Part shown: one piece after another, positions 1-64,000 of the stretch
Layout of the letters: each line of letters opens with the position of its first letter
Position numbering within the stretch: position 1 is the first letter of the stretch
DNA from: Aedoeadaptatus nemausensis
Lineage (GTDB): Bacteria; Bacillota; Clostridia; Tissierellales; Peptoniphilaceae
Length of the DNA stretch: 64,000 bases
Assembly (NCBI RefSeq): GCF_903819165.1
Contig: NZ_CAIJCS010000014.1
Location: 124,001-188,000, forward strand
Reading direction: 5' to 3'
Notes under the pieces: model-generated
The model's input: only the letters and a program-made list of their open reading frames with translations
What the model was told of the DNA's origin: nothing
Database searches by the model: none
Position numbers and translations under genes: made by a program

Positions 1-816
1 ACTGATGATCCGTCCTTTGCTGAAAAGACGGCCATTTATCTCAGGGATTTAAATGCCAAGCGTCAAGCCCTAACTGTCGAGGGAACGAAGCGACTGGAAG
101 CGCAGCTGGAAAGCCCGAAGGAGCGGGAGCAGCTACTCTATATTCTGAAAGATGAAAGTATCGACGAGAGCATTGCGGGCATCATTGCGGGCAAGCTGAA
201 ATCCAAATTCAACCGTCCCTGTATCGTCATTACGAGAGGAGAAAAGGGACTAAAGGGAAGCGGGCGCAGTATCGAAGCTTATAATATGGTGGAGAATATT
301 CGGAAGAGTGAAGAATACCTCACGAGCTTCGGTGGCCATGCCATGGCCTGCGGTTTAAGTTTAAATCGAGACCGCTTTGTTCCTTTTAAACTGGACGCAT
401 TAGAAAAATGTGGCTTGGATCCTCGGGATCTTGTTCCGCGTATTCGTCTCGATGCTATCGTCCCCATCGATAAAGCGAGCTATGAAACCGTATCCAGACT
501 GGAACGTTTTCAGCCTTACGGAAACGGCAATCCCAAGCCTCTTTTTGGCGCCACGGGCATTTATATTCGAGATTTTCGAATTTTCGGGAAGAATAGAAAT
601 GTAATTAAGCTGACCTTGTACTATAAGGGAAGAGATTACGATGGCATTTTATTTCAAGAAAGCGACGAATTTATTGCCTTTACCCAAAATGCGCGGCGCC
701 CCGACGGCAGTTTGATCGTGGACATAGCCTATGTCCCGACTATCGATACCTATAGAGATAAAAACACACTTCAATTCCAAATTGAAGATCTGCGACAATC
801 TAGACATGGTGATTAA
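1..816 (+). CDS. recJ: RecJ, single-strand DNA 5'-3' exonuclease (C-terminal part)
   Basis: This is the last 271 residues of RecJ; the N-terminal DHH catalytic half lies beyond the left edge, and the frame is open from base 1. RecJ degrades single-stranded DNA 5' to 3' in recombinational and mismatch repair. The DHHA1 region is visible as GIIAGKL, KGSGRSI and GGHAMACGL, in the order expected for the family, followed by an OB-like C-terminal region with FQPYGNGNPKP. The TAA stop directly abuts the ATG of rel, so the two are probably co-transcribed. The assignment rests on the DHHA1 motifs and the length of the C-terminal region; the catalytic aspartates cannot be checked here. Confidence 0.9.
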   Translation, partial: TDDPSFAEKTAIYLRDLNAKRQALTVEGTKRLEAQLESPKEREQLLYILKDESIDESIAGIIAGKLKSKFNRPCIVITRGEKGLKGSGRSIEAYNMVENIRKSEEYLTSFGGHAMACGLSLNRDRFVPFKLDALEKCGLDPRDLVPRIRLDAIVPIDKASYETVSRLERFQPYGNGNPKPLFGATGIYIRDFRIFGKNRNVIKLTLYYKGRDYDGILFQESDEFIAFTQNARRPDGSLIVDIAYVPTIDTYRDKNTLQFQIEDLRQSRHGD

Positions 817-2973
817 ATGATTCAAAAATTAATTGAAAAGGTTCTATCTTATAATCCCGAGGCGGATACGGATATTATTCGCGAAGCCTATTATTTTGCC
901 GAAGAGCACCACGAGGGACAAAAGCGTAACTCCGGCGAAGATTACATCGTCCATCCTTTTAACGTGGCGTATATTCTGGCTGAAATGAATATGGATGTGC
1001 CTACGATTATTGCAGGTCTTCTTCATGATACGATCGAAGATACCAGCGTAACCTACGACGATGTTAAAGAAAAGTTTGGTGAAGAAGTAGCGGATCTCGT
1101 AGACGGCGTGACAAAATTGAAGATGCTCTCTTATCAAACCAAACAAGAGAAGCAGGCCGAAAATATTCGGAAGATGGTGCTGGCCATGGCGAAAGATATT
1201 CGCGTCATCATCGTTAAATTTGCCGATCGTTTGCATAATATGCGAACGCTCGAATATATGACGCCTGAGAAAAAACGCGAGAAAGCTCTGGAAACTATCG
1301 AAATTTACGCACCTCTCGCTGATCGACTGGGTATGAGTCGTGTAAAGAGTGAGTTAGAGGATTTATCTCTGCGTTACCTAGATCCCGAGAATTATTATAA
1401 GCTCGTGGATATGATCAATAAGCGTCGGAGCGAACGAGAGGAACTTATCGAGGAATTGATTCGCGATATTTCCAATCAATTAAAGCGCACCGGAATAGCG
1501 GCGGATATTACAGGAAGGCCTAAGAATTTTTACAGCATCTATAAAAAGATGATGAAAAAGGGAAAGACTTTCGAGGAGATTTATGACCTTCAAGCCATTC
1601 GCATCCTTGTGGATGACGTAAAAGACTGTTATGGCGCTCTCGGTGTGGTACACACTATGTATAAGCCTATTCCGGGTAGGTTTAAAGATTATATTTCCAT
1701 GCCGAAACCGAATAAATACCAGTCTCTTCACACGACTGTTATCGACGACAGGGGAGAAACTTTCGAGGTGCAAATTCGGACTTGGGAAATGCACAAGACG
1801 GCGGAATATGGTATCGCCGCGCACTGGAAATATAAAGAAGGGGCAAAAAAATCCACGAGTTTTGACGAGAATCTGACCTGGCTTCGTCAATTACTCGAAT
1901 GGCAAAAAGACCTAAAAGATCCCAATGAATTTATGGAAACTTTAAAGGTCGACTTTTTTGCCGACGAAGTATTCGTCTTTACCCCAAACGGAGATGTTAT
2001 AAATCTCCCGGATAATTCCACGCCTATCGACTTTGCCTACCGTGTGCATACGGCTGTTGGCAATACTTGTGTAGGTGCAAAGATTAACGGCCGCATCGTT
2101 CCCCTAAGTCATAAACTTAAAAACGGCGAAATCGTCGAAGTTATCACAAATAAAAACTCAGAGCCTTCTTTAGACTGGCTTTCCATTGTCGCCAGTCCCC
2201 AAGCACGTACAAAGATCAGACAATATTTTAAAGTCAAAGATCGGGACAAAAACATCGCGAAGGGACAAGTTATGATCGAGCAAGAGATTAAGCGTATCGG
2301 CTTAAAGCCTAATGAGCTGATCCGCGACGATTGGATGGAGGATGTAAGGGAGCGCTTAAAATTCGACAATCTTGAAGATCTCTATGCTCAAATAGGCTAC
2401 GGCAGCATGAGCGTACGCCAGGTAACGGCGAAGCTCACAGAGCATTATAAAGAAGAAGTCCAGGAAGCTAACGCGACTACATTCGATGCCGAGGACTTTA
2501 CGACGCCGGTGCGGCATGAACATCGAAATACGGGTGGCATTATTGTAAGAGGAATAGACAATGTAAAGGTGCGCATTGCTAAATGTTGTACGCCGGTTCC
2601 CGGTGATGAAATTGTCGGCTTTATTACCATGGGTCGAGGTGTAAGTGTCCATCGATCCGACTGCATCAATCTGAAAAACAATATGAGTGAAGAGCGTCTC
2701 ATTCCCGTAAGATGGGATATAGACGAGCAGGAAACTTACAGTGCGGAGTTGGAAATTCGCGCCGACAGCAAAAGCAATGTACTCGCCGACATTGCCAATC
2801 GAATTCACGATGCACGCCTCGATATTCAAAACCTATCTGCTCGAGAAAATAAAGAAGGTGATCTCATTATTCGGACCACCATTCGCATTCATCATATCGA
2901 GGAATTACAGCGTCTAATTAAGAAGCTGGAAAATGTTCAGCATGTCATCGAGGTTTATCGCGTAAGCGGTTAA
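817..2973 (+). CDS. rel: Bifunctional (p)ppGpp synthetase/hydrolase, RelA/SpoT family
   Basis: A 718-residue long-form Rel protein, the usual full length, which makes and degrades the alarmone (p)ppGpp in the cytoplasm. Domains in order are: an HD hydrolase domain (HD at about residues 70-71 in LLHDTIEDT, plus RLHNMRTLEYM near 138), a synthetase domain (GRPKNFYSIYKKM near 233, YQSLHTT near 301), a TGS domain (about 385-450) and a C-terminal ACT domain (about 645-715). The RFKD motif at 288-291 is the form found in bifunctional enzymes; monofunctional RelA has EXDD there. An intact HD site agrees with hydrolase activity. The gene follows recJ with no gap and precedes dtd by 9 bases, a common Firmicute arrangement. 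Confidence 0.97.
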   Translation: MIQKLIEKVLSYNPEADTDIIREAYYFAEEHHEGQKRNSGEDYIVHPFNVAYILAEMNMDVPTIIAGLLHDTIEDTSVTYDDVKEKFGEEVADLVDGVTKLKMLSYQTKQEKQAENIRKMVLAMAKDIRVIIVKFADRLHNMRTLEYMTPEKKREKALETIEIYAPLADRLGMSRVKSELEDLSLRYLDPENYYKLVDMINKRRSEREELIEELIRDISNQLKRTGIAADITGRPKNFYSIYKKMMKKGKTFEEIYDLQAIRILVDDVKDCYGALGVVHTMYKPIPGRFKDYISMPKPNKYQSLHTTVIDDRGETFEVQIRTWEMHKTAEYGIAAHWKYKEGAKKSTSFDENLTWLRQLLEWQKDLKDPNEFMETLKVDFFADEVFVFTPNGDVINLPDNSTPIDFAYRVHTAVGNTCVGAKINGRIVPLSHKLKNGEIVEVITNKNSEPSLDWLSIVASPQARTKIRQYFKVKDRDKNIAKGQVMIEQEIKRIGLKPNELIRDDWMEDVRERLKFDNLEDLYAQIGYGSMSVRQVTAKLTEHYKEEVQEANATTFDAEDFTTPVRHEHRNTGGIIVRGIDNVKVRIAKCCTPVPGDEIVGFITMGRGVSVHRSDCINLKNNMSEERLIPVRWDIDEQETYSAELEIRADSKSNVLADIANRIHDARLDIQNLSARENKEGDLIIRTTIRIHHIEELQRLIKKLENVQHVIEVYRVSG

Positions 2974-2982
2974 GGAGGTAAT

Positions 2983-3432
2983 ATGCGCGCAGTAGTTCAA
3001 CGGGTGAAACGTGCAGCCGTTAGTGTCGACGGAGAATCAGTTTCATCGATTGAAAAAGGAATGATGGTTCTCGTCGGTATTTCTGCAGAAGACACAGAAA
3101 AGGACATGGAATACATCGGAAATAAAATCGTCGGCCTCCGCATTTTTGAAGATGATGAGGGTGTTATGAATATAAACGCCAAAGATAGCGGAAGCGATAT
3201 TATGATCGTGAGTCAATTTACTCTATACGGTGACGGACGTAAGGGAAATCGACCGAGCTATATTCGCGCCGCTAAAGGCGATGTATCCGAACCCATGTAC
3301 GAAAAATTGATTCAATATGTTGAATCGAGGGGATTTTCTGTAGCTAAGGGAAAATTTGGCGCCGATATGGCTATCGATATGGTGGCAGACGGACCCGTTA
3401 CGATTTTATTAGATAGCGAAAGGGGTTTTTAA
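2983..3432 (+). CDS. dtd: D-aminoacyl-tRNA deacylase
   Basis: A 149-residue DTD, the usual length. It removes D-amino acids (and glycine from mischarged tRNA-Ala) from tRNAs. Two family motifs are visible: SQFTLYGDGRKGNRPS near residue 77 and the Gly-cisPro loop DGPVT near 136, which screens out L-amino acids. An AAGGAGG Shine-Dalgarno lies just upstream of the ATG. The stop codon overlaps the start of the next gene by one base (TAATG), so translation is probably coupled. The rel-dtd-hydrolase-hemZ order is widely conserved in clostridia. Confidence 0.97.
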   Translation: MRAVVQRVKRAAVSVDGESVSSIEKGMMVLVGISAEDTEKDMEYIGNKIVGLRIFEDDEGVMNINAKDSGSDIMIVSQFTLYGDGRKGNRPSYIRAAKGDVSEPMYEKLIQYVESRGFSVAKGKFGADMAIDMVADGPVTILLDSERGF

Positions 3433-4055
3433 TGGCATTTAAAACGGTTTTGGTCGGCGGTACGACCAATTGTTACATCGTATATAATGGCGAGAATAAA
3501 AAAGGATTTATTGTAGATCCCGGAGCTGAAGCCGGCCGCATTCTTGCCGAAGCCGAACACTTAGGCTTGACTATCGAAGCGATTTTACTGACCCACGCAC
3601 ACGGCGATCACGTAGCGGCTCTTAATAAAGTACGGGATGCTCTCGGCGTTAAAGTATATATGCACAAGGACGAGTTGGAAAACTTCAATAATCAAGCGCC
3701 GCAATTTATTGCCATGATGGGCGGTGAAGTGCCGGATAAAGAACCGGATGTTCTCTTAAATGACGGAGATACTATTGAGCTGAATTGCGGAAAGATAAAA
3801 GTGATGCAGACGGCGGGCCATACCCCCGGCTCAGTATGTTATTTTTACGATGATCTCATTTTAAGCGGAGACACTTTGTTCCAAGGCTCCATCGGGCGTA
3901 CGGATTTCCCGGGAGGAGATGTACAGGCCATGATGCGTTCCTTGCGGAAATTAGCACAGCTTGATGAAAATTTAAGAGTATTATCGGGCCACGGGCCGGA
4001 AACTTCTATAGGGATCGAAAAACGCATTAATCCTTACATGCAACACGTCTTATGA
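3432..4055 (+). CDS. Metallo-beta-lactamase fold hydrolase, glyoxalase II-like
   Basis: A 207-residue metallo-beta-lactamase fold protein of the short YqgX/GloB-like group. The dinuclear metal site is complete: THAHGDH (residues 54-60), H130 in AGHTPG, D147 in SGDTLF and H187 in SGHGPET, with GRTDFPGGD between them. Relatives hydrolyse thioesters such as S-lactoylglutathione or bacillithiol conjugates, but the substrate here cannot be read from sequence. No glutathione-binding C-terminal domain of classical glyoxalase II is present. It sits between dtd and hemZ and overlaps hemZ by four bases. Confidence 0.9.
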   Translation: MAFKTVLVGGTTNCYIVYNGENKKGFIVDPGAEAGRILAEAEHLGLTIEAILLTHAHGDHVAALNKVRDALGVKVYMHKDELENFNNQAPQFIAMMGGEVPDKEPDVLLNDGDTIELNCGKIKVMQTAGHTPGSVCYFYDDLILSGDTLFQGSIGRTDFPGGDVQAMMRSLRKLAQLDENLRVLSGHGPETSIGIEKRINPYMQHVL

Positions 4056-5431
4056 TCCGCATTGTAAAAGGTACAGATTCGGAGATTCATACATTCTATG
4101 AACTTCTTCGAATCTATTTTCCGTATTATGAAACTTCCGGTGAACTTTTTTTATCTATCGAAACGAAAGAGAATATAAAAAAAGTCGTACTCGTTATCGG
4201 CGACGATCGCTTTGAAAAAGATTTTGTCTTCAGTGATGCATACGTAGCGAAACGCGCTATAGCGTCTTGGATCGTTCGAGATATAGATCACGAATCGAAA
4301 GAAGATTGTTTATGGGGAACTCTGACCGGCACGCGGCCAATAAAATTCCTACAAAAACAACGCAGTCTTTTAGGAGATGAAAAGACGAAAAAGTATTTAA
4401 TCGACGAATACTTGCTTAGTCCTTACATCGCCAATCTCTTAATGGAGATCGCCTTACTGGAAAGCGAAAAGACTGATCATATAAAGGGAAAGGGGTATTC
4501 TCTATATATTCATATTCCTTTTTGTCCGACTCGTTGCGACTATTGTAGCTATCCTACCATTCGAAGCGACAACACGGATGCCGTGGTTCTTTACATGGAA
4601 CATTTATTGAAAGAGCTGGATTTCGTTTTAGATGAGATGGAAGAGGAGCCGACGACGATTTACATCGGCGGAGGAACGCCGACCTCTATTCCGAAGCCTC
4701 AGCTTAAAAGGCTGTTGGATCATTTGTCTCATTTAAATCCTGTGGAGTTTACCCTGGAAGCAGGAAGGCCTGAAACAATCGATGAGGAACTTTTGATTAT
4801 GCTAAGGGATTATCCTATTACGCGAATCAGCATCAACCCTCAAACGATGGTGGATGAAACACTGGAAAAAGTAAAACGTCCCCATAACAAAGAGGACATA
4901 AAACGGGCGTACTACAAGGTGCGTGAAATGACTGATTTTGAAATTAATATGGATCTTATCCTGGGACTTGGAGACGAAGGTATTCCACAAGTAGCCCACA
5001 CTTTCGATGAAGTTATAGACTTAAATCCCGAAAACATAACGGTTCATGTACTCTCCCTTAAAAACGGATCTAAGCTGTTTGAAAACGAAGGGGTCTATAC
5101 AAAAAATATCCGGAAAATGCAGAATTATTCGATGAAACGAATGGCGGAATCCGGCTATCATCCTTACTACCTCTATCGTCAAAAACGTATTATGGGTAAT
5201 GGTTCCAATATCGGCTTTTCCAGAGAAGGCCATGACAATCTCTACAATATGATCATGATGGAAGAGATCCATTCGGTTATCGGCGTAGGTATGTCCTCCA
5301 CGACAAAACTCGTAGATGAAACGGGTAAGACCGTGAGCAAATTTTCAAATTTCAGAAATATGAGAGATTATACCGAGCGATTCGGTGAAATTATCGATAA
5401 AAAGAAGAAGCATTTGAGAGAGGTTTTATGA
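4052..5431 (+). CDS. hemZ: HemZ-type radical SAM coproporphyrinogen dehydrogenase-like protein
   Basis: A 459-residue radical SAM protein of the HemN/HemZ family. The iron-sulfur motif is CPTRCDYC with cysteines at 158, 162 and 165, followed by IYIGGGTPTS near 204 and the HemN-like segment MDLILGLGDEG near 300. The 150-residue N-terminal extension before the radical SAM domain is typical of HemZ rather than HemN or HemW. HemZ is annotated as an oxygen-independent coproporphyrinogen III dehydrogenase, but its activity in anaerobes without a full haem pathway is uncertain, and no other haem gene is in the window. ATGA overlaps join it to both neighbours' frames. Confidence 0.85.
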   Translation: MIRIVKGTDSEIHTFYELLRIYFPYYETSGELFLSIETKENIKKVVLVIGDDRFEKDFVFSDAYVAKRAIASWIVRDIDHESKEDCLWGTLTGTRPIKFLQKQRSLLGDEKTKKYLIDEYLLSPYIANLLMEIALLESEKTDHIKGKGYSLYIHIPFCPTRCDYCSYPTIRSDNTDAVVLYMEHLLKELDFVLDEMEEEPTTIYIGGGTPTSIPKPQLKRLLDHLSHLNPVEFTLEAGRPETIDEELLIMLRDYPITRISINPQTMVDETLEKVKRPHNKEDIKRAYYKVREMTDFEINMDLILGLGDEGIPQVAHTFDEVIDLNPENITVHVLSLKNGSKLFENEGVYTKNIRKMQNYSMKRMAESGYHPYYLYRQKRIMGNGSNIGFSREGHDNLYNMIMMEEIHSVIGVGMSSTTKLVDETGKTVSKFSNFRNMRDYTERFGEIIDKKKKHLREVL

Positions 5432-6960
5432 AACTGAATACCTTACTTGAAAGAGTAGAAATAAAAAATAGAATCAGACAAATTGACGGAGATTTAAATA
5501 TTTCCAATATTTCAAACGATTCGAGAGAGATCGGCGAAGGGGATATATTTGTCGCCATGAAGGGCGTACTGGTGGACGGTCACGATTATATTGAAGAAGC
5601 CAAGAAAAGAGGAGCGGCACTTGTGGTTTGCGATCACGAGGTCGAGGTGGATATTCCTCAAGTAATCGTCGAGAATCCTCGCAAAGCGTTGGCCGATCTC
5701 GCTTGTACCTTTTACGGCGATCCGTCGAAGGAGATGAAGGTTTATGGCGTAACGGCTACCAACGGTAAAACCTCCACCGCTTATATGCTTCGCGATATTT
5801 TCAAAGCGGCGGGATACGAAGTAGGCGTTATCGGCACGGTAGAGGTGCAATATAAAGATGTCTCCATTCCCTCGATCTTAACGACCCCCGAATCTATTCA
5901 TCTCCAAAAACATTTACGGAACATGGCCGACAGCGGCGTTGAGGTCGTTGTAATGGAAGTTTCTTCCTCGGCTCAAGAGCTCTACCGTAGCAGGGGTATC
6001 GATTACGATATCGTAAGCTTTAATAATATTTCCGTAGAACACTTAGAACAACACGGCACCTTTGAAAATTATTTCCATTTTAAGAGCCGATTGATTCGTC
6101 ATGCCCAGAAGGAAACGGCGGTTATTTTAAACATCGACGCCCAACTTATCGACGATTTGAAAGATAAGACGGAAGGTCAAGTTTTTACGGCAGGCGTAGA
6201 AAAAGATGCATTGATCGGCGTTTCAAATATCGATATTTCCAGCGGTTTTCCGAAATTTACCTACACAGTGAAAGAAGATCGCAAAGCCGGTAAATGGTCT
6301 CTAAAAAAATTGGAGCTTCCCATTGACCTTCAGGTCACGGGATTCCATACAGTTTTAAATGCTATGATGGCCATCAGTTTCGGTTTATTGGCAGGGGTGA
6401 ACCCTTCCACCATACAAAAGGCCTTATACAATTTCAGAGGAGTCGAAAGACGCTTCGAATTGATCTATAATAAAGAGTATATGATCATCGACGATCATTA
6501 TGCCAATGTTAAAAATATTGCCGTTACCTTAGAAACACTTTGTCGCATGGATTATAAGAATCTTCATTTACTTTATGCGATTCGAGGAGGAAGAGGGGCG
6601 GAACTCAATCGCGAGAATGCGGAAGAAACAGTAAAGTGGATGCCGAAATTGCCTCTTAAAGATTTCATTGCGACGAAATCTGTCGAGGTTGTATCTTCGA
6701 AGGATGAGGTAACGGATAAAGAGCTGGAGGCTTTTCTCAAAGAAATGGAAAAAGCGGGGCATACCGTACCCGTTATCGATTCTTTAAAGGAAGCCATCGA
6801 TACCATTCTTCCCAAGGTAGAGCCGGGAGATGTTTTACTCCTTGCCGGTTGCCAGGGAATGGATCATGCTGCAAAATATATTTGGCAGATGTTAGCCGAC
6901 GCTTCTTCGGGAGAAGAGAGAGCGGAATGGCTTAAAAAGATAGACGAAAGAATTTGTTAG
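5428..6960 (+). CDS. MurE-like Mur ligase family protein, substrate unknown
   Basis: A 510-residue ATP-dependent ligase with the three-domain Mur layout. The N-terminal UDP-sugar binding domain shows NDSREIGEGDIF (about 30-41) and DGHDYI. The central ATPase has TATNGKTST (109-117), TTPES (152-156), EVSSSAQ (177-183; MurE has EVSSHA), VEHLEQHG (203-210; usually DHLDYHG) and a lysine at 219 where the carbamylated lysine is expected. The C-terminal domain differs: IDDHYANVKN (354-363) replaces DDYAHTPD, and I cannot find DNPR/DDPR, the motif that selects the added diamino acid in MurE. AGCQGMDH replaces AGKGHE. It may be a divergent MurE, or a paralogue adding another amino acid or acting outside peptidoglycan. 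It overlaps hemZ by ATGA and precedes aspS. Confidence 0.75.
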   Translation: MKLNTLLERVEIKNRIRQIDGDLNISNISNDSREIGEGDIFVAMKGVLVDGHDYIEEAKKRGAALVVCDHEVEVDIPQVIVENPRKALADLACTFYGDPSKEMKVYGVTATNGKTSTAYMLRDIFKAAGYEVGVIGTVEVQYKDVSIPSILTTPESIHLQKHLRNMADSGVEVVVMEVSSSAQELYRSRGIDYDIVSFNNISVEHLEQHGTFENYFHFKSRLIRHAQKETAVILNIDAQLIDDLKDKTEGQVFTAGVEKDALIGVSNIDISSGFPKFTYTVKEDRKAGKWSLKKLELPIDLQVTGFHTVLNAMMAISFGLLAGVNPSTIQKALYNFRGVERRFELIYNKEYMIIDDHYANVKNIAVTLETLCRMDYKNLHLLYAIRGGRGAELNRENAEETVKWMPKLPLKDFIATKSVEVVSSKDEVTDKELEAFLKEMEKAGHTVPVIDSLKEAIDTILPKVEPGDVLLLAGCQGMDHAAKYIWQMLADASSGEERAEWLKKIDERIC

Positions 6961-6968
6961 GAGGAATC

Positions 6969-8747
6969 ATGGGAGAATCACTGGGAACATTAAAGCGCAC
7001 CCATTTGTGCGGTACTTTAAACGAAGAACATATTGGAGAAGCAGTTACGGTTATGGGATGGGTACAAAAATCCAGGAACCTTGGTGCTCTTGTCTTCACA
7101 GATGTTCGGGACTATACGGGTATCGTCCAGGTCGTCTTCGATAGCGAAGTGGACGAATCCGTTTTTGATAAAGCAACGTCTTTACGCTCCGAGTTCGTCG
7201 TGGCCGTAGAAGGGGATGTAAGAGCTCGCAGTTCGGTAAATGAAAATATTCCTACAGGACACATTGAGATACTGGCGCGTGAATTGAAAATTTTAAACGA
7301 ATCTGAAGTACCTCCCATTTACGTGAAAGACGACGATGATGTAAGCGACGATCTTCGTTTAAAATATCGCACACTGGATTTGCGTAAACCTCACAGTCAA
7401 CACGTTTTAAGGACGCGTTCTCGGGTATATAAACTAACGAGAGACTTCTTCCACGATGAAGGCTTCGTCGAAGTGGAGACGCCGATGCTCAATAAACCGA
7501 CGCCTGAAGGAGCGAGAGACTATCTGGTGCCCAGCCGCATTCACGACGGTTCGTTCTATGCTCTTCCTCAATCTCCTCAACTGATGAAGCAACTTCTAAT
7601 GGTATCGGGCTTTGATCGCTATATTCAAATCGCCCGTTGCTTTAGAGATGAGGACTTACGCTTTAATCGTCAACCGGAATTTACACAAATCGATATGGAG
7701 CTCAGCTTCGTCGAGGCAGACGATGTAATGGAAATCAACGAGCGTTATTTGAAAAAGCTCTTTAAAGAAGTGATCGATGTGGATCTCAAAACACCTTTTG
7801 ATCGCATGACCTATCGCGAAGCCATGGATCGCTACGGCGTGGATAAGCCGGATGTACGCTTCGGTATGGAACTGAAGAATGTTTCCGACATCGTCGAAAA
7901 CTGCGATTTTAAAGTATTTTCCGGCGCCGTTTCTTCCGGTGGCAGTGTACGCGCCATCGTGGTAAAAGGCGGTGAAGAATTTTATTCCCGCAAAAAGATC
8001 GACAAGTTGGAAGCTTTTGTGAAAGACTTTAAAGCTAAGGGATTAGCTTGGGCAAAGGTAAAAGAAGACGAAATCCAATCTCCTATTCTAAAATTTGTCG
8101 GCGACGATATTATGAACAGTATTGTCGAACGGGTTGATGCGGAAACGGGCGATTTGATTTTATTTGTTGCGGATAAAAATGATATAGTGTTTGCCGCACT
8201 GGGTAATCTAAGAAATCACATTGCCGAAGAAATGGATATAATTCCAAAAGACGTTATTGCGCCTCTTTGGATCGTCGAATTCCCCTTATTCGAATACGAT
8301 GAAGAAGAAGAGCGCTATGTGGCAAAACACCACCCCTTTACGGCTCCCATGGATGAAGATATCGATAAGATCGAATCGGATCCTGCAAATTGTCGTGCGA
8401 AGGCCTACGACATCGTTATGAACGGCGATGAAATGGGTGGCGGCTCCATTCGTATTCATGACGGACAGGTTCAAAAGAAGATGTTTAAGGCCTTAGGCTT
8501 CACGGAAGAAGAAGCTCAAGATAAGTTCGGTTTCCTATTGGAAGCCTTCAAATACGGCGCACCGCCACATGGTGGTTTAGCCTACGGTTTAGACCGATTA
8601 ATAATGTTATTAACCGGTGAAAAGAATATGCGCCACGTCATTGCATTCCCGAAAACTCAATCGGCGAGCGACCTCTTAACCGGGGCACCTGTCGAACTTT
8701 CGGAAAAACAACTGGAAGAGGTGCATATTCGCGTAATAGAGGAGTGA
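6969..8747 (+). CDS. aspS: Aspartyl-tRNA synthetase
   Basis: A 592-residue bacterial-type class II aspartyl-tRNA synthetase. Visible are the N-terminal anticodon-binding OB fold (VMGWVQKSRNLGALVF), motif 2 (CFRDEDLRFNRQPEF), an inserted GAD domain in the middle, and motif 3 (GGLAYGLDRLIMLL) followed by FPKTQSASDLLTGAP. The OB-fold position that is often His in non-discriminating enzymes is Leu here, suggesting charging of tRNA-Asp only; this is an inference. I chose the ATG at 6969 because AGGAGGA lies just before it; an in-frame TTG at 6954 has no such site. hisS, the usual neighbour in this cluster, is absent. Confidence 0.97.
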   Translation: MGESLGTLKRTHLCGTLNEEHIGEAVTVMGWVQKSRNLGALVFTDVRDYTGIVQVVFDSEVDESVFDKATSLRSEFVVAVEGDVRARSSVNENIPTGHIEILARELKILNESEVPPIYVKDDDDVSDDLRLKYRTLDLRKPHSQHVLRTRSRVYKLTRDFFHDEGFVEVETPMLNKPTPEGARDYLVPSRIHDGSFYALPQSPQLMKQLLMVSGFDRYIQIARCFRDEDLRFNRQPEFTQIDMELSFVEADDVMEINERYLKKLFKEVIDVDLKTPFDRMTYREAMDRYGVDKPDVRFGMELKNVSDIVENCDFKVFSGAVSSGGSVRAIVVKGGEEFYSRKKIDKLEAFVKDFKAKGLAWAKVKEDEIQSPILKFVGDDIMNSIVERVDAETGDLILFVADKNDIVFAALGNLRNHIAEEMDIIPKDVIAPLWIVEFPLFEYDEEEERYVAKHHPFTAPMDEDIDKIESDPANCRAKAYDIVMNGDEMGGGSIRIHDGQVQKKMFKALGFTEEEAQDKFGFLLEAFKYGAPPHGGLAYGLDRLIMLLTGEKNMRHVIAFPKTQSASDLLTGAPVELSEKQLEEVHIRVIEE

Positions 8748-8751
8748 TAGC

Positions 8752-9168
8752 ATGATTCAAATTGGGCGTATACTTTCGGTAAATAAAGGAATGGCCTATA
8801 TGGAAGTGACTCGAAAAGGAGCTTGCGGTACGGGATGTGCCAGCTGCTCCAGCACTGCATGCGAATCCAAGTCCGAGTTTATTTCCGTTCCCAATGATTT
8901 AAATGCGGAAGCGGGAGACACGGTGGAACTCTACGTAAACGATCATTTCGTCCTGCGTTCCATCTACAAGGTCTACGGAATTCCATTAGTGGCTTTCTTA
9001 GCCTTGATTTTTATAGGTCAGTTTTTAATACCGACGAGCGTTTCCAATCGCGATCTCTATATATTTGCTTTGGGTGCCCTTTCCTTTATTATCAGCTTTG
9101 TGGTTTTAAAGAAGGTTGATAGAAAAGAAGGGGATCGCGCACAATTGAAAATGACGAAAATATTGTAA
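8752..9168 (+). CDS. RseC/MucC family membrane protein with Cys cluster
   Basis: A 138-residue SoxR-reducing-system RseC-like protein. The N-terminal domain carries four cysteines (25, 29, 32, 37; C-x3-C-x2-C-x4-C) that could bind a metal or iron-sulfur cluster. Two membrane helices follow at about 78-98 and 104-123, and the C-terminal tail is basic. In proteobacteria RseC acts with Rnf/Rsx electron-transfer complexes; in Firmicutes such proteins are usually orphan, and no rnf gene is nearby. The ATG is four bases after the aspS stop. The gene ends the operon: a strong terminator begins right after its TAA. Confidence 0.8.
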   Translation: MIQIGRILSVNKGMAYMEVTRKGACGTGCASCSSTACESKSEFISVPNDLNAEAGDTVELYVNDHFVLRSIYKVYGIPLVAFLALIFIGQFLIPTSVSNRDLYIFALGALSFIISFVVLKKVDRKEGDRAQLKMTKIL

Positions 9169-9215
9169 AAAAAGCCATAGATCGGAAGAAAAGTATCTCC
9201 GATCTATGGCTTTTT
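9169..9215. terminator. Bidirectional intrinsic terminator
   Basis: A 13-bp perfect stem (GCCATAGATCGGA paired with TCCGATCTATGGC), flanked by five A on the left and five T on the right, lies between convergent genes. It should stop transcription from the aspS side (plus) and from the threonine-exporter side (minus). Confidence 0.9.
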
Positions 9216-9227
9216 GAATTCTCATTT

Positions 9228-9710
9228 TCAACGGTAGCGATCCAATCTGGGACGTCCTTTATATTCGGAGCGTTTTCGGAAAGCTCGAAGAGATTTGGAG
9301 AATAGGCCCGATGCCACAATTCCCAAAGAAAGGGCGATAGCGACTGAAAAAGTTTTGACTGCTTCTCGAAGAAACATATCCATATTGTCGCTGATTAAAT
9401 AACTCATAGTATAGTACATTCCGCCTCCGGGAACCAAAGTAATGAGTGGAGGCATTATAAAAATAGTGGCCGGCATTTTATAAAGTCTTGAAAAAAATTC
9501 ACCTAAAATACCCATTAAAAAAGCGGCCAGGAAGGCGGCAAAAAAAGCATTGCCGTCTAAATCGAGAATCTTAAGGTATAGAAGGTAAGATATCCCTCCG
9601 CTGAAACAGCTCGATAGGAGAGATCGCTTCGGCGCTTCCACGGGTATGGCATAGCCTATGGTGGCGCAAAACGAAACGAAAAACATTATAATAGCTTTTT
9701 GAATCGTCAT
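9228..9710 (-). CDS. ThrE-type exporter, small membrane subunit (ThrE_2/DUF3815)
   Basis: A 160-residue integral membrane protein with about five hydrophobic segments and a basic C-terminal tail. The segment FIMPPLITLVPGGGMYY matches the C-terminal half of threonine/serine exporters (YjjB-like). Together with the gene just upstream, which supplies the other half, it would form a two-subunit exporter of threonine, serine or a similar small acid; in E. coli the related YjjPB pair exports succinate. The genes are one base apart. The substrate is not predictable. Confidence 0.85.
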   Translation of the reverse strand: MTIQKAIIMFFVSFCATIGYAIPVEAPKRSLLSSCFSGGISYLLYLKILDLDGNAFFAAFLAAFLMGILGEFFSRLYKMPATIFIMPPLITLVPGGGMYYTMSYLISDNMDMFLREAVKTFSVAIALSLGIVASGLFSKSLRAFRKRSEYKGRPRLDRYR

Positions 9711-9711
9711 A

Positions 9712-10500
9712 TCAACCTCCTATAATCTTTTCTAAATTTAAAATAAATCCGACGCCGAGAGCAATAGCGAATGCGACGAAGATACCTTTCGTGATCCCGA
9801 TCAGTCCGGAAACATAATCGCCGCTGATAATATCCCTTAGAGAATTTGTTACGATCATCCCCGGAACCAGGGGCATAATAGCTCCGATAATGATCATATC
9901 CATGTGAAGGATCGGCATGGCCTTAACGCCTATAAGTGCTAAAATTGAAACAACCATGGTGCCTAAAAAAGCTTCGGGAAAGAAGGAGACATTATGCTTC
10001 GCCGTAAGCCGCATGCAGTAATTAAGGATGAAACCTACAAAAAAAGTGTAGGCGAAATCATGCCATGTGCCTCCAAACATAATGGCGAAAGAGGCGCTAC
10101 AAAGGCCGGTAAAAAACATGGTCACGGGGAGAGAGCGCTTGGTAGCATGGGATATAGACATCAACTTGTTGCGTGATTCATAGAGTGAAATCTCTCCCGA
10201 AACGAAACGTCGTGAAAAAGTATTTAACTCGTCGATCTGATTTAAATTGACTCCTGAATTTTCAATATCCCTGAACATGGTAATAGATTCTTCATCATAT
10301 TCGGCGGAAACAAAAAGTGCGGAACTAAGGGCGAAGACGTCGACCTCCGTTATATTTTCCATAGACAAGATCATGCGCTCGATGGTGTCTTCGGCGCGAT
10401 ATATTTCGGCTCCATTTTTAATGAGCATTTGGCCGGTTGTCATGGCAATATTAATTAAACTTTTAGCCTCTTCTAAGCTATTTATCTCTTGTCGGCCCAA
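9712..10500 (-). CDS. ThrE-type exporter, large subunit (ThrE/DUF1212)
   Basis: A 262-residue protein with a cytoplasmic N-terminal domain of about 115 residues followed by five predicted membrane helices. The family signature is visible in GAIMPLVPGMIVTNSLRDI followed by GDYVSG. It pairs with the small subunit immediately downstream, resembling YjjP/YjjB. The start is TTG at 10500: an AAGGAGG sequence lies at proper spacing upstream and no ATG fits better. The gene begins 23 bases inside the 3' end of the GIY-YIG gene, so translation is probably coupled. Confidence 0.88.
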   Translation of the reverse strand: MGRQEINSLEEAKSLINIAMTTGQMLIKNGAEIYRAEDTIERMILSMENITEVDVFALSSALFVSAEYDEESITMFRDIENSGVNLNQIDELNTFSRRFVSGEISLYESRNKLMSISHATKRSLPVTMFFTGLCSASFAIMFGGTWHDFAYTFFVGFILNYCMRLTAKHNVSFFPEAFLGTMVVSILALIGVKAMPILHMDMIIIGAIMPLVPGMIVTNSLRDIISGDYVSGLIGITKGIFVAFAIALGVGFILNLEKIIGG

Positions 10501-10759
10501 GGCTATTTCCTCCTTTCCGGATTAGCTTCATTTTCTTTTCTCTCGTTAATTTTTTTATGGCGTGTTCTCGTTTTAAGCCCGTGGATCTGTCCGAAACAGA
10601 CTCCAAGTATACCATGGATACGGGGAGTCGACTTCGCGTATATTTTGAGGCCGTTCCCTTGTTGTGCTGTTGAAGTCTTCGTTCAGGATCGGTGGTGTAG
10701 CCGGTGTAGAAACTTTTATCACCACATTCTAAAATATAAACGTAGTGTTTTACGGCCAT
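10478..10759 (-). CDS. GIY-YIG nuclease domain protein (UPF0213/YhbQ-like)
   Basis: A 93-residue single-domain protein that is nearly all GIY-YIG fold: YVYILECGDKSFYTGYT at the N-terminus, RRLQQHNKG and the helix KREHAIKKL. Family members are small stand-alone proteins, some with weak nuclease activity on branched or nicked DNA, and most lack a known role. It overlaps recX by 10 bases and the exporter gene by 23 bases. Proximity to recX hints at DNA metabolism, but the exporter neighbour argues against reading much into this. Confidence 0.85.
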   Translation of the reverse strand: MAVKHYVYILECGDKSFYTGYTTDPERRLQQHNKGTASKYTRSRLPVSMVYLESVSDRSTGLKREHAIKKLTREKKMKLIRKGGNSLGPTRDK

Positions 10760-11358
10760 CGATTGAGCACCACCTTAATGGCGGGGTATTGAAAACCGCG
10801 AGAGAGTAAAAAGCGAATGATTTTAGTTTTGTCTTTCGACAAACCATGACCGCGTACATACTTTTTTCCGACGATCTTGTCAATCATTTCTACTTCATCT
10901 TCGTGAGTAAATTTTTCTAAAGCCATGGCGATAAATCTTTCGTCGACGCCTTTTTGCTTTAAAAGATAGCGGATTTTAATAGGGCCGTAGCCGTTAAGGT
11001 TCCGCTTGTCTCGAGCGAAGAGTTCGGCAAATTCCTCGTCGTTAAGAAAGCCATATTCCTTCAGGTAGTCGACGGCGCCTGCAATGGCATCTTCGCCGAT
11101 ACCTTCCCGGATAAGCAAATCTTCTATTTCCCATGTGGTCTTACGATTACGAAGTTTTTTAAGGGCGAAATCGATGGCGATTTGGCGCTCGCTATCTTTT
11201 CGGATTTCGAGTATATCATTTTCCGTCAGCTCTTTTCCCTTATAGAGATTGTGCCTGACAAAAACCGACTCCGGTAAACTTAAAGGGTTCTCCTGATCCA
11301 GCTCGACGATAAATAGATTATTTGATTTTTGAATGCGTTTTATTTCCATAGTCATCAT
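10750..11358 (-). CDS. recX: RecX family regulator of RecA
   Basis: A 202-residue RecX, which binds RecA filaments and limits (or in some Firmicutes helps disassemble) them. The tandem three-helix repeats are recognisable: YLKEYGFLNDEEFAELFARD near residue 93 and NGYGPIKIRYLLKQKGV near 123. The gene lies 26 kb from recA, as in many Firmicutes. Starts are ambiguous: ATG codons at 11358, 11355 and 11349 all lack a Shine-Dalgarno. A TGTTAAAAT extended -10 ends six bases before the first ATG, so the transcript may be leaderless. Confidence 0.88.
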   Translation of the reverse strand: MMTMEIKRIQKSNNLFIVELDQENPLSLPESVFVRHNLYKGKELTENDILEIRKDSERQIAIDFALKKLRNRKTTWEIEDLLIREGIGEDAIAGAVDYLKEYGFLNDEEFAELFARDKRNLNGYGPIKIRYLLKQKGVDERFIAMALEKFTHEDEVEMIDKIVGKKYVRGHGLSKDKTKIIRFLLSRGFQYPAIKVVLNRWP

Positions 11359-11364
11359 CGGTCT

Positions 11365-11373
11365 ATTTTAACA
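11365..11373 (-). promoter_or_regulatory. Possible recX promoter (extended -10)
   Basis: On the minus strand, TGTTAAAAT is an extended -10. Six bases separate it from the first ATG of recX, so transcription would begin at or next to the start codon. No good -35 is present at 17 bases. Confidence 0.35.
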
Positions 11374-11424
11374 TAATTTAGATATTTCTTCTCTCAATTA
11401 GCGAGCTTCTCAAGTGCCCTCTCG

Positions 11425-11453
11425 TTGAAAATCAGCGATTTCTATGATAGTAT
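11425..11453 (+). promoter_or_regulatory. SigA-type promoter for the FHA-ftsW-pbp operon
   Basis: TTGAAA (11425-11430), a 17-base spacer, and TAGTAT (11448-11453). It lies 27 bases upstream of the FHA gene start and drives rightward, divergent from recX. Confidence 0.6.
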
Positions 11454-11480
11454 TTAGGTAAAATTAAGTTGAGGTGTACG

Positions 11481-11918
11481 ATGAATTCAATACTATCGCA
11501 GTTATTTAAATATATTTTCATACTGATCATCTACTTGTTTATTTTTACTATTATTCGCATGATCTATTTGGATATACGTTCCATGCGTTCAGTAGAAGCG
11601 AATAAGGATGAGGCCTATTTAAAAGTAGTCAATCGATTAGATTCATTAAATTTTAAAATGCAAGAATATTACGTTTTGAAAGGTCTGACGAAATTGGGAC
11701 GAAGCAGCAAAAACGATATCGTCATTAAAGACAATTTTGTCTCTAAAAATCACCTGGTAATACAGGAAGAAGACGGTCACTATTACATTCGCGATCTTCA
11801 TAGCGCTAACGGCACTTTTTTAAACGGTCAAACATTATATGATGAAGCGGAACTTAAAAACGGCGACCGCATCGGCGTCGGTTTCATTCAATTTTTATTT
11901 GTAGATCAAGCAAAGTAG
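11481..11918 (+). CDS. Membrane-anchored FHA domain protein
   Basis: A 145-residue protein with one N-terminal membrane helix (about 10-29), a short linker and a C-terminal FHA domain (about 65-141). The FHA phosphothreonine-binding residues are present: LGRSSKND (R74, S75), SKNH (88-91) and SANGTFLNG (N110). It is probably a cytoplasm-facing sensor of a Ser/Thr kinase substrate at the cell wall synthesis machinery, since SEDS and PBP genes follow, as in the actinobacterial fhaB-rodA-pbpA cluster. No kinase gene is in the window. ATG 11481 is chosen over the in-frame TTG at 11469 because GAGGTG precedes it. Confidence 0.88.
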   Translation: MNSILSQLFKYIFILIIYLFIFTIIRMIYLDIRSMRSVEANKDEAYLKVVNRLDSLNFKMQEYYVLKGLTKLGRSSKNDIVIKDNFVSKNHLVIQEEDGHYYIRDLHSANGTFLNGQTLYDEAELKNGDRIGVGFIQFLFVDQAK

Positions 11919-11925
11919 GTGGACT

Positions 11926-13191
11926 GTGATCAATAAACTGTTAAGACGACCTCGCGATATACTCTTGATTTTTGAAGTATTGGCTATTCTTTTGGTTTTT
12001 TATACCTACGAGGGAGATCTCGACCGCCAGCTGTTATTTTTAACCGGCGGTCTTGTTTTTGTTATCTATATTTCTAATTTTATATTGGGAAAGATTACGA
12101 CCGGGGATAATTATATTTTTCTTATTATATCGTTGCTCCTCACCATAGGGGTAGTTACCATCTTTAGGATCAAACCGGAAACCGGGATTAAACAGTTGCA
12201 GTGGGCATTTATCGGTGTTCTGCTTTTCTATGCGACCTATTTTGTCGTACGAGTGTTTCCGAATTTAGAACGATATGGATCTTTGGCATTGATTATAAGC
12301 GTCTTGCTTTTTTTATCTACTCTTATTTTCGGTAAAACAGTGGGTGGATCGAGAAACTGGCTTAGCCTTGGATTTATAGTCTTCCAACCTACGGAATTTA
12401 TAAAGATCCTATTGATGTTTATACTAGGCAGCTTTTACACCAATTACGAAAAATATAGGAGATATCCCTACGCCAGCTACATTATTATGGCCATTATTTA
12501 CTTCTTTGTTCTCTTACTTTTTATCCAGCGAGATCTGGGAACGGCAGTAATGTTTATGGCGATGTATATGTCGGTTCAGTTTATATACGATCCGGACATT
12601 AAGGCTAAGCTTATTAATATTGCACTCTTGTTATTAGGGGCTATTGCAGGGTATTTTTTATTTTCACACGTAAGGACGCGTTTTGATATCTGGCTAAATC
12701 CCTGGAACGATGTTTATAATGCGGGGCGCCAGATCGTGCAGTCTCTTTTTGCCATTGCGGAAGGTGGATTTTTCGGCGCCGGCATCGGCTTCGGACATCC
12801 GGAGCTTATACCCGTGTCGGAATCGGATTTTATCTTCCCGGTTATCTGCGAAGAAATGGGACTTTTTGCAGGTTTTGCCATTATTCTTCTTTACATTCTT
12901 CTCATTTATAGAGGGATCAAAATTGCCTTGGAGCAAGAATATAAGTTTTACAGAATACTGGCCATTACCGCCACTGTAATGATTTCGATTCAGGCCTTTT
13001 TAAACATTGGAGGTGTGACGAAGTTCATTCCCATGACAGGAATAACCTTGCCCTTTATGTCCTACGGGGGTAGTTCGATTTTATCGAGTTTTATTGCCCT
13101 CGGTATTTTACAGGTAGCGTCCGAGGACTTAACTTGGAAATATGAACGAGACGGAAAGCATGAGGTGAACGATGAAGAAATCAGAGCTTAA
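11926..13191 (+). CDS. FtsW/RodA/SpoVE family SEDS peptidoglycan polymerase
   Basis: A 421-residue polytopic protein with about ten membrane helices. SEDS landmarks are WLSLGFIVFQPTEFIK, QRDLGTAVM, the long extracellular loop with WLNPWNDVYNAG (containing the essential Asp) and, near the C-terminus, GVTKFIPMTGITLPFMSYGG. SEDS proteins polymerise glycan strands from lipid II together with a class B PBP, which is encoded immediately downstream with a 20-base overlap. The sequence does not separate FtsW (division) from RodA (elongation). The start is GTG at 11926, preceded by AGGTGG. Confidence 0.93.
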   Translation: MINKLLRRPRDILLIFEVLAILLVFYTYEGDLDRQLLFLTGGLVFVIYISNFILGKITTGDNYIFLIISLLLTIGVVTIFRIKPETGIKQLQWAFIGVLLFYATYFVVRVFPNLERYGSLALIISVLLFLSTLIFGKTVGGSRNWLSLGFIVFQPTEFIKILLMFILGSFYTNYEKYRRYPYASYIIMAIIYFFVLLLFIQRDLGTAVMFMAMYMSVQFIYDPDIKAKLINIALLLLGAIAGYFLFSHVRTRFDIWLNPWNDVYNAGRQIVQSLFAIAEGGFFGAGIGFGHPELIPVSESDFIFPVICEEMGLFAGFAIILLYILLIYRGIKIALEQEYKFYRILAITATVMISIQAFLNIGGVTKFIPMTGITLPFMSYGGSSILSSFIALGILQVASEDLTWKYERDGKHEVNDEEIRA

Positions 13192-14620
13192 GCGAATCGT
13201 CATCCTTATGGCCGGTTTGATTGCCCTTTTTCTAGGAACCATTATTTATTTAACCTATTTTTATATCGTCGAGGCGGAGACCGTGCGAAATCACCCTTCC
13301 AACCGAAGGGGCTACATTGAAGAAGCTCAAATTAAGAGAGGCGATATTTACGATCGCAATGGCGAACTTTTAGCTACCTCAAAAGGGGAACCCGGCCACT
13401 ACCATAGGGAATACAGTTACCCTATTTTGTATTCTCACATTATCGGTTACTCTCATCCTTCCCTCGGCAAGAGTGGGCTCGAGGCAAGCTACAATGATTT
13501 TCTATTGAACAGAAATAGCAACCGAGCCATTGTAAAAATTTCAAACTGGCTAAGCAATAAAAAACAAGGAGGAAATTCCCTTATTCTAACGATAGATACT
13601 CAAGTACAATCTAAAGCTCGTGAACTTTTAGAAGAAAACGCCGAGCGGGGTAGTATTGTCGTCATGAATCCGAAGACGGGTGAAGTATACGCTATGGCTT
13701 CTTTACCGGACTTCAACGCCACGTCCGTGGCGGAAGACTGGAATTCTTTGCAAAAAAACAAAGCGGGAGCCCTTTTGAATCGCTCCATCAATGGTAGATA
13801 TCCACCCGGCTCCACTTTCAAAGTGATCACTGCAGCGTCTATATTGAACGGGGATTTGAATCAAAATTACGACGATGAGGGAATTCAAACCATCGACGGT
13901 AGAGACTTTAAAAATGCGGAAGGTGCCGTTTACGGAAATGTAGATCTGAAAGATGCCATGACCCATTCCATTAACACTTACTTCGTTTCTAAGGGTGCCA
14001 AATTGGGCAAGGAGAAATTAGGCGGCACAGCCGATCAGTTTTACTTTAATAAAAAAATTCCCTTTGACCTTCCCGTGTCGCCCTCCGTATTCGATTATAA
14101 GAAAAATATTCCGAAAACGACCTTAGCTGCATCAGCCATCGGTCAGGGCGACGTTTTGGTAACGCCTCTTCATATGGCCATGGTGGCAGGCGCTGTGGCC
14201 AACGACGGTAAAATGATGGAACCGATTCTCGTTAAAGAAGTAGAGGATCAAAAGGGTAAGAGCATTCGAACCCACGAATCTAAAGTATTGCAACAGGCTA
14301 CCGACGAGACAACGGCGAAAAAGCTAAACGAATACATGATCTCCGTCGTAGAAAACGGAACGGGTAAGCGCGCCGCTATGCGACGCACAAAAGTTGCCGG
14401 TAAGACGGGCTCTGCAGAAAATGCATCGGGAGAAAACCACGCATGGTTCATCGGTTATGCGCCTGCCAATGATCCTCAAGTAGCGGTAGCTGTTATCGTA
14501 GAACAAGCCGGACGTTCCGGCGGGACCATTGCGGCTCCCATGGCGCGAGACATTATTGCTTATGCCCTCAATAATATCGACTTCTCACAAACTCTGGAAA
14601 AGGAGTCGGGCGATGAATAA
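13172..14620 (+). CDS. Class B penicillin-binding protein (transpeptidase)
   Basis: A 482-residue PBP with an N-terminal membrane anchor (about 8-31) and an extracellular transpeptidase domain. The catalytic motifs are complete: STFK at 214-217 (nucleophile S214), SIN at 266-268 and KTG at 411-413. It lacks the transglycosylase domain of class A PBPs and is short, like actinobacterial PbpA. It is the expected cross-linking partner of the SEDS protein it overlaps. Its 3' end overlaps ispD by eight bases. Confidence 0.93.
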   Translation: MKKSELKRIVILMAGLIALFLGTIIYLTYFYIVEAETVRNHPSNRRGYIEEAQIKRGDIYDRNGELLATSKGEPGHYHREYSYPILYSHIIGYSHPSLGKSGLEASYNDFLLNRNSNRAIVKISNWLSNKKQGGNSLILTIDTQVQSKARELLEENAERGSIVVMNPKTGEVYAMASLPDFNATSVAEDWNSLQKNKAGALLNRSINGRYPPGSTFKVITAASILNGDLNQNYDDEGIQTIDGRDFKNAEGAVYGNVDLKDAMTHSINTYFVSKGAKLGKEKLGGTADQFYFNKKIPFDLPVSPSVFDYKKNIPKTTLAASAIGQGDVLVTPLHMAMVAGAVANDGKMMEPILVKEVEDQKGKSIRTHESKVLQQATDETTAKKLNEYMISVVENGTGKRAAMRRTKVAGKTGSAENASGENHAWFIGYAPANDPQVAVAVIVEQAGRSGGTIAAPMARDIIAYALNNIDFSQTLEKESGDE

Positions 14621-15314
14621 TCATAAGGTATGCGTCTTAATAGCCGCTGCCGGCATGGGGAAGCGCATGCGTCTCAGTCAAAATAAACAATATCTTCCCA
14701 TTCATGGCAAACCCATGATACGCCATACAATCGAAGTTTTTGACGCCCTAGAAGCAATCGATAAAATCATTCTCCTTATCCGCTCCGGGGAAGAGGAAAT
14801 GATGCGTAACATTCTCAATACTATGGAGCTGCAGCATGAGGTTTCTATCGTTCTCGGCGGGGATGAAAGACAAGATAGCATCTGGGAGGGCCTACGCTAT
14901 TTGCAGGATTTCGACGGCATTATATTAACTCATGATGGTGCCAGACCCTTCGTGACCGAACGGGAAATCTTATCGGTAATTGAAGGAGCTCGTTCATCGG
15001 GAGCATGCTGCCTCATGACGCCGATGAAGGATACGGTAAAAATAAGTGAAGACGGCAATTGGGCACAGTTTACCCCCGATCGTTCAAAACTTTATGCCAT
15101 TCAGACGCCTCAGGGCTTCCATAAAGAAGTCTTAATTCATGCATATAAGCAAGCTTATGAAGAAGGTTACTACGGTACGGATGATTGTTCACTGGTGGAA
15201 AAGACGGGGAAGAAGATACGGCTTATACGTGGTTCTTACAAAAATATTAAGATCACCACGCCGGAGGACCTTATTTTCGCAGATGCAATTTATTCAGATA
15301 GGATGGAAGAATGA
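14613..15314 (+). CDS. ispD: 2-C-methyl-D-erythritol 4-phosphate cytidylyltransferase
   Basis: A 233-residue IspD, which transfers CMP from CTP to methylerythritol phosphate in the MEP route to isoprenoids. The nucleotide-binding N-terminus is AAAGMGKRM with [11 protein letters not shown] after it; later come THDGARPF and TPQGF. I chose the ATG at 14613, which has AAAGGAG upstream and matches family length, over an ATG 84 bases earlier inside the PBP gene. ispF follows with an ATGA overlap. Confidence 0.96.
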
Positions 15315-15787
15315 AAATTGGAATTGGATACGATGTTCATGCTTTGGTAGAGGGGCGTAAGTTGATTTTAGGAGGCGTTGAGATCCCTCATGAGAAAGGT
15401 CTCTTAGGTCACTCCGATGCAGACGTGCTCGTTCATGCGATTGAAGATGCCATTTTAGGAGCTTTAGCTCTAGGCGATATCGGTAAATTATTTCCCGACA
15501 CAGACCCGGCTTTTAAAGACGGATCGAGTTTGAAAATGATGGAAGAGGTCATCGATCTCATCGAGAACAAAGGCTATCGTGTGGGAAATATAGACAGCAC
15601 GATTATCGCCCAATCACCGAAGCTCGCCCCCTATATCGAAGAGATGCGCAAGAATATTGCCCATGTATGTGGAAAACCTATAGAAGATGTTTCGGTTAAA
15701 GCGACAACTTCGGAGAAAATGGGGTATGAAGGTAGAAAAGAGGGCATGACGGCCATGGCCGTAGTTCTCTTAGAATCAATTGATTAG
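15311..15787 (+). CDS. ispF: 2-C-methyl-D-erythritol 2,4-cyclodiphosphate synthase
   Basis: A 158-residue IspF of normal length. It cyclises CDP-methylerythritol phosphate to MEcPP with loss of CMP. The zinc ligands are in GYDVHAL (D8, H10) and [11 protein letters not shown] (H42), followed by [11 protein letters not shown]; the C-terminal [16 protein letters not shown] forms the CMP site. It is translationally coupled to ispD and 15 bases ahead of fba. ispG lies elsewhere in the window (59209-60267). Confidence 0.97.
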
Positions 15788-15802
15788 AGAAAGGACTTGA
15801 CT

Positions 15803-16660
15803 ATGCTAGTTACAGGAAAACAAATTCTTGAACATGCCGATCAAAACGGTTACGCCGTAGGGGCATTTAATGTTAACAATATGGAGATTATTCAAGCTAT
15901 TGCAGAAGCTGCAGGCGATCTAAAAGCGCCGGTTATTTTGCAAGCTTCTCAAGGAGCTATTAAATATGCGGGCATCGAATATATCACCGGACTCGTCAAG
16001 ACGACGGCTGAACTGGTCGATGTCCCCATGGCCCTTCACCTGGACCACGGAACGGATTTTGACGAAATCATGAAATGTATTCGCAACGGATTTACATCCG
16101 TCATGATCGATGCCTCGAAACATGAATTAGAAGAAAATATTCGCCTTACAAAAGAAATCGTGCGTATTGCCCACTCCGTCGGCGTTTCTGTTGAAGCGGA
16201 ACTCGGAAAGATCGGCGGTACCGAAGATCACATCGTCGTATCGGAAGCGGAAGCCACCTATACTGATCCCGAAGAAGCACGTATTTTTGTAGAAGAAACC
16301 GGTGTAGATTCCCTGGCTATTGCCGTCGGTACGGCACACGGGGTCTACAAAGGCGAGCCCAAGGTCGATATCGAGCGTATTAAAGAAATTGACCGCGTGG
16401 TACCGGTCCCCCTTGTCCTTCACGGATCCAGCGGAGTACCCTATGATACCTTGGAAAGTGCTGTGAAGGCGGGTATTCGTAAGATTAATATCGACACCGA
16501 CATTCGCGCAAGCTTTGCAGGCGCAGTAAAGGAATTTGTGGAAGCCAATCCCGGCGAAATCGATCCTAGAAAAATTCTTAAACCTGCTCGTGCTCGCATG
16601 GCAGATACGGTTAAAGAAAAAATTAAAGTATTCGGCAGTGACGGTAAGGCTTGGAAATAA
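15803..16660 (+). CDS. fba: Class II fructose-1,6-bisphosphate aldolase
   Basis: A 285-residue zinc-dependent aldolase that interconverts fructose 1,6-bisphosphate with dihydroxyacetone phosphate and glyceraldehyde 3-phosphate. [10 protein letters not shown] carries the catalytic Asp and zinc-binding His; [24 protein letters not shown] and LHGSSGVP are further family motifs. The ATG at 15803 follows AAGGA; an in-frame TTG at 15797 is less likely. It shares one base with the transaldolase gene. Related paralogues such as tagatose-bisphosphate aldolase look similar, but the neighbours tal and glpX fit central carbon flow. Confidence 0.93.
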
Positions 16661-17316
16661 TGAAATTTTTTATCGACACAGCTAATATAGATGAAATAAA
16701 AGAAATCGAATCCTGGGGTGTTCTTTCCGGCGTCACCACCAATCCCAGTCTTATCGCCAAGGAAAAAGACGTAGTTTTTGAAGAGGTTATAGAGAAGATT
16801 ACATCCATCGTCGACGGTCCTATCAGTGCCGAGGTAACGTCGGAAGATTCGGAGGGCATGATCCGCGAGGGTAAGGCGCTGCACGCCATCCATGAGAATG
16901 TCGTCGTCAAGATTCCTATGACTGTCGAAGGCTTAAAAGCTATTCGGGCTTTGGAAGATGAGGGGATTCCGACCAACTGCACGCTGATATTCTCCATTAA
17001 CCAGGCTCTACTTGCCCTGCAAGCCGGCGCAAGTTTCATAAGTCCCTTTATCGGACGACTGGATGATATCGGGAATGACGGATTAGATTTAATAAAATCT
17101 TTGGCCGATACTATCGATTTTTACGGCTACGAAAGTGAAATTATCGCCGCCAGTATCCGCCATCCTTTGCATGTTCAGCAAGCAGCAATGGCAGGAGCTC
17201 ATATTGCTACTGTGCCCTTTAAAGTGTTTAAACAAATGGTGAGCCACCCTCTGACAGATAAGGGAATCGAACAATTTAACAAAGATTTTGAAGGAACGAG
17301 GAGAGTCAATGGATAG
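16660..17316 (+). CDS. tal: Small-type transaldolase (TalC/FSA family)
   Basis: A 218-residue TIM-barrel enzyme of the short transaldolase/fructose-6-phosphate aldolase family. [10 protein letters not shown] begins the protein; VVKIPMT contains the Schiff-base lysine. Two positions separate true transaldolase from fructose-6-phosphate aldolase: here they read Glu (ISAEV) and Phe ([10 protein letters not shown]), the transaldolase pair, where E. coli FsaA has Gln and Tyr. The start ATG overlaps the fba stop (TAATG). With fba and glpX it forms a sugar-phosphate cluster. Confidence 0.9.
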
Positions 17317-18277
17317 AGATTTAAGTCTGAATATTGCACGTGTAACAGAGGCGGCGGCTCTTTCCGGCGCAAAATTCCTCGGAAAAGGGGACAAGAACGC
17401 AGCCGACGGTGCTGCAGTTGATGCCATGCGTCGCATGTTCGATACGGTGCATATTAATGGAACTGTCGTTATCGGTGAAGGAGAAATAGATGAAGCGCCC
17501 ATGCTTTACATCGGCGAAGAAATCGGCACACGCCAAAACGACGATGTAGCCGTTGACATTGCAGTCGATCCTATCGACGGTACCACCGCCATCAGCAACG
17601 GCATGAACAACGCCATTGCCGTCGTGGCAGTTGCACCGGAAGGATGTCTCCTACATGCTCCCGACGTGTATATGAAAAAAATCGCCTGTGGTCCAGCGGC
17701 CAAGGGTCAGATCCAATTAGATGACACCGTAGAAAATAATATTAAGCGCGTTTCAGAAGCTATCGGCAAATCTCCGGAAGATATTACCGTTTCTGTATTG
17801 GATCGCCCGCGCCACGACGATCTCATTAAAGAGATCCGGAAAACCGGTGCACGCATTCGTAAGATCAGCGATGGGGATATAGTAACGGCTATCTACACTT
17901 GCTTCGACGAAAGCGGTATCGATTTAATTATGGGTGTCGGCGGCGCACCTGAAGGCGTAGTCGCAGCGGCTGCTTTAAAATGTTTGGGTGGCGACTTTCA
18001 AGGGCGCCTCGTTCACTACGATGACGCTCAACTTTCCCGCATCGAAAAAAGCCCTGCCGAAGAAGGTAAAATCTACACTATCGACGACTTGGTTAAGGGC
18101 GACGATGTTATATTCTCCGCCACAGGTATTTCCAATGGAGATCTATTGAAAGGTGTTCATTTCATGAAAGGGAATAAGGCGACGACTCAGTCCCTCGTCT
18201 TGAGATTGCCCTCTCGCACTGTGCGTTTCATCGATAGTGTTCACGATTTGAATCACAAGCCGGAATACGCAAAGTAA
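17309..18277 (+). CDS. glpX: Class II fructose-1,6-bisphosphatase
   Basis: A 322-residue GlpX, a manganese-dependent phosphatase acting in gluconeogenesis and sugar-phosphate recycling. Metal-site motifs are [13 protein letters not shown] and [28 protein letters not shown] lies nearer the C-terminus. I chose ATG 17309, with AGGAGAG upstream, over an in-frame ATG 21 bases earlier. It overlaps the transaldolase by eight bases and ends the 11481-18277 run; a new promoter begins at its stop codon. Confidence 0.95.
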
Positions 18278-18306
18278 TTGACAATTTAGGACGATTATGT
18301 TATCCT
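18278..18306 (+). promoter_or_regulatory. Strong promoter for rpmE
   Basis: TTGACA (18278-18283), a 17-base spacer and TATCCT (18301-18306), with TG one base before the -10 (extended -10). It lies about 50 bases upstream of the rpmE start. Confidence 0.7.
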
Positions 18307-18311
18307 AAATT
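18283..18311 (+). promoter_or_regulatory. Inverted repeat overlapping the rpmE promoter, possible operator
   Basis: AATTTAGGA (18283-18291) and TCCTAAATT (18303-18311) are perfect 9-base arms separated by 11 bases. The left arm starts at the -35 box and the right arm covers most of the -10 box, the geometry of a repressor site. The regulator is unknown; it does not resemble a Bacillus Zur box. Confidence 0.45.
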
Positions 18312-18355
18312 AGTTAGTAAATTGAATTAAAATCTACAGAAAGGAGTGTGGACAG

Positions 18356-18553
18356 ATGAAAAAAGGTATCCATCCCGAATATAAAGAAGCAACTGTAACC
18401 TGCGCTTGCGGCAACACCTTCAAGACGGGCTCTGTAAAAGAGGATTTAAAAGTGGAAGTTTGTTCCGAATGTCATCCTTTCTTCACAGGACGCCAAAAGT
18501 TTACGGATACAGGCGGACGTATTGATAAATTCAACAAAAAATATAAGAGATAA
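18356..18553 (+). CDS. rpmE: Ribosomal protein bL31 (zinc-binding form)
   Basis: A 65-residue bL31. Cysteines at 16, 18, 36 and 39 (CAC, CSEC) make it the zinc-containing C+ form rather than the zinc-free replacement form. AAAGGAG lies upstream of the ATG. It has its own promoter with an overlapping inverted repeat, and is followed after five bases by a hairpin terminator that stands just before the next gene's Shine-Dalgarno. Confidence 0.96.
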
Positions 18554-18558
18554 AGAAT

Positions 18559-18583
18559 GGTCCGTGAAAACGGACCTTTTTTT
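18559..18583 (+). terminator. Terminator-like hairpin between rpmE and the DUF1385 gene
   Basis: GGTCCGT-GAAA-ACGGACC followed by seven T. The next gene's AAGGAG begins a few bases later and its ATG is 20 bases after the T-tract, leaving no space for a promoter. DUF1385-prmC-prfA may therefore depend on readthrough. Confidence 0.85.
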
Positions 18584-18603
18584 ATAAGGAGTATCTTAAA
18601 TAT

Positions 18604-19527
18604 ATGAAACAATCGTTTAAGACCACTATCGGCGGGCAAGCACTCATCGAAGGGGTCATGATGAAAGGTCCCTCTAAAACGGCCTATGCCGTCCGAAAGC
18701 CCGGCGGAGATATCGCCATGCGCATTGAAAATAATAACAGTATTTTAGAGAGGTTTCCTTTTTTAAATATTCCGATTTTACGAGGAGCGGTCAAACTGAT
18801 CGAGGCCATGCTCGTCGGTGTGGACGCCATTATTTACTCGGCTTCTTTTTGGGAAGATGATGAAGACGAGGTGGGTTTTTTGGAAAAACACTTTCCGGAG
18901 CACCACCAGAAAATGGAAGAAGTTCTTTCTGTCCTTATTTCCATTCTATCGGCGGTTTTATTTTTTATGATCTTGCCGAATTTAATGGCGACGTTTTTCC
19001 AAAACAAAATCGAAAACCATATTCTTTTAAACCTCGTCGAGGGGATCTTTCGCATCTTCATATTTTTTCTTTATTTGGCACTTATCTCTAAACAAAAAGA
19101 CATTGCTCGAGTCTTCCAATACCACGGAGCTGAGCATAAATCCATCGCATGTTACGAGGCCGGAACCCCTCTAACAGTAGATGAAGTACGAAAATATTCG
19201 AGACTCCATCCCCGTTGCGGCACGAGCTTTCTTTTTATGGTACTGGTTATCTCTGTGGTCGTCCTTTCATTCTTCGGCTGGCCCTCACTTTTAGGTCGCA
19301 TCGTCGTACGGCTTTTGATGTTTCCGGTCATTGCGGGAATAGGATTTGAGGTCAATCGATTAATAGGAAAATATGATAATCGACTCACAATGATTTTGCG
19401 CTATCCCGGCCTTATGATTCAAAAGTACTTTACGGTGAAAGAGCCTAATGAGGAACAGATGGAAGTGGGAATCGCCTCGTTAAAAGCCGTTCTTCCTGAA
19501 GCGGGAGAAGACGATACATGGAATTAA
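18604..19527 (+). CDS. DUF1385 family membrane protein (YqhQ-like)
   Basis: A 307-residue protein of unknown function found widely in Firmicutes and usually linked to prmC and prfA, as here. IGGQALIEGVMMKGP at the N-terminus and YHGAEHKSIACYE (about 176-188) followed by HPRCGTSF are the family hallmarks; the conserved His/Cys residues have led to annotation as a putative metal-dependent enzyme. There are about four membrane helices (around 110-130, 145-162, 207-228 and 230-250). It overlaps prmC by ten bases. Confidence 0.88.
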   Translation: MKQSFKTTIGGQALIEGVMMKGPSKTAYAVRKPGGDIAMRIENNNSILERFPFLNIPILRGAVKLIEAMLVGVDAIIYSASFWEDDEDEVGFLEKHFPEHHQKMEEVLSVLISILSAVLFFMILPNLMATFFQNKIENHILLNLVEGIFRIFIFFLYLALISKQKDIARVFQYHGAEHKSIACYEAGTPLTVDEVRKYSRLHPRCGTSFLFMVLVISVVVLSFFGWPSLLGRIVVRLLMFPVIAGIGFEVNRLIGKYDNRLTMILRYPGLMIQKYFTVKEPNEEQMEVGIASLKAVLPEAGEDDTWN

Positions 19528-20336
19528 AAGAAGCTTTTCAATTGTGCATGGAAGCATTAGGTCCGGGCGAAGAAATAAAGGCACACGATCTTTTAGAAGA
19601 ACTTTTCAATATTACGAGGAAAGACTTTATTCTTGAGAGTAAACGAGAACTCACTACAGATGAGACGGTGCTCCTTAAATCCGTTTTAATAGAGGTGGAG
19701 GGAGGGAAGCCACTACCTTATATTCTCAACAAAGCGTATTTTATGGGCGAGGCATTTTATGTCGACGAACGAGTTTTAATCCCGCGATACGATACGGAAC
19801 ATAGTATAGATCTTATCCGCTCACTGAATCTAAAGACGCCGCGGATTTTGGAAATCGGAACGGGTTCAGGTTGTGTCGCCATTAGCTTGGCTAAACTCTT
19901 TCCCGACGGGGAGATCATCTCTGCTGATATTTCAAAAGATGCATTAGATGTGGCTTCGATTAACAAAGAAAATCATAAGGTTCATAATTTAAAATTCATT
20001 CAATCGGATTTATTTGATAAAATAGACGACAGCTTTGATTTGATCTACTCAAATCCGCCTTATATCAGTGAAAAAGAAATGAGAGAGCTGGATAAAAGTG
20101 TCTTAGACTTCGAACCTCATCTCGCCTTACATGGCGGGAAAAACGGATTGGATTTCTATGAGGCCATTACAAAAGAGGCTCGTCGTTATTTAAAATCCGA
20201 CGGTTATCTCGTATTTGAAATCGGCGCCTATCAAGGGGAAACCGTTAAAAAGCTTTTAGAAGATCATCGATTTAAAGATATACACATACGACGAGATTTT
20301 TCCGGTCTCGATCGCGTACTATATGGGAGGTTGTAA
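19518..20336 (+). CDS. prmC: Release factor glutamine methyltransferase
   Basis: A 272-residue N5-glutamine methyltransferase that modifies the GGQ glutamine of release factors. An N-terminal helical substrate-binding domain precedes a Rossmann-type methyltransferase with the SAM loop EIGTGSG (112-118) and the catalytic NPPY (179-182). Its substrate RF1 is encoded immediately downstream, and the prmC stop nearly abuts the prfA start. Confidence 0.95.
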   Translation: MELKEAFQLCMEALGPGEEIKAHDLLEELFNITRKDFILESKRELTTDETVLLKSVLIEVEGGKPLPYILNKAYFMGEAFYVDERVLIPRYDTEHSIDLIRSLNLKTPRILEIGTGSGCVAISLAKLFPDGEIISADISKDALDVASINKENHKVHNLKFIQSDLFDKIDDSFDLIYSNPPYISEKEMRELDKSVLDFEPHLALHGGKNGLDFYEAITKEARRYLKSDGYLVFEIGAYQGETVKKLLEDHRFKDIHIRRDFSGLDRVLYGRL

Positions 20337-20337
20337 G

Positions 20338-21405
20338 ATGTTTGAAAATTTAACAGTTTATGAGGATCGTTACCAAGAATTAAATAATATGATGATGGAT
20401 CCCGAGGTTCAAAGTGACAGCAAGCTCCTGCAAAAAACCGCCATCGAGCACGCGGAGATCGAACCTATCGTAAAAAAATACAGAGACTATGTTAAGGTTT
20501 CTCAAGATCTAAAAGATAATAAGAGCATGTTCGACGACAAGATCGACGACGAAATGCGTGAACTCATAAAAGAAGAGATCAAAAAAGATGAAGAATCTCT
20601 CGAAAAAATTGAGGATGAACTTAAGGTATTGTTGATCCCGAAAGATGAAAACGATGATAAAAACGTCATCGTCGAAATTCGAGGCGGGGCAGGGGGCGAT
20701 GAAGCGGCCCTCTTTGCGGGAGTTCTACTTCGTCAATACATTCACTACGCTGATAATAACGGATGGAAATCGGAGCTACTTTCAAGCAATGAAATCGGCA
20801 TCGGAGGATATAAGGAAGCTATTCTTTTAATTCAAGGAAAAGGTGCCTATTCCAGATTAAAGTACGAATCGGGTGTTCACCGCGTACAACGGGTTCCCGA
20901 GACGGAATCTTCCGGAAGAATTCATACTTCTACGGCTACGGTTATCGTCATGCCTGAGATCGACGATGTCGAAGTTGAAATCGATCCTAACGAGGTCCGC
21001 GTCGACGTATTCCGCTCCTCTGGTAATGGAGGACAATCGGTCAATACGACAGACTCCGCAGTGCGTCTAACTCACGAGCCGACGGGCATAGTCGTAAGCT
21101 GCCAAGATGAAAAAAGTCAGCTTAAAAATAAGGACAAAGCTTTTAAGATATTAAAGACCAAGCTCTACGACTTGGAGCGTCAAAAACAGGAAGATGCCGT
21201 AAGTCAGGAGAAGAAATCTCAAATTGGCTCCGGCGATCGTTCCGAACGTATTCGCACTTATAACTATCCTCAAGGACGGGTAACCGATCACCGCATCAAC
21301 TACACCAGTCATCGTATCGATGATATTAATAACGGGGATTTAACGGACTTAATCGATGCCTTGACCGCAGCAGATCAAGCGGCAAAGATCGAAAATATGC
21401 AATAA
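20338..21405 (+). CDS. prfA: Peptide chain release factor 1
   Basis: A 355-residue RF1, reading UAA and UAG. The anticodon-like tripeptide PxT reads PET (187-189), typical of RF1 rather than RF2 (SPF), and the peptidyl-tRNA hydrolysis motif GGQ is at 231-233. ATG 20338 is preceded by GGAGGT; an in-frame ATG 15 bases earlier would place that site inside the gene. No obvious terminator follows before the rubrerythrin promoter. Confidence 0.96.
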   Translation: MFENLTVYEDRYQELNNMMMDPEVQSDSKLLQKTAIEHAEIEPIVKKYRDYVKVSQDLKDNKSMFDDKIDDEMRELIKEEIKKDEESLEKIEDELKVLLIPKDENDDKNVIVEIRGGAGGDEAALFAGVLLRQYIHYADNNGWKSELLSSNEIGIGGYKEAILLIQGKGAYSRLKYESGVHRVQRVPETESSGRIHTSTATVIVMPEIDDVEVEIDPNEVRVDVFRSSGNGGQSVNTTDSAVRLTHEPTGIVVSCQDEKSQLKNKDKAFKILKTKLYDLERQKQEDAVSQEKKSQIGSGDRSERIRTYNYPQGRVTDHRINYTSHRIDDINNGDLTDLIDALTAADQAAKIENMQ

Positions 21406-21436
21406 TTTAACCTGTACAGCGGGCTCTTTGATAAAC

Positions 21437-21465
21437 TTGTTAGTTTTCATTCCATCGTTTATAAT
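21437..21465 (+). promoter_or_regulatory. Promoter for rubrerythrin
   Basis: TTGTTA (21437-21442), a 17-base spacer and a consensus TATAAT (21460-21465), 35 bases before the rubrerythrin ATG. No PerR-type palindrome was evident beside it. Confidence 0.65.
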
Positions 21466-21500
21466 GGTTATGTACTAAGCAATATTAAGGAGGATTCATT

Positions 21501-22046
21501 ATGCACGCTATGACACAAGATAACTTAAGAAGTGCTTTTGGAGGCGAAAGCCAAGCAAGCATGAGATACGGTATTTGGGGTAAAACTGCTAAAAAAGAAG
21601 GCTTCCCAAATGTTGAACGTCTTTTCAAATGCACAGGCGATGCTGAAAAAGTACACGCCAACTTACATTTCCAAGCTTTGAAAGATGTTCACGGCGATTT
21701 TCCCGTAACCAGCATGGCAGGCTTCGGTATCGGAAACACTTCCGAAAACCTTCAAAAAGGTATCGACGGCGAAGTTTTCGAATACACGGAAATGTACCCG
21801 GCATACATTGAAGTTGCTAAAATGCAAGACGAAGATGAAGCAGTGAAGGCAATGGAATATGCAGTTGCGGCAGAAAAAGTACACGCTGAACGCTACGGAG
21901 AAGCTAAAAAAGCAGTAGATGCAGGCAATGACTTAGATGCTGAAGATATTTTACTTTGCCCTGTTTGTGGCTACATCACCTTCGATAAAAACGAAGAAGA
22001 GTGCCCCATCTGCGGTACCAAATCTAAAGCTTTTGTAGCTTACTAA
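21501..22046 (+). CDS. rbr: Rubrerythrin
   Basis: A 181-residue rubrerythrin, a cytoplasmic NADH-linked peroxidase typical of anaerobes. The N-terminal ferritin-like four-helix domain supplies the di-iron ligands (ESQAS, EKVHA and a later AAEKVHAERY), and the C-terminal rubredoxin domain has two CxxCG pairs (CPVCG and CPICG). It has its own promoter, an AAGGAGG Shine-Dalgarno and its own terminator, so it is a single-gene unit. Confidence 0.96.
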   Translation: MHAMTQDNLRSAFGGESQASMRYGIWGKTAKKEGFPNVERLFKCTGDAEKVHANLHFQALKDVHGDFPVTSMAGFGIGNTSENLQKGIDGEVFEYTEMYPAYIEVAKMQDEDEAVKAMEYAVAAEKVHAERYGEAKKAVDAGNDLDAEDILLCPVCGYITFDKNEEECPICGTKSKAFVAY

Positions 22047-22051
22047 ATTAG

Positions 22052-22079
22052 AAAAAAGACATCTGCGGATGTCTTTTTT
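22052..22079 (+). terminator. Terminator of rubrerythrin
   Basis: GACATC-TGCG-GATGTC flanked by six A and six T, starting five bases after the stop codon. Confidence 0.88.
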
Positions 22080-22104
22080 ATTGCCTAAATAGAGAAAATG
22101 TCTA

Positions 22105-22113
22105 TGGTATAAT
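22105..22113 (+). promoter_or_regulatory. Extended -10 promoter for miaB-mutS-mutL-miaA
   Basis: TGGTATAAT, a perfect -10 with extended TG, 29 bases before the miaB start and just after the rubrerythrin terminator. No good -35 is seen. Confidence 0.5.
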
Positions 22114-22141
22114 AACAGTTACATTGTTTAAAGGAGCGATT

Positions 22142-23518
22142 ATGCAAGATTTAAATACAGAATTTATCGAACGTGTTCGTGAAACACACGGCGGCGAACG
22201 CTACGTCTTGACGACGCACGGATGCCAAATGAACGAACATGATTCGGAAAAAATAAAAACTTTACTGGATACCATGGGCTTGATCGAAATTGACGATGAG
22301 GAAAAGGCCGACTTTTCTATCATTAATACGTGCTCGGTTCGTCACAGTGCGGAAGATAAAGTAATCGGCCACATCGGTCGCTTAAAGCATATAAAAAAAA
22401 CAAATAAAAATTTAAAAGTTGCTGTTTGCGGCTGCATGATGCAGAGAAAAGAATCAAGAGATTATGTACTGGAGACGTTTCCCCACGTAAACATCGTCTT
22501 CGGTACTAATAATATCTACAGATTACCTCAACTGATCTTAGAAAATGACGATCGCAACTCGAGGGTCGTGGACATCGAGGAGAGCTACTCTAATTTGGAT
22601 AATCGTATTTTCTCAGAAGTATCCGGAAATTCGGCCTATGTAAACATTATTTACGGCTGTAATAATTTCTGCACCTATTGCATCGTGCCCTATACGCGAG
22701 GACGTGAAATATCCAGATCTCCCGAGGATATTATAGAAGAAATTGAAGCTCTCGTCGCTGACGGCGTCAACGAGGTGACCCTACTGGGCCAAAACGTAAA
22801 CTCTTATGGAAAGACCTTGGAAGAAAAAACTTCTTTTGCCGATTTGCTTCGAAGAGTTCATGAAATCGAAGGTATTGAAAGGATTCAATTTACCACATCC
22901 CATCCCAAAGATATGAGCGATGATTTAATCGCCTGTTACGGAGAATTACCGAAACTTGCCAATTTCTTACATCTTCCGGTTCAAGCGGGCTCCAATCGCG
23001 TGCTTAAAGCCATGAATCGCCATTACACGAGGGAAGATTATTTTGAGTTGATCGATAAGCTACGCGACGTCCGCCCGGATATCGCATTATCTACGGATAT
23101 TATGGTGGGCTTTCCCGGCGAAACGGAGGAAGATTTTGAGGATACCCTAGATCTTGTGCGTCGCGTTCGGTACGACAGCGCCTTTACTTTTATTTATTCT
23201 AGAAGAGAGGGAACCCGCGCCGATCGAATGGAAGATCAGGTGCCGAAAGAAGTTAAGGACGCCCGCTTTCAAAAACTTTTAGATGAGGTTTATCGCATTC
23301 AAAGAGAGAAGTACGAGGCCTTAATCGGTACGGAACAGGAGGTTCTCTTCGATTCCAGAAGCAAAAATGATGAGACTATGATGAGCGGACGAACCAATGG
23401 TTTTAAGCTCGTTCACGTGCCATATGAGGGAGAATCTATCGGAAGAATTCGCAAGGTAAAGATTGTGGGAGGAAACACTTTCTCGCTTAGAGGAGAAATC
23501 GTCCATGAAGACAATTGA
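22142..23518 (+). CDS. miaB: tRNA-2-methylthio-N6-dimethylallyladenosine synthase
   Basis: A 458-residue MiaB, the radical SAM methylthiotransferase that completes ms2i6A at tRNA position 37. The N-terminal domain holds the second cluster cysteines C28 (THGCQMN), C64 (NTCSVR) and C98 (CGCMMQ); the radical SAM cysteines are C173, C177 and C180 (CNNFCTYC); a TRAM domain ends the protein. MiaA, which makes its substrate, is encoded 4 kb downstream in the same run. ATG 22142 has AAAGGAG upstream. It overlaps mutS by 14 bases. Confidence 0.96.
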   Translation: MQDLNTEFIERVRETHGGERYVLTTHGCQMNEHDSEKIKTLLDTMGLIEIDDEEKADFSIINTCSVRHSAEDKVIGHIGRLKHIKKTNKNLKVAVCGCMMQRKESRDYVLETFPHVNIVFGTNNIYRLPQLILENDDRNSRVVDIEESYSNLDNRIFSEVSGNSAYVNIIYGCNNFCTYCIVPYTRGREISRSPEDIIEEIEALVADGVNEVTLLGQNVNSYGKTLEEKTSFADLLRRVHEIEGIERIQFTTSHPKDMSDDLIACYGELPKLANFLHLPVQAGSNRVLKAMNRHYTREDYFELIDKLRDVRPDIALSTDIMVGFPGETEEDFEDTLDLVRRVRYDSAFTFIYSRREGTRADRMEDQVPKEVKDARFQKLLDEVYRIQREKYEALIGTEQEVLFDSRSKNDETMMSGRTNGFKLVHVPYEGESIGRIRKVKIVGGNTFSLRGEIVHEDN

Positions 23519-26060
23519 TATTGACAAGCTCACGCCGGCTATGCGCCATTATGTAGAGACAAAAAATAAAAATCCCGAAGCCTACTTATTCTATCGAATG
23601 GGCGATTTTTACGAGCTCTTTTTCGACGATGCCATCGAGGTATCGTCGCTTCTCGATTTAACTCTTACGAAAAAAAGCGGTGGCCTGGAAGAAAAAATCC
23701 CAATGTGCGGCGTACCCTTTCGAGTAGCAAATCAATACATTAAGCGTCTCGTAAAAAAAGGCTATTCAGTAAGTGTATGCGATCAAGTGGAAGATCCGAA
23801 AGAGGCCAAGGGACTCGTAAAGCGTGAGATTATTAAGATCGTGACACCGGGTACCTTTGTCGATGAAGAAAATCCGGACGAGACCAGAAGGATCACCTCG
23901 GTGGCTATGGAGGGCAAGCTAATGATGCTCGCCCATTGTGATTATGCGTCCGGTCGTGTCAGTTTGGAGCAAAAAATCATCTGGGACCACCGAGATGCTT
24001 TGAGCTTTCTCGATAAACAGTTCGGTTTTTATCGGCCGGCAGAAGTCATTTTTAACGACTTTACCTACGAACGGGAGCTTTCGGCCGCCTCTAAACAAGC
24101 GGGCGTGGTTAGCATTCATAGGGTAGAGGAAGGGGATCCCGAGCTTTATAAGCGTTACTTTGAATTATTTCTTTCGGAATATAATCCCGCACTAAATTTA
24201 CTCGTCGCTTATTTGGAAAAAACACAGCTCCACGAGCAAGATCACCTCTATATTCAAAGCATAAATGACGGAGACGGCTCCATGGATTTGTCGGATACGA
24301 CAATTCGCAATCTGGAGCTCGTAGAAAATACCCACGACAGTACGAAAAAAGATTCACTTTACGATACATTGGATCACTGTACAACGCGCATGGGAAGTCG
24401 CAAGATGCGTGAAAAAATCCTGCGGCCCATGATGGCGATCGATCCATTAAATGCGCAATATGACCGAATCGAATTTCTCCAATCAAATCGTATTTTATTC
24501 GACGATATACTTGAAAAGTTGGGTTCGATTTACGATATCGACCGCTTAGCTCTATCCATCGCCAATCAGAATTTATCGCCTAAGCAAATGCTCCGCCTAC
24601 AAAAAAGTTTGGCGGCCTTCTCGGATATTCTCTTTCTACTGGAAAGGGAAGGTGATGGGGTTCTCTACGATCTTTTCAAAGATATAGATCCCTGTTCGAA
24701 GCTGGCGAAAGAACTGGAAACAGTTTTTATCGATGATCCTCCGGCTGCCTATCATGAACAACGCTTTATTCGTAAAGGATATGATTCGGAGCTCGACGAA
24801 CTGTTTGACAGCTCCGAGGGTGGTGCTCAATGGATCCTTCAACTGGAGGAACGGGAGAGGGAAGCCACGGGAATAAAAAACCTGAAGATTAAATATAACA
24901 AAATACTCGGTTATTTTTTCGACGTGTCCAAATCGAATATCCCTCTGGTGCCTGATCGATTTATTCGAAAACAGACCTTGGTTGGTTCGGAGCGTTTTTT
25001 CACCGACGAGTTGAAGGAACAGGAGGAGAAGATCCTCCACGCCAAAGAGAGAGCTTTGGAGCGTCAGTTGGAACTTCTGGATTCTTTACGTCTTCGTATA
25101 GCCGGTGATCTTGAACATATTCAAGCCGTTTCAGAAGCTGTAGCTGAATTGGATGTCATCTGTTCCTTTGCGACTATTGCCGATCAATATGGCTACGTTC
25201 GTCCTTCACTGAATAGCGCAGGTATTCTTTCTATCGAAAACGGCCGCCACCCCGTAGTGGAACGCACAATAGAAGAAGAGTACATCCCGAACAATACTCA
25301 GCTGGATCCCGATGGTGGCTTTTTACAAGTGATTACCGGACCCAATATGGCCGGGAAATCCACCTATATGCGTCAAGTTGCCCTGATTCAAATTATGGCG
25401 CAGATCGGCTCCTTTGTACCCTGCGAAAGGGCCGATCTTCCCATTGTGGATCAAATCTTTACGCGCATCGGTGCATCGGATTTTCTTACGCGAGGGAAGT
25501 CCACCTTTATGGTAGAAATGACGGAGGTAGCGGAAATCTTAAGGCTCGCCACCCCGAGATCTTTGATTCTCTTCGACGAGGTTGGTAGGGGTACGAGCAC
25601 TTACGACGGGCTTTCCATCGCCTGGTCCATTATCGAATATATTTACGATGAGGTTCATGCCAAAACCTTATTCGCGACCCACTACTTCGAACTTACGGAA
25701 CTTGCGGACAAATACGACGGTATTTTAAATGTGACGGTAGCTACAGAAGAAGTAGATGGAGAAATTCGTTTTTTGCGAAAGATCGTTCTCGGAGAAAGTA
25801 ACTATTCTTTCGGAATCGATGTGGCTAAGCTGGCCGGCGTAAAACCGGCGGTTATCGAACGTGCTCGTCAAGTATTAGTCGATCTGGAAAAGCAGAATAA
25901 TTTGGAAAGTGCAGCTCTCTACATTAAAGATGAGCCGGTAATCGATGGCGAAGACGACGAATTAAGAGAAAAAATAAAATCGATCGATCTGGATAATACT
26001 ACGCCCTTAGAGGCGCTTATGCTTTTACAATCTTTAAAGGAGGAGGTAGACCGTGCGTGA
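23505..26060 (+). CDS. mutS: DNA mismatch repair protein MutS
   Basis: An 851-residue MutS1. The mismatch-probing FxE motif is FYE (35-37, in RMGDFYELFF). The ABC-type ATPase at the C-terminal part has Walker A GPNMAGKS (612-619) and Walker B/signature DEVGRGTSTYDG. ATG 23505 lies inside the end of miaB with GAGGAG upstream; an in-frame ATG 42 bases earlier is less likely. mutL follows with an eight-base overlap. Confidence 0.97.
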   Translation: MKTIDIDKLTPAMRHYVETKNKNPEAYLFYRMGDFYELFFDDAIEVSSLLDLTLTKKSGGLEEKIPMCGVPFRVANQYIKRLVKKGYSVSVCDQVEDPKEAKGLVKREIIKIVTPGTFVDEENPDETRRITSVAMEGKLMMLAHCDYASGRVSLEQKIIWDHRDALSFLDKQFGFYRPAEVIFNDFTYERELSAASKQAGVVSIHRVEEGDPELYKRYFELFLSEYNPALNLLVAYLEKTQLHEQDHLYIQSINDGDGSMDLSDTTIRNLELVENTHDSTKKDSLYDTLDHCTTRMGSRKMREKILRPMMAIDPLNAQYDRIEFLQSNRILFDDILEKLGSIYDIDRLALSIANQNLSPKQMLRLQKSLAAFSDILFLLEREGDGVLYDLFKDIDPCSKLAKELETVFIDDPPAAYHEQRFIRKGYDSELDELFDSSEGGAQWILQLEEREREATGIKNLKIKYNKILGYFFDVSKSNIPLVPDRFIRKQTLVGSERFFTDELKEQEEKILHAKERALERQLELLDSLRLRIAGDLEHIQAVSEAVAELDVICSFATIADQYGYVRPSLNSAGILSIENGRHPVVERTIEEEYIPNNTQLDPDGGFLQVITGPNMAGKSTYMRQVALIQIMAQIGSFVPCERADLPIVDQIFTRIGASDFLTRGKSTFMVEMTEVAEILRLATPRSLILFDEVGRGTSTYDGLSIAWSIIEYIYDEVHAKTLFATHYFELTELADKYDGILNVTVATEEVDGEIRFLRKIVLGESNYSFGIDVAKLAGVKPAVIERARQVLVDLEKQNNLESAALYIKDEPVIDGEDDELREKIKSIDLDNTTPLEALMLLQSLKEEVDRA

Positions 26061-27894
26061 TATCCTTTCATTAAGCGATCAGACGATTTCGCAGATCGCC
26101 GCAGGTGAAATTGTCGAAAATCCCGCGTCGATTATTAAAGAACTCGTAGAAAATGCTGTGGATGCAAAGGCTACCTCCATTAATATCCGCTTATCGGAAA
26201 ATCTCCTCGACGAGATTCGAGTGTCCGACAATGGAGAAGGTATACCGAAAGATCAAATAAAAAAGGCCTTTAATCGCCACGCTACGTCTAAATTACGTAC
26301 TATCTCCGATCTCTCTATGATTACGAGTTTGGGTTTTCGTGGCGAGGCCTTGGCGAGCATAGCCAATATCAGTTATATGGAATGTATATCAAAAACAGAG
26401 CATGAATCTTTCGGCTATTCCGTATCGGTGGAGGAAGGAAAGGTTTCCGAAGTGAGTCCCGTAGGTTCGGCTCGTGGTACCACCATGATCGTAAGGGATG
26501 TTTTTTATAATACGCCCGTTCGCAAACAATTTTTGAAAAGTACGAATAAAGAAATCCGCCGGATTATAAAAATGGTGGAAGTCATCGCTTTAAGTCGAAA
26601 AGATATTTCCTTCCATCTCCTCTGGGATCGGAAAACTTTACTTCAGTCCCATGCGTCGGGGGATAATCGGAACCATATTTATTCCATTCTCGGAAAGGAA
26701 ATCGCCAAGAATCTGGTGCCCATAGAGTTCGAAACGGAATCCTATAGTATCGAGGGTTATGTTGGGAACAATTTACTTCATCGATCCACGCCGGAACGGG
26801 AATATATCTTCATTAACGGACGCGGCGTAAAGAGTGACGATATTTCAAATGCCGTGAGAAAAGCCTACAGGTCTCTAATTCCCCTGCATCATTATCCGAT
26901 CTTTATTCTCTATTTAACCATCGATCCCGTTTTGATCGATGTCAATATTCACCCTCAAAAACAAACTGTACGACTATCGAATCACAATCAAATCGCCGTC
27001 TTGTTAGAGCGATTGGTGGCGCGAGCCTTGGAATCCAAAAGCGAAATCCCCGTAGTGGAAGAGATTACCGGCTCTTCATCTAAAAAAGAAGAGATACAAA
27101 AGCCTGAGAAGACGATTTTTGAACTTCATCGCGAAAAAATGGAAAGTCCGACTATTGCTGAAAATACTGAGTGGGAAACTCCCGGGATAACCGTTGAGAA
27201 AGTCTACGAACCGAAAGAGAGTTACAGTACTTCTGAAGATAAAACGAATGAAAATAGCAAGAGAGAAGAGGTAAAAACCAAAGAGGACAAAGTGAAGACG
27301 CCCCCGCTCAATGTGGAGCTCTATGAGTTTTTAGCCGTAATTTTCCACACCTACATTCTCTTCGAAAATAAACGAGACCATCGGGTGCTGTTAGTGGATC
27401 AACACGCAGCCCACGAGCGCATCCTCTATGAAGAATATAGACGATCCATTGATTCCGGTGCTGTAGCCACGCAATTACTTCTGGAGCCCATTCAAATCTC
27501 CCTGACGCCCGAAGAAATGCAGCTAATCGAAAGCTATGGAGAAGCCTATAATTTATTAGGCTTCACCCCGGAACCTTTTGGCGAAAATACCGTCCTTATT
27601 CGAGAGGTGCCTCAACATATTTTAATTCCCGATCTTCGACAATTTTTCCTTAACTCACTCCACGAACTGGAAAAGGGCGTGGATGTGAAGGAGCAAAATA
27701 TTTACAAGATCATGCGTCTCGCTTGTCGAAGCGCTATAAAAGCCGGCGATCAATTGTCTGAAGAAGAAGCTTATGCATTGTTAGATGATTTAAATCAAGC
27801 GGAGACACCTTTCACCTGTCCTCACGGCAGGCCGACGATGATTCACTTGGAAAAAAGAACATTTGAAAAACTGTTTTTAAGGGAGGGGATATGA
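26053..27894 (+). CDS. mutL: DNA mismatch repair protein MutL, endonuclease type
   Basis: A 613-residue MutL. The GHKL ATPase domain shows GEIVENPASIIKELVENA and SDNGEGI near the N-terminus, followed by GFRGEAL. After a variable charged linker (about 330-420), the C-terminal domain has DQHAAHERILYE from residue 449, matching the DQHA(x)2E(x)4E nickase motif, plus ACRSAIKAGD and CPHGRP. The protein should therefore nick DNA itself, as in organisms without MutH. The start is GTG at 26053 with AGGAGG upstream; miaA begins in an ATGA overlap. Confidence 0.96.
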   Translation: MRDILSLSDQTISQIAAGEIVENPASIIKELVENAVDAKATSINIRLSENLLDEIRVSDNGEGIPKDQIKKAFNRHATSKLRTISDLSMITSLGFRGEALASIANISYMECISKTEHESFGYSVSVEEGKVSEVSPVGSARGTTMIVRDVFYNTPVRKQFLKSTNKEIRRIIKMVEVIALSRKDISFHLLWDRKTLLQSHASGDNRNHIYSILGKEIAKNLVPIEFETESYSIEGYVGNNLLHRSTPEREYIFINGRGVKSDDISNAVRKAYRSLIPLHHYPIFILYLTIDPVLIDVNIHPQKQTVRLSNHNQIAVLLERLVARALESKSEIPVVEEITGSSSKKEEIQKPEKTIFELHREKMESPTIAENTEWETPGITVEKVYEPKESYSTSEDKTNENSKREEVKTKEDKVKTPPLNVELYEFLAVIFHTYILFENKRDHRVLLVDQHAAHERILYEEYRRSIDSGAVATQLLLEPIQISLTPEEMQLIESYGEAYNLLGFTPEPFGENTVLIREVPQHILIPDLRQFFLNSLHELEKGVDVKEQNIYKIMRLACRSAIKAGDQLSEEEAYALLDDLNQAETPFTCPHGRPTMIHLEKRTFEKLFLREGI

Positions 27895-28790
27895 GACGCT
27901 TTATTTTAATTACGGGACCTACAGGTTCGGGAAAGTCCAATCTCTCCGTACAACTGGCCAAGATTATGAATACGGAGATTATTTCCGCCGATTCCGTGCA
28001 GGTTTATAAGGGATTCGATATCGGCTCGGGAAAAGTAACGGAAGAGGAAAAAGAAGGAATCGTTCATCATTTAATCGATATAAAAGAAGGCGACGAGCCC
28101 TATTCTGCAGCCGATTTTTACGAAGAGGCCATGATTATAATCGACCGCTTAAACGGAGAAGGAAAAATTCCCATTATTTGTGGCGGCACCGCTCTCTATA
28201 TTCACGGTTTGATTTACGATATTCAATTCGGCAACAAGCCGTCTATGAAGTATAGAAACGAGCTTAACTCAATTTACGAAAAAGAAGGACTCGGTCATCT
28301 GGTCGAGATGCTTGAGGAGAAAAATCCTGAACTGGCTGCTAAAACCGATCTATTAAATCCACGACGCGTCATGCGTGCGTTGGAAAAAATTGAGACCGGA
28401 AATTATGAGCCTGAAAACTTGCGTAAAAAGCGTGAAGATGTAGAGTGGGATTACTTTATCCTTCATTGGGAAAGGGAGACCCTTTATGATCGCATCAACC
28501 GCAGAGTGCTTCAAATGGTGGAGGAAGGTCTGTTTCAAGAAGTGGAAGAGCTCTATAAACACTATGGCGATGTAAAACCCCTTCAGGCCATCGGCTACAA
28601 AGAGGTAGTAAGCTACTTAAAAGGGGAGTGGGACCGGGAAACCGCCATCGAAAAAATTCAGCAACACAGCCGCAATTTCGCCAAACGTCAGCTCACATGG
28701 TTTCGAAAAGAAGAAGACGGTATTTTGTTAGATATGGAATCTATGAGCGTGGACGAAGCAATAAAGACTGTATTGGAAAGAGTGAACTAG
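27891..28790 (+). CDS. miaA: tRNA dimethylallyltransferase
   Basis: A 299-residue MiaA, which adds a dimethylallyl group to A37 of tRNAs reading UNN codons. The P-loop GPTGSGKS is at 9-16, followed by ISADSVQVYKG and DIGSGKV; the C-terminal part has the RQLTWFR segment typical of the family. MiaB, the next enzyme, is encoded upstream. The gene is coupled to mutL and lies one base from the next gene. Confidence 0.96.
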   Translation: MRRFILITGPTGSGKSNLSVQLAKIMNTEIISADSVQVYKGFDIGSGKVTEEEKEGIVHHLIDIKEGDEPYSAADFYEEAMIIIDRLNGEGKIPIICGGTALYIHGLIYDIQFGNKPSMKYRNELNSIYEKEGLGHLVEMLEEKNPELAAKTDLLNPRRVMRALEKIETGNYEPENLRKKREDVEWDYFILHWERETLYDRINRRVLQMVEEGLFQEVEELYKHYGDVKPLQAIGYKEVVSYLKGEWDRETAIEKIQQHSRNFAKRQLTWFRKEEDGILLDMESMSVDEAIKTVLERVN

Positions 28791-28791
28791 A

Positions 28792-30018
28792 ATGATAAAT
28801 GACAATGAATTACAGACTATTGAGAAAAGTCTGGAGGAACAATTTCTGGAGTTGGATCGCATAGCCTATGCCAATCAGGAAAAAGTACTAAACGCACTGC
28901 AAAAGGTTCGCTTAGCCTCGACAGATTTTAACTGGGCTACAGGCTATGGCTACGGCGATGTAGGGCGTGAGAAAGTTGAAGCCGTCTATGCGGATATCTT
29001 CCGCACAGAAGACGCCCTGGTGCGTCCGAATATGGTTTCGGGAACGCATGCCATCGCATTAGTGCTTCGTGCCCTAACATCTTACGGCTCCACCATTTTA
29101 TCCATTACCGGATCGCCATACGATACCCTCCATAAGGTCTTGGGAACCTCCGGCGATGAACCCGGAAACTTAAAGGAGCGAGGGGTCGAGTATAAAGAAT
29201 TACCTCTAAAAGACAGTATGATCGACTTCGACGGCATCAGCGACGCCATTACCGACGATGTGGACCTTGTGATTATGCAGCGATCCACGGGTTATTCCGA
29301 TCGCCGAGCCTTTACTGTATCGGAGATCGAGCGAGCGGTTAGAGAAATTCGCAAGAACTACAAGGGGATTATCTTTCTAGACAATTGTTACGGCGAATTT
29401 ACGGAAATCCAAGAGCCCAGTCAGGTGGGCGTAGATGTGATGGCCGGCTCTCTCATTAAAAATCCGGGGGGAGGCTTAAGCCTTTCCGGCGGGTATGTGG
29501 TCGGAAGCGAGGATATCGTCGAGCGGGTCGCTGCGGAACTGACAGCTCCCGGAATCGGAAAAGAGTGCGGTTTAAGTTTCGGCCAGACGCGAAATACACT
29601 CATGGGTTTATTTCTCGCACCTCACAGGGTCAATCAGTGTATAAAGGGAGCTCTCCTCTTTGCAAAGACATTCGAGCACTTAGGATTTGATTGCATTCCT
29701 TCGTCGAAAGATCCGAGAAGTGATATCGTCCAATCAGTGGCGCTGAAAACCGACGAAAACCTCATCGCTTTTTGTCGCGCCATTCAAAGCGCATCACCCG
29801 TGGATTCACACGTTACGCCTTATCCTTGGGATATGCCCGGATATGAAGATCAGGTCATCATGGCGGCAGGAGGCTTTATTGAAGGCTCCTCTATTGAGCT
29901 ATCGGCCGACGGCCCTATGCGCGAGCCTTATCGCGTCTATTTCCAAGGGGGGCTGACCTACGATCATATTAAAATCACTCTTAAAAGAGTATTAAAAGCA
30001 ATGGAGCTCATGGATTAA
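28792..30018 (+). CDS. PLP-dependent enzyme, methionine gamma-lyase family (YnbB-like)
   Basis: A 408-residue PLP enzyme of the group often labelled aluminium resistance protein or methionine gamma-lyase family. The likely PLP lysine is K223 in GSLIKNPGGG; earlier motifs include VSGTHAI, the substrate/phosphate loop, and ITGSPYDT. Biochemical function in Firmicutes is not established. The miaA-ynbB-lexA neighbourhood is conserved in Bacillus-like genomes. It ends the plus-strand run and is followed by a strong terminator. Confidence 0.87.
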   Translation: MINDNELQTIEKSLEEQFLELDRIAYANQEKVLNALQKVRLASTDFNWATGYGYGDVGREKVEAVYADIFRTEDALVRPNMVSGTHAIALVLRALTSYGSTILSITGSPYDTLHKVLGTSGDEPGNLKERGVEYKELPLKDSMIDFDGISDAITDDVDLVIMQRSTGYSDRRAFTVSEIERAVREIRKNYKGIIFLDNCYGEFTEIQEPSQVGVDVMAGSLIKNPGGGLSLSGGYVVGSEDIVERVAAELTAPGIGKECGLSFGQTRNTLMGLFLAPHRVNQCIKGALLFAKTFEHLGFDCIPSSKDPRSDIVQSVALKTDENLIAFCRAIQSASPVDSHVTPYPWDMPGYEDQVIMAAGGFIEGSSIELSADGPMREPYRVYFQGGLTYDHIKITLKRVLKAMELMD

Positions 30019-30023
30019 GCAAG

Positions 30024-30047
30024 CCCTCGGGAAACCGAGGGTTTTTT
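30024..30047 (+). terminator. Terminator after the PLP-enzyme gene
   Basis: CCCTCGG-GAAA-CCGAGGG with six T, starting six bases after the stop. Confidence 0.92.
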
Positions 30048-30054
30048 AGTGCAA

Positions 30055-30086
30055 CAAAAAAGTGCTTATAGATCGCTATAAGCACT
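30055..30086 (-). terminator. Terminator of lexA
   Basis: Read on the minus strand: an 11-bp stem (AGTGCTTATAG with its complement) around a 4-base loop, followed by six T. It lies just past the lexA stop and back-to-back with the plus-strand terminator. Confidence 0.88.
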
Positions 30087-30091
30087 TTAGT

Positions 30092-30715
30092 TTAATACAT
30101 GCGATAAAGACCGATCACTTTACCGAGAATTTGAAGCTCCTCGACATAAATCGGTTCCATGGAAGAGTTCTCGGGTTGTAAGCAGTAGCGGTGATTTTCT
30201 TTATCTTTATAAAACGTCTTGATTGTGGCTTCTTCGTCGATGAGGGCGAGGACAATTTCTCCCTCGCGTGCCGTCGAGCATTGCTCGATAAGAACCTGAT
30301 CTCCGTCTAAAATACCGGCCTCAACCATGCTTTCGCCCCGAACGGTCAAATAGAATAAATTGCGATCCCTTACCACATCATTGGCCAGGGGAATCGTATC
30401 GGAAATATTTTCTGCGGCGAGAATGGGCATGCCGGCGGCCACATTACCTAAAATGGGGATGTCTACAGTCTTCTTTTTTGAATATAGAAAATCGTCATCT
30501 TGCTGAACAATTTCGATGGCGCGATTAATAGTGGCACCTCGTCGAATATAGTTCTTATATTCCAACTTTTCCAAATGGGAATGTACAGTGGATGTACTCT
30601 TAATATTGCAACCCTCGCAAATATTTCGAATAGAAGGGGGGTAGCCATTGGTTTCGATGTAACGTTTTATAAATAAAAGAATAGTTGATTCGCGATCGGT
30701 CAAATCTTCATACAT
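30092..30715 (-). CDS. lexA: LexA repressor of the SOS response
   Basis: A 207-residue LexA of normal length. The N-terminal winged-helix DNA-binding domain has the recognition region IKSTSTVHSHLEKLE (38-52). The self-cleavage site is A94-G95 (VAAGMP), with catalytic S129 (GESM) and K166 (ATIKTF). I chose ATG 30715 because AAAAGGAGC lies upstream; the open frame extends 21 codons further without such a site. It is divergent from a YneA-like gene, as in Bacillus, and LexA-type boxes lie in both promoters. Confidence 0.97.
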   Translation of the reverse strand: MYEDLTDRESTILLFIKRYIETNGYPPSIRNICEGCNIKSTSTVHSHLEKLEYKNYIRRGATINRAIEIVQQDDDFLYSKKKTVDIPILGNVAAGMPILAAENISDTIPLANDVVRDRNLFYLTVRGESMVEAGILDGDQVLIEQCSTAREGEIVLALIDEEATIKTFYKDKENHRYCLQPENSSMEPIYVEELQILGKVIGLYRMY

Positions 30716-30745
30716 AGAATAAAGCTCCTTTTCTAAGTTAATGTC

Positions 30746-30774
30746 AGTATACCAAATGCGAACATATATTTCAA
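30746..30774 (-). promoter_or_regulatory. lexA promoter
   Basis: On the minus strand: TTGAAA, a 17-base spacer and TATACT preceded by TGG (extended -10). One LexA-type box fills the spacer and a second starts at the -35, consistent with autorepression. Confidence 0.7.
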
Positions 30775-30784
30775 ACATATATTC
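30760..30784. promoter_or_regulatory. Two LexA-type boxes at the lexA promoter
   Basis: GAACATATATTT (30760-30771) and AAACATATATTC (30773-30784), 13 bases apart, each an imperfect match to GAAC-N4-GTTC. They overlap the lexA spacer and -35. The first box with its GC flank (GCGAACATATATTT) is repeated exactly in front of ftsK. Confidence 0.6.
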
Positions 30785-30793
30785 TAAAAACCC

Positions 30794-30822
30794 TTGACAT
30801 CAAACACATGTTCGAATACAAT
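30794..30822 (+). promoter_or_regulatory. Promoter of the YneA-like gene
   Basis: TTGACA (30794-30799), a 17-base spacer and TACAAT (30817-30822): near-consensus. A LexA-type box sits inside the spacer, so the gene should be silent until LexA is cleaved. Confidence 0.8.
30802..30813. promoter_or_regulatory. LexA-type box within the YneA-like promoter
   Basis: AAACACATGTTC, which reads GAACATGTGTTT on the other strand, a full match to the clostridial-type consensus GAAC-N4-GTTT. It lies between -35 and -10. Confidence 0.75.
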
Positions 30823-30824
30823 AA

Positions 30825-30848
30825 GAACAAATGATCGAACAAGCGTTC
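30825..30848. promoter_or_regulatory. Tandem LexA-type boxes downstream of the YneA-like -10
   Basis: GAACAAATGATC (30825-30836, one mismatch) and GAACAAGCGTTC (30837-30848, perfect GAAC-N4-GTTC) lie directly end to end around the expected transcription start. Confidence 0.7.
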
Positions 30849-30870
30849 CAGATACTATTGGAGGGTTTCT

Positions 30871-31200
30871 ATGAATAAAGTACAAATAAAAAATAATAAT
30901 CAGCGGCTCGTATCAAAATCGGAGTATCGACGCCGTCGTTTGCGTCTGATTCCTATAATAGGAATTCTATTACTAATTATGATGGGTATGAACTTTGCGC
31001 CCTCTGCAAAAACAACGTATTTCGTTCGAGAGGATTATCATGTTCAAAGCGGCGATACACTTTGGAACATAGCCGCATCTTATGCCGGGGAAAAAGACGA
31101 CTTACGAATGATTGTCGACTCCATAATGGAAGAGAACCAATTAAAAGATTCAGCCGATATTCATCCCGGCGATGTATTGCAAATCGTAATCAAGCATTAG
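30871..31200 (+). CDS. YneA-like SOS cell division suppressor (LysM protein)
   Basis: A 109-residue protein with a basic cytoplasmic N-terminus, one membrane helix (about 27-43) and a C-terminal LysM domain (about 55-107) with YHVQSGDTLWNIA and IHPGDVLQI. Size, layout and position divergent from lexA match B. subtilis YneA, which blocks septation during DNA damage; the identification is by context since LysM proteins are common. GGAGGG lies before the ATG, and three LexA-type boxes cover the promoter. It is followed by a terminator. Confidence 0.85.
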   Translation: MNKVQIKNNNQRLVSKSEYRRRRLRLIPIIGILLLIMMGMNFAPSAKTTYFVREDYHVQSGDTLWNIAASYAGEKDDLRMIVDSIMEENQLKDSADIHPGDVLQIVIKH

Positions 31201-31220
31201 AATTAAATTTACCTATATTA

Positions 31221-31253
31221 AAAAAGCTTCCTTCGTAAAAGAGGAAGCTTTTT
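31221..31253 (+). terminator. Terminator of the YneA-like gene
   Basis: GCTTCCT paired with AGGAAGC around a 9-base loop, flanked by five A and five T. Confidence 0.85.
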
Positions 31254-31443
31254 CTATTGAGCACGATTCCCGATTGAGTCAGACGATAAACCTTACGCGA
31301 TGTTCTCCAATCGCAAATGCTTAGATATATCCGCACCACAGAAGTAAAATAGAATCTCTATAAAAAATACTTTACAGATATCTCACTACAATTCCGGTAA
31401 AGGTAGAGTAGAAGGAAGAGTTAAGATATAGAGCACGAAATTA

Positions 31444-31477
31444 ATTTAGTCACAAAATACAAATTTTGTGACTAAAT
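31444..31477. repeat. 15-bp perfect inverted repeat (hairpin)
   Basis: ATTTAGTCACAAAAT (31444-31458) and its exact complement (31463-31477) around the loop ACAA. There is no T-tract on either side, so it is not a standard terminator. It could be a protein-binding palindrome, an RNA hairpin or an inverted repeat left by an element. Confidence 0.75.
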
Positions 31478-31648
31478 ATAACCCATTCTCTTCAAAAAGG
31501 GGTTTTAAGAACGTCTCTGAGGATCCTGTTTTTAGCTTTAATAACTGAATTTACGTCCACGTCATTTAGTTGATCCGCCTCATAAGTTTTATATCTGCAC
31601 TACATGATGTATACGCAAATTCAATAGAGACTTTTAAAAAGGTATTTT

Positions 31649-31747
31649 ATGGCTGAAGATGTTTTAAGGTCTGCTACAAATAAATTACAGCCTAACTTCA
31701 ATTTGATAATATACTCTATCGTGATTTATTTCTACTTTGTGAAATAA
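31649..31747 (+). CDS. Possible 32-residue hydrophobic peptide
   Basis: ATG at 31649 follows AAAAAGG at a workable spacing. The peptide starts polar (MAEDVLRSATNKLQPN) and ends in a hydrophobic stretch FNLIIYSIVIYFYFVK that could cross a membrane. Such a shape fits small type I toxins, but an open frame this short can easily occur by chance in AT-rich DNA. No clear promoter was found. Confidence 0.15.
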   Translation: MAEDVLRSATNKLQPNFNLIIYSIVIYFYFVK

Positions 31748-31797
31748 TCAACTTATAGATAGCTTCTCTTAACTCTGATTGTAAAACACAAAGAACG

Positions 31798-31821
31798 GAA
31801 CACACGTTCAAACATATGTTT
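31798..31821. promoter_or_regulatory. Tandem LexA-type boxes at the 3' end of the recombinase gene
   Basis: GAACACACGTTC (31798-31809, perfect GAAC-N4-GTTC) and AAACATATGTTT (31810-31821, a 12-base perfect palindrome) lie directly end to end, the same spacing as at 30825-30848. No start codon they would control was found. Confidence 0.5.
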
Positions 31822-32815
31822 ACTCTTGTGTATCATCGTCGATGATTTTCTTTACATCTTCCATATTGGAAAGAGGATTTTGGTTCATAGTATAGCGTAT
31901 ATCTTCCAAATTAACGTGAGTATAAATCTGTGTCGTGGAGACGGATTCGTGGCCCAGAATTTCCTGTAGAGATTTAAGATCTTCATTGCCGTATTGGTAC
32001 ATTAAGGTAGCGGCTGTATGGCGTAATTTGTGGACCGTGTATTTGCGGGTATCAAATCCGGCGGCTTTTAAGTGTTTCTCCAGCATATGTTGAATAGAAC
32101 GATTGCTCATGCGGTTTTTACGCATGCTTAAAAATAATGCATCCTGATCCATCTCTAATTCATTTCGCTTCCTTAAATAGGCTCTGAGAGCCTCCTGTAC
32201 GCTGCCGTTTAAGTAGACAAGTCTTTCCTTTGAACCTTTACCCATAATGCGTAAGGTATTGTCCTTGTTTAAATCTTCTACGTTCAAACTCGAGAGCTCG
32301 CTTAATCGTAAGCCGCAATTTAAAAACAAAGTTGTAATAGCATAATCTCTAAGGCGATAAATGTCCTTTTGCTTGGAGTTTTCCACCGTATTTAGTAGTC
32401 GAACCGCTTCTTCCAACGTAAGGTAGACGGGAAGTGAGCGCTCGATTTTCGGCATATCGATGTTTTCCGCAGGGTTTTTGTCCAGCAGCTCTACTTTATA
32501 AGTAAGATAGTCGAAGAAGGAGCGAACAGATGAAATTTTTCTGAACTTTGTACGTCCGCTGTTGCCTCGTCCGGAATCCAGATAGGAGATATAGGCATAG
32601 ATATCCGATTTATCGATAGACTCCAAAAGACTTTTATCTACTTCGTCAATGGAGACTTCATCTAAGCTCTCCACTTTTAAATGTTCTTTTCGAATGCGCA
32701 TATAGCGTAGAAACTGACGTATATCGTAATAATATTCTCTCGTCGTGCTTTCCGAACGGCCTCGTGCCGCTTTTAAATAGTTTAAATAGTCGTCGACTAT
32801 ACCGGATTGGATCAT
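31820..32815 (-). CDS. Tyrosine recombinase, XerC/XerD-like
   Basis: A 331-residue tyrosine recombinase with an N-terminal SAM-like core-binding domain (1-125) and a C-terminal catalytic domain. All active-site residues are present: R170 (CGLRLSE), K196 (GKGSKER), H262 and R265 (HKLRHT), H289 (LGHES) and the nucleophile Y298 (TQIYTH). It could be the chromosome dimer resolvase or a dedicated recombinase; it is slightly longer than typical XerC/D (about 300) because of a C-terminal tail. It follows rny on the minus strand after a hairpin, 33 bases from the T-tract. Confidence 0.9.
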   Translation of the reverse strand: MIQSGIVDDYLNYLKAARGRSESTTREYYYDIRQFLRYMRIRKEHLKVESLDEVSIDEVDKSLLESIDKSDIYAYISYLDSGRGNSGRTKFRKISSVRSFFDYLTYKVELLDKNPAENIDMPKIERSLPVYLTLEEAVRLLNTVENSKQKDIYRLRDYAITTLFLNCGLRLSELSSLNVEDLNKDNTLRIMGKGSKERLVYLNGSVQEALRAYLRKRNELEMDQDALFLSMRKNRMSNRSIQHMLEKHLKAAGFDTRKYTVHKLRHTAATLMYQYGNEDLKSLQEILGHESVSTTQIYTHVNLEDIRYTMNQNPLSNMEDVKKIIDDDTQE

Positions 32816-32848
32816 CGGCGAATTCCTTTCTAAATTGATTTCTATAAT

Positions 32849-32872
32849 AAAAAAACCTGCCTTACGGCAGGT
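32849..32872 (-). terminator. Terminator-like hairpin between rny and the recombinase gene
   Basis: On the minus strand: ACCTGCC-GTAA-GGCAGGT followed by seven T, starting right after the rny stop. The recombinase start is 33 bases beyond, with no recognisable promoter between. Confidence 0.88.
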
Positions 32873-32874
32873 CT

Positions 32875-34416
32875 TTATTTTGCGTACTCGATGGCGCGTG
32901 TTTCGCGGATAACATTGACTTTTATTTGACCGGGGAAATCCAGTTGTGATTCGATTTCCTGAGCGATCTTTCGAGCCGTCGTTACCATATGCGCTTCATC
33001 AACTTCGCCGGGTTTTACGATAATGCGTAATTCTCTGCCGGCTTGTACGGCATAGGATTTTTCGATGCCGTCAAATTCTTCGGCAATAGCCTCTAATTGT
33101 TGTAAGCGTTTAATATAGGTTTCGATAGTTTCCCTACGAGCGCCCGGCCGCGCCGCACTGATTGCATCGGCAGCTTGAACAAGTATAGCCTCCAGATTGG
33201 CAAACTCTACATCGCCATGGTGGGCTTCGATACCGTTTATAACAGCTTCAGGCTCTTTGTAGCGTCTCGCAAGGTCGACACCCAACTCGACGTGGGGACC
33301 TTCCACTTCATGATCGATGGATTTTCCTAAATCGTGTAGCAGACCTGCACGTCTTGCAAGTTTCGAGTCGACCCCTACTTCTTCAGCCAAATAGCCTGCG
33401 ATCTTCGATACCTCGATAGAATGTCTCAAGCAATTTTGACCGAAACTCGTACGGAATTTTAAACGTCCTAGGTATTTTACCAGTTCCGGATGCAGACCAT
33501 GGACTCCCGCTTCAAAGGCGGCCTCTTCACCGCTTTCCTTGATCACTTCATCCACTTCTTGTCGCGCTTTTTCTACCGTATCTTCAATACGCGTCGGATG
33601 TATACGACCGTCCAGGACGAGCTTTTCAAGGGCCAATCGCGCGATTTCTCGACGAATGGGGTTAAAGGACGAAACTACTACTGCTTCCGGAGTATCGTCG
33701 ATAATGAGGTCGACGCCGGTTAAAGCTTCGATTGCGCGAATATTGCGACCTTCTCTTCCGATAATGCGTCCCTTCATTTCTTCATTAGGAAGGGCAACGA
33801 CGGAAACCGTGGCTTCTGCTACTTCATCGGCAGCGAGACGTTGAATGGAATGCACGATAATGTCTTGTGCAATCTTCTTACTATCGTCTTTAATTTGGCG
33901 CTCAAATTCGCGAATCCTTAGAGCCGATTCCTGGGTGAGTTCGCTATCCAGCTGATTTAGAAGAATTTGCTTAGCTTCTTCTTTCGACAATCCGGAAATT
34001 CTCTGAATCTCTTCAGATTTCTTTTCGATAAGTGCATCCACAGAATCTTCCTTTTCCTGAATTCGAGTTTGTTGTTCAAGAATTTGCGATTCCTTCTTTT
34101 CAAGTGTCGCACTTTTGGATTGAAGAAGATCTTCTTTTGAAATCAAACGATCTTCAAAACGCTGAAGTTCCGACTTTCGAGCATCATTTTCTTGTTGTAC
34201 CGTGTCTCTTAGCTTATGAATTTCTTCTTTCGCTTGGAATAAAATATCCCGTTTATTGTTTTCTGCTTCTCGTTCCGCATCAATGATGATATTTTTGGCT
34301 AATTCTTCCGCATGCTTCAGTTTACCTTCTGCTATATTACGACGAATAAAATAACCAATTGCTACTCCGAGGATTCCAATAAACAATGCCACAATAATTG
34401 AAATGTATGCTGGCAA
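32875..34416 (-). CDS. rny: Ribonuclease Y
   Basis: A 513-residue membrane-anchored endoribonuclease that starts decay of many mRNAs in Firmicutes. An N-terminal helix (about 4-24) is followed by a long coiled coil (about 30-190), a KH domain ([16 protein letters not shown]) and an HD domain with GLLHDLGKS near residue 361. The start is taken as TTG 34416: AGGAGG lies eight bases upstream. An upstream in-frame GTG at 34425 falls inside that Shine-Dalgarno. The gene has its own likely promoter at 34471-34500. Confidence 0.96.
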
Positions 34417-34470
34417 ATGGAACACCTCCTATTCAATTTTCAAGTTTCAAATGGTGTAAACCACGTATTC

Positions 34471-34500
34471 ATTATAACATAGAATCACTTTACCGTGTAA
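34471..34500 (-). promoter_or_regulatory. Likely rny promoter
   Basis: On the minus strand: TTACAC, an 18-base spacer and a perfect TATAAT with an extended TG. It lies in the 87-base gap between the split ATPase genes and rny. Confidence 0.55.
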
Positions 34501-34503
34501 TGA

Positions 34504-35172
34504 TTAGCGGAGGCTTTCGTCTTCATCATTAATTACAGGACTGACGGTGCTTTCACCGTTTCGGATCTCTACTCGAAAACTCTTATCGCAAATATTGGTA
34601 AGATAATCGTCGTGTGTCACCATGATGATTTGCCGGTGGAAAAGACGGGAACATTCTTTTAAAAACTCCCCCATATTAAAAATATAATCATTACTGATGT
34701 GCTTGCCCGGTTCGTCTAAAAAAAGAGGTCCTTCGATTTTAGGACGATGGTTTTCAAGAAAAGCAATGCGAAGTGCGAGGGAAACGATATCTACAACCCC
34801 TCCTCCCCTGCTCTGCTCAGGTTTTGTTTTGACGCTATAATCGCCGTAATCGGATTCCACAAAGAATTCAGCAATAGGAAGACCCCTCTTTTCCGATAGA
34901 TCAACCGTAAATTTCGAGCTGTTTTGCATAATATAGGCTATGGACTGCGTTACGATATCCTCGATTTGATGCTTAGCTTGATTTCTGGAATAATCAGCCG
35001 CCTTTTGCAGTAAGATTACGACTCCATTGAGTAGCTTTTCTTTTGATTCTACCGCCTCTAAAGCAGCATGTTGTTTCTTCAGATTCTCGAGTATAAGATC
35101 TCGCCGAGCCTCCTCTTGATCCACGGTTTTAGAAAAAATTTGAAGACGATCTTCAAGTTCCTGAATCCTCAT
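34504..35172 (-). CDS. Rad50/SbcC-like ATPase, C-terminal half
   Basis: A 222-residue protein resembling only the second ATPase lobe of Rad50/SbcC. A coiled coil (about 1-75) leads into a globular part with a degenerate ABC signature region SRGGGVVDIVSLALRIAFL (121-139), Walker B PLFLDEP (149-155) and the H-loop VTHD (185-188). There is no Walker A; that is supplied by the gene two upstream (35409-36848). The start ATG overlaps the stop of the 79-residue gene (ATGA) and has its own GAGG site, so this is a designed gene rather than a frameshift product. Confidence 0.8.
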   Translation of the reverse strand: MRIQELEDRLQIFSKTVDQEEARRDLILENLKKQHAALEAVESKEKLLNGVVILLQKAADYSRNQAKHQIEDIVTQSIAYIMQNSSKFTVDLSEKRGLPIAEFFVESDYGDYSVKTKPEQSRGGGVVDIVSLALRIAFLENHRPKIEGPLFLDEPGKHISNDYIFNMGEFLKECSRLFHRQIIMVTHDDYLTNICDKSFRVEIRNGESTVSPVINDEDESLR

Positions 35173-35408
35173 GAACGTTCCTCAGGAAGAAGGCGTTCCG
35201 CTTCGCTCAACAGGTCTTGTATTTCTCTTTCAATTTTCTCTATTTCCGTTTCTAAAGAACCGGGATCTAAACCGAGGGCTTTTATTTTTTCATTGAGCTC
35301 TTTTTCTTCTTTTTCAAGTTCTTCCATTCGCCATTCTGCCCGTTTACGCGTGTCTTTTGCACGTTCGTAGCGACGATTTAAATCATTGATTTGTTGCTCC
35401 AGATCCAT
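35169..35408 (-). CDS. Small coiled-coil protein between the two ATPase halves
   Basis: A 79-residue, highly charged protein predicted to be two helices (about 1-45 and 53-75) separated by LGLDPGS, so it may form a helical hairpin. No family recognised. It lies between genes for the N- and C-terminal halves of a Rad50-like ATPase, with zero bases before it (TAA then ATG, GGAGG upstream) and a four-base overlap after it. It may replace the returning coiled-coil segment that follows the zinc hook in one-piece Rad50/SbcC. Confidence 0.7.
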   Translation of the reverse strand: MDLEQQINDLNRRYERAKDTRKRAEWRMEELEKEEKELNEKIKALGLDPGSLETEIEKIEREIQDLLSEAERLLPEERS

Positions 35409-36848
35409 TTAATCCTCCAAACTTTTCTTAATCGCTGACAAGTGATCTTTATCGATGGGTTGTCTGCAAAGAGGACATGTGCCGGCTCCGGAAAGAGCGG
35501 TCATATAAGCCTCCATAGCGTCCTCTGTTTGTTTCTGAGAGTTTGTTAAAGTTCGTTTGTGATTCTCTTTTTCTGCATATAGGTTTCTCCAAGAAGTAAC
35601 AAGCGATTGAATTATCTGAGTCTTTTCTCTATTCTCTTCAGCCTTTATCAATATATCTCCCGCTTTGTCAACGGTTCTAAATTGTTCTAAAAAAATATGG
35701 CCACGTTGAAGTCGCTCTTGAAGTTCTCTGTACTGGAGAAAAAGATCATTATATTGCTTGTATGTAGCAAAGTATGAAACGAGCTCTTCTCCACGAAAGT
35801 CATCGATAGAAGATAATCGACTCAACATCTCTCTATTTATGTTTAAATCATCTTGAATTCTTTTATAAGAGGCATAGAGCGGTTTTAATTCCGCCAGATT
35901 TTCATAGTTTAACTTTAGAGAATAGAAAAGTTCATCCTGTTTTTTTCCATCTCCCATGGTGGCCATTATATTTCTAGTACCTTCTTGCTCTCGACGGTTT
36001 CGAATATAACTCTCCATTAATAAACGATCTCTGGAATAGCGTCTGGCTTTGGCTTCCAGTAAGAGGAGATGATCTTTCATTTCATCGAGATGGGCGTATT
36101 CATTCAGTACATCTATGATTTTAGAGCGCTCTTCATTTATATATCGACGCTTGCTTAAAAAGCTTTTGGCATCATTTGAACGCTTTTCCAGATCCTTCAG
36201 TTTTTGCAAATATACTGCTAATCTGTCGCGTAGCTCCAACATTTCATCTAAGGATTGGAAAGCCTCGAGAGATTTTTCGGTCTCCTCTATTTCCGATTCC
36301 ATCAAATCTTTTTGCGTAGACAACTGTTTTTTATCCCTAAGGGTATTGCGCATGGTTTCATCTAAAACGTCTACTCCAACCATACGTCCGATAGCCTGGG
36401 CTTTATAGGCATCGGTCTCTTGCAGCAAAAAAGGCCCTTCCAACTGATCTGAAAAATTTAGGGGAAGAGATTTTTTATCATCCAACATGACCTTATAGAT
36501 GCCTGTTGTCTCCCGTATTTCTTGAGGTACATGGGTACCAAATCCTTCAAATACAATTTCCTCTTCGTCGGGTTTTCTTAAAATATATTGATTTTTAGAT
36601 TTACTCCTGAGCCTTGTGACCTCCACACGATCTTGGAAACGGACAGTAACCGCTACTTCGCTCTCCCCTTCCCGTACGAAGTCTACTCCGGAAGGTTCGT
36701 TAAATAGATTCCAGCGAAGAGCTCGCATAATAGCAGTTTTTCCGCTGTCGGAAGGTCCGACGATAACATTGACGCCGCGAGATAAATCGAGTTCTGTATA
36801 GTTGTGGGATTGAAAATTCTTCAGAATTATTTTTTCAATATACTTCAC
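35409..36848 (-). CDS. Rad50/SbcC-like ATPase, N-terminal half with zinc-hook motif
   Basis: A 479-residue protein with the first ATPase lobe of Rad50/SbcC: KNFQSHNYTELDL and Walker A GPSDSGKT (31-38), then a Q-loop region (FSDQLEGPFLLQ near 130) and a long coiled coil (about 165-455). It ends in CPLC (458-461), a zinc-hook type CxxC, only 18 residues before the stop. Walker B and signature are absent and are found in the gene two downstream. The start is GTG, overlapping the nuclease stop as GTGA. Confidence 0.83.
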   Translation of the reverse strand: MKYIEKIILKNFQSHNYTELDLSRGVNVIVGPSDSGKTAIMRALRWNLFNEPSGVDFVREGESEVAVTVRFQDRVEVTRLRSKSKNQYILRKPDEEEIVFEGFGTHVPQEIRETTGIYKVMLDDKKSLPLNFSDQLEGPFLLQETDAYKAQAIGRMVGVDVLDETMRNTLRDKKQLSTQKDLMESEIEETEKSLEAFQSLDEMLELRDRLAVYLQKLKDLEKRSNDAKSFLSKRRYINEERSKIIDVLNEYAHLDEMKDHLLLLEAKARRYSRDRLLMESYIRNRREQEGTRNIMATMGDGKKQDELFYSLKLNYENLAELKPLYASYKRIQDDLNINREMLSRLSSIDDFRGEELVSYFATYKQYNDLFLQYRELQERLQRGHIFLEQFRTVDKAGDILIKAEENREKTQIIQSLVTSWRNLYAEKENHKRTLTNSQKQTEDAMEAYMTALSGAGTCPLCRQPIDKDHLSAIKKSLED

Positions 36849-37825
36849 AGATTACTCCTTCGCTCCTCTACATCGGCGATGCGCCTTAAAGCTTCATCTT
36901 TTATTGTTTTATCTAGTTTTTCATTTTCGGCAATATCGACGATAACATCTAAAAAATTAATATGATCGTATCTACCTGCACCCTCGATAGATTCTTTAAA
37001 TTCCGCTAATTCTCTGCGCTTAAATTTATGCATCTCGATCTCTGTGCGGTCCAGTACTTCGTCACCGGGCTGTGCGGACTTCAAATAGTATTCTTCGATT
37101 GTGCAACTATTCTTAACGACTTCGATCAAAAGTATTTTAGGTCGACGCTTCAGCTCAGTAAGAGAATTCGAAATACGAACCGTAGCGCCCGGATTGGCGA
37201 AGATCTTTCCTTCTATTTCAGTAATGGGAATGCCGTCGTGCAAATGGCCACTCAGTGTTAAATCCGCCTTAGTTTCCAAAATATCTGAAATCGTCGTATG
37301 GGAGAACATAGCCTTCGTGCTGTCGGTCATTAAAAACCCGTGCACAAGATGAATAGCAAAATCAGCTCTAGGATCTTTCTCTTTCACAATATAAAGATCG
37401 CGATTTTCCTCTCGATCCAAACCGTAAATATAAGGTGCACCGCTTAATTGAACCGTGGTCTCTCCATCTTCTAAAAGAATAGCTTCGTTATTTAAAATAT
37501 GAATGATTCCCAAAGTATCCAAAAGCCCCATCATGGTTCGCGGTAAGGTAATGGGATTGTGGCCATAAATATCGTGATTTCCACTAATAGCGTAGATAGG
37601 TTTCGTGAATTTCTGTAAGACCGGAATAACCTCGTTCATAACCGAAATAGAGACATCGGGACGATCGAAGAGATCGCCTCCATGAAGAATATAATCGGCA
37701 TTCCAAGAAATGGAAAGCTCCTGTATCTCTAGGATTTTATTTAGTACCGTTTCAAAAAAATTATCTGTTCGCGATTTCGGATTGGTACCCCGAACATGAC
37801 TGTCGGTGAAGTATATAAATCTCAA
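36845..37825 (-). CDS. Mre11/SbcD-like metallophosphoesterase nuclease
   Basis: A 326-residue calcineurin-type phosphoesterase with the complete Mre11 metal site: FTDSH (D8, H10), GGDLFD (D51), SGNHD (82-85), VHG (H162) and GHLHDG (H194, H196). A C-terminal region of about 100 residues could bind the ATPase coiled coil, as in SbcD. It directly follows recA (three bases) and precedes the split Rad50-like genes, so it probably works in double-strand break processing. Phage-type gp47 proteins are an alternative relation. Confidence 0.88.
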   Translation of the reverse strand: MRFIYFTDSHVRGTNPKSRTDNFFETVLNKILEIQELSISWNADYILHGGDLFDRPDVSISVMNEVIPVLQKFTKPIYAISGNHDIYGHNPITLPRTMMGLLDTLGIIHILNNEAILLEDGETTVQLSGAPYIYGLDREENRDLYIVKEKDPRADFAIHLVHGFLMTDSTKAMFSHTTISDILETKADLTLSGHLHDGIPITEIEGKIFANPGATVRISNSLTELKRRPKILLIEVVKNSCTIEEYYLKSAQPGDEVLDRTEIEMHKFKRRELAEFKESIEGAGRYDHINFLDVIVDIAENEKLDKTIKDEALRRIADVEERRSNL

Positions 37826-37828
37826 GGA

Positions 37829-38866
37829 TTATTCCTCCTCAAAGGGCTGATTATTCTCCTCCACTGTATCATTTTTATTATCCATATGATAATGCTCGCG
37901 AACTTTATGATCGATTTCTTCTAATAGATCGGGATTTTCAAGTAAGAAATTCTTGGAGTTTTCCCGGCCTTGACCTAGCTTTGCCTCGCCATAACTGAAC
38001 CAGGATCCCGCCTTTTCTACGATCCCGGCTTCGACGGCAGCATCCAGCGTACTCCCCACTTTCGATATGCCGGTTCCGTACATAATGTCAAATTCAGCTT
38101 TTTTAAAAGGAGGTGCCACTTTATTTTTTACAACTTTAACGCGAACGCGATTACCGATTATGTCGTCTCCCTTTTTAATGCTGTCGATACGACGGATATC
38201 CATACGTACAGAGGTAAAGAACTTAAGAGCGCGACCTCCCGTAGTTGTTTCCGGATTGCCGAACATAACGCCGATTTTTTCGCGAAGTTGGTTAATAAAA
38301 ATAACAGAGGCTTTGGATTTGCTGATGGCTCCCGTTAATTTCCTTAATCCTTGGCTCATAAGGCGCGCTTGGAGGCCCATATGACTGTCTCCCATTTCCC
38401 CTTCGATCTCCGCTTTCGGTACGAGGGCGGCTACGGAGTCCACAACGATTAAATCCACTGCATTACTGCGCACCAAGCTTTCGGTAATTTCCAGCGCCTG
38501 TTCTCCCGTATCCGGTTGAGAAATAATGAGGTTTTCTATATCCACACCTAAGTTTTTGCTATAGGTCGGATCCAGAGCGTGTTCGGCGTCGATAAAAGCT
38601 GCAGTTCCCCCCAGCTTTTGTGCTTCGGCAATCATATGAAGTGCCAGCGTCGTCTTACCGGAAGATTCAGGGCCGTAAATTTCTAAAATTCTACCGCGCG
38701 GAATACCTCCTATTCCCAGGGCGATGTCTAGGCTTAGAGAGCCGGTGGGAATGGATTCTAAATTTAAATTGGCATTTTCGCCGAGACGCATAATGGCGCC
38801 TTTACCATATTCTTTCTCGATTTTTGCAATAGCGTCGTCTAATGCTCTTCTTTTACTTTCGTCCAT
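37829..38866 (-). CDS. recA: RecA recombinase
   Basis: A 345-residue RecA. It forms filaments on single-stranded DNA, drives strand exchange and stimulates LexA self-cleavage. Walker A is GPESSGKT (65-72); other motifs are [20 protein letters not shown] and [16 protein letters not shown]. No promoter or LexA box lies immediately upstream: the gene starts inside the 3' end of cinA with GGAGAG before the ATG, so it seems to depend on the operon beginning at ftsK or on an internal promoter I could not see. Confidence 0.98.
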
Positions 38867-40109
38867 TATTCTCTCCTAACTCGTGTAATAGAATAGAAGC
38901 CAAAATAAATTTAGAGCTTCTAAATTGGATAGTCTTTCGATCCCCTTTAAAAAGACGTTTGCCGCCCATTATTTCTTCACCATTTTTACTAATGGAGTAG
39001 AAGACGGTACCGACCTCGTGATCTGTGGAGGGCTCGGGGCCGGCCTCCCCTGTCGTGGCTACAGAATAAGTGGATTGCGTCTTGTTGTAAAGACCTGCGC
39101 TCATTTCTCCGGCCACCTCTTTCGATACCACGCTATGAGCCTCTATAGTTTGGGGTTTAACCTTTAAAAGCTTTTCTTTAGTTTCATTGCTGTAGGTAAT
39201 GTAGCTTTCTTTTAAAACATCACTGGCCCCGGCGACTCCCGTGATCATCGTCGCCAGGGTTCCGCCGGTAACGGACTCCGCAAAACTGATCGTCATATTT
39301 TTTTCTCGCAAAAGGTCGACTAAGGTTTCAAAGGAGTCTCTCTCTCCATTGCCGTAGAGGTGATCTTTAAAGAGCTCCTTAACCCGTTCTACAGCTTGGG
39401 CATGCTCTTTTCCAATTCTTTTAACATCTTCCGGATTTTCGGCATGGGCAATTATTTTTATTTCCACTTCACCTGTTTTTGCAAAAGTGTTAATCTCTAC
39501 ATTTTCCGTTTCGATTTTTTCTTCTCTAAATATAGATTCACATAGAGATTCGCCGATATTGAGAAGGCGAAGACTTGTTACAAAGTTCTCACCGGCAACT
39601 TTTTCCAAATAGTTCTCGACTATATCATCGGCCATCGGCTCAAATTCTCTCGGCGGGCCCGGCATAAGGAAAAATTGCTTGCCTTCATAATTTAAAAGGC
39701 AGCCCGGTGCTGTTCCCTTATGATTATCGATTATAATGGCGCCCTTCGGAAATTCGGCTTGACGCTTATTATTTTCCGTAATGTTTTTTGAAAAACTCAT
39801 GGAAACATTTACGATATATTCCCATGCTTCCTCGTCGAATACGAGTTCCAGTCCCAAGGCGTGGGCTAAAGCCTGTTTCGTCATATCATCCTGAGTCGGT
39901 CCCAGACCGCCGCACAAGAAGATAACATTGCTTCGCTTCATAGCCAATTCAATAGCGTCGCGAATGTCGCTATAACTATCCCGTACGGATTCGTGATAGC
40001 GCACCTCATAACCTACATCTGTAAGTTTTCGAGAAAGATAAGGACCGTTTGTATTGGTTATGGAACCGATAAGAATTTCGGTTCCTATGGTGATGATTTC
40101 TGAAATCAT
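38853..40109 (-). CDS. cinA: CinA: competence/damage-inducible protein, NMN amidohydrolase domain
   Basis: A 418-residue CinA with an N-terminal molybdopterin-binding-like (COG1058) domain (about 1-170; [26 protein letters not shown]) and a C-terminal nicotinamide-nucleotide amidohydrolase domain (about 255-410; [18 protein letters not shown]). It recycles pyridine nucleotide breakdown products and is co-regulated with recA in naturally competent Firmicutes. It overlaps recA by 14 bases, matching the classic cinA-recA pairing. Confidence 0.95.
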
Positions 40110-40117
40110 AAAAACTC

Positions 40118-40651
40118 CTACATGTTTTCCAGGTCAAGTACGGTTTTGTTTTTTACGAAATAATCGATACCGCTAAGTACCGTTAAGATGACGGCGATAT
40201 AAAAGATAAAGACACCGATTCCCTGAGGAATTGGCGGAGAAAACAACAAGGCGATTAAAGACGCGAGCTGCGTGATGGTCTTCAATTTACCGAAGGGACT
40301 TGCCGCAATAGTAATATCTTCGGAAGCTGCAATAATACGAAACCCTGTAATAGCAAGCTCGCGTGCCACAATGATAATGACGCCCCATGCGGGAATAATA
40401 CCTTGTTCCACCAAGATTATAAATCCCGAAATCGTAAGAATTTTGTCCGCCAACGGATCTAAAAACTTACCGAAAGTAGTGACAAGATTATGCTTTCTCG
40501 CCAAATGTCCGTCCAGAAAATCTGTAAAAGAGGCGATCGTAAATACGACAGCGCCTAAAACAGCTGCGGATCGCGAACCGATCAACATAAGGATCACGAA
40601 AACAGGCACAAGTGCCAGTCTCAGTACCGTCAATTTATTTGCTATGTTCAA
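40118..40651 (-). CDS. pgsA: CDP-diacylglycerol-glycerol-3-phosphate 3-phosphatidyltransferase
   Basis: A 177-residue membrane enzyme that makes phosphatidylglycerol phosphate. The CDP-alcohol phosphotransferase motif is present as DFLDGHLARK through GKFLDPLADK, with the conserved Asp residues. The start is TTG 40651, giving MNIANKLTVLRL, the family's usual N-terminus, with GGAGG eight bases upstream; the longer frame start at 40672 has no such support. It overlaps the end of rimO by 17 bases, so the two are coupled. Confidence 0.94.
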   Translation of the reverse strand: MNIANKLTVLRLALVPVFVILMLIGSRSAAVLGAVVFTIASFTDFLDGHLARKHNLVTTFGKFLDPLADKILTISGFIILVEQGIIPAWGVIIIVARELAITGFRIIAASEDITIAASPFGKLKTITQLASLIALLFSPPIPQGIGVFIFYIAVILTVLSGIDYFVKNKTVLDLENM

Positions 40652-41960
40652 TGTAAACGCCTCCCAGATCATAGGCCGTGGCCTCGGTAATTTTTACCTG
40701 CACAAATTCTCCCGGCTCCAAATTCTTATCTGCTTGAACCATAACGATACCGTCAATATCAGGAGAATCTAAATAAGATCGTCCGATATAGCCTTCGTCC
40801 GCTTTTTCCGTAATAAGAACCTCTAGGGTTTTGCCCACATGATTTTCCATAAGCTTTTCAGAGGAGAGCATTTGAGCATTCATAAAACTTTCTACACGCT
40901 CCCTCTTGATCTCTTCAGGTACCTGATCCTCCAATTCCGCTGCAGGCGTCCCTTCCTCTTTCGAATAAGAAAAGGCACCGGCACGATCAATAGGCGTTTC
41001 TTCAATGAAATCTATAACCTCTTGGAAATCATCATCAGTCTCTCCCGGAAAGCCCAGTAGAAATGTTGAGCGAATGGCCATATGAGGAATCTCATCACGT
41101 AGACGTTCGATCAGACGCTCAACAGCCTTACGGTCGGTTTTACGATTCATAGCATGCAGAACTTTATCCGATGCGTGCTGAATGGGAATATCGATATAAG
41201 GTAAAATCTTGGGATTATCTCGCATTTCTTCGATTAAAGAGTCATCGAAGTGATCGGGATAGGCGTATAAAATCCGAACCCATTTTAAATCCTCTATATC
41301 TCTCAAGACCTTTAAAAGTTCCACGAGAGCGTAGCGGCCGTAAAGATCAATGCCATAATCCGTTGTATTTTGCGCGATAAGAATAATCTCGCGTGTACCG
41401 CGACTTACGAGGTATTTAATTTCTTCGACAATGGCCTCTATAGGTCGACTAATATTGTTTCCTTTTAAATAGGGAATAATACAATAGGTGCAACGATTAT
41501 TACAACCTTCGGAAATTTTCACATATTCTGTTATCGAAACTTCGTCACGTTTAAATTCCTCGATGTAATCTGTCTCGATGGATTCGGTGTAAATCGGTTT
41601 TTCATCTTTATAGGCCACTTCGATGGCCTCATTAATCGAACGTATATGGCCGGGACCTATAATTCCATCGGCCTCGGGAATGGCTTCTAAAAGCTCCTCC
41701 GGGTAACGCTGTGCAAGGCAGCCGGCGAGGAGCAGAGTTTCAAGTTTGCCTTCCGTTTTTAAACGAGCGAGGTCTAAAATAGTATCGATGGATTCTTCTT
41801 TAGCCGCGTCGATAAAGCCGCAGGTGTTGACGACGATTACCTCCGCATCTGTTACGGAGTTTGTGAAGCGATATTTTTCTTCGTTTAAAACACCTCGCAT
41901 TTGACCGGAATCGACGTCATTTTTAGAACAACCTAATGTAACGATGGACACTTGCTTCAT
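40635..41960 (-). CDS. rimO: Ribosomal protein uS12 methylthiotransferase
   Basis: A 441-residue RimO, the radical SAM enzyme that methylthiolates an aspartate of ribosomal protein S12. N-terminal cluster cysteines begin at VTLGCSKNDVDS, which is diagnostic of RimO rather than MiaB; the radical SAM motif is CNNRCTYC; a C-terminal TRAM domain follows. It overlaps ftsK by four bases. The other methylthiotransferase in the window is miaB at 22142. Confidence 0.96.
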   Translation of the reverse strand: MKQVSIVTLGCSKNDVDSGQMRGVLNEEKYRFTNSVTDAEVIVVNTCGFIDAAKEESIDTILDLARLKTEGKLETLLLAGCLAQRYPEELLEAIPEADGIIGPGHIRSINEAIEVAYKDEKPIYTESIETDYIEEFKRDEVSITEYVKISEGCNNRCTYCIIPYLKGNNISRPIEAIVEEIKYLVSRGTREIILIAQNTTDYGIDLYGRYALVELLKVLRDIEDLKWVRILYAYPDHFDDSLIEEMRDNPKILPYIDIPIQHASDKVLHAMNRKTDRKAVERLIERLRDEIPHMAIRSTFLLGFPGETDDDFQEVIDFIEETPIDRAGAFSYSKEEGTPAAELEDQVPEEIKRERVESFMNAQMLSSEKLMENHVGKTLEVLITEKADEGYIGRSYLDSPDIDGIVMVQADKNLEPGEFVQVKITEATAYDLGGVYIEHSK

Positions 41961-44194
41961 ATATTCTCCTGATCTTCTTTCATTGCTTCTATCTGTTCTT
42001 TTGTCATTAATAATTTTCTGGGCTTTGAACCTTCATGAGGCCCTATGATGCCCATTTCCTCGATTTGGTCGACGATTCTTGCCGCACGTGCATATCCTAC
42101 TTTTAACTTGCGTTGTAAAAACGAAATGGAGGCCTGCTCCTGATTGAGGACGATGTCAATGGCATCGTAAAGCAAGGGGTCTTCGTCGGAAACCGCCTTC
42201 GTAACTTTCTTCTCCAGTGTATCCATTGCCTCTTCGTCATATTCAGTCTCAGTTGTATTGGACTTTACGAAGTTTAATACCTGCTCTACTTCGTGATCCG
42301 AGACGAAGGCACCTTGAACGCGTTTCGGCTTCGAATAACTACTCGGATAGAATAGCATATCTCCTTTTCCGAGAAGTCGTTCAGCGCCGGACATATCCAA
42401 AATCGTACGGGAGTCGATGGAAGAGGATACGGAAAAAGCGATTCGTGAGGGAATATTTGCCTTAATGGTACCCGTAATAACATCAACCGAGGGGCGTTGT
42501 GTAGCTAAAATAAGGTGGATTCCGGCGGCTCGAGCCATTTGCGCGAGTCGCGTAATATAATCTTCCACTTCTTTTGCTGCTACCATCATAAGGTCACTCA
42601 ACTCGTCGACGACGATGACGATCTTCGGCATCTTTTCTCCGTCTTCCGCTTTAATTTTCTCGTTATAGCCTGAAATGTCGCGAACACCGGTTTCCGCAAA
42701 TGCTTTATAACGTTTTTCCATTTCTTCCACCGCCCAAGCTAAGGCAAAGGCGGCTTTTTTAGCGTCCGTTACGACAGGAATCAACAAATGGGGAATCCCG
42801 TTATAAATTCCTAACTCTACCACCTTCGGATCGATCAAAATAAGGCGTACTTCCTCCGGCGGTGCTTTGTATAAAATACCCATTAATATAGAGTTAATAC
42901 ACACGGATTTACCTGAACCCGTCGCCCCGGCGATCAGTAAGTGGGGCATTTTATCGATGGAAGAAACGATCGTTTCGCCGCTGACATCTTTTCCTAGGGA
43001 TAAGGGAACTGCGGAATCTAATTGTTTAAAAGCTTTGCTTTCGATAATTTCACGTAAACCTACGCTGTCTTTTTCTGTATTGGGCACTTCGATACCGATA
43101 GCACTTTTACCGGGAATAGGAGCTTCAATTCGAATATCGGAACTCGCCAAGGATAAGCTTAAATTATCGTGTAATGATACGATCCGGCTGATCTTTACAC
43201 CCGGGGCCGGTTCGAGTTCATAGGACGTAATAGACGGGCCGCGATTGATAGCGGTAACATGGCAGTCTACATTAAAATTATCCATGACTTCTTCGATAAT
43301 ATCGGCATTTTTACGAATATCTTCGTGACTTCCGCCTCGCTTTCCCTCCGTAGGTTTAAGCAATGAAATTGGAGGGTAGTCGTATACGATGTCCACGCTC
43401 TCCGTTTGAATTGTTTTAGAAAAAGATTCCTTTTCGGCATCATTTAACGGCTCGACCCGTTTCGGTTTCTTTTCTTCTTCGGGAATATAATCGCGAATCT
43501 CCACCACAGATTCTTTTGGACGGTCTTCATCTTTAAAGGCGGCCATACCCGACATAACGGGCTCTTTTTTACGATTTTTTCGAGTTTTTGTATCCTTCAC
43601 CTTTTGATTTTCAACTCGATTATCTTTAGCTTCGCGTAGAGAGGTACGAGAATTTTCGATTTTATTTTTAAAGCTCTTCCCTATTCTTTTTTTCTGATCC
43701 TCCGTCAGCATTCGATATAGGATAAAAATAGTGATAAGAACAAGTAATATACGACTTCCAACAACTCCTAAAAATCCCACGAGAAGACGCGCAAACTGAT
43801 CACCTACAAGACCCCCGTCAATTGGGAGATGATGAAAGTTATCCACTCTCTCACTCCATGCTAAAGGCGTACGATCGGGGTTATAGACCAACAACATGCT
43901 GCCTAGAAACAGTACGACAGACAAAATTAAAAATTTAATTTTTTGTTTTAACGGCCATTCGGTAATAAAACATAGACCGATAATAAAAAGTAAGACACAA
44001 AAAAGAGGCGCCACGGAGCCAAATAAAAAGTAAATTGAACTGCTCGCCCACTCACCGAAAAGGCCCATTTGGTCGCTATATAAACTGATAAGAGATAATA
44101 CGGCTAAAATAACGAGGAAGCCGCCGACCAAATATGGCCTTTGTTCATCTCCACTGTGTTTTTTATTATTTCCGGCTTTTCTTTTTTTAGGCAA
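41957..44194 (-). CDS. ftsK: FtsK/SpoIIIE DNA translocase
   Basis: A 745-residue translocase with four to five N-terminal membrane helices (about 20-165), a charged linker, and a motor domain with Walker A GATGSGKS and Walker B VIVVDELSDLM. The C-terminal winged-helix gamma domain (about 675-735) reads chromosome-orienting sequences. It pumps DNA through the septum and in many bacteria activates Xer recombination; a Xer-type gene is in the same strand run. The start is TTG 44194 with AAAGGAG upstream. A LexA-type box lies between its -10 and this site. Confidence 0.96.
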   Translation of the reverse strand: MPKKRKAGNNKKHSGDEQRPYLVGGFLVILAVLSLISLYSDQMGLFGEWASSSIYFLFGSVAPLFCVLLFIIGLCFITEWPLKQKIKFLILSVVLFLGSMLLVYNPDRTPLAWSERVDNFHHLPIDGGLVGDQFARLLVGFLGVVGSRILLVLITIFILYRMLTEDQKKRIGKSFKNKIENSRTSLREAKDNRVENQKVKDTKTRKNRKKEPVMSGMAAFKDEDRPKESVVEIRDYIPEEEKKPKRVEPLNDAEKESFSKTIQTESVDIVYDYPPISLLKPTEGKRGGSHEDIRKNADIIEEVMDNFNVDCHVTAINRGPSITSYELEPAPGVKISRIVSLHDNLSLSLASSDIRIEAPIPGKSAIGIEVPNTEKDSVGLREIIESKAFKQLDSAVPLSLGKDVSGETIVSSIDKMPHLLIAGATGSGKSVCINSILMGILYKAPPEEVRLILIDPKVVELGIYNGIPHLLIPVVTDAKKAAFALAWAVEEMEKRYKAFAETGVRDISGYNEKIKAEDGEKMPKIVIVVDELSDLMMVAAKEVEDYITRLAQMARAAGIHLILATQRPSVDVITGTIKANIPSRIAFSVSSSIDSRTILDMSGAERLLGKGDMLFYPSSYSKPKRVQGAFVSDHEVEQVLNFVKSNTTETEYDEEAMDTLEKKVTKAVSDEDPLLYDAIDIVLNQEQASISFLQRKLKVGYARAARIVDQIEEMGIIGPHEGSKPRKLLMTKEQIEAMKEDQENI

Positions 44195-44211
44195 AATAGT
44201 CTCCTTTAATC

Positions 44212-44223
44212 AAATATATGTTC
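44212..44223. promoter_or_regulatory. LexA-type box at the ftsK promoter
   Basis: On the minus strand GAACATATATTT. With its left flank, GCGAACATATATTT, it is identical over 14 bases to the box in the lexA promoter (30758-30771). It lies 6-18 bases downstream of the ftsK -10, covering the expected transcription start. Confidence 0.6.
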
Positions 44224-44229
44224 GCCTCT

Positions 44230-44238
44230 ATTATACCA
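44230..44238 (-). promoter_or_regulatory. ftsK operon promoter (extended -10)
   Basis: On the minus strand TGGTATAAT, a perfect -10 with extended TG, 36 bases before the ftsK start. The -35 at 17 bases (CTTTCA) is weak. Confidence 0.6.
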
Positions 44239-44260
44239 TAATAATTCCATTCTGAAAGTG

Positions 44261-44704
44261 TTAGCGAACACCTGTATGGCCGAATCCTCCTTCGCCTCGA
44301 ACAGTTTTTGACAGCTCGCTTTGTTCTTCGACCTCTTCCCATTGGGCGGTCTCATAGCGCATAAAAACGATTTGTGCGATGCGATCCCCATCTTCTATGG
44401 TTACATTTTCCTTAGACAGATTGATTAATAAAACATTTAACTCGCCACGGTAATCGCTGTCGATAGTACCGATACCATTGACCGTAGTAAGGCCTTTTTT
44501 TAATGAGAGACCGCTTCTCGCGCGCACCTGTCCCTCTACCCCTTCCGGAATTTCAAAGAACAAACCGGTGGGCACCATAACGCGATCTAAGGGTTCGAGA
44601 ATCATGGGCTCTTTAAGATTTGCCTGAAGATCCATGCCACATGCACCGCTGGTTTTATATGCGGGAAGGGGGTGATTGGATTGATTGAAAACTTTTACTT
44701 TCAT
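44261..44704 (-). CDS. dut: dUTP diphosphatase
   Basis: A 147-residue trimeric dUTPase, which hydrolyses dUTP to dUMP to keep uracil out of DNA. All five motifs are visible: ACGMDLQA, RSGLSLKKGL, NGIGTIDSDYRGE (with the catalytic Asp), GDRIAQIVF and the C-terminal RGEGGFGHTG. GGAGG lies before the ATG, only a few bases past the pnp terminator. Its own 3' end shows no terminator before the ftsK promoter. Confidence 0.96.
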   Translation of the reverse strand: MKVKVFNQSNHPLPAYKTSGACGMDLQANLKEPMILEPLDRVMVPTGLFFEIPEGVEGQVRARSGLSLKKGLTTVNGIGTIDSDYRGELNVLLINLSKENVTIEDGDRIAQIVFMRYETAQWEEVEEQSELSKTVRGEGGFGHTGVR

Positions 44705-44718
44705 TATTCCTCCATATG

Positions 44719-44740
44719 AAAAAACCGCCGAAGCGGTTTT
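44719..44740 (-). terminator. Terminator-like hairpin between pnp and dut
   Basis: On the minus strand: AAAACCGC-TTCG-GCGGTTTT, with the T-tract continuing to six T. It begins six bases after the pnp stop, and the dut ATG is 14 bases past the T-tract, leaving no space for a promoter. Confidence 0.85.
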
Positions 44741-44745
44741 CAGTT

Positions 44746-46863
44746 TTACTCTTTATTATCTTGTGGCTTTGCTTCTTTATCCTTGCGTTCAGGCTTAGGT
44801 AAAAGAGCCTTTCTCGACAGTCCGATTTTTCCACGCTCGAGATTAATGACTTTTACTTTTACATTATCGCCTACGCTCAATACATCGGAGACTTGAGCGA
44901 TGCGCTTGTGGTCAATATTGGAAATATGAAGGAGTCCTTCTTTTTGCCATAAGATTTCAACGAAAGCGCCGAAGTCCACGATCTTTGTAACCGTACCTTC
45001 GAATACTTCACCCACTTCGATTTCGTGAACGATGTCTTCGATAATCTTTTTAGCAGCTAATGCGCCGTCGTCATTGGCAATGATGGAGACGCGACCGTCG
45101 TCTTCAATTTCAATTTGAGCACCTGTCTCTTCTGTAATTTTATGAATAACCTTTCCGCCGCTACCGATAACTTCACCGATTTTTTCGGGATCGATCATTA
45201 AGCCGGTAATGCGCGGTGCATAAGGCGACAGATCTTCGCGGGGCTCGGCGATTGTACCGTGAATATGATCCAAGAGCTCAATACGTGCATCCTTCGCCTG
45301 AGCGAGAGCGCGCATTAAAATATCTCTCGATACACCGTCGATTTTAATATCCATCTGAAGGGCGGTAATTCCCTCTCTCGTACCGGCGACTTTAAAGTCC
45401 ATGTCGCCGTAGTGGTCCTCTAAACCTTGGATATCCGTTAAAATAACCGGGTCGTCACCATTATCTATTAAGCCCATAGCAATGCCCGCTACCGGTGCGT
45501 GAATGGGAACGCCGGCATCCATAAGGGCTAAAGTAGAACCGCAAATACTCGCTTGAGACGAAGAGCCGTTGGATTCCAATATCTCATTAACAACGCGAAT
45601 ATAGTACGGGAATTCTTCTTCTGTAGGTAAAACGGGAATAAGTGCACGTTCAGCAAGATTGCCGTGACCTATTTCTCGGCGACCCGGACTTCTCGGCGGA
45701 CGGGTCTCCCCTACCGAATAAGAGGGGAAATTATAGTGGTGTACATAGCGTTTTGTGTACTCCGGATCAAGACCGTCGATGATTTGTCCTTCCGTCAACG
45801 CCGCCAGAGTAACTGCCGTAAGAGCTTGGGTTTGGCCGCGGGTAAATAGAGCACTACCGTGGGCCCGTGGCAGTAGACCGACTTCTGAAGATAGATGACG
45901 AATTTCAGTAAAAGCTCTTCCGTCGCTGCGTACGCCCTCTACGAGAATTTGCTTTTTGAAAACTTCCTGAGTAATGGATTCAAAAATTGAATTTACTTGA
46001 ACATCCCGATAATCTTCCTCTTCTTCCAGAGACTCTACGAGCTCATCTTTAATTTGACCCAATGCATGACCTTGCTCTGTCTTATCGGCAATTCGCAAAG
46101 CTTCTTCTATTTTTCCATAGACCAATTCATTGATCTTCTGCTCGTAAGATTCGTCGATTTCAAGACCGATGTAGTCCATCTTTTCACGTCCAACTTCGGA
46201 CACGATGTCTTCGATAAAGGTGACGATTTTTTTAATTTCATCGTGAGCATACATAATGGCGTCAAGTACTACATCCTCACTTAGAAGATTAACTTCCGCC
46301 TCTACCATCATAATGGCACCTTTAGTTCCCGAAACGGCGAGATTCAAATCGGAATCTTGCTGATCGTCCACCGATGGATTTAGTATAAATTTATCGTCTT
46401 TCATCCCGATGCGCACCGATCCTGTAGGTCCTTGGAAAGGAATATCGGAAATCGACAAGGCAATGGACGAGCCTATCATCGCTAAAATATCCGTAGGATA
46501 ATCGGGGTCATAGCTTACGACAGTAGCTGTTACCTGTAAGCTATGGTGAAAATCGTCGGGAAAGAGAGGACGAATGGGTCGGTCGATTAAACGACTGGTT
46601 AGAATAGCATTCGTACCCGGTCGACCTTCGCGTTTATTAAATCCGCCCGGTATTTTACCCGCGGCATAGTATTTTTCCTCATAATCGCAACTTAGGGGAA
46701 GAAAATCCACCCCTTCTTTAGCTTTCGTAGAAGCAGTGGCCGTTACAAGTACGACGCTGTCCCCTTGCTTAACCCAGCATGCGCCATTGGCTTGTTTTGC
46801 AACTTTTCCGACTTCAACAGTTAAAGGTACACCGTTCAATAATGTTGTAAACGACTTTTCCAT
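44746..46863 (-). CDS. pnp: Polynucleotide phosphorylase
   Basis: A 705-residue PNPase: two RNase PH domains, a KH domain (VIGSGGKVIHKITEETGAQIE split around residue 565) and a C-terminal S1 domain (VFEGTVTKIVDFGAFVEI). It degrades RNA 3' to 5' by phosphorolysis. Catalytic-site sequences GRREIGHGNLAERAL and TREGITALQMDIK are intact. The rpsO-pnp order is universal in bacteria, here with a hairpin between them and AAGGA upstream of the ATG. Confidence 0.98.
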   Translation of the reverse strand: MEKSFTTLLNGVPLTVEVGKVAKQANGACWVKQGDSVVLVTATASTKAKEGVDFLPLSCDYEEKYYAAGKIPGGFNKREGRPGTNAILTSRLIDRPIRPLFPDDFHHSLQVTATVVSYDPDYPTDILAMIGSSIALSISDIPFQGPTGSVRIGMKDDKFILNPSVDDQQDSDLNLAVSGTKGAIMMVEAEVNLLSEDVVLDAIMYAHDEIKKIVTFIEDIVSEVGREKMDYIGLEIDESYEQKINELVYGKIEEALRIADKTEQGHALGQIKDELVESLEEEEDYRDVQVNSIFESITQEVFKKQILVEGVRSDGRAFTEIRHLSSEVGLLPRAHGSALFTRGQTQALTAVTLAALTEGQIIDGLDPEYTKRYVHHYNFPSYSVGETRPPRSPGRREIGHGNLAERALIPVLPTEEEFPYYIRVVNEILESNGSSSQASICGSTLALMDAGVPIHAPVAGIAMGLIDNGDDPVILTDIQGLEDHYGDMDFKVAGTREGITALQMDIKIDGVSRDILMRALAQAKDARIELLDHIHGTIAEPREDLSPYAPRITGLMIDPEKIGEVIGSGGKVIHKITEETGAQIEIEDDGRVSIIANDDGALAAKKIIEDIVHEIEVGEVFEGTVTKIVDFGAFVEILWQKEGLLHISNIDHKRIAQVSDVLSVGDNVKVKVINLERGKIGLSRKALLPKPERKDKEAKPQDNKE

Positions 46864-46880
46864 GTCACTCTCTTTCCTTA

Positions 46881-46906
46881 TAAAGAAAGAGCGGTTGCCC
46901 GCTCTT
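46881..46906 (-). terminator. Terminator-like hairpin between rpsO and pnp
   Basis: On the minus strand: AAGAGCGG-GCAA-CCGCTCTT followed by TCTTTA, 17 bases before the pnp start. In other bacteria this junction carries RNA processing or partial termination signals. Confidence 0.7.
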
Positions 46907-46916
46907 CAGTAATTCC

Positions 46917-47183
46917 TTATCCTCTAATGCCGAGACGTTCAATTAATTCTCTGTAACGCTCGACGTCTTTATTTTTCAAATAGCGAAGTAAGTTTCTTCT
47001 CTTACCGACCATTTTCAAAAGACCTCTTCGAGAGTGGTGGTCTTTTTTATGTTCTTTTAAGTGTTCGTTCAAGGTATTAATGGTGTGCGTTAAAATAGCA
47101 ACTTGCACTTCAGGAGAACCGGTGTCCCCTTCTTCACGTTGGTATTCTTTAATGATCGCTTGTTTTTGTTCTTTAGATAACAT
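46917..47183 (-). CDS. rpsO: Ribosomal protein uS15
   Basis: An 88-residue S15, a primary binder of the 16S rRNA central domain. The sequence from [17 protein letters not shown] to [10 protein letters not shown]-type residues (here [11 protein letters not shown]) is typical. AGGAGGA precedes the ATG. It has its own promoter overlapping the end of ribF, and its leader can fold into a closed stem that might serve autoregulation. Confidence 0.98.
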
Positions 47184-47205
47184 AATTTCCTCCTAAAATT
47201 TAATT

Positions 47206-47242
47206 CGGTTTGACTAAGTCAGCGTCGAGGAACGACAAACCG
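47206..47242 (-). ncRNA. Possible structured leader of rpsO
   Basis: Between promoter and start, CGGTTTG (47242-47236) pairs with CAAACCG (47212-47206), enclosing a small inner hairpin (GTCG with CGAC). Firmicute rpsO leaders commonly bind S15 for feedback control; whether this one belongs to a known class was not checked. Confidence 0.4.
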
Positions 47243-47266
47243 AGCCAAACTAAAACATTCCTTTAC

Positions 47267-47295
47267 ATTTTAACATGATCTAAATACTTTGTAAA
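47267..47295 (-). promoter_or_regulatory. rpsO promoter
   Basis: On the minus strand: TTTACA, a 17-base spacer and TAAAAT preceded by TGT (extended -10). The -35 lies within the last codons of ribF. Confidence 0.65.
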
Positions 47296-48221
47296 TTCAT
47301 TCCATTGATTTCTTCACGTATATATTCCAGATCGTCGTCCATTTTTTTCTTAAGTTCATCTACACCGGTAAAGGTAATTTCAGGGCGAATAAACTTAATT
47401 AAGTCCACTTCCATAGCCTTGCCGTAAAGACTCTCTCCCTCGTAATCGTACAGATAAGATTCCACTTTTATTTCTTTTTCTTTAAATGTGGGATTGGTGC
47501 CGATATTCGTAGCGGCAAAATAAAAACGATCTTCTATTCGTACTCGGGTCAAATATACGCCGAATTTCGGCGTGACATAGTGGGTGTCCAACAATAAATT
47601 AGCAGTAGGGATGCCGATGGTACGACCCAATTGTTTTCCCTTTACGACCGTTCCTTCGATGCTGAAAGGTCTTCCCAAGAGACGATGAGCGAGATCGGGC
47701 TTTCCGTCTTTAATGGCCCGGCGAATACGAGTCGAAGATATGGCCTCCCCTTCATACATGACGGCATCTTCTACGGCGAGTTGAATATTGTTATCCCGGC
47801 ACAAAGTTCTCAATTCGGTAACCGTACCTTTCGCCTTGAATCCGAATCGATAGTCGTAACCGACGACGATCCCCTTAATTTTCAGGTGATCGCTTAAAAA
47901 GCGCTCTACAAATTCCGCAGGCGTCAAGTGCATGATGCTCTTATCAAAATCCATTTCGTAAATAATATCGATGCCCGCGCGTTTGAAAATTTCATGTTTT
48001 TGGGAACGAGAGGTCAAAAGTTCTTGAGAGATGCCTTCTGTAAGATTTTTGGTGTGGTTTTTAAAGATCAGTACGGACGCAGGGCACCCCAATGATCTTG
48101 CCATGGCGACGACCTTATCCAATAAGGCACGATGACCTAGATGGATGCCGTCGAAGTTTCCTAGGGCGATGGCCGTTTCTCCGGAAATATTAGATTCTAA
48201 ATTGACTTCCAAAAGCTCCAT
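47280..48221 (-). CDS. ribF: Bifunctional riboflavin kinase/FAD synthetase
   Basis: A 313-residue RibF. The N-terminal FMN adenylyltransferase domain has GNFDGIHLGHRALL and SSTRIR; the C-terminal riboflavin kinase domain has GRTIGIPTANL. It converts riboflavin to FMN and FAD. I chose ATG 48221, which has GAGGTG upstream and fits the family N-terminus; the open frame runs 39 codons further into truB. truB lies seven bases upstream, a common pairing. Confidence 0.96.
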   Translation of the reverse strand: MELLEVNLESNISGETAIALGNFDGIHLGHRALLDKVVAMARSLGCPASVLIFKNHTKNLTEGISQELLTSRSQKHEIFKRAGIDIIYEMDFDKSIMHLTPAEFVERFLSDHLKIKGIVVGYDYRFGFKAKGTVTELRTLCRDNNIQLAVEDAVMYEGEAISSTRIRRAIKDGKPDLAHRLLGRPFSIEGTVVKGKQLGRTIGIPTANLLLDTHYVTPKFGVYLTRVRIEDRFYFAATNIGTNPTFKEKEIKVESYLYDYEGESLYGKAMEVDLIKFIRPEITFTGVDELKKKMDDDLEYIREEINGMNLQSI

Positions 48222-48228
48222 ATACACC

Positions 48229-49104
48229 TCAATATAATACCTTCTTAATGTACAGCTCTCTCTTTTCGCCATTCCCTTCCAGGGTTCCGATTCCGATGAA
48301 ATCGCCACCTGCATATATGCGATAAAGAGGCGCTTCATCGACTTGAAAATGAATACGACTGGACATTCCGTTTAACATAGGCTTTTTACGATGCCCGGGC
48401 AAATGAATTGCGGGAACGTGATCCAAAAGGCGATCCATGGGGATAAGAATACTTTGCCGCTCATCTTCATCCATAGCCTCGATTTCATCCAGAGTATGGG
48501 CATCTTCGACTTTCTCGTCCCCTACCGATATCCGTCGCAAACTGTCCATGGTGAGAAAAGATCCCATCGCTACGCCTATGTCGTCTATAAGCGTGCGAAT
48601 ATAGGTACCTGAGGACACTTCAGCTTTCAAAGTGAGGCCATCATCATTTCGTTCCAAAATGATAAGACTCGAAACATTGATCGGTCTCTCTTTACGCGGA
48701 ACGCAAATTCCCCGGCGCGCATATTCGTAAAGTTTTCGACCCTTATACTTTAAGGCCGAGTGCATGGGAGGAAGCTGCATTTGTTCGCCGCGAAAAAGAT
48801 CTAAAATAGGCTCCGGATCTTCAGGAATCTCGATTTCACTTTTCGCAAAAACAACTCCTGTAGTGTCAAAAGTGTCGGTTCGAATACCTTTTACGGCATG
48901 GGCTACGTATGCCTTACGATTATCTGCTATATAGTCGGCGATCTTTGTAGCTTTGCCGATACAAATAGGAAGCAAGCCGGTTGCCATCGGGTCCAATGTT
49001 CCCGTATGACCGACTTGCTTCGTTTGATATAGACGTCGCATTTGATGAACGACATCGAAGGAGGTAATGCCCTCCGGTTTATCTACAAGTACGACGCCCT
49101 TCAT
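48229..49104 (-). CDS. truB: tRNA pseudouridine(55) synthase
   Basis: A 291-residue TruB, which makes pseudouridine 55 in the T-arm of tRNAs. The catalytic motif GHTGTLDPMATGLL contains the nucleophilic Asp (about residue 38); VDKPEGITS opens the protein. The start overlaps the stop of the upstream DHH gene (ATGA). Confidence 0.97.
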   Translation of the reverse strand: MKGVVLVDKPEGITSFDVVHQMRRLYQTKQVGHTGTLDPMATGLLPICIGKATKIADYIADNRKAYVAHAVKGIRTDTFDTTGVVFAKSEIEIPEDPEPILDLFRGEQMQLPPMHSALKYKGRKLYEYARRGICVPRKERPINVSSLIILERNDDGLTLKAEVSSGTYIRTLIDDIGVAMGSFLTMDSLRRISVGDEKVEDAHTLDEIEAMDEDERQSILIPMDRLLDHVPAIHLPGHRKKPMLNGMSSRIHFQVDEAPLYRIYAGGDFIGIGTLEGNGEKRELYIKKVLY

Positions 49105-50096
49105 AATTTCAAAGATCCAATCTTTTCATCTACGAGCTCTTTCACCTTATTTGCAATGTCATTGAGATTCATGGCTGCCGATGCACCTGACGCTCGAACA
49201 TGTCCCCCGCCACCAAATTCTCCGGCAAATTGAGTGCAGTCGATATAAGACTTGGAGCGGAAGGAAAGCTTTACTTCCGCTTCCTTTTCTTTTAAGAATA
49301 CAGCCATTTCTACGCCCTCAATATTTCGAATTTGCTCGACGATTCCCTCAGTATCTTCAGACGTTGCTCCCGTTTCTTCAAGATCCTCGAGTTGACAGGC
49401 GGCCATAGCCACTTTCCCATCGGCTAAAAATTCAATACGAGATAAAACTTTCGTCATTAAGGCGAGCTTTTCTCGAGAACGGGATTGGTAGACCGATTGA
49501 ACCACTATATTGTGATCGCAACCGTAGTCATATAGCTTGGCGACAATGCGATGGGTCCCTCCGTTGACACTGTCGTATTGGAAGCTCCCCGTATCGGTAG
49601 ATATGGCGGTATAAATTCCCGTGGCCATATCCCCCGTAAATTCAGCGTCTAAACATTCCAATACGTTAAAGAGCACTTCCCCTGTGGAGGTAGCCTGCGG
49701 CACGACATAGTTCATATCACCGTAGAGAGTATTGCTTAAATGATGATCTATATTCGCCGTAAATCTAGCCGCTCTTACGATCAATTCACCTGCTTCTCCG
49801 AAGCGATGAATGTCGGAAGAATCTAGCGCAATAACCAAATCAAATACTTTATTATTTAGAGAATCCACGTCGACACGGTGTTTAGTAGATGGCAGAAAGC
49901 TGAAATCCTTAGGCACGGAGTCGTTGCCGACGTAGGTGACCTCTTTTCCTAAGGAACTAAGATAGCCGTACATGGCCTCCAAGCTTCCCAAATTATCCCC
50001 ATCAGGACTAACGTGGGAAATAATGGCGATTGAGTTTGCTTTCTTAATTTCTTTTTCCAGTGAGATGCTGAAATCCTTTAAATCACTCACCGTCAT
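49101..50096 (-). CDS. nrnA: DHH family oligoribonuclease/pAp phosphatase
   Basis: A 331-residue NrnA-like enzyme that degrades short RNA oligomers and 3'-phosphoadenosine 5'-phosphate. The DHH domain shows HVSPDGDNLGS, LDSSDIHRFG and NIDHHLSN; the DHHA1 domain ends with GGGHVRASGAS. Its position between rbfA and truB is standard in Firmicutes. It overlaps rbfA by 14 bases. Either ATG 50096 or GTG 50090 could start it, and neither has a strong Shine-Dalgarno. Confidence 0.93.
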   Translation of the reverse strand: MTVSDLKDFSISLEKEIKKANSIAIISHVSPDGDNLGSLEAMYGYLSSLGKEVTYVGNDSVPKDFSFLPSTKHRVDVDSLNNKVFDLVIALDSSDIHRFGEAGELIVRAARFTANIDHHLSNTLYGDMNYVVPQATSTGEVLFNVLECLDAEFTGDMATGIYTAISTDTGSFQYDSVNGGTHRIVAKLYDYGCDHNIVVQSVYQSRSREKLALMTKVLSRIEFLADGKVAMAACQLEDLEETGATSEDTEGIVEQIRNIEGVEMAVFLKEKEAEVKLSFRSKSYIDCTQFAGEFGGGGHVRASGASAAMNLNDIANKVKELVDEKIGSLKL

Positions 50097-50445
50097 ACTC
50101 CGCTTTTTTCAACTCATCGATTGTCTTTTGCAGCTCCATACCCTTTTCAATGCTCTCGTCCAATTCGAAAATAATATCCGGCATGGCGCGAAGTTTCAAG
50201 TTCTTGCCCAATTCCATTTTTATAAAACCTTTTGCGCTTTCCAGCCCGTCGATGGCATCCGCTTTTTGATCTTCATCTCCAAAGACGGAAATTCCTACAT
50301 TGGCAAATGAAAGATCGCGAGTGATCGACACGTAGGATACGCTGGTTAAGGGAGGTATTCTCGGATCTTTCAACTTGGTTTGAATGATCTCTGAAAGTTC
50401 TCTTTTAACTTCCTCAGATATACGATGTACTCTTTTGTCTTTCAT
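50083..50445 (-). CDS. rbfA: 30S ribosome-binding factor A
   Basis: A 120-residue RbfA, a KH-like factor for late 30S subunit and 16S rRNA maturation. The start RVHRISEEVKRELSEIIQ and the later LRAMPDIIFELDESIEKG are typical. It lies directly after infB with no spacer base; ylxP, found between them in Bacillus, is absent. Confidence 0.96.
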   Translation of the reverse strand: MKDKRVHRISEEVKRELSEIIQTKLKDPRIPPLTSVSYVSITRDLSFANVGISVFGDEDQKADAIDGLESAKGFIKMELGKNLKLRAMPDIIFELDESIEKGMELQKTIDELKKAEYDGE

Positions 50446-52827
50446 TTATAATTCCTTCTTTATTTCTTTTTCGATAAAGCATTCCAGTAAGTCGTTAACT
50501 TGAATATCGTTAAAGTTTTCGACCATTAAGCCGCCTTCATAACCTTGAGCGATTTCTCTTGCGTCATCTTGGAAACGCTTAAGGGAAGAAATTTCACCTT
50601 CGTGAATAATAACGTCGTCGCGAAGTACCTTCACTTTCGCCTTACGTTGGATCTTACCTTTAAGGACATAGATACCGGCGACGATGTCGTTGCTTGGGAG
50701 TTTAAAGGTTTCACGAACCTCACAGCGCCCCAATACTTCTTCAGTAATTTCGGGTGTCAACATGCCGCTGATAGCATTCTTAACATCATTCAAGATATCG
50801 TAAATTACACGATAGGTGCGAACGTCGACGTCTTCTTGTTTCGCAAGTTCCAGGGCGTTAATATTCGGGCGAACATTGAAGCCGATAACCAGAGCATTGG
50901 ACGCGGAGGCTAAGTTAATATCGCTCTCATTGATTCCGCCGGTGCCGGAGTGAATAATGTTCACTTGAACTTCGTCCACGTCTTCGTTGTCGTTAAGCTT
51001 TAAGAGAGATTGGTTCAGAGCTTCTACCGTACCCTTTACGTCGGCTTTTACGACGAGGTTTAAATCCTTTAACTCGCCCTCTTTAATCTTATCGAAGAGA
51101 TTATTTAAGCTGACCTTATTTTTAGAAGCCAGTTTTTCTTCGCGTTCCTGCGCGATATTTTTTGCAGCAATTTCCTTGGCGATTTTTTCTTCTTTTACTG
51201 CATAGACCGTATCTCCGGCATTGGGCACGCCGTCAAAACCGAGCACCACAACCGGTGTCGCCGGACCGGCTTTTTTAAGATGCTTCTTCTTGTCGTTGGT
51301 CATAGCGCGAATGTGGCCGTAACAGGTTCCGGACACGACATAACAGTCGCTCGTAAGGGTACCTTTTTGTACGAGAATCGTCGCCATGGGGCCCTTACCT
51401 TTGTCGAGACGAGCTTCGATAATCGTACCGATGGCTAAGCGATCAGGATTAGCTTTAAGCTCTTGAACTTCCGCCACGAGAAGCACCATATCGAGGAGAT
51501 CGGAGATACCTTCTTTGGTTTTTGCAGAAACTTCAACCATGATGGTATCGCCGCCCCAGTCTTCCGCTACAAGACCTTCTTCTGTAAGTTCTTGGCGCAC
51601 GCGATCGGGATTGGCTCCTTCACGGTCGATTTTATTGATGGCCACAATTATAGGAACACCTGCCGCCTTGGCGTGGTGAATAGCCTCTCTCGTTTGGGGC
51701 ATAACACCATCGTCGGCTGCAACGACTAGAATGGCAATGTCGGTAATGGACGCGCCTCTTGAACGCATAGCTGTAAAGGCTTCGTGACCGGGGGTATCCA
51801 GGAAAGTAATATGTTTTCCATCCACCGAAACTTGATAAGCGCCGATGTGTTGAGTAATGCCGCCTGCTTCGGAGTCGGTTACATGGCTGCGCTTAATAAC
51901 GTCAAGGATCGATGTTTTACCGTGGTCGACGTGGCCCATAACCGTAACAACCGGAGGTCTTTCCTTAAGGGATTCTTCAGGGTCTTCAGAGTCAAGTCCG
52001 TAGATTTCTTCTATATTGAGATCTTCTTCGGAAATAAACTCAATTTCCTTACCTAATTCATCGGCCAAAATTTCGATTACATCTCGATCAATGGATTCGT
52101 TTTGAGTTGCCATAACCCCTAAACCGATTAATTTGGTGATAACCTGTGCCAAACTGACGCCGATAGTATCAGCAAACTCTTTTACCGTTAACGGTGCTTT
52201 TACTTTAATACCGTCATCCCCCTTCGCCTCTTCTCGCGCTTCACGTTCTTTGCGCTTTTGACTTCTCGACTTTTTCTTTGGAGCTCTGCGTTTTTCAAAA
52301 TCTTGATTTCCAAAACTTTTTTCGGATCGTTTATCTACATCATCTTTTTTCTTAGATTGCTTGGACTTTTTATTTTTCTTTTGTTTCTTATTACTGGAAC
52401 GTTCAAAATGATCTGAAAAATCATCGTCCTCTTCAATCTCTTTACGATGAGGTTTACGACTTTTTACAGGCTCCTCAGCACGCTTCTTGTTTACGTGAGG
52501 GTCCTTGACCTCGGGTGCTTCCGCCTTTCGATCGACCTCGACATCGTCTGCAGATTTCACGTCTTTTTCGGTTTTTACTTTTTTTGTGGAAGATTCTTCA
52601 GATTTCTTTTCTTCCGTCTTTTTCTGACTTTTAGAGGATTTTGCTGCCACCTCAGTCTGAGCACCTTGTGCTTGACGGATAAAAGTAAACAATTCCTTTT
52701 GTTGATCTTCCGTTATCGTACTCATGTGACTTTTAACAGGTATCTTTGCCTGCTCGAGAATAGCCATGAGATCTTTACTCGCCATTCCCATTTCCTTGGC
52801 AACCGTGTACACTCTTTTATTCGACAT
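50446..52827 (-). CDS. infB: Translation initiation factor IF-2
   Basis: A 793-residue IF-2. An N-terminal IF2N domain (about 1-55) is followed by a low-complexity Lys/Glu/Arg-rich linker (about 70-205), a second IF2N-type segment, and the G domain with [15 protein letters not shown] and NKID, then domains II, III and IV binding fMet-tRNA. AGGAGG lies upstream of the ATG. ylxQ, usual between ylxR and infB in Bacillus, is missing. Confidence 0.98.
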
Positions 52828-52850
52828 GAGAACACCTCCTAGTGCGAGGT

Positions 52851-53120
52851 CTATAGATCTTCTAAGGTTTGGCGCAGCGCATCAATGGTCTCCTTGGGAA
52901 CATCTTGACTTAATGCACGCTGAATAGCCCTGTGTTTTATGGCTTTATCGAAACATTTCGTGTCCCGACAAAGATAAGCACCGCGACCATTCGCTTTTCC
53001 CGTACTGTCTATAAAAACCTCATTGTCTTTGTTCTTAACTATACGTATTAATTCTTGCTTCGGCTTTGATTCCGAGCACCCAATACACTTTCTCAAAGGT
53101 ATTTTTTTAGGCTTTTTCAT
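52851..53120 (-). CDS. ylxR: YlxR/RnpM family RNA-binding protein (DUF448)
   Basis: An 89-residue basic protein. RKCIGCSESKPKQELIRIV and GRGAYLCRDTKCFDKA are family motifs. In B. subtilis the homologue binds and modulates RNase P (RnpM), and it is constantly found between nusA and infB, as here. The four cysteines in two pairs may bind metal in this lineage. Confidence 0.93.
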   Translation of the reverse strand: MKKPKKIPLRKCIGCSESKPKQELIRIVKNKDNEVFIDSTGKANGRGAYLCRDTKCFDKAIKHRAIQRALSQDVPKETIDALRQTLEDL

Positions 53121-53131
53121 TGCTTCTCCAG

Positions 53132-54433
53132 TTATTCATCGTCTGTCAAATAGTCTGGAACGTCATCTTCTTCTACATCGTCCGATGCTTCCGTTTCATC
53201 GTCAGTAGTTTCAGAGGAAGCGTCGACAAATAAATTATTTAAATCCATACCTGTCAAGCCGCCGATACTTGCGAAATTATCGTATTCTTTAACTTCTTCC
53301 GCCGGGGCTTCTTCATCTTCAATTTCATCATCTTGAACCGCCGTGTTCTCGAATTCATCACGGAATTCATCGATTGTTTGGTCGATTTCATCGAGATATT
53401 CGCTAAATTGCGTTTCCGATTTTATGTCGATCTTCCAGTTGGTAAGTTTCGCGGCCAGTCTGGCATTTTGGCCTTCTTTACCGATGGCCAGAGATAATTG
53501 ATAATCCGGCACCACGACCATGGCTGCCTTTTCTCTATGATTAATAAAGACTTCCACCACTTTTGAAGGACTTAGAGCATTGCCGATAAAAGTGGCGATG
53601 TCTTTTTCATAAATCACGATATCGATCTTCTCATCGTGTAACTCGTCAACAATTGTTTTGACGCGGCTTCCCTTAAAACCTACGCAGGCTCCCAGAGGAT
53701 CTACTTCTTCATCTTTTGAGAAGACGGCGAGCTTCGTGCGACTTCCCGCTTCACGTGCTACGGAATAGATTTCAACGACACCGTCGTGAATTTCCGGAAC
53801 TTCCAGTTCAAATAAACGGCGAACCAAATTCGGATGGCTTCTCGACAAGACAATTTGCGGTCCTTTTGGTTGCCGATTTACCTCTAAAATCAACATCTTA
53901 TAGCGATCGCCTTGGGCATAACTTTCACCAGGTGTTTGCTCTGAAACAGGTAAAATAGCTTCGGTTTTTCCTAGATCTACGAAGACATTGCCTTTGCTGA
54001 CGCGTTGGACATCACAGGTTATAATTTCATTTTCTCTATCCGCATAGTCGTCATAAATGACTTCTCGTTCGGCATCTTTGATACGCTGAATAACTACTTG
54101 TCTCGCCGTTTGAGCAGCTATGCGACCGAACTTTTCAGGATCGATGGCTTCATAGTAGACATCGCCGATTTCGAGACGAGGATTTATTTTTTTCGCATCG
54201 TCTAGGGAGATCTCCATTTGATCGTCCAACACTTCGTCTACTACGATTTTCTCGGCGGATACGCTTATTTCTCCTGTATCTCTGTCGATGGAAACATCAA
54301 CTGTTTGAGAAGTTCCGTAGTTTTTCTTATAGCTCGATATTAGAGCTGTTTCCAGTGCTTCTAAAATAACGTCTTCGCGAATACCTTTTTCGCTTTCCAA
54401 TTGCTTCAGAGCTAAAATAAACTCTTCATTCAT
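53132..54433 (-). CDS. nusA: Transcription termination/antitermination protein NusA
   Basis: A 433-residue NusA with an N-terminal polymerase-binding domain, an S1 domain (about 135-200) and two KH domains (about 235-345; GACVGFKGSRV and AIGKEGQNARLAAKL), then an acidic C-terminal tail (about 365-433). It affects pausing, intrinsic termination and antitermination. AGGAGG lies 13 bases before the ATG, longer than usual. The rimP-nusA-ylxR-infB-rbfA order is canonical. Confidence 0.97.
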   Translation of the reverse strand: MNEEFILALKQLESEKGIREDVILEALETALISSYKKNYGTSQTVDVSIDRDTGEISVSAEKIVVDEVLDDQMEISLDDAKKINPRLEIGDVYYEAIDPEKFGRIAAQTARQVVIQRIKDAEREVIYDDYADRENEIITCDVQRVSKGNVFVDLGKTEAILPVSEQTPGESYAQGDRYKMLILEVNRQPKGPQIVLSRSHPNLVRRLFELEVPEIHDGVVEIYSVAREAGSRTKLAVFSKDEEVDPLGACVGFKGSRVKTIVDELHDEKIDIVIYEKDIATFIGNALSPSKVVEVFINHREKAAMVVVPDYQLSLAIGKEGQNARLAAKLTNWKIDIKSETQFSEYLDEIDQTIDEFRDEFENTAVQDDEIEDEEAPAEEVKEYDNFASIGGLTGMDLNNLFVDASSETTDDETEASDDVEEDDVPDYLTDDE

Positions 54434-54450
54434 TCTTATTCAACTGCCTC

Positions 54451-54909
54451 CTAAAATTCAATGACCTGTCGCATTAATGAGATGGATTTTGAATCGAAAG
54501 TGACAGTTTCTCCGCTCTCCTCACGGATGTCGACAGTATCGTCTCCATAATCCGTCAAAATTCCAATAAAATCTTTCTTGTCATCCATTTTTTTATAAAG
54601 ACGAACTTCCACCTTATTACCTAAGTTTCGGCGATAATCATCTTTCGTCCGAATGGGTCGATCTAAACCGGGAGATTGTACTTCCAGCGTATATTGACCT
54701 TGTATCAGATCGTCGTCAATACTCTCATTAACGGCACGAGATATTTCCGCACAATCATCTATATTGACGCCTTCTTTACGGAATACCGTTATAATAACGC
54801 GCGTCGGTTGTTTCTTGGTAATCTCGACTTCTACAATCTCATACCCTCGTTCTTCTGCAGCAACTTCAGCAGCACGAACAATTTCTTCACGTACTTGAGG
54901 ACGCTTCAA
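54451..54909 (-). CDS. rimP: Ribosome maturation factor RimP
   Basis: A 152-residue RimP, needed for 30S subunit assembly. VQSPGLDRPIRTKDDY near residue 78 is the family hallmark. I chose TTG 54909, which has GGAGGTGAG upstream; the ATG at 54924 lies directly against the preceding terminator's T-tract and would put that Shine-Dalgarno inside the gene. The polC terminator ends 15 bases upstream, so transcription may come by readthrough. Confidence 0.93.
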   Translation of the reverse strand: MKRPQVREEIVRAAEVAAEERGYEIVEVEITKKQPTRVIITVFRKEGVNIDDCAEISRAVNESIDDDLIQGQYTLEVQSPGLDRPIRTKDDYRRNLGNKVEVRLYKKMDDKKDFIGILTDYGDDTVDIREESGETVTFDSKSISLMRQVIEF

Positions 54910-54924
54910 GAACTCACCTCCCAT

Positions 54925-54955
54925 AAAAAACTAGAGTGGGGGCCCCACTCTAGTT
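54925..54955 (-). terminator. Terminator-like hairpin between polC and rimP
   Basis: A long GC-rich hairpin: AACTAGAGTGGGG and its exact complement with almost no loop, followed on the minus strand by six T. The rimP TTG lies 15 bases beyond. Confidence 0.88.
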
Positions 54956-54992
54956 CTAAACGTCTATCTATCTCTTTCTTTCAACTATTGTA

Positions 54993-57900
54993 TCATAAAT
55001 CGGCTGGAGATCCAACTAGGTCCAGCATACTTAACTGGTTATCTTTCGGAATTCCGTTTAAGGCGCCGTGTTGTGTTAAAGCTTCTACTACCGTTTTTGA
55101 AGCCCCCGTTCGCCTAATCATATCTTCCACTGATAAGAACGGACCTTTTTGATACTCGTTGTAAATTTCTTTTGCAATGGTCTTGCCGATTCCAGGCAAG
55201 GAGCTTATGGGAATAATAACTTTTCCCTCATATATACTGAAGCGATCGTAATGAGATTTTCCCAAATGTATAGGTTCAAATTCATATCCTCTAGCGTACA
55301 TTTCCAAAACTACCCTTAAGAGCGAGGCTTCGTCCTGTTCCTTTTTCGAGGCCTCATCGCCGAGATTTTTAATATTTTCTATCCGCCGTTTCACGTTGTC
55401 TGCTCCTTCGATTAGAAGGTTGCCGTTCAAGTCGTTGAGTTTTGTGGTGAAATAGGCTGCGTAAAAAGCCAAGGGATAATAAACCTTATACCAGGCGATG
55501 CGAATACTCGTCATAACGTAAGCGACGGCATGGGCCCGCGGGAACATGTATTTGATTTTTTCACAGCTTTCGAAATACCAGCTTGGAACATCGAGCGTCT
55601 TCAATACATCCATATATTTTTCGGGAAGTCCCCTGCCCTTTCGGACGGCCTCCATAGTATCAAAGGCTACTTTATTTTCGGCTCCGGCAATGATTAGATA
55701 GTTCATGATATCTTCCCGTGTACTGATAACTTCGGATATCGTCGCTTTTTTAGAATGGACCAGATCCTGTGCATTGCCTGTCCATACGTCTGTTCCATGG
55801 GAAAGGCCGGATATGTTCACGAGGGCGCCGAATGTATCGGGCTTTGTATCCAAAAGCATCCTGACGACAAAATCCGTTCCGAACTCGGGAATGCCCAGTG
55901 TGCCGGTATCGAATTTAAAAATTGACTCGTCGGCTTTCAAAGCGTCCATGCTCGTGAAAAGACTCATGACTTTATCATCATTTATATCCACTTCATTCAT
56001 ATCGACGCCGGTCATATCTTCTAACATTCGCAAAATGGAAGGGGCATCGTGTCCGAGGATATCTAGCTTTAAAATATTTTCACTGATGGAATGATAATCG
56101 AAATGGGTGGTAATGACATTTTTCTTTTTTTCATCAGCAGGATACTGAATCGGCGTAAAATGATGAATGTCATTGTCCTTCGGTACGATCATAATGCCGC
56201 CGGGGTGTTGGCCACTAGTTCGTTTTGCCCCCTCAATTCCTTTGGCAAGGCGCGCAATATCAACGGGATTTCGGACAATTTCGTTTTCTTCCAAATACTT
56301 TTTCACGAGACCGAAAGCCGTTTTTTCCGCCAATGTACCGATGGTACCTGCGCGAAATACAAACCCCTCGCCGAAATAGTCTTCGATAAACTGATGGGCC
56401 TTCGGTTGATATTCTCCTGCAAAGTTTAAATCGATATCAGGCTCTTTGTCGCCGTAAAAGCCTAAGAAGACTTCAAAGGGAATCTTATGGCCGTCGCGGA
56501 TTAAATCCGTACCGCAGTGAGGGCAGGACTTTTTAGGAAGATCGAATCCTGTGCTGTATTGTTTGTCTTCCACAAATTCGCTGTATTTACATTGGGGACA
56601 AACATAGTGAGGCGCCAAGGGGTTGACCTCTGTAATTCCCGTCATCGTCGCCACGAAAGATGACCCGACGGAACCACGTGAGCCTACGTAGAAGCCGTCA
56701 TCATTGGATTTCTGTACTAACTGTTGGGCGATCCGGTACATAACGGCATAACCGTTGCCGATAATACTGTCCAGCTCCGTATGGAGGCGATCGGCGACAA
56801 TTTCCGGCAGAGGGTCTCCATAAATTTCTTTAGCTCGATTGACCGCATCGTTTTTTAAGTCCACATCGGCATTCTCAATTTTGGGCGGAAATTTTCCCGA
56901 TGGTATGGGAGGAAATTCCTCGATACTGTTGCAAATCGCTTTCGGGTTATCTATAACGATTTCTTCGACTCGATCCTCCAAAAAGTCGAAAGCTCTAAGC
57001 ATCTCTTCGGTAGACATGAAATAAGCTGCCCCATTGCTGAAGGGACGGCCTCTAAACTTCGAATACTCCAATACCTTGAGATATATTTCGTCGTCGGGAT
57101 CTAAGTAGCGTACATTATTCGACGCAACTACCGGCACGCTGCATTTATCAGCAAGCTTCAGCAAGTGTTCTATCATGTCCTCAGCATCTGTTTCGTTTCT
57201 CAATAAACCATCCATATAGCTTTTGCCGTATCGTTTTGGCGGCGCCACTTCTACAAAACTTAGAGAATTTATAATATTTAAAAGTTCCTCATCGTCGGCT
57301 CCACGCAGATAGCTGTCCATTAAAAGTCCCTGTTCTCCCCCGCTTCCGATAATAAATTCCTCTCGGTGCTTTATTATCTCGCTCTTTAAAATCCGAGGCG
57401 TACGATAAAAAGTCTCTGTATGGGATTTTGAAATCAGACGATAGAGAGTGGTCAGCCCGTCAACTGATTTTGGGAATATGGTCAATCTCGTAGGAAAGAG
57501 TTTTTCCGGTTCCGGATGCTTCAGTCGATTATAATCTTCCGGAGACATTATACCTTCTTTTTCAGCCAATCTTTCCAGATGTAAAAAGAGCTCGGCCGTA
57601 GCCTCCGCGTCGTTGACGGCGCGGTGAGCGCCCTGTAGATTAATACCGAATCGTTTGGCCAATGTTCCCAGTTTATAGTTCTTTACCCTTAAGTCCAGAC
57701 ATTGAGCGAGTAAAAGAGTATCGATTGTAGGATAGCTCGCCTTTTCCTTTCTCCTGAATTCGATAAAACGAGAGTCGAACGAAGCATTGTGGGCTACTAA
57801 AATGCTGTCGCCGATAAAATCCTCAAATTTAGGAAGAGCTTTATCGATGGTCGGCGCATCGGTCACCATATCGTCTGTAATATTGGTAAGTTCAACGATT

Positions 57901-59219
57901 TTAGATGGAATAGGTCTAAGCGGGTTTACAAATGTAGAGAATCGATCGACAATTCTACCGTTCTCAATTTTTACGGCACCTATTTCTGTGATTTCATCGT
58001 ATCGAGGGGAAAAGCCGGTAGTCTCCAAGTCAAAAACCACAAAACTTGAACCATAGCTCGTGTTGCTCGGGTTTTTAAAAATCTTTTCTTCGTCGTCAAC
58101 TACATCGGCATCGATACCGTATAAAATTCGAATATCGTGTTTTTTCGACGCCTGCATTGCCTCCGGAAATCCCTGAACCACATTATCGTCGGTTATGGCG
58201 ATGGCTTCGTGGCCCCAAAGCTTAGCGCGCTTGGCGAAGTCATTAATGGTATGAGTGCCATCTGTATTGCTCATCTTCGTATGGACGTGAAGCTCTATAC
58301 GTTTTTTTGTGCTTCTGTCCCCGGGAGAGGCTTGGTGTGCCTTTCGAATGTTTCGCGCCATGATACTTTCGTTGCGTTCAAAACTATCGAATTCGAATTT
58401 ACCGTAAACTTCTACGGCACTATTTACTTTAAATGTAGAGGCGAAATCATCGGCCTCTTTATTTTTAACGAATGCTTTAACATTGCGACTGTCACTTCCA
58501 TCGAAAACGGATAAGATGAAGAGTGTCTTATCGTTTTTTATAGAGCGGGAGTCCATGGCAAAAATATTTCCTGAAATAGTTACCATCTCTCCGACTCGAC
58601 ACTGAGACAGAGGCACGATTCCTTCAAATTTATTTTTTCCGTAGCTGTAGACTCCCTTATCTTCCTCTTTAGGCATGCTCTCCGTCGTACGCACGACAGT
58701 TTCTTCAAACGTTTCGCGGAACACGATCTCTTCTTCATCTATCAGTTGACTCAGCTCGTGAAGTTCACAACCATTTTCATCGCATTCGCAGCGAATCTGA
58801 TACATTTCGCCGGTTTCCTTTAGGAGAAGTTGATCTAACTTTAGAGAAAGAATATTCCTCTCCACTGTAGGATTGGGAACGCGAATGGTAAGGCTTCGAG
58901 CCTCTAGGCTGAAAGATTCTTTACTTAGCCAACTAGCTCCTGAAGGCAGTTGTTCCAGTATCCATTGAAAGAGATCCTCTTGCGTCATCTTTCTCGTTAC
59001 TTTCTTCTTTTCCTTACAAGATAAAATAACGTCCAATCCGTCGTAACAGGAGGTCATTCTCTTTTTAAGCTCCAGCCATTGTTCGTTTTCCTCGCTGTCT
59101 GTAAGGATGGTTATTCGACCTTTTTTCCTATTATAAATTAATTTATTTATTTGAAGATTCTCTGATAAAAGAAAATCCATCAGATACTTTTCTGATGGAT
59201 GGCTATTTTCATTCTTCAC
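54993..59219 (-). CDS. polC: DNA polymerase III alpha subunit, PolC type
   Basis: A 1408-residue replicative polymerase. Order: N-terminal OB region, PHP domain (ELHVHTKMSNTDG near 312), DEDD proofreading exonuclease inserted in it (VFDLETTGFSPRYDEITEIG near 397; AHNASFD; HRAVNDAEAT), then the polymerase core with PDIDLNF and a zinc-ribbon pair of CxxC motifs (CPQC, CPHC near 900-935). This PolC type with internal exonuclease is characteristic of Firmicutes. The start is GTG 59219 after GAGGG, overlapping ispG. An odd hairpin with a T-tract lies in codons 7-18. Confidence 0.98.
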   Translation of the reverse strand: MKNENSHPSEKYLMDFLLSENLQINKLIYNRKKGRITILTDSEENEQWLELKKRMTSCYDGLDVILSCKEKKKVTRKMTQEDLFQWILEQLPSGASWLSKESFSLEARSLTIRVPNPTVERNILSLKLDQLLLKETGEMYQIRCECDENGCELHELSQLIDEEEIVFRETFEETVVRTTESMPKEEDKGVYSYGKNKFEGIVPLSQCRVGEMVTISGNIFAMDSRSIKNDKTLFILSVFDGSDSRNVKAFVKNKEADDFASTFKVNSAVEVYGKFEFDSFERNESIMARNIRKAHQASPGDRSTKKRIELHVHTKMSNTDGTHTINDFAKRAKLWGHEAIAITDDNVVQGFPEAMQASKKHDIRILYGIDADVVDDEEKIFKNPSNTSYGSSFVVFDLETTGFSPRYDEITEIGAVKIENGRIVDRFSTFVNPLRPIPSKIVELTNITDDMVTDAPTIDKALPKFEDFIGDSILVAHNASFDSRFIEFRRKEKASYPTIDTLLLAQCLDLRVKNYKLGTLAKRFGINLQGAHRAVNDAEATAELFLHLERLAEKEGIMSPEDYNRLKHPEPEKLFPTRLTIFPKSVDGLTTLYRLISKSHTETFYRTPRILKSEIIKHREEFIIGSGGEQGLLMDSYLRGADDEELLNIINSLSFVEVAPPKRYGKSYMDGLLRNETDAEDMIEHLLKLADKCSVPVVASNNVRYLDPDDEIYLKVLEYSKFRGRPFSNGAAYFMSTEEMLRAFDFLEDRVEEIVIDNPKAICNSIEEFPPIPSGKFPPKIENADVDLKNDAVNRAKEIYGDPLPEIVADRLHTELDSIIGNGYAVMYRIAQQLVQKSNDDGFYVGSRGSVGSSFVATMTGITEVNPLAPHYVCPQCKYSEFVEDKQYSTGFDLPKKSCPHCGTDLIRDGHKIPFEVFLGFYGDKEPDIDLNFAGEYQPKAHQFIEDYFGEGFVFRAGTIGTLAEKTAFGLVKKYLEENEIVRNPVDIARLAKGIEGAKRTSGQHPGGIMIVPKDNDIHHFTPIQYPADEKKKNVITTHFDYHSISENILKLDILGHDAPSILRMLEDMTGVDMNEVDINDDKVMSLFTSMDALKADESIFKFDTGTLGIPEFGTDFVVRMLLDTKPDTFGALVNISGLSHGTDVWTGNAQDLVHSKKATISEVISTREDIMNYLIIAGAENKVAFDTMEAVRKGRGLPEKYMDVLKTLDVPSWYFESCEKIKYMFPRAHAVAYVMTSIRIAWYKVYYPLAFYAAYFTTKLNDLNGNLLIEGADNVKRRIENIKNLGDEASKKEQDEASLLRVVLEMYARGYEFEPIHLGKSHYDRFSIYEGKVIIPISSLPGIGKTIAKEIYNEYQKGPFLSVEDMIRRTGASKTVVEALTQHGALNGIPKDNQLSMLDLVGSPADL
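59167..59200 (-). terminator. Terminator-like hairpin inside the 5' end of polC
   Basis: On the minus strand: ATCCATCAG, an 8-base loop and CTGATGGAT, followed by TTTCTTTT. It lies 19-52 bases into the coding region, so ribosomes on polC would open it; without them it could end transcription coming from ispG. Confidence 0.5.
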
Positions 59220-60267
59220 TCTGATCCCTCTCTATTAAATCAATTAATTCGTCGAGGAGAGCTTCCTCCGCTACCGAACGCACGACTTCGCCTTTTTTAA
59301 AAATGACCCCTCGGCCATTTCCTCCTGTAATACCATAATCCGCCTCTTTTGCCTCACCGGGTCCGTTAACTCGACAGCCCATAATGGCGATTTTACCCTG
59401 GAAATCCACATTGGCGAGCCGCTTCTCAGCTTCTTCGGCAATAGAAATAAGATCGATTTCCGTTCTACCGCAGGTCGGGCAGGATATAAAATCGATCCCG
59501 TCGTTTCGAAGTCCTATGCTCTTTAGAATCGACTTGGCGCACAACACTTCGTCTACTGGATCCCCCGTTAAGGAAACTCGGATAGTATCGCCGATATCGT
59601 CGAGAAGCAAAGAGCCTATTCCAACAGAAGACTTAACGATCCCGTTCATTCGGGAGCCTGCCTCGGTAATACCTAAATGGAGTGGACAATCTGAAACTTT
59701 TTTAAACGCGCGGTAAGCCTCCACCGATTGACGAACGTTCGAGGATTTTAAAGAAACCTTGATGGCATCCAGACCGAATTTTTCTAACATGTTAATTTGC
59801 TCAATAGCAGACGCCACGATGGAATCGGGATTGACACCGCCCATTTTTTCTATAAATTCCTGTTTTACCGATCCGGAATTGACACCGACACGGATGGAAA
59901 TTCCCTCAGCTTTAGCTGCCTCCGCTACTTCTTTTACTTTCCAACTTTCACCGATGTTTCCCGGATTTAACCGCAGACCATGTACATGATGCTCCATAGC
60001 GTATAGAGCCAGGCGGTAATCGAACTGAATATCAGCAATGACGGGAATAGAAATAGCGGGAATAATAGTATCCAATGCCTTGGCATCGTCTTCGTCGTTG
60101 ATCGCCATGCGGATAATATCGCATCCTGCTGCTTCCAAGGCTTTTACTTGTGCGATGGTTCCTCGAATATCCTTGGTCTTTGTATTGGTCATGGATTGAA
60201 TGCTTACAGGCGCTCCCCCGCCGATCAGCACATCCCCTACTGCAATTTGTTTCGTATATCTTGCCAA
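59209..60267 (-). CDS. ispG: 4-hydroxy-3-methylbut-2-en-1-yl diphosphate synthase
   Basis: A 352-residue IspG (GcpE), the iron-sulfur enzyme converting MEcPP, the product of IspF, to HMBPP. The cluster cysteines are in CPTCGRTEIDL and GCRVNGPGEA. SIQSMTNTKT and RLNPGNIG mark the TIM-barrel part. The start is TTG 60267 with AAAGGA nine bases upstream; the ATG just before it is in another frame. It shares 11 bases with polC and follows rseP by 15. Confidence 0.96.
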   Translation of the reverse strand: MARYTKQIAVGDVLIGGGAPVSIQSMTNTKTKDIRGTIAQVKALEAAGCDIIRMAINDEDDAKALDTIIPAISIPVIADIQFDYRLALYAMEHHVHGLRLNPGNIGESWKVKEVAEAAKAEGISIRVGVNSGSVKQEFIEKMGGVNPDSIVASAIEQINMLEKFGLDAIKVSLKSSNVRQSVEAYRAFKKVSDCPLHLGITEAGSRMNGIVKSSVGIGSLLLDDIGDTIRVSLTGDPVDEVLCAKSILKSIGLRNDGIDFISCPTCGRTEIDLISIAEEAEKRLANVDFQGKIAIMGCRVNGPGEAKEADYGITGGNGRGVIFKKGEVVRSVAEEALLDELIDLIERDQSEE

Positions 60268-60282
60268 AGGTCATCGTCCTTT

Positions 60283-61281
60283 CTAGTTTAAAAAGCGCGC
60301 AATATCTCCGAATATCGTAACATAAATCATTAGACCGATTAAGAGCGCAAAACTAATAAACGATAAAGTCATCTCTATTTTTTTATCAACAGGTCTGCCT
60401 GTAATGGCTTCGATTAAAATGAATAAAAGTTTTCCTCCGTCAAGTGCAGGAATGGGAAGCAAGTTCATTACCCCTAAGTTGGTCGATATATAGGCCATAA
60501 TAAACATAAGTGATCCGAATCCGAATTTTGCCGAATCGCCGATAATTTTTACTACACCAACCGGGCCGGACAATTTGTCCACCCCAAGATCGCCTGTAAA
60601 TAATTGTTTTAGCACGTCAAAAATGGTCACGATCACTTTCCCCGTCATAGTAAAACCATCTTTTACGGAGCGTAGAGGATGGTGTTCGCTTTCCGGCTTA
60701 ATACCGATATAGCGTCTACCGTCTTTTGCGGCAGGCTTTATCGTAATTTCCTGTTCCTCTCCGCTGCGACTATAACCAACGGTTACATCTTCTTTTGATT
60801 CGGCGATGAGAGCAGAAAATTCATTCCATTCTTTTACGGGCTCACTATTTACCGAAAGAAGAACATCCCCTTTCTTTATACCTGCTGTTGCGGCGGGGGT
60901 GTCCGGGAGTACCTCCCCTACAGTGTTGGTAGGATAGCCACTAATAAGCGTAAAGAGCGTGAAACCAACGATGGCGAGGACGAAATTCATAGCGGCGCCA
61001 CTGGCAATGACGGCGGCGCGCTGCGGAAGCCCGGCATTATTAAAACTTCGCGGGTCGTCGGACTCGTCCTCTTCCCCTTCCATGGCTACATAGCCTCCCA
61101 GGGGAAGAGCCCTTATACTGTATTGGGTTTCATCTTTTTGTTTTTTATAGAGCAAGGGTCCCATGCCGATGGAGTACTCGTTGACACGAATCCCCACAAG
61201 TTTCGCCATACCGAAATGGCCGAACTCGTGTAGTCCGATGATTAAAACGAATACAAATATAGTACCTAATAAACTTGCCAT
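60283..61281 (-). CDS. rseP: RseP/YluC site-2 zinc metalloprotease
   Basis: A 332-residue M50 intramembrane protease. The zinc motif HEFGH (18-22) lies in the first membrane helix; one PDZ domain follows (about 112-185; AGIKKGDVLLSVN), and NLLPIPALDGGKL supplies the third zinc ligand region. It cleaves membrane-embedded anti-sigma factors or signal peptides. AGGAGG precedes the ATG. dxr, usually found between cdsA and this gene, is absent. Confidence 0.95.
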   Translation of the reverse strand: MASLLGTIFVFVLIIGLHEFGHFGMAKLVGIRVNEYSIGMGPLLYKKQKDETQYSIRALPLGGYVAMEGEEDESDDPRSFNNAGLPQRAAVIASGAAMNFVLAIVGFTLFTLISGYPTNTVGEVLPDTPAATAGIKKGDVLLSVNSEPVKEWNEFSALIAESKEDVTVGYSRSGEEQEITIKPAAKDGRRYIGIKPESEHHPLRSVKDGFTMTGKVIVTIFDVLKQLFTGDLGVDKLSGPVGVVKIIGDSAKFGFGSLMFIMAYISTNLGVMNLLPIPALDGGKLLFILIEAITGRPVDKKIEMTLSFISFALLIGLMIYVTIFGDIARFLN

Positions 61282-61289
61282 ATAACCTC

Positions 61290-62060
61290 CTAAAGGGGAA
61301 ACCGATAGAGCATATACACCATCGGTATTATCATTAAAATACTGTCGAAACGATCCATAAAGCCTCCGTGACCCGGCAGCATATGGCCGTAATCCTTTAT
61401 ACCTGTAGCCCTCTTCATTTTAGAGGCGAACAAATCGCCGAGCTGAGCTGTAACGGATGCTACTCCTATAAACAATGCGTGCATCCAATCGATAGAGATG
61501 CCCACGAATCGACAGTAAATTAAACCGACGATAATGGTACAAACGACGGCACCTACGGCTCCCTCTACAGTTTTGTTCGGACTGATGGAAGGAACCAGTT
61601 TGTGTCTTCCGAAAGCCATACCCGTTAAATAGGCAAAAGTATCGGTAGATACTGCAATAATGAAGACCAGGTAGAGGTAAAAAGTTTTCTCGAGACTTAA
61701 TATGGGAAAGAGAAAATAGGGAACATAGACTAATATCAACATGCAAAGACCGAACTCTTCCAGCGTAAATTGTGGACTTTTTAAATAATAAAGTACGAGT
61801 AAGAAGGTGGAAACAGAAAAGGCTAAGAAGGCAGGCCATGACAGAAGAAATACGGCAAAATGAATAAAGCACGACAATAGAATGTAATGCTCGGGTATAT
61901 CGTGTCCTTTATGTTTAAAAGCTTGAGAAAGTTCGTGACATAGCTCGAGAGAAAACAGGAGGACGGCAATGCGAAGCACGTGACCTCCAAAGTATAAAAT
62001 GACGGCGAGCAATGCCAATAAAACCACAGCCGTCAACGAGCGCTTTAGAAAATTATTCAT
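61290..62060 (-). CDS. cdsA: Phosphatidate cytidylyltransferase
   Basis: A 256-residue integral membrane enzyme that makes CDP-diacylglycerol, the precursor used by PgsA (40118-40651). About eight membrane helices are visible. The family signature is clear near the C-terminus: GRHKLVPSISPNKTVEGAVG and SKMKRATGIKDYGHMLPGHG. It overlaps uppS by one base (TAATG). Confidence 0.95.
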   Translation of the reverse strand: MNNFLKRSLTAVVLLALLAVILYFGGHVLRIAVLLFSLELCHELSQAFKHKGHDIPEHYILLSCFIHFAVFLLSWPAFLAFSVSTFLLVLYYLKSPQFTLEEFGLCMLILVYVPYFLFPILSLEKTFYLYLVFIIAVSTDTFAYLTGMAFGRHKLVPSISPNKTVEGAVGAVVCTIIVGLIYCRFVGISIDWMHALFIGVASVTAQLGDLFASKMKRATGIKDYGHMLPGHGGFMDRFDSILMIIPMVYMLYRFPL

Positions 62061-62773
62061 TACAGCCCTCCAAATCTTCGGTCTCTCGTACGATAGTCAT
62101 CTATAGCGGCGTTGAATACTCCTTCATCAAAATCCGGCCAAAGTACATTCGAAAACCAGAACTCGCTATAAGCTAATTGATAGAGCATAAAATTACTTAC
62201 CCTCAACTCTCCGCTCGGTCGTATTAAAAGATCGAGTGGCGGCTGATCTTTCGTGTACAGAAGGGACTGAAACAGAGTTTTGTCGATAGACTCGGGATCC
62301 AGCTCGCCTTCTTGAGCGAGGGAGGCTATACGGCGAGCAGCTCTTACGATTTCATCTTGTCCGCCATAGTTTAATCCGATATTTAAAATCATTTTATCGC
62401 CATTCGATGTACGATCGAGAGCCATTTCCACTAAATCTCTCGTCTTTCCGTCGAGAGCGGAAATATCGCCCATTATATTTAATTTTACCCGGTTCTCCAC
62501 CAACTCATCGATATATTTAACTAAGAAACTCTGTAACAGTATCATTAAATTGTCGATCTCTTTTTGTGGCCGCTTCCAGTTTTCCGTAGAAAAAGCATAG
62601 AGCGATAGATAAGGAATCTCCAGTCGATAGGCTTCTCGTACAATATCAAGAACTCGTTTGACCCCTTCCTTATGGCCATAAGTTCTCGGTAATCCTCTTT
62701 TTTTTGCCCAGCGACCGTTACCGTCCATGATAATGCCGATGTGCTTGGGCATAGCTTTTTTATCAGAGTCCAT
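62060..62773 (-). CDS. uppS: Undecaprenyl diphosphate synthase
   Basis: A 237-residue cis-prenyltransferase that makes the C55 carrier lipid for cell wall synthesis. IIMDGNGRWAKKRGLPRTYG contains the catalytic Asp and diphosphate-binding residues; LYAFSTENWKRP and the C-terminal RPSGELRVSNF are further signatures. Its Shine-Dalgarno AGGGGG comes right after a terminator-like hairpin that follows frr. Confidence 0.97.
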   Translation of the reverse strand: MDSDKKAMPKHIGIIMDGNGRWAKKRGLPRTYGHKEGVKRVLDIVREAYRLEIPYLSLYAFSTENWKRPQKEIDNLMILLQSFLVKYIDELVENRVKLNIMGDISALDGKTRDLVEMALDRTSNGDKMILNIGLNYGGQDEIVRAARRIASLAQEGELDPESIDKTLFQSLLYTKDQPPLDLLIRPSGELRVSNFMLYQLAYSEFWFSNVLWPDFDEGVFNAAIDDYRTRDRRFGGL

Positions 62774-62783
62774 AGTTCCCCCT

Positions 62784-62813
62784 AAAAAGAAAGAACCCCC
62801 GTAAGGGGGCTCT
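62784..62813 (-). terminator. Terminator-like hairpin between frr and uppS
   Basis: On the minus strand: AGAGCCCCC-TTAC-GGGGGTTCT (nine pairs including one G-U), then TTCTTTTT. The uppS ATG is ten bases beyond, with AGGGGG between. Confidence 0.78.
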
Positions 62814-62825
62814 ATTAAGTTTTAT

Positions 62826-63386
62826 TTAGATTTCAAGTAATTCGTCTTCTTTTGCCTTGGCGACGGTGTCGATATCTTTAATAGCTGCATCGATCAGCTT
62901 TTGAACTTCTTCTTCGTAGACTTTTAATTCGTCTTCCGAGATTTCTTTATTCTTTTCAGCTTTTTTAATAATATCGATGGCGTCACGACGAATATTGCGC
63001 ACGGCGACTTTGGATTGCTCGGCATCCTTTCCTACGACCTTGATCATTTCCTTACGGCGCTCTTCTGTTAGAGCCGGAATGGCGAGACGAATCAGTTTTC
63101 CGTCGTTAGAGGGGTTAAGCCCTAAGTCGGACTTTAAAATCTCTTTTTCGATTGCGGGAATTAAGGATGCGTCCCAAGGTTGGATAGTCAGTAAACGAGC
63201 TTCCGGAGCGGTAATTCCCGCCACTTGATTAAGAGGCGTTTGCTGTCCGTAAGCTTCTACCGTAACTCTGTCCAATAAGCTCGGGTTGGCGCGTCCGGCG
63301 CGAATGGAGCCTAGATCTTCTTTTAAGCGATCAACTGTTTTTTGGGTTTTCGTACGAATTTCCTGTTTTACGTCATTGAACTCCAT
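62826..63386 (-). CDS. frr: Ribosome recycling factor
   Basis: A 186-residue RRF, which with EF-G splits post-termination ribosomes. RAGRANPSLLDRVTVEAYG, PWDASLIPAIEKEI and RVNIRRDA-type residues (here VRNIRRDAIDIIKKAEK) are typical. AAGGAGG is upstream of the ATG. It follows pyrH by 12 bases, the standard tsf-pyrH-frr order. Confidence 0.97.
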   Translation of the reverse strand: MEFNDVKQEIRTKTQKTVDRLKEDLGSIRAGRANPSLLDRVTVEAYGQQTPLNQVAGITAPEARLLTIQPWDASLIPAIEKEILKSDLGLNPSNDGKLIRLAIPALTEERRKEMIKVVGKDAEQSKVAVRNIRRDAIDIIKKAEKNKEISEDELKVYEEEVQKLIDAAIKDIDTVAKAKEDELLEI

Positions 63387-63398
63387 ACATAATCCTCC

Positions 63399-64000
63399 TT
63401 ATTTAACACAAGTTCCCAACTCTTTACCCATGGCCGCGTCGAAAATATTTTCCGATTGGTCGATGCCAAAGACGATAAGAGGAATGTCGTTTTCCATGCA
63501 TAGAGAAGTTGCCGTAGAATCCATTATCTTGAGGTTTTTGCTTAAAATATCGAAATAACTCAAGCTTTCGAACTTGACGGCATCGGCATTAAGATTCGGA
63601 TCGGAATCGTAAATTCCGTCGGTGCCTTTTTTTGCAAGGAGAATAACATCGGCGTCGATTTCAGCTGCACGAAGAGCAGCCGTCGTGTCGGTGGAAAAAT
63701 AGGGGTTTCCTATACCGCCGGAGAAAATAACCACTCGACCCTTTTCTAAATGGCGAATGGCGCGGCGACGAATATATGGCTCGGCTACCTGTTTCATTTC
63801 GATAGCCGTCATCACACGCGTCACAACATCCATTTGCTCCAGGGCATCTTGAAGGGCCAAAGCGTTCATGACCGTACCGAGCATCCCCATGTAGTCGCTC
63901 GTTGCACGATCCATATCCTTGCTGTCGCGACCGCGCCAGAAATTGCCGCCGCCGACGACGATGCAAGTCTCTACACCTTCTTCGGATATTTTCTTAATTT
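63399..64000 (-). CDS. pyrH: UMP kinase (C-terminal part)
   Basis: The last 199 or so residues of UMP kinase; the 5' end is beyond the right edge and the frame stays open to base 64000. It phosphorylates UMP to UDP. Visible are [13 protein letters not shown], the hexamer-interface region [36 protein letters not shown] and the nucleotide loop [12 protein letters not shown]. An internal ATG at 63914 is not the start, since the upstream codons are clearly coding. Confidence 0.96.

Follow-up and report, generated by a model that had tools for sequence, protein, structure and literature searches.

A probable naturally split Mre11-Rad50 complex of Bacillota and phages

Introduction

Rad50 is usually treated as one long chain, with its coil and hook central to mechanism. 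The gene set described here shares with the SbcCD/Mre11-Rad50 systems a Mre11-type nuclease, the metal site of which is conserved, a zinc-hook CxxC and, as predicted here, a two-lobed ABC head, and within its family it is linked to recA. In contrast to those systems, its Rad50 consists of three chains, and in the window (the whole stretch of 64,000 nucleotides of Aedoeadaptatus nemausensis DNA that was analysed) the hook, which in Rad50 sits at the tip of a loop, is separated from a chain end by 18 residues. It further differs in having a long arm of ~47-residue repeats, a short return and a signature serine that is not conserved, and in scoring below every NCBIfam Rad50/SbcC cut-off tested. 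RecN, RecF and SMC proteins have the ABC head fold in common with the set, but are not known to combine a zinc hook with a Mre11 partner.

T4 likewise encodes a Rad50-Mre11 pair, gp46/gp47, which acts in recombination and replication. Both ATPase lobes are contained in gp46 (PMC5105663, in the accessible part of its text), whereas the lobes of the set are on two proteins. Fusion proteins of Mre11 and Rad50 have been described, including one without one ATPase segment (Yoshida et al. 2011, PMC3175470); the Mre11-N chain of a viral contig (L189, see below) resembles them, and the accessible text of that paper mentions neither a separate C gene nor a small protein. Lamassu LmuB is, according to the portion of PMC10586767 available, a single chain with a Rad50-like head, a short arm and often a zinc hook, which is accompanied by varied effectors and in which the Walker B Glu is generally changed to Gln; the set, in contrast, has two lobes on two chains, an invariant E154 and a Mre11-type partner. 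In the accessible text of a 2007 comparative paper (PMC2147016), a word search returned none of SbcC, SbcD, Rad50, Mre11 and gp46. No description of separately encoded Rad50/SbcC lobes as a natural system was found in the literature searched, the coverage of which was partial, making this weak evidence of absence.

Sequence comparison makes it appear that some bacteria and phages make the Rad50 half of the complex from three small proteins, by a split that is real and conserved. We consider it quite probable that the set is a naturally split Mre11-Rad50 complex standing in for SbcCD in these bacteria.

Gene organisation and reading frames

Four minus-strand ORFs, encoding a Mre11-type nuclease, an N chain, a 79-residue protein and a C chain, lie directly 3' of recA (37829..38866, minus strand; name recognised from sequence), which is transcribed in the same direction and ends 3 bases before the nuclease gene. 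The nuclease and N-chain genes overlap at GTGA, the TAA stop of the N chain abuts the small protein's ATG, and the small protein and C chain overlap at ATGA. The four ORFs, their coordinates and these junctions (GTGA, 0 and ATGA) agree with the initial annotation, which had also given each gene its own start and Shine-Dalgarno sequence; the starts are separate, with purine-rich stretches before them by eye. The gene after the set (32875..34425, minus strand), which we take to be rny (RNase Y), adjoins the set in relatives too. A scan for SOS boxes gave 29 matches against 33.5 expected, which is not significant overall, and promoter-like sites numbered 10 against 9.8 expected. In the same genome, a search for AddA gave ten sub-cut-off matches in three frames.

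Sequence features of the four proteins

The N chain (479 aa, start GTG; 35409..36848, minus strand) matches AAA_23 (E 5e-20), phrog_16465 (E 5e-64) and the solved Rad50 chain 1f2t_A (E 3e-5). Its Walker A sequence, GPSDSGKT (residues 31–38; 36735..36758, minus strand), has G31, G36 and K37 invariant among 26 aligned homologues, and Q135, assigned to the Q-loop by eye, is at least 90% conserved. The zinc-hook motif CPLC (residues 458–461; 35466..35477, minus strand) ends 18 residues before the chain terminus, and C458, P459 and C461 are each at least 90% conserved in the aligned N-chain homologues; both motifs previously noted on this chain, Walker A and a terminal hook, recur beyond the window. 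The Rad50_zn_hook model aligns to residues 439–478 (E 4e-4) with 20.7 bits, below the Pfam cut-off of 24.3, and 73 of the 76 viral N chains have a CxxC among their final 70 residues.

Between the ATPase lobe and the hook runs an arm (residues 165–455; 35484..36356, minus strand), the ~47-residue repeats of which were recognised from profile autocorrelation, arm lengths and model helices. The autocorrelation was best at lag 47, with lag 139 second and lag 92 fourth, and the lengths of hook-bearing arms are quantised in whole-number steps of these repeats. In the predicted model the arm is a succession of helices of moderate to low confidence. Its geometry may be that of a zigzag bundle or of a kinked rod; changes of length by whole units speak mildly against a simple zigzag arm, because one added unit would be expected to flip the hook to the opposite end. 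The asymmetry between a long outgoing arm and a short return, as first proposed, stands, but the plain coil is replaced by a series of ~47-residue repeats.

The C chain (222 aa; 34504..35172, minus strand; phrog_15167, E 1.5e-60) comprises a return coil, signature, Walker B and H-loop. The Walker B acidic pair D153-E154 (34711..34716, minus strand) and H187 of the H-loop (34612..34614, minus strand) are invariant in 26 aligned homologues, as is G123 of the signature core GGG (residues 123–125; 34798..34806, minus strand; identified by alignment), with G124 and G125 at least 90% conserved. The canonical Rad50 signature is of the LSGG type, with a serine; at the corresponding position here, as placed in the alignment by eye, there is no conserved serine and the preceding positions vary. 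Walker B and the H-loop are thus as originally assigned, while the signature region is atypical. The best NCBIfam match of the C chain covers the C-terminal region of a Rad50 model (chain residues 3–216 on model positions 665–872, E 7e-8), and there is a weak match (E 0.004) to 1f2t_B, which together with 1f2t_A makes up the two chains of one solved Rad50 head. No Pfam model exceeded its cut-off with this chain; Pfam SMC_N was matched by 14 of the 26 C chains at E 1e-3, that of the window not being among them, and no NCBIfam Rad50/SbcC cut-off was reached (best 63.3 against 700 bits).

The 79-residue coiled-coil protein (35169..35408, minus strand), found where it had been placed, matches phrog_18563 (E 5e-6), and in 25 aligned homologues P49 is invariant and I56 at least 90% conserved. 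For the alignment work, the N chain, small protein and C chain were treated as a read-through set.

The nuclease (326 aa, start TTG; 36845..37825, minus strand) matches Pfam Metallophos (E 4e-13) and the solved Mre11 1ii7_A (E 6e-6). It had been credited with a complete Mre11 metal site, and the metal residues of the phosphoesterase core are indeed conserved in 24 aligned homologues, where D8, H10, D51, H84, H162 and H196 are invariant and N83 and H194 at least 90% conserved. The protein falls under the curated cut-off of the sbcd model (26.3 against 77.65 bits) and under those of archaeal Mre11 models (23–27 against 500–600 bits).

Predicted structure of the head

Whether the two ATPase halves come together was addressed with a read-through model, which tethers the chains across the stops, a feature that could itself favour contact, and in which only the N and C halves are joined. 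The model superposes on 293 of the 311 residues of the Rad50 head 4ncj_A (rmsd 3.4 Å, Z 25.7), both halves being spanned; SMC heads reach equally high scores (5xei, Z 25.9). The N lobe model alone matches Rad50 1f2u_C with Z 11.6 and rmsd 3.3 over 130 residues, its best structural match being a cohesin head (Z 12.5). The hook lies close to the terminus of the N chain, with the return helices on two other chains and low model confidence in the arm. The prediction supports the view that the N and C half-ATPases join into an SMC/Rad50-type head, as the three-chain reading had supposed.

Conservation of the split

Loci in the family, in the order and phylum, and in viral contigs were chosen by a match to the C chain. 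Each of the 20 further family genera surveyed has the order Mre11-N-cc-C, with two exceptions in detail (one N chain in two ORFs, L046, and one Mre11 cut by a contig end), and recA adjoins the set in 19 of these 20 loci. Of 40 order/phylum loci, 34 have all four parts as separate ORFs. A single Mre11-N-C chain without coil or hook replaces them in three genomes that belong to one family, and a relative in the survey (G087) has a broken copy of the set with in-frame stops.

In viral contigs, a search with the single C chain as query found no relative, while an alignment-based C-chain search gave 165, of which 80 were kept. Among these 80 contigs, N was present in 76, C in 79, Mre11 in 78 and the small protein, by profile, in 55; none has an N-C fusion, and six have a fused Mre11-N gene. 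In L189, a 769-aa Mre11-N chain is accompanied by a separate downstream gene for a 236-aa C lobe. The genes for the two lobes are neighbours in host loci and close together in most viral loci; in Microbacterium phage Magritte the lobes are encoded far apart, by genes 155 and 2. Wherever both lobes were found they were on separate genes, save in the three fused genomes; contig ends truncate some of the loci. The proposal that the break at the hook is native is upheld by the same three-way split in family, order/phylum and viral loci, and the N-C fused relatives seen, which would have spoken against it, are limited to the three coil-less, hook-less genomes.

The set is also carried by Bacillus velezensis plasmid p3, whose four gene products match the N, small, C and Mre11 profiles at E 6e-104, 5e-21, 3e-72 and 6e-96, respectively. 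The annotated records examined label the parts unconnectedly, as 'exonuclease', 'ATPase', 'AAA family ATPase', 'chromosome partitioning protein ParA' or hypothetical.

Relation to SbcC-like proteins

SbcC-like proteins were counted as matches at E <=1e-10 within the family and E <=1e-20 within the phylum. No counted match exceeded the cut-off of TIGR00618 itself, and this model also matches archaeal control genomes; the counts are therefore of SbcC/Rad50-like proteins and not of proven SbcC. In 398 genomes of the phylum, 66 have the set and 166 an SbcC-like match, with both in 2 (27.5 expected) and neither in 168, and in 130 genomes of the family the corresponding numbers are 68, 45, 3 and 20. 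These genome-level counts treat related genomes as independent; by genus, the set and SbcC-like proteins (in 24 and 10 genera respectively) share 2 (p 0.003). Since 20 of the 130 family genomes and 168 of the 398 phylum genomes have neither, neither is indispensable. In sister genera, most SbcC-like proteins occupy one frame of about 915–1049 aa; in three genomes (G009, G036 and G037) the frames are shorter or broken. That the split set stands in for SbcCD is the best reading of this complementarity.

Discussion

The most serious alternative is that a phage recombination module was recruited beside recA and has a role limited to mobile-element biology. A FastTree tree of 148 C chains (83 viral) places all 37 with recA or rny nearby within one group of 39, which sits inside wider, mostly viral diversity (midpoint root, several weak nodes and a mostly viral sample). 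This position favours a recruited module, but throughout the family the set keeps its location behind recA, and genomes that have it show few SbcC-like matches. Both facts suggest that its role today is a housekeeping one, and we regard the restricted role as improbable. Origin and present role are separate questions.

It is considerably less probable that the set is a defence module akin to Lamassu or another ABC-based anti-phage system. The LmuB model matches the N chain (E 7e-17) and the C chain (E 2e-6), and matches to the N chain at E 1e-3 came from 41 defence models; however, the LmuB and GajA matches fall mainly within the ABC head, LmuB models cover both lobes on one chain, and the partner here is a Mre11-type nuclease whose metal site is conserved. 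The invariant E154 differs from the general Glu to Gln change in LmuB (PMC10586767, accessible text), and the genes follow recA in the family and occur in viral contigs as well.

Slightly less favoured still is the idea that the N and C chains never share one head and each has another partner, the genes merely descending from a broken Rad50. The distant lobe genes of Magritte would suit it. Each half, however, lacks the motifs that the other has, the genes are adjacent in hosts and close in most viral loci, and both the single Mre11-N-C chain and the predicted head favour a shared one; the Mre11-N and Mre11-N-C fusions were counted for one joint complex. An artefact of frameshift, sequencing error or gene decay in this strain can be dismissed, for although sister genera have mostly one-frame SbcC-like proteins and broken set copies occur in G087 and L046, the three-way split recurs in the 20 further genera, at 34 of the 40 wider loci and in viral contigs, with separate starts and three separate PHROG families of matching lengths, and the survey of relatives and viral contigs rules out sequencing error or a pseudogene.

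As a naturally split Mre11-Rad50 complex, the set would draw on its N chain for three elements: the Walker A half of the head, the zinc hook and the arm leading out to it. The other half of the ABC head, with signature, Walker B and H-loop, would come from the C chain, together with a short return coil. The small protein would be a helical hairpin, most likely completing the return coil or capping the arm near the hook. We infer a stoichiometry in which N and C form one Rad50-like head and ATP is sandwiched between two such heads, with the Mre11-like nuclease docked at the base of the coil. The presumed ATPase and nuclease activities would serve to cut DNA ends, hairpins or blocked ends and so feed RecA-dependent repair, and in phages the set would serve recombination and replication. 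A more speculative proposal, which we hold to be possible but doubtful, is a clamp ring opened by chain exchange: the C chain or small protein would dissociate to load or release DNA, instead of the hook or head opening, with an arm of stackable 47-residue helical units tuned in length in whole units by evolution and a return coil supplied by two other chains. On this view, coil and hook may be dispensable for the core reaction, as the coil-less single-chain Mre11-N-C of one family suggests.

Here nature has divided Rad50 twice, once at the hook and once within the return coil, and has kept it so across many Bacillota and phages. A split Rad50 would be a new way to study how the clamp works, and the whole-unit arm variants, together with the fused family devoid of coil and hook, are ready-made variants with which to probe the coil, the hook and chain continuity in DNA-end sensing. 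The distribution of bacterial Mre11-Rad50 may also be in need of revision, because the parts carry unlinked labels and the set is present in 64 of the 398 sampled Bacillota genomes while an SbcC-like match is missing from them.

Gene organisation

The gene order on the minus strand of the window is cinA, recA, an Mre11-type nuclease (36845-37825), the N chain (35409-36848), a 79-residue coiled-coil protein (35169-35408), the C chain (34504-35172) and rny, where cinA, recA and rny are presumed identities, recognised by eye. A 3-base gap separates recA from the nuclease gene, which overlaps the N chain by GTGA; the ATG of the small protein directly follows the N-chain stop and its own end overlaps the C chain by ATGA, and thus the three junctions of the initial annotation (GTGA, 0 and ATGA) are all seen in the window sequence. 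The expected metal-site positions are present in the nuclease, and the N chain carries Walker A and a CPLC motif 18 residues from the chain end. In the C chain, the Walker B (including the glutamate) and H-loop histidine described initially are present, but the signature has an atypical GGG core.

Clusters of LexA-box-like matches lie at window 30801-30849, with lexA on one side and a LysM gene on the other, and at 44211-44294, just upstream of an ftsK-like gene heading the gene run to recA; over the whole window such matches are no more numerous than expected by chance.

Conservation of the split

The three-way split is no artefact. In PHROGs each chain has a separate family of fitting length: phrog_16465 (491 positions, E 5e-64, labelled exonuclease) for the N chain, phrog_18563 (77 positions, E 5e-6, label unknown) for the small protein and phrog_15167 (211 positions, E 1.5e-60, labelled ATPase) for the C chain. 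All four parts and recA also occur in the loci of seven relatives, the nearest of which are named Aedoeadaptatus, with C-chain identity up to 88%.

In the source's family, Peptoniphilaceae, a search at E 1e-3 matches the C chain in 105 of 130 genomes; 68 with E ≤ 1e-20 were kept (one, G087, with in-frame stops in the match), and the 37 weaker matches dropped fell for the most part in reading frames belonging to other ABC proteins. Loci of 20 genera fetched from these 68 genomes all have the order Mre11, N, small protein, C (20/20, including one with N in two ORFs, L046, and one whose Mre11 is cut by a contig end, L056), with recA in place in 19 and rny inside the retrieved region in 14. Of 199 genomes sampled from the order, 107 carry a C chain at E ≤ 1e-40 among the matches listed; its frame spans 94-249 residues throughout and in one case contains internal stops. 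Forty further loci from the order and phylum were picked by C-chain match, odd ones being included deliberately; 34 have four separate ORFs and 12 have recA within the stretch, whilst three are incomplete at contig ends (L147, L152, L155) and three are fusions (L149, L150, L151). The native break proposed initially is therefore borne out by relatives, these three single-chain loci being the exceptions.

Distribution relative to SbcC

The set seems to replace SbcC. SbcC-like matches (TIGR00618 at E ≤ 1e-10, none over the TIGR00618 cut-off) occur in 45 of the 130 family genomes, mostly in one frame of some 900 to 1050 residues, and coincide with the set in 3 versus ~23.5 expected (Fisher p 2.5e-15; by genus, of 39, set 24, SbcC-like 10, both 2, p 0.003), 20 genomes having neither; across 398 phylum genomes (set at E ≤ 1e-15 with 38 weaker matches dropped, SbcC-like at E ≤ 1e-20, none over cut-off, both searches covering the same genomes among those listed), the set occurs in 66, SbcC-like matches in 166 and both in 2 versus 27.5 expected (p 7.7e-15), all these p-values being too small because the genomes are related. 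Neither occurs in 168 of the 398, and by family the counts are 27 with the set, 68 SbcC-like and 4 with both. Of 14 control genomes, archaea included, TIGR00618 also matches 11 in the family search and 9 in the phylum search, and a match thus means SbcC/Rad50-like. The window's own genome has no SbcC-like match. Exceptions to the single frames are G009, G036 and G037, three sister-genus genomes whose SbcC-like matches are in shorter or separate frames.

Phages and plasmids

In Bacillus phage vB_BboS-125 the N chain, small protein and C chain are gp32, gp34 and gp35, with an AP2-domain gene interposed; an unannotated 326-aa Mre11 ORF (9256-10236) lies between gp36 and gp37. In Microbacterium phage Magritte, genes 155 and 2 encode the two lobes. 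The C-chain alignment matched 165 viral contigs, and the 80 retained for examination include several close relatives of one another. Of these 80, 79 contain C (73 distinct), 76 contain N (74 distinct), 78 contain Mre11 and 55, by profile match, the small protein. In 73 of the 76 N chains CxxC lies within the last 70 residues, and none of the 80 contigs has an N-C fusion. Among 24 contigs with C and no small-protein profile match, 12 have, by eye, a heptad-like ORF of 80-99 residues just before C; in several divergent viral contigs, L223 and L243 among them, no small coiled-coil gene was found adjoining C on its upstream side.

The C chain is also present in nine plasmid records. The genes of the set on B. 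velezensis p3 bear the annotations AAA ATPase, hypothetical, chromosome partitioning protein ParA, hypothetical and metallophosphoesterase; all four expected products match the N, small, C and Mre11 profiles. In a 485-kb uncultured phage (L012), the small coiled-coil gene is separated from the C chain by a sliding-clamp-like ORF (by eye; 10124-11257), with a RecA-like gene nearby.

Fusions

Fusion genes tie the parts together. Mre11 and N are fused, with C separate, in 6 of the 80 viral contigs. One of these (L189, 218,948 bases; region 4675-8711), by its length tentatively Bacillus phage 0305phi8-36, encodes a 236-residue C chain downstream, separated from the fusion by the small protein and another gene. 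Yoshida et al. (2011; PMC3175470) report an Mre11-Rad50 fusion without a P-loop segment. This is probably the L189 fusion and, if so, the half reported missing is the separate C gene.

Three genomes of one Bacillota family (f54) encode single Mre11-N-C chains of 684-700 aa (L149 4764-6818; L150 6152-8254; L151 6083-8170), in which the N lobe passes into the C lobe without a long arm and the CxxC hook is absent. These are natural minimal Mre11-Rad50 proteins.

Predicted structure of the head and arm

The window N chain and small protein, modelled by reading through the stop (mean pLDDT 79, pTM 0.38), gave an N lobe matching SMC/Rad50 heads (best 6qpw_A, Z 12.5; Rad50 1f2u_C, Z 11.6, rmsd 3.3 over 130 residues), a predicted arm of six successive helices, the last reaching the hook, and a helical hairpin for the small protein. 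A second model, of the N, small and C proteins of phage locus L171 (mean pLDDT 66.5, pTM 0.45), has very low confidence between the small protein and C; within the C part, 18 of 22 blocks of ten residues have pLDDT ≥ 83. Here both ATPase halves are predicted to come together in one head, joined by the read-through tether and with the inter-domain error not given, which matches single-chain Rad50 4ncj_A (Z 25.7, rmsd 3.4, 293/311 residues, model residues 2 to 997) and SMC 5xei (Z 25.9, 406 residues, 5.5 A); as the models are of different proteins, their Z-scores are no strict with/without test. Since SMC heads score like Rad50, the fold points to an SMC/Rad50-kind ABC head without in itself singling out Rad50. 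Among solved structures, the Rad50 head 1f2t is built from two chains, one matching N and the other, weakly, C, and a two-chain head is thus physically possible.

Autocorrelation of the N-arm profile peaks at lag 47 (3.9 sd over the mean of lags 5-149), followed by 139, 7 and 92. In 134 distinct N chains having both landmarks, found by loose patterns, the distance from lobe end to hook falls in three 12-residue bins in 112 (270-281, 17; 318-329, 60; 366-377, 35), with a minor group at 210-221 (6) and three values far outside the range. From the quantised distances and the lag, the arm appears to extend in whole units of ~47 residues. The C-chain return coil and small protein would be too short to pair with the entire arm, in keeping with the long outgoing coil first described, a description to which the ~47-residue repeats must be added.

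Proposed mechanism and origin

By anatomy, the set should work like Mre11-Rad50; it differs from Rad50/SbcC in chain continuity, in the signature and in scoring under curated cut-offs. Most likely, the N and C chains would form one head and two such heads would close on ATP; the nuclease would bind at the base of the coil, and the complex would sense and cut DNA ends as SbcCD does. Nuclease and ATPase activity, substrate and stoichiometry are those we infer for the set. The variable signature serine suggests that the ATP contact differs in detail, and the linkage to recA points to a role in recombination. No description of a natural split Mre11-Rad50 set was found in the literature searched; the set occurs widely and lends itself to experiments.

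The 148 C chains (83 viral) were placed in a midpoint-rooted FastTree with several weak nodes. A single group of 39 holds the 37 chains that have recA or rny nearby; this group nests within largely viral diversity, and the set may possibly have been recruited from phage.
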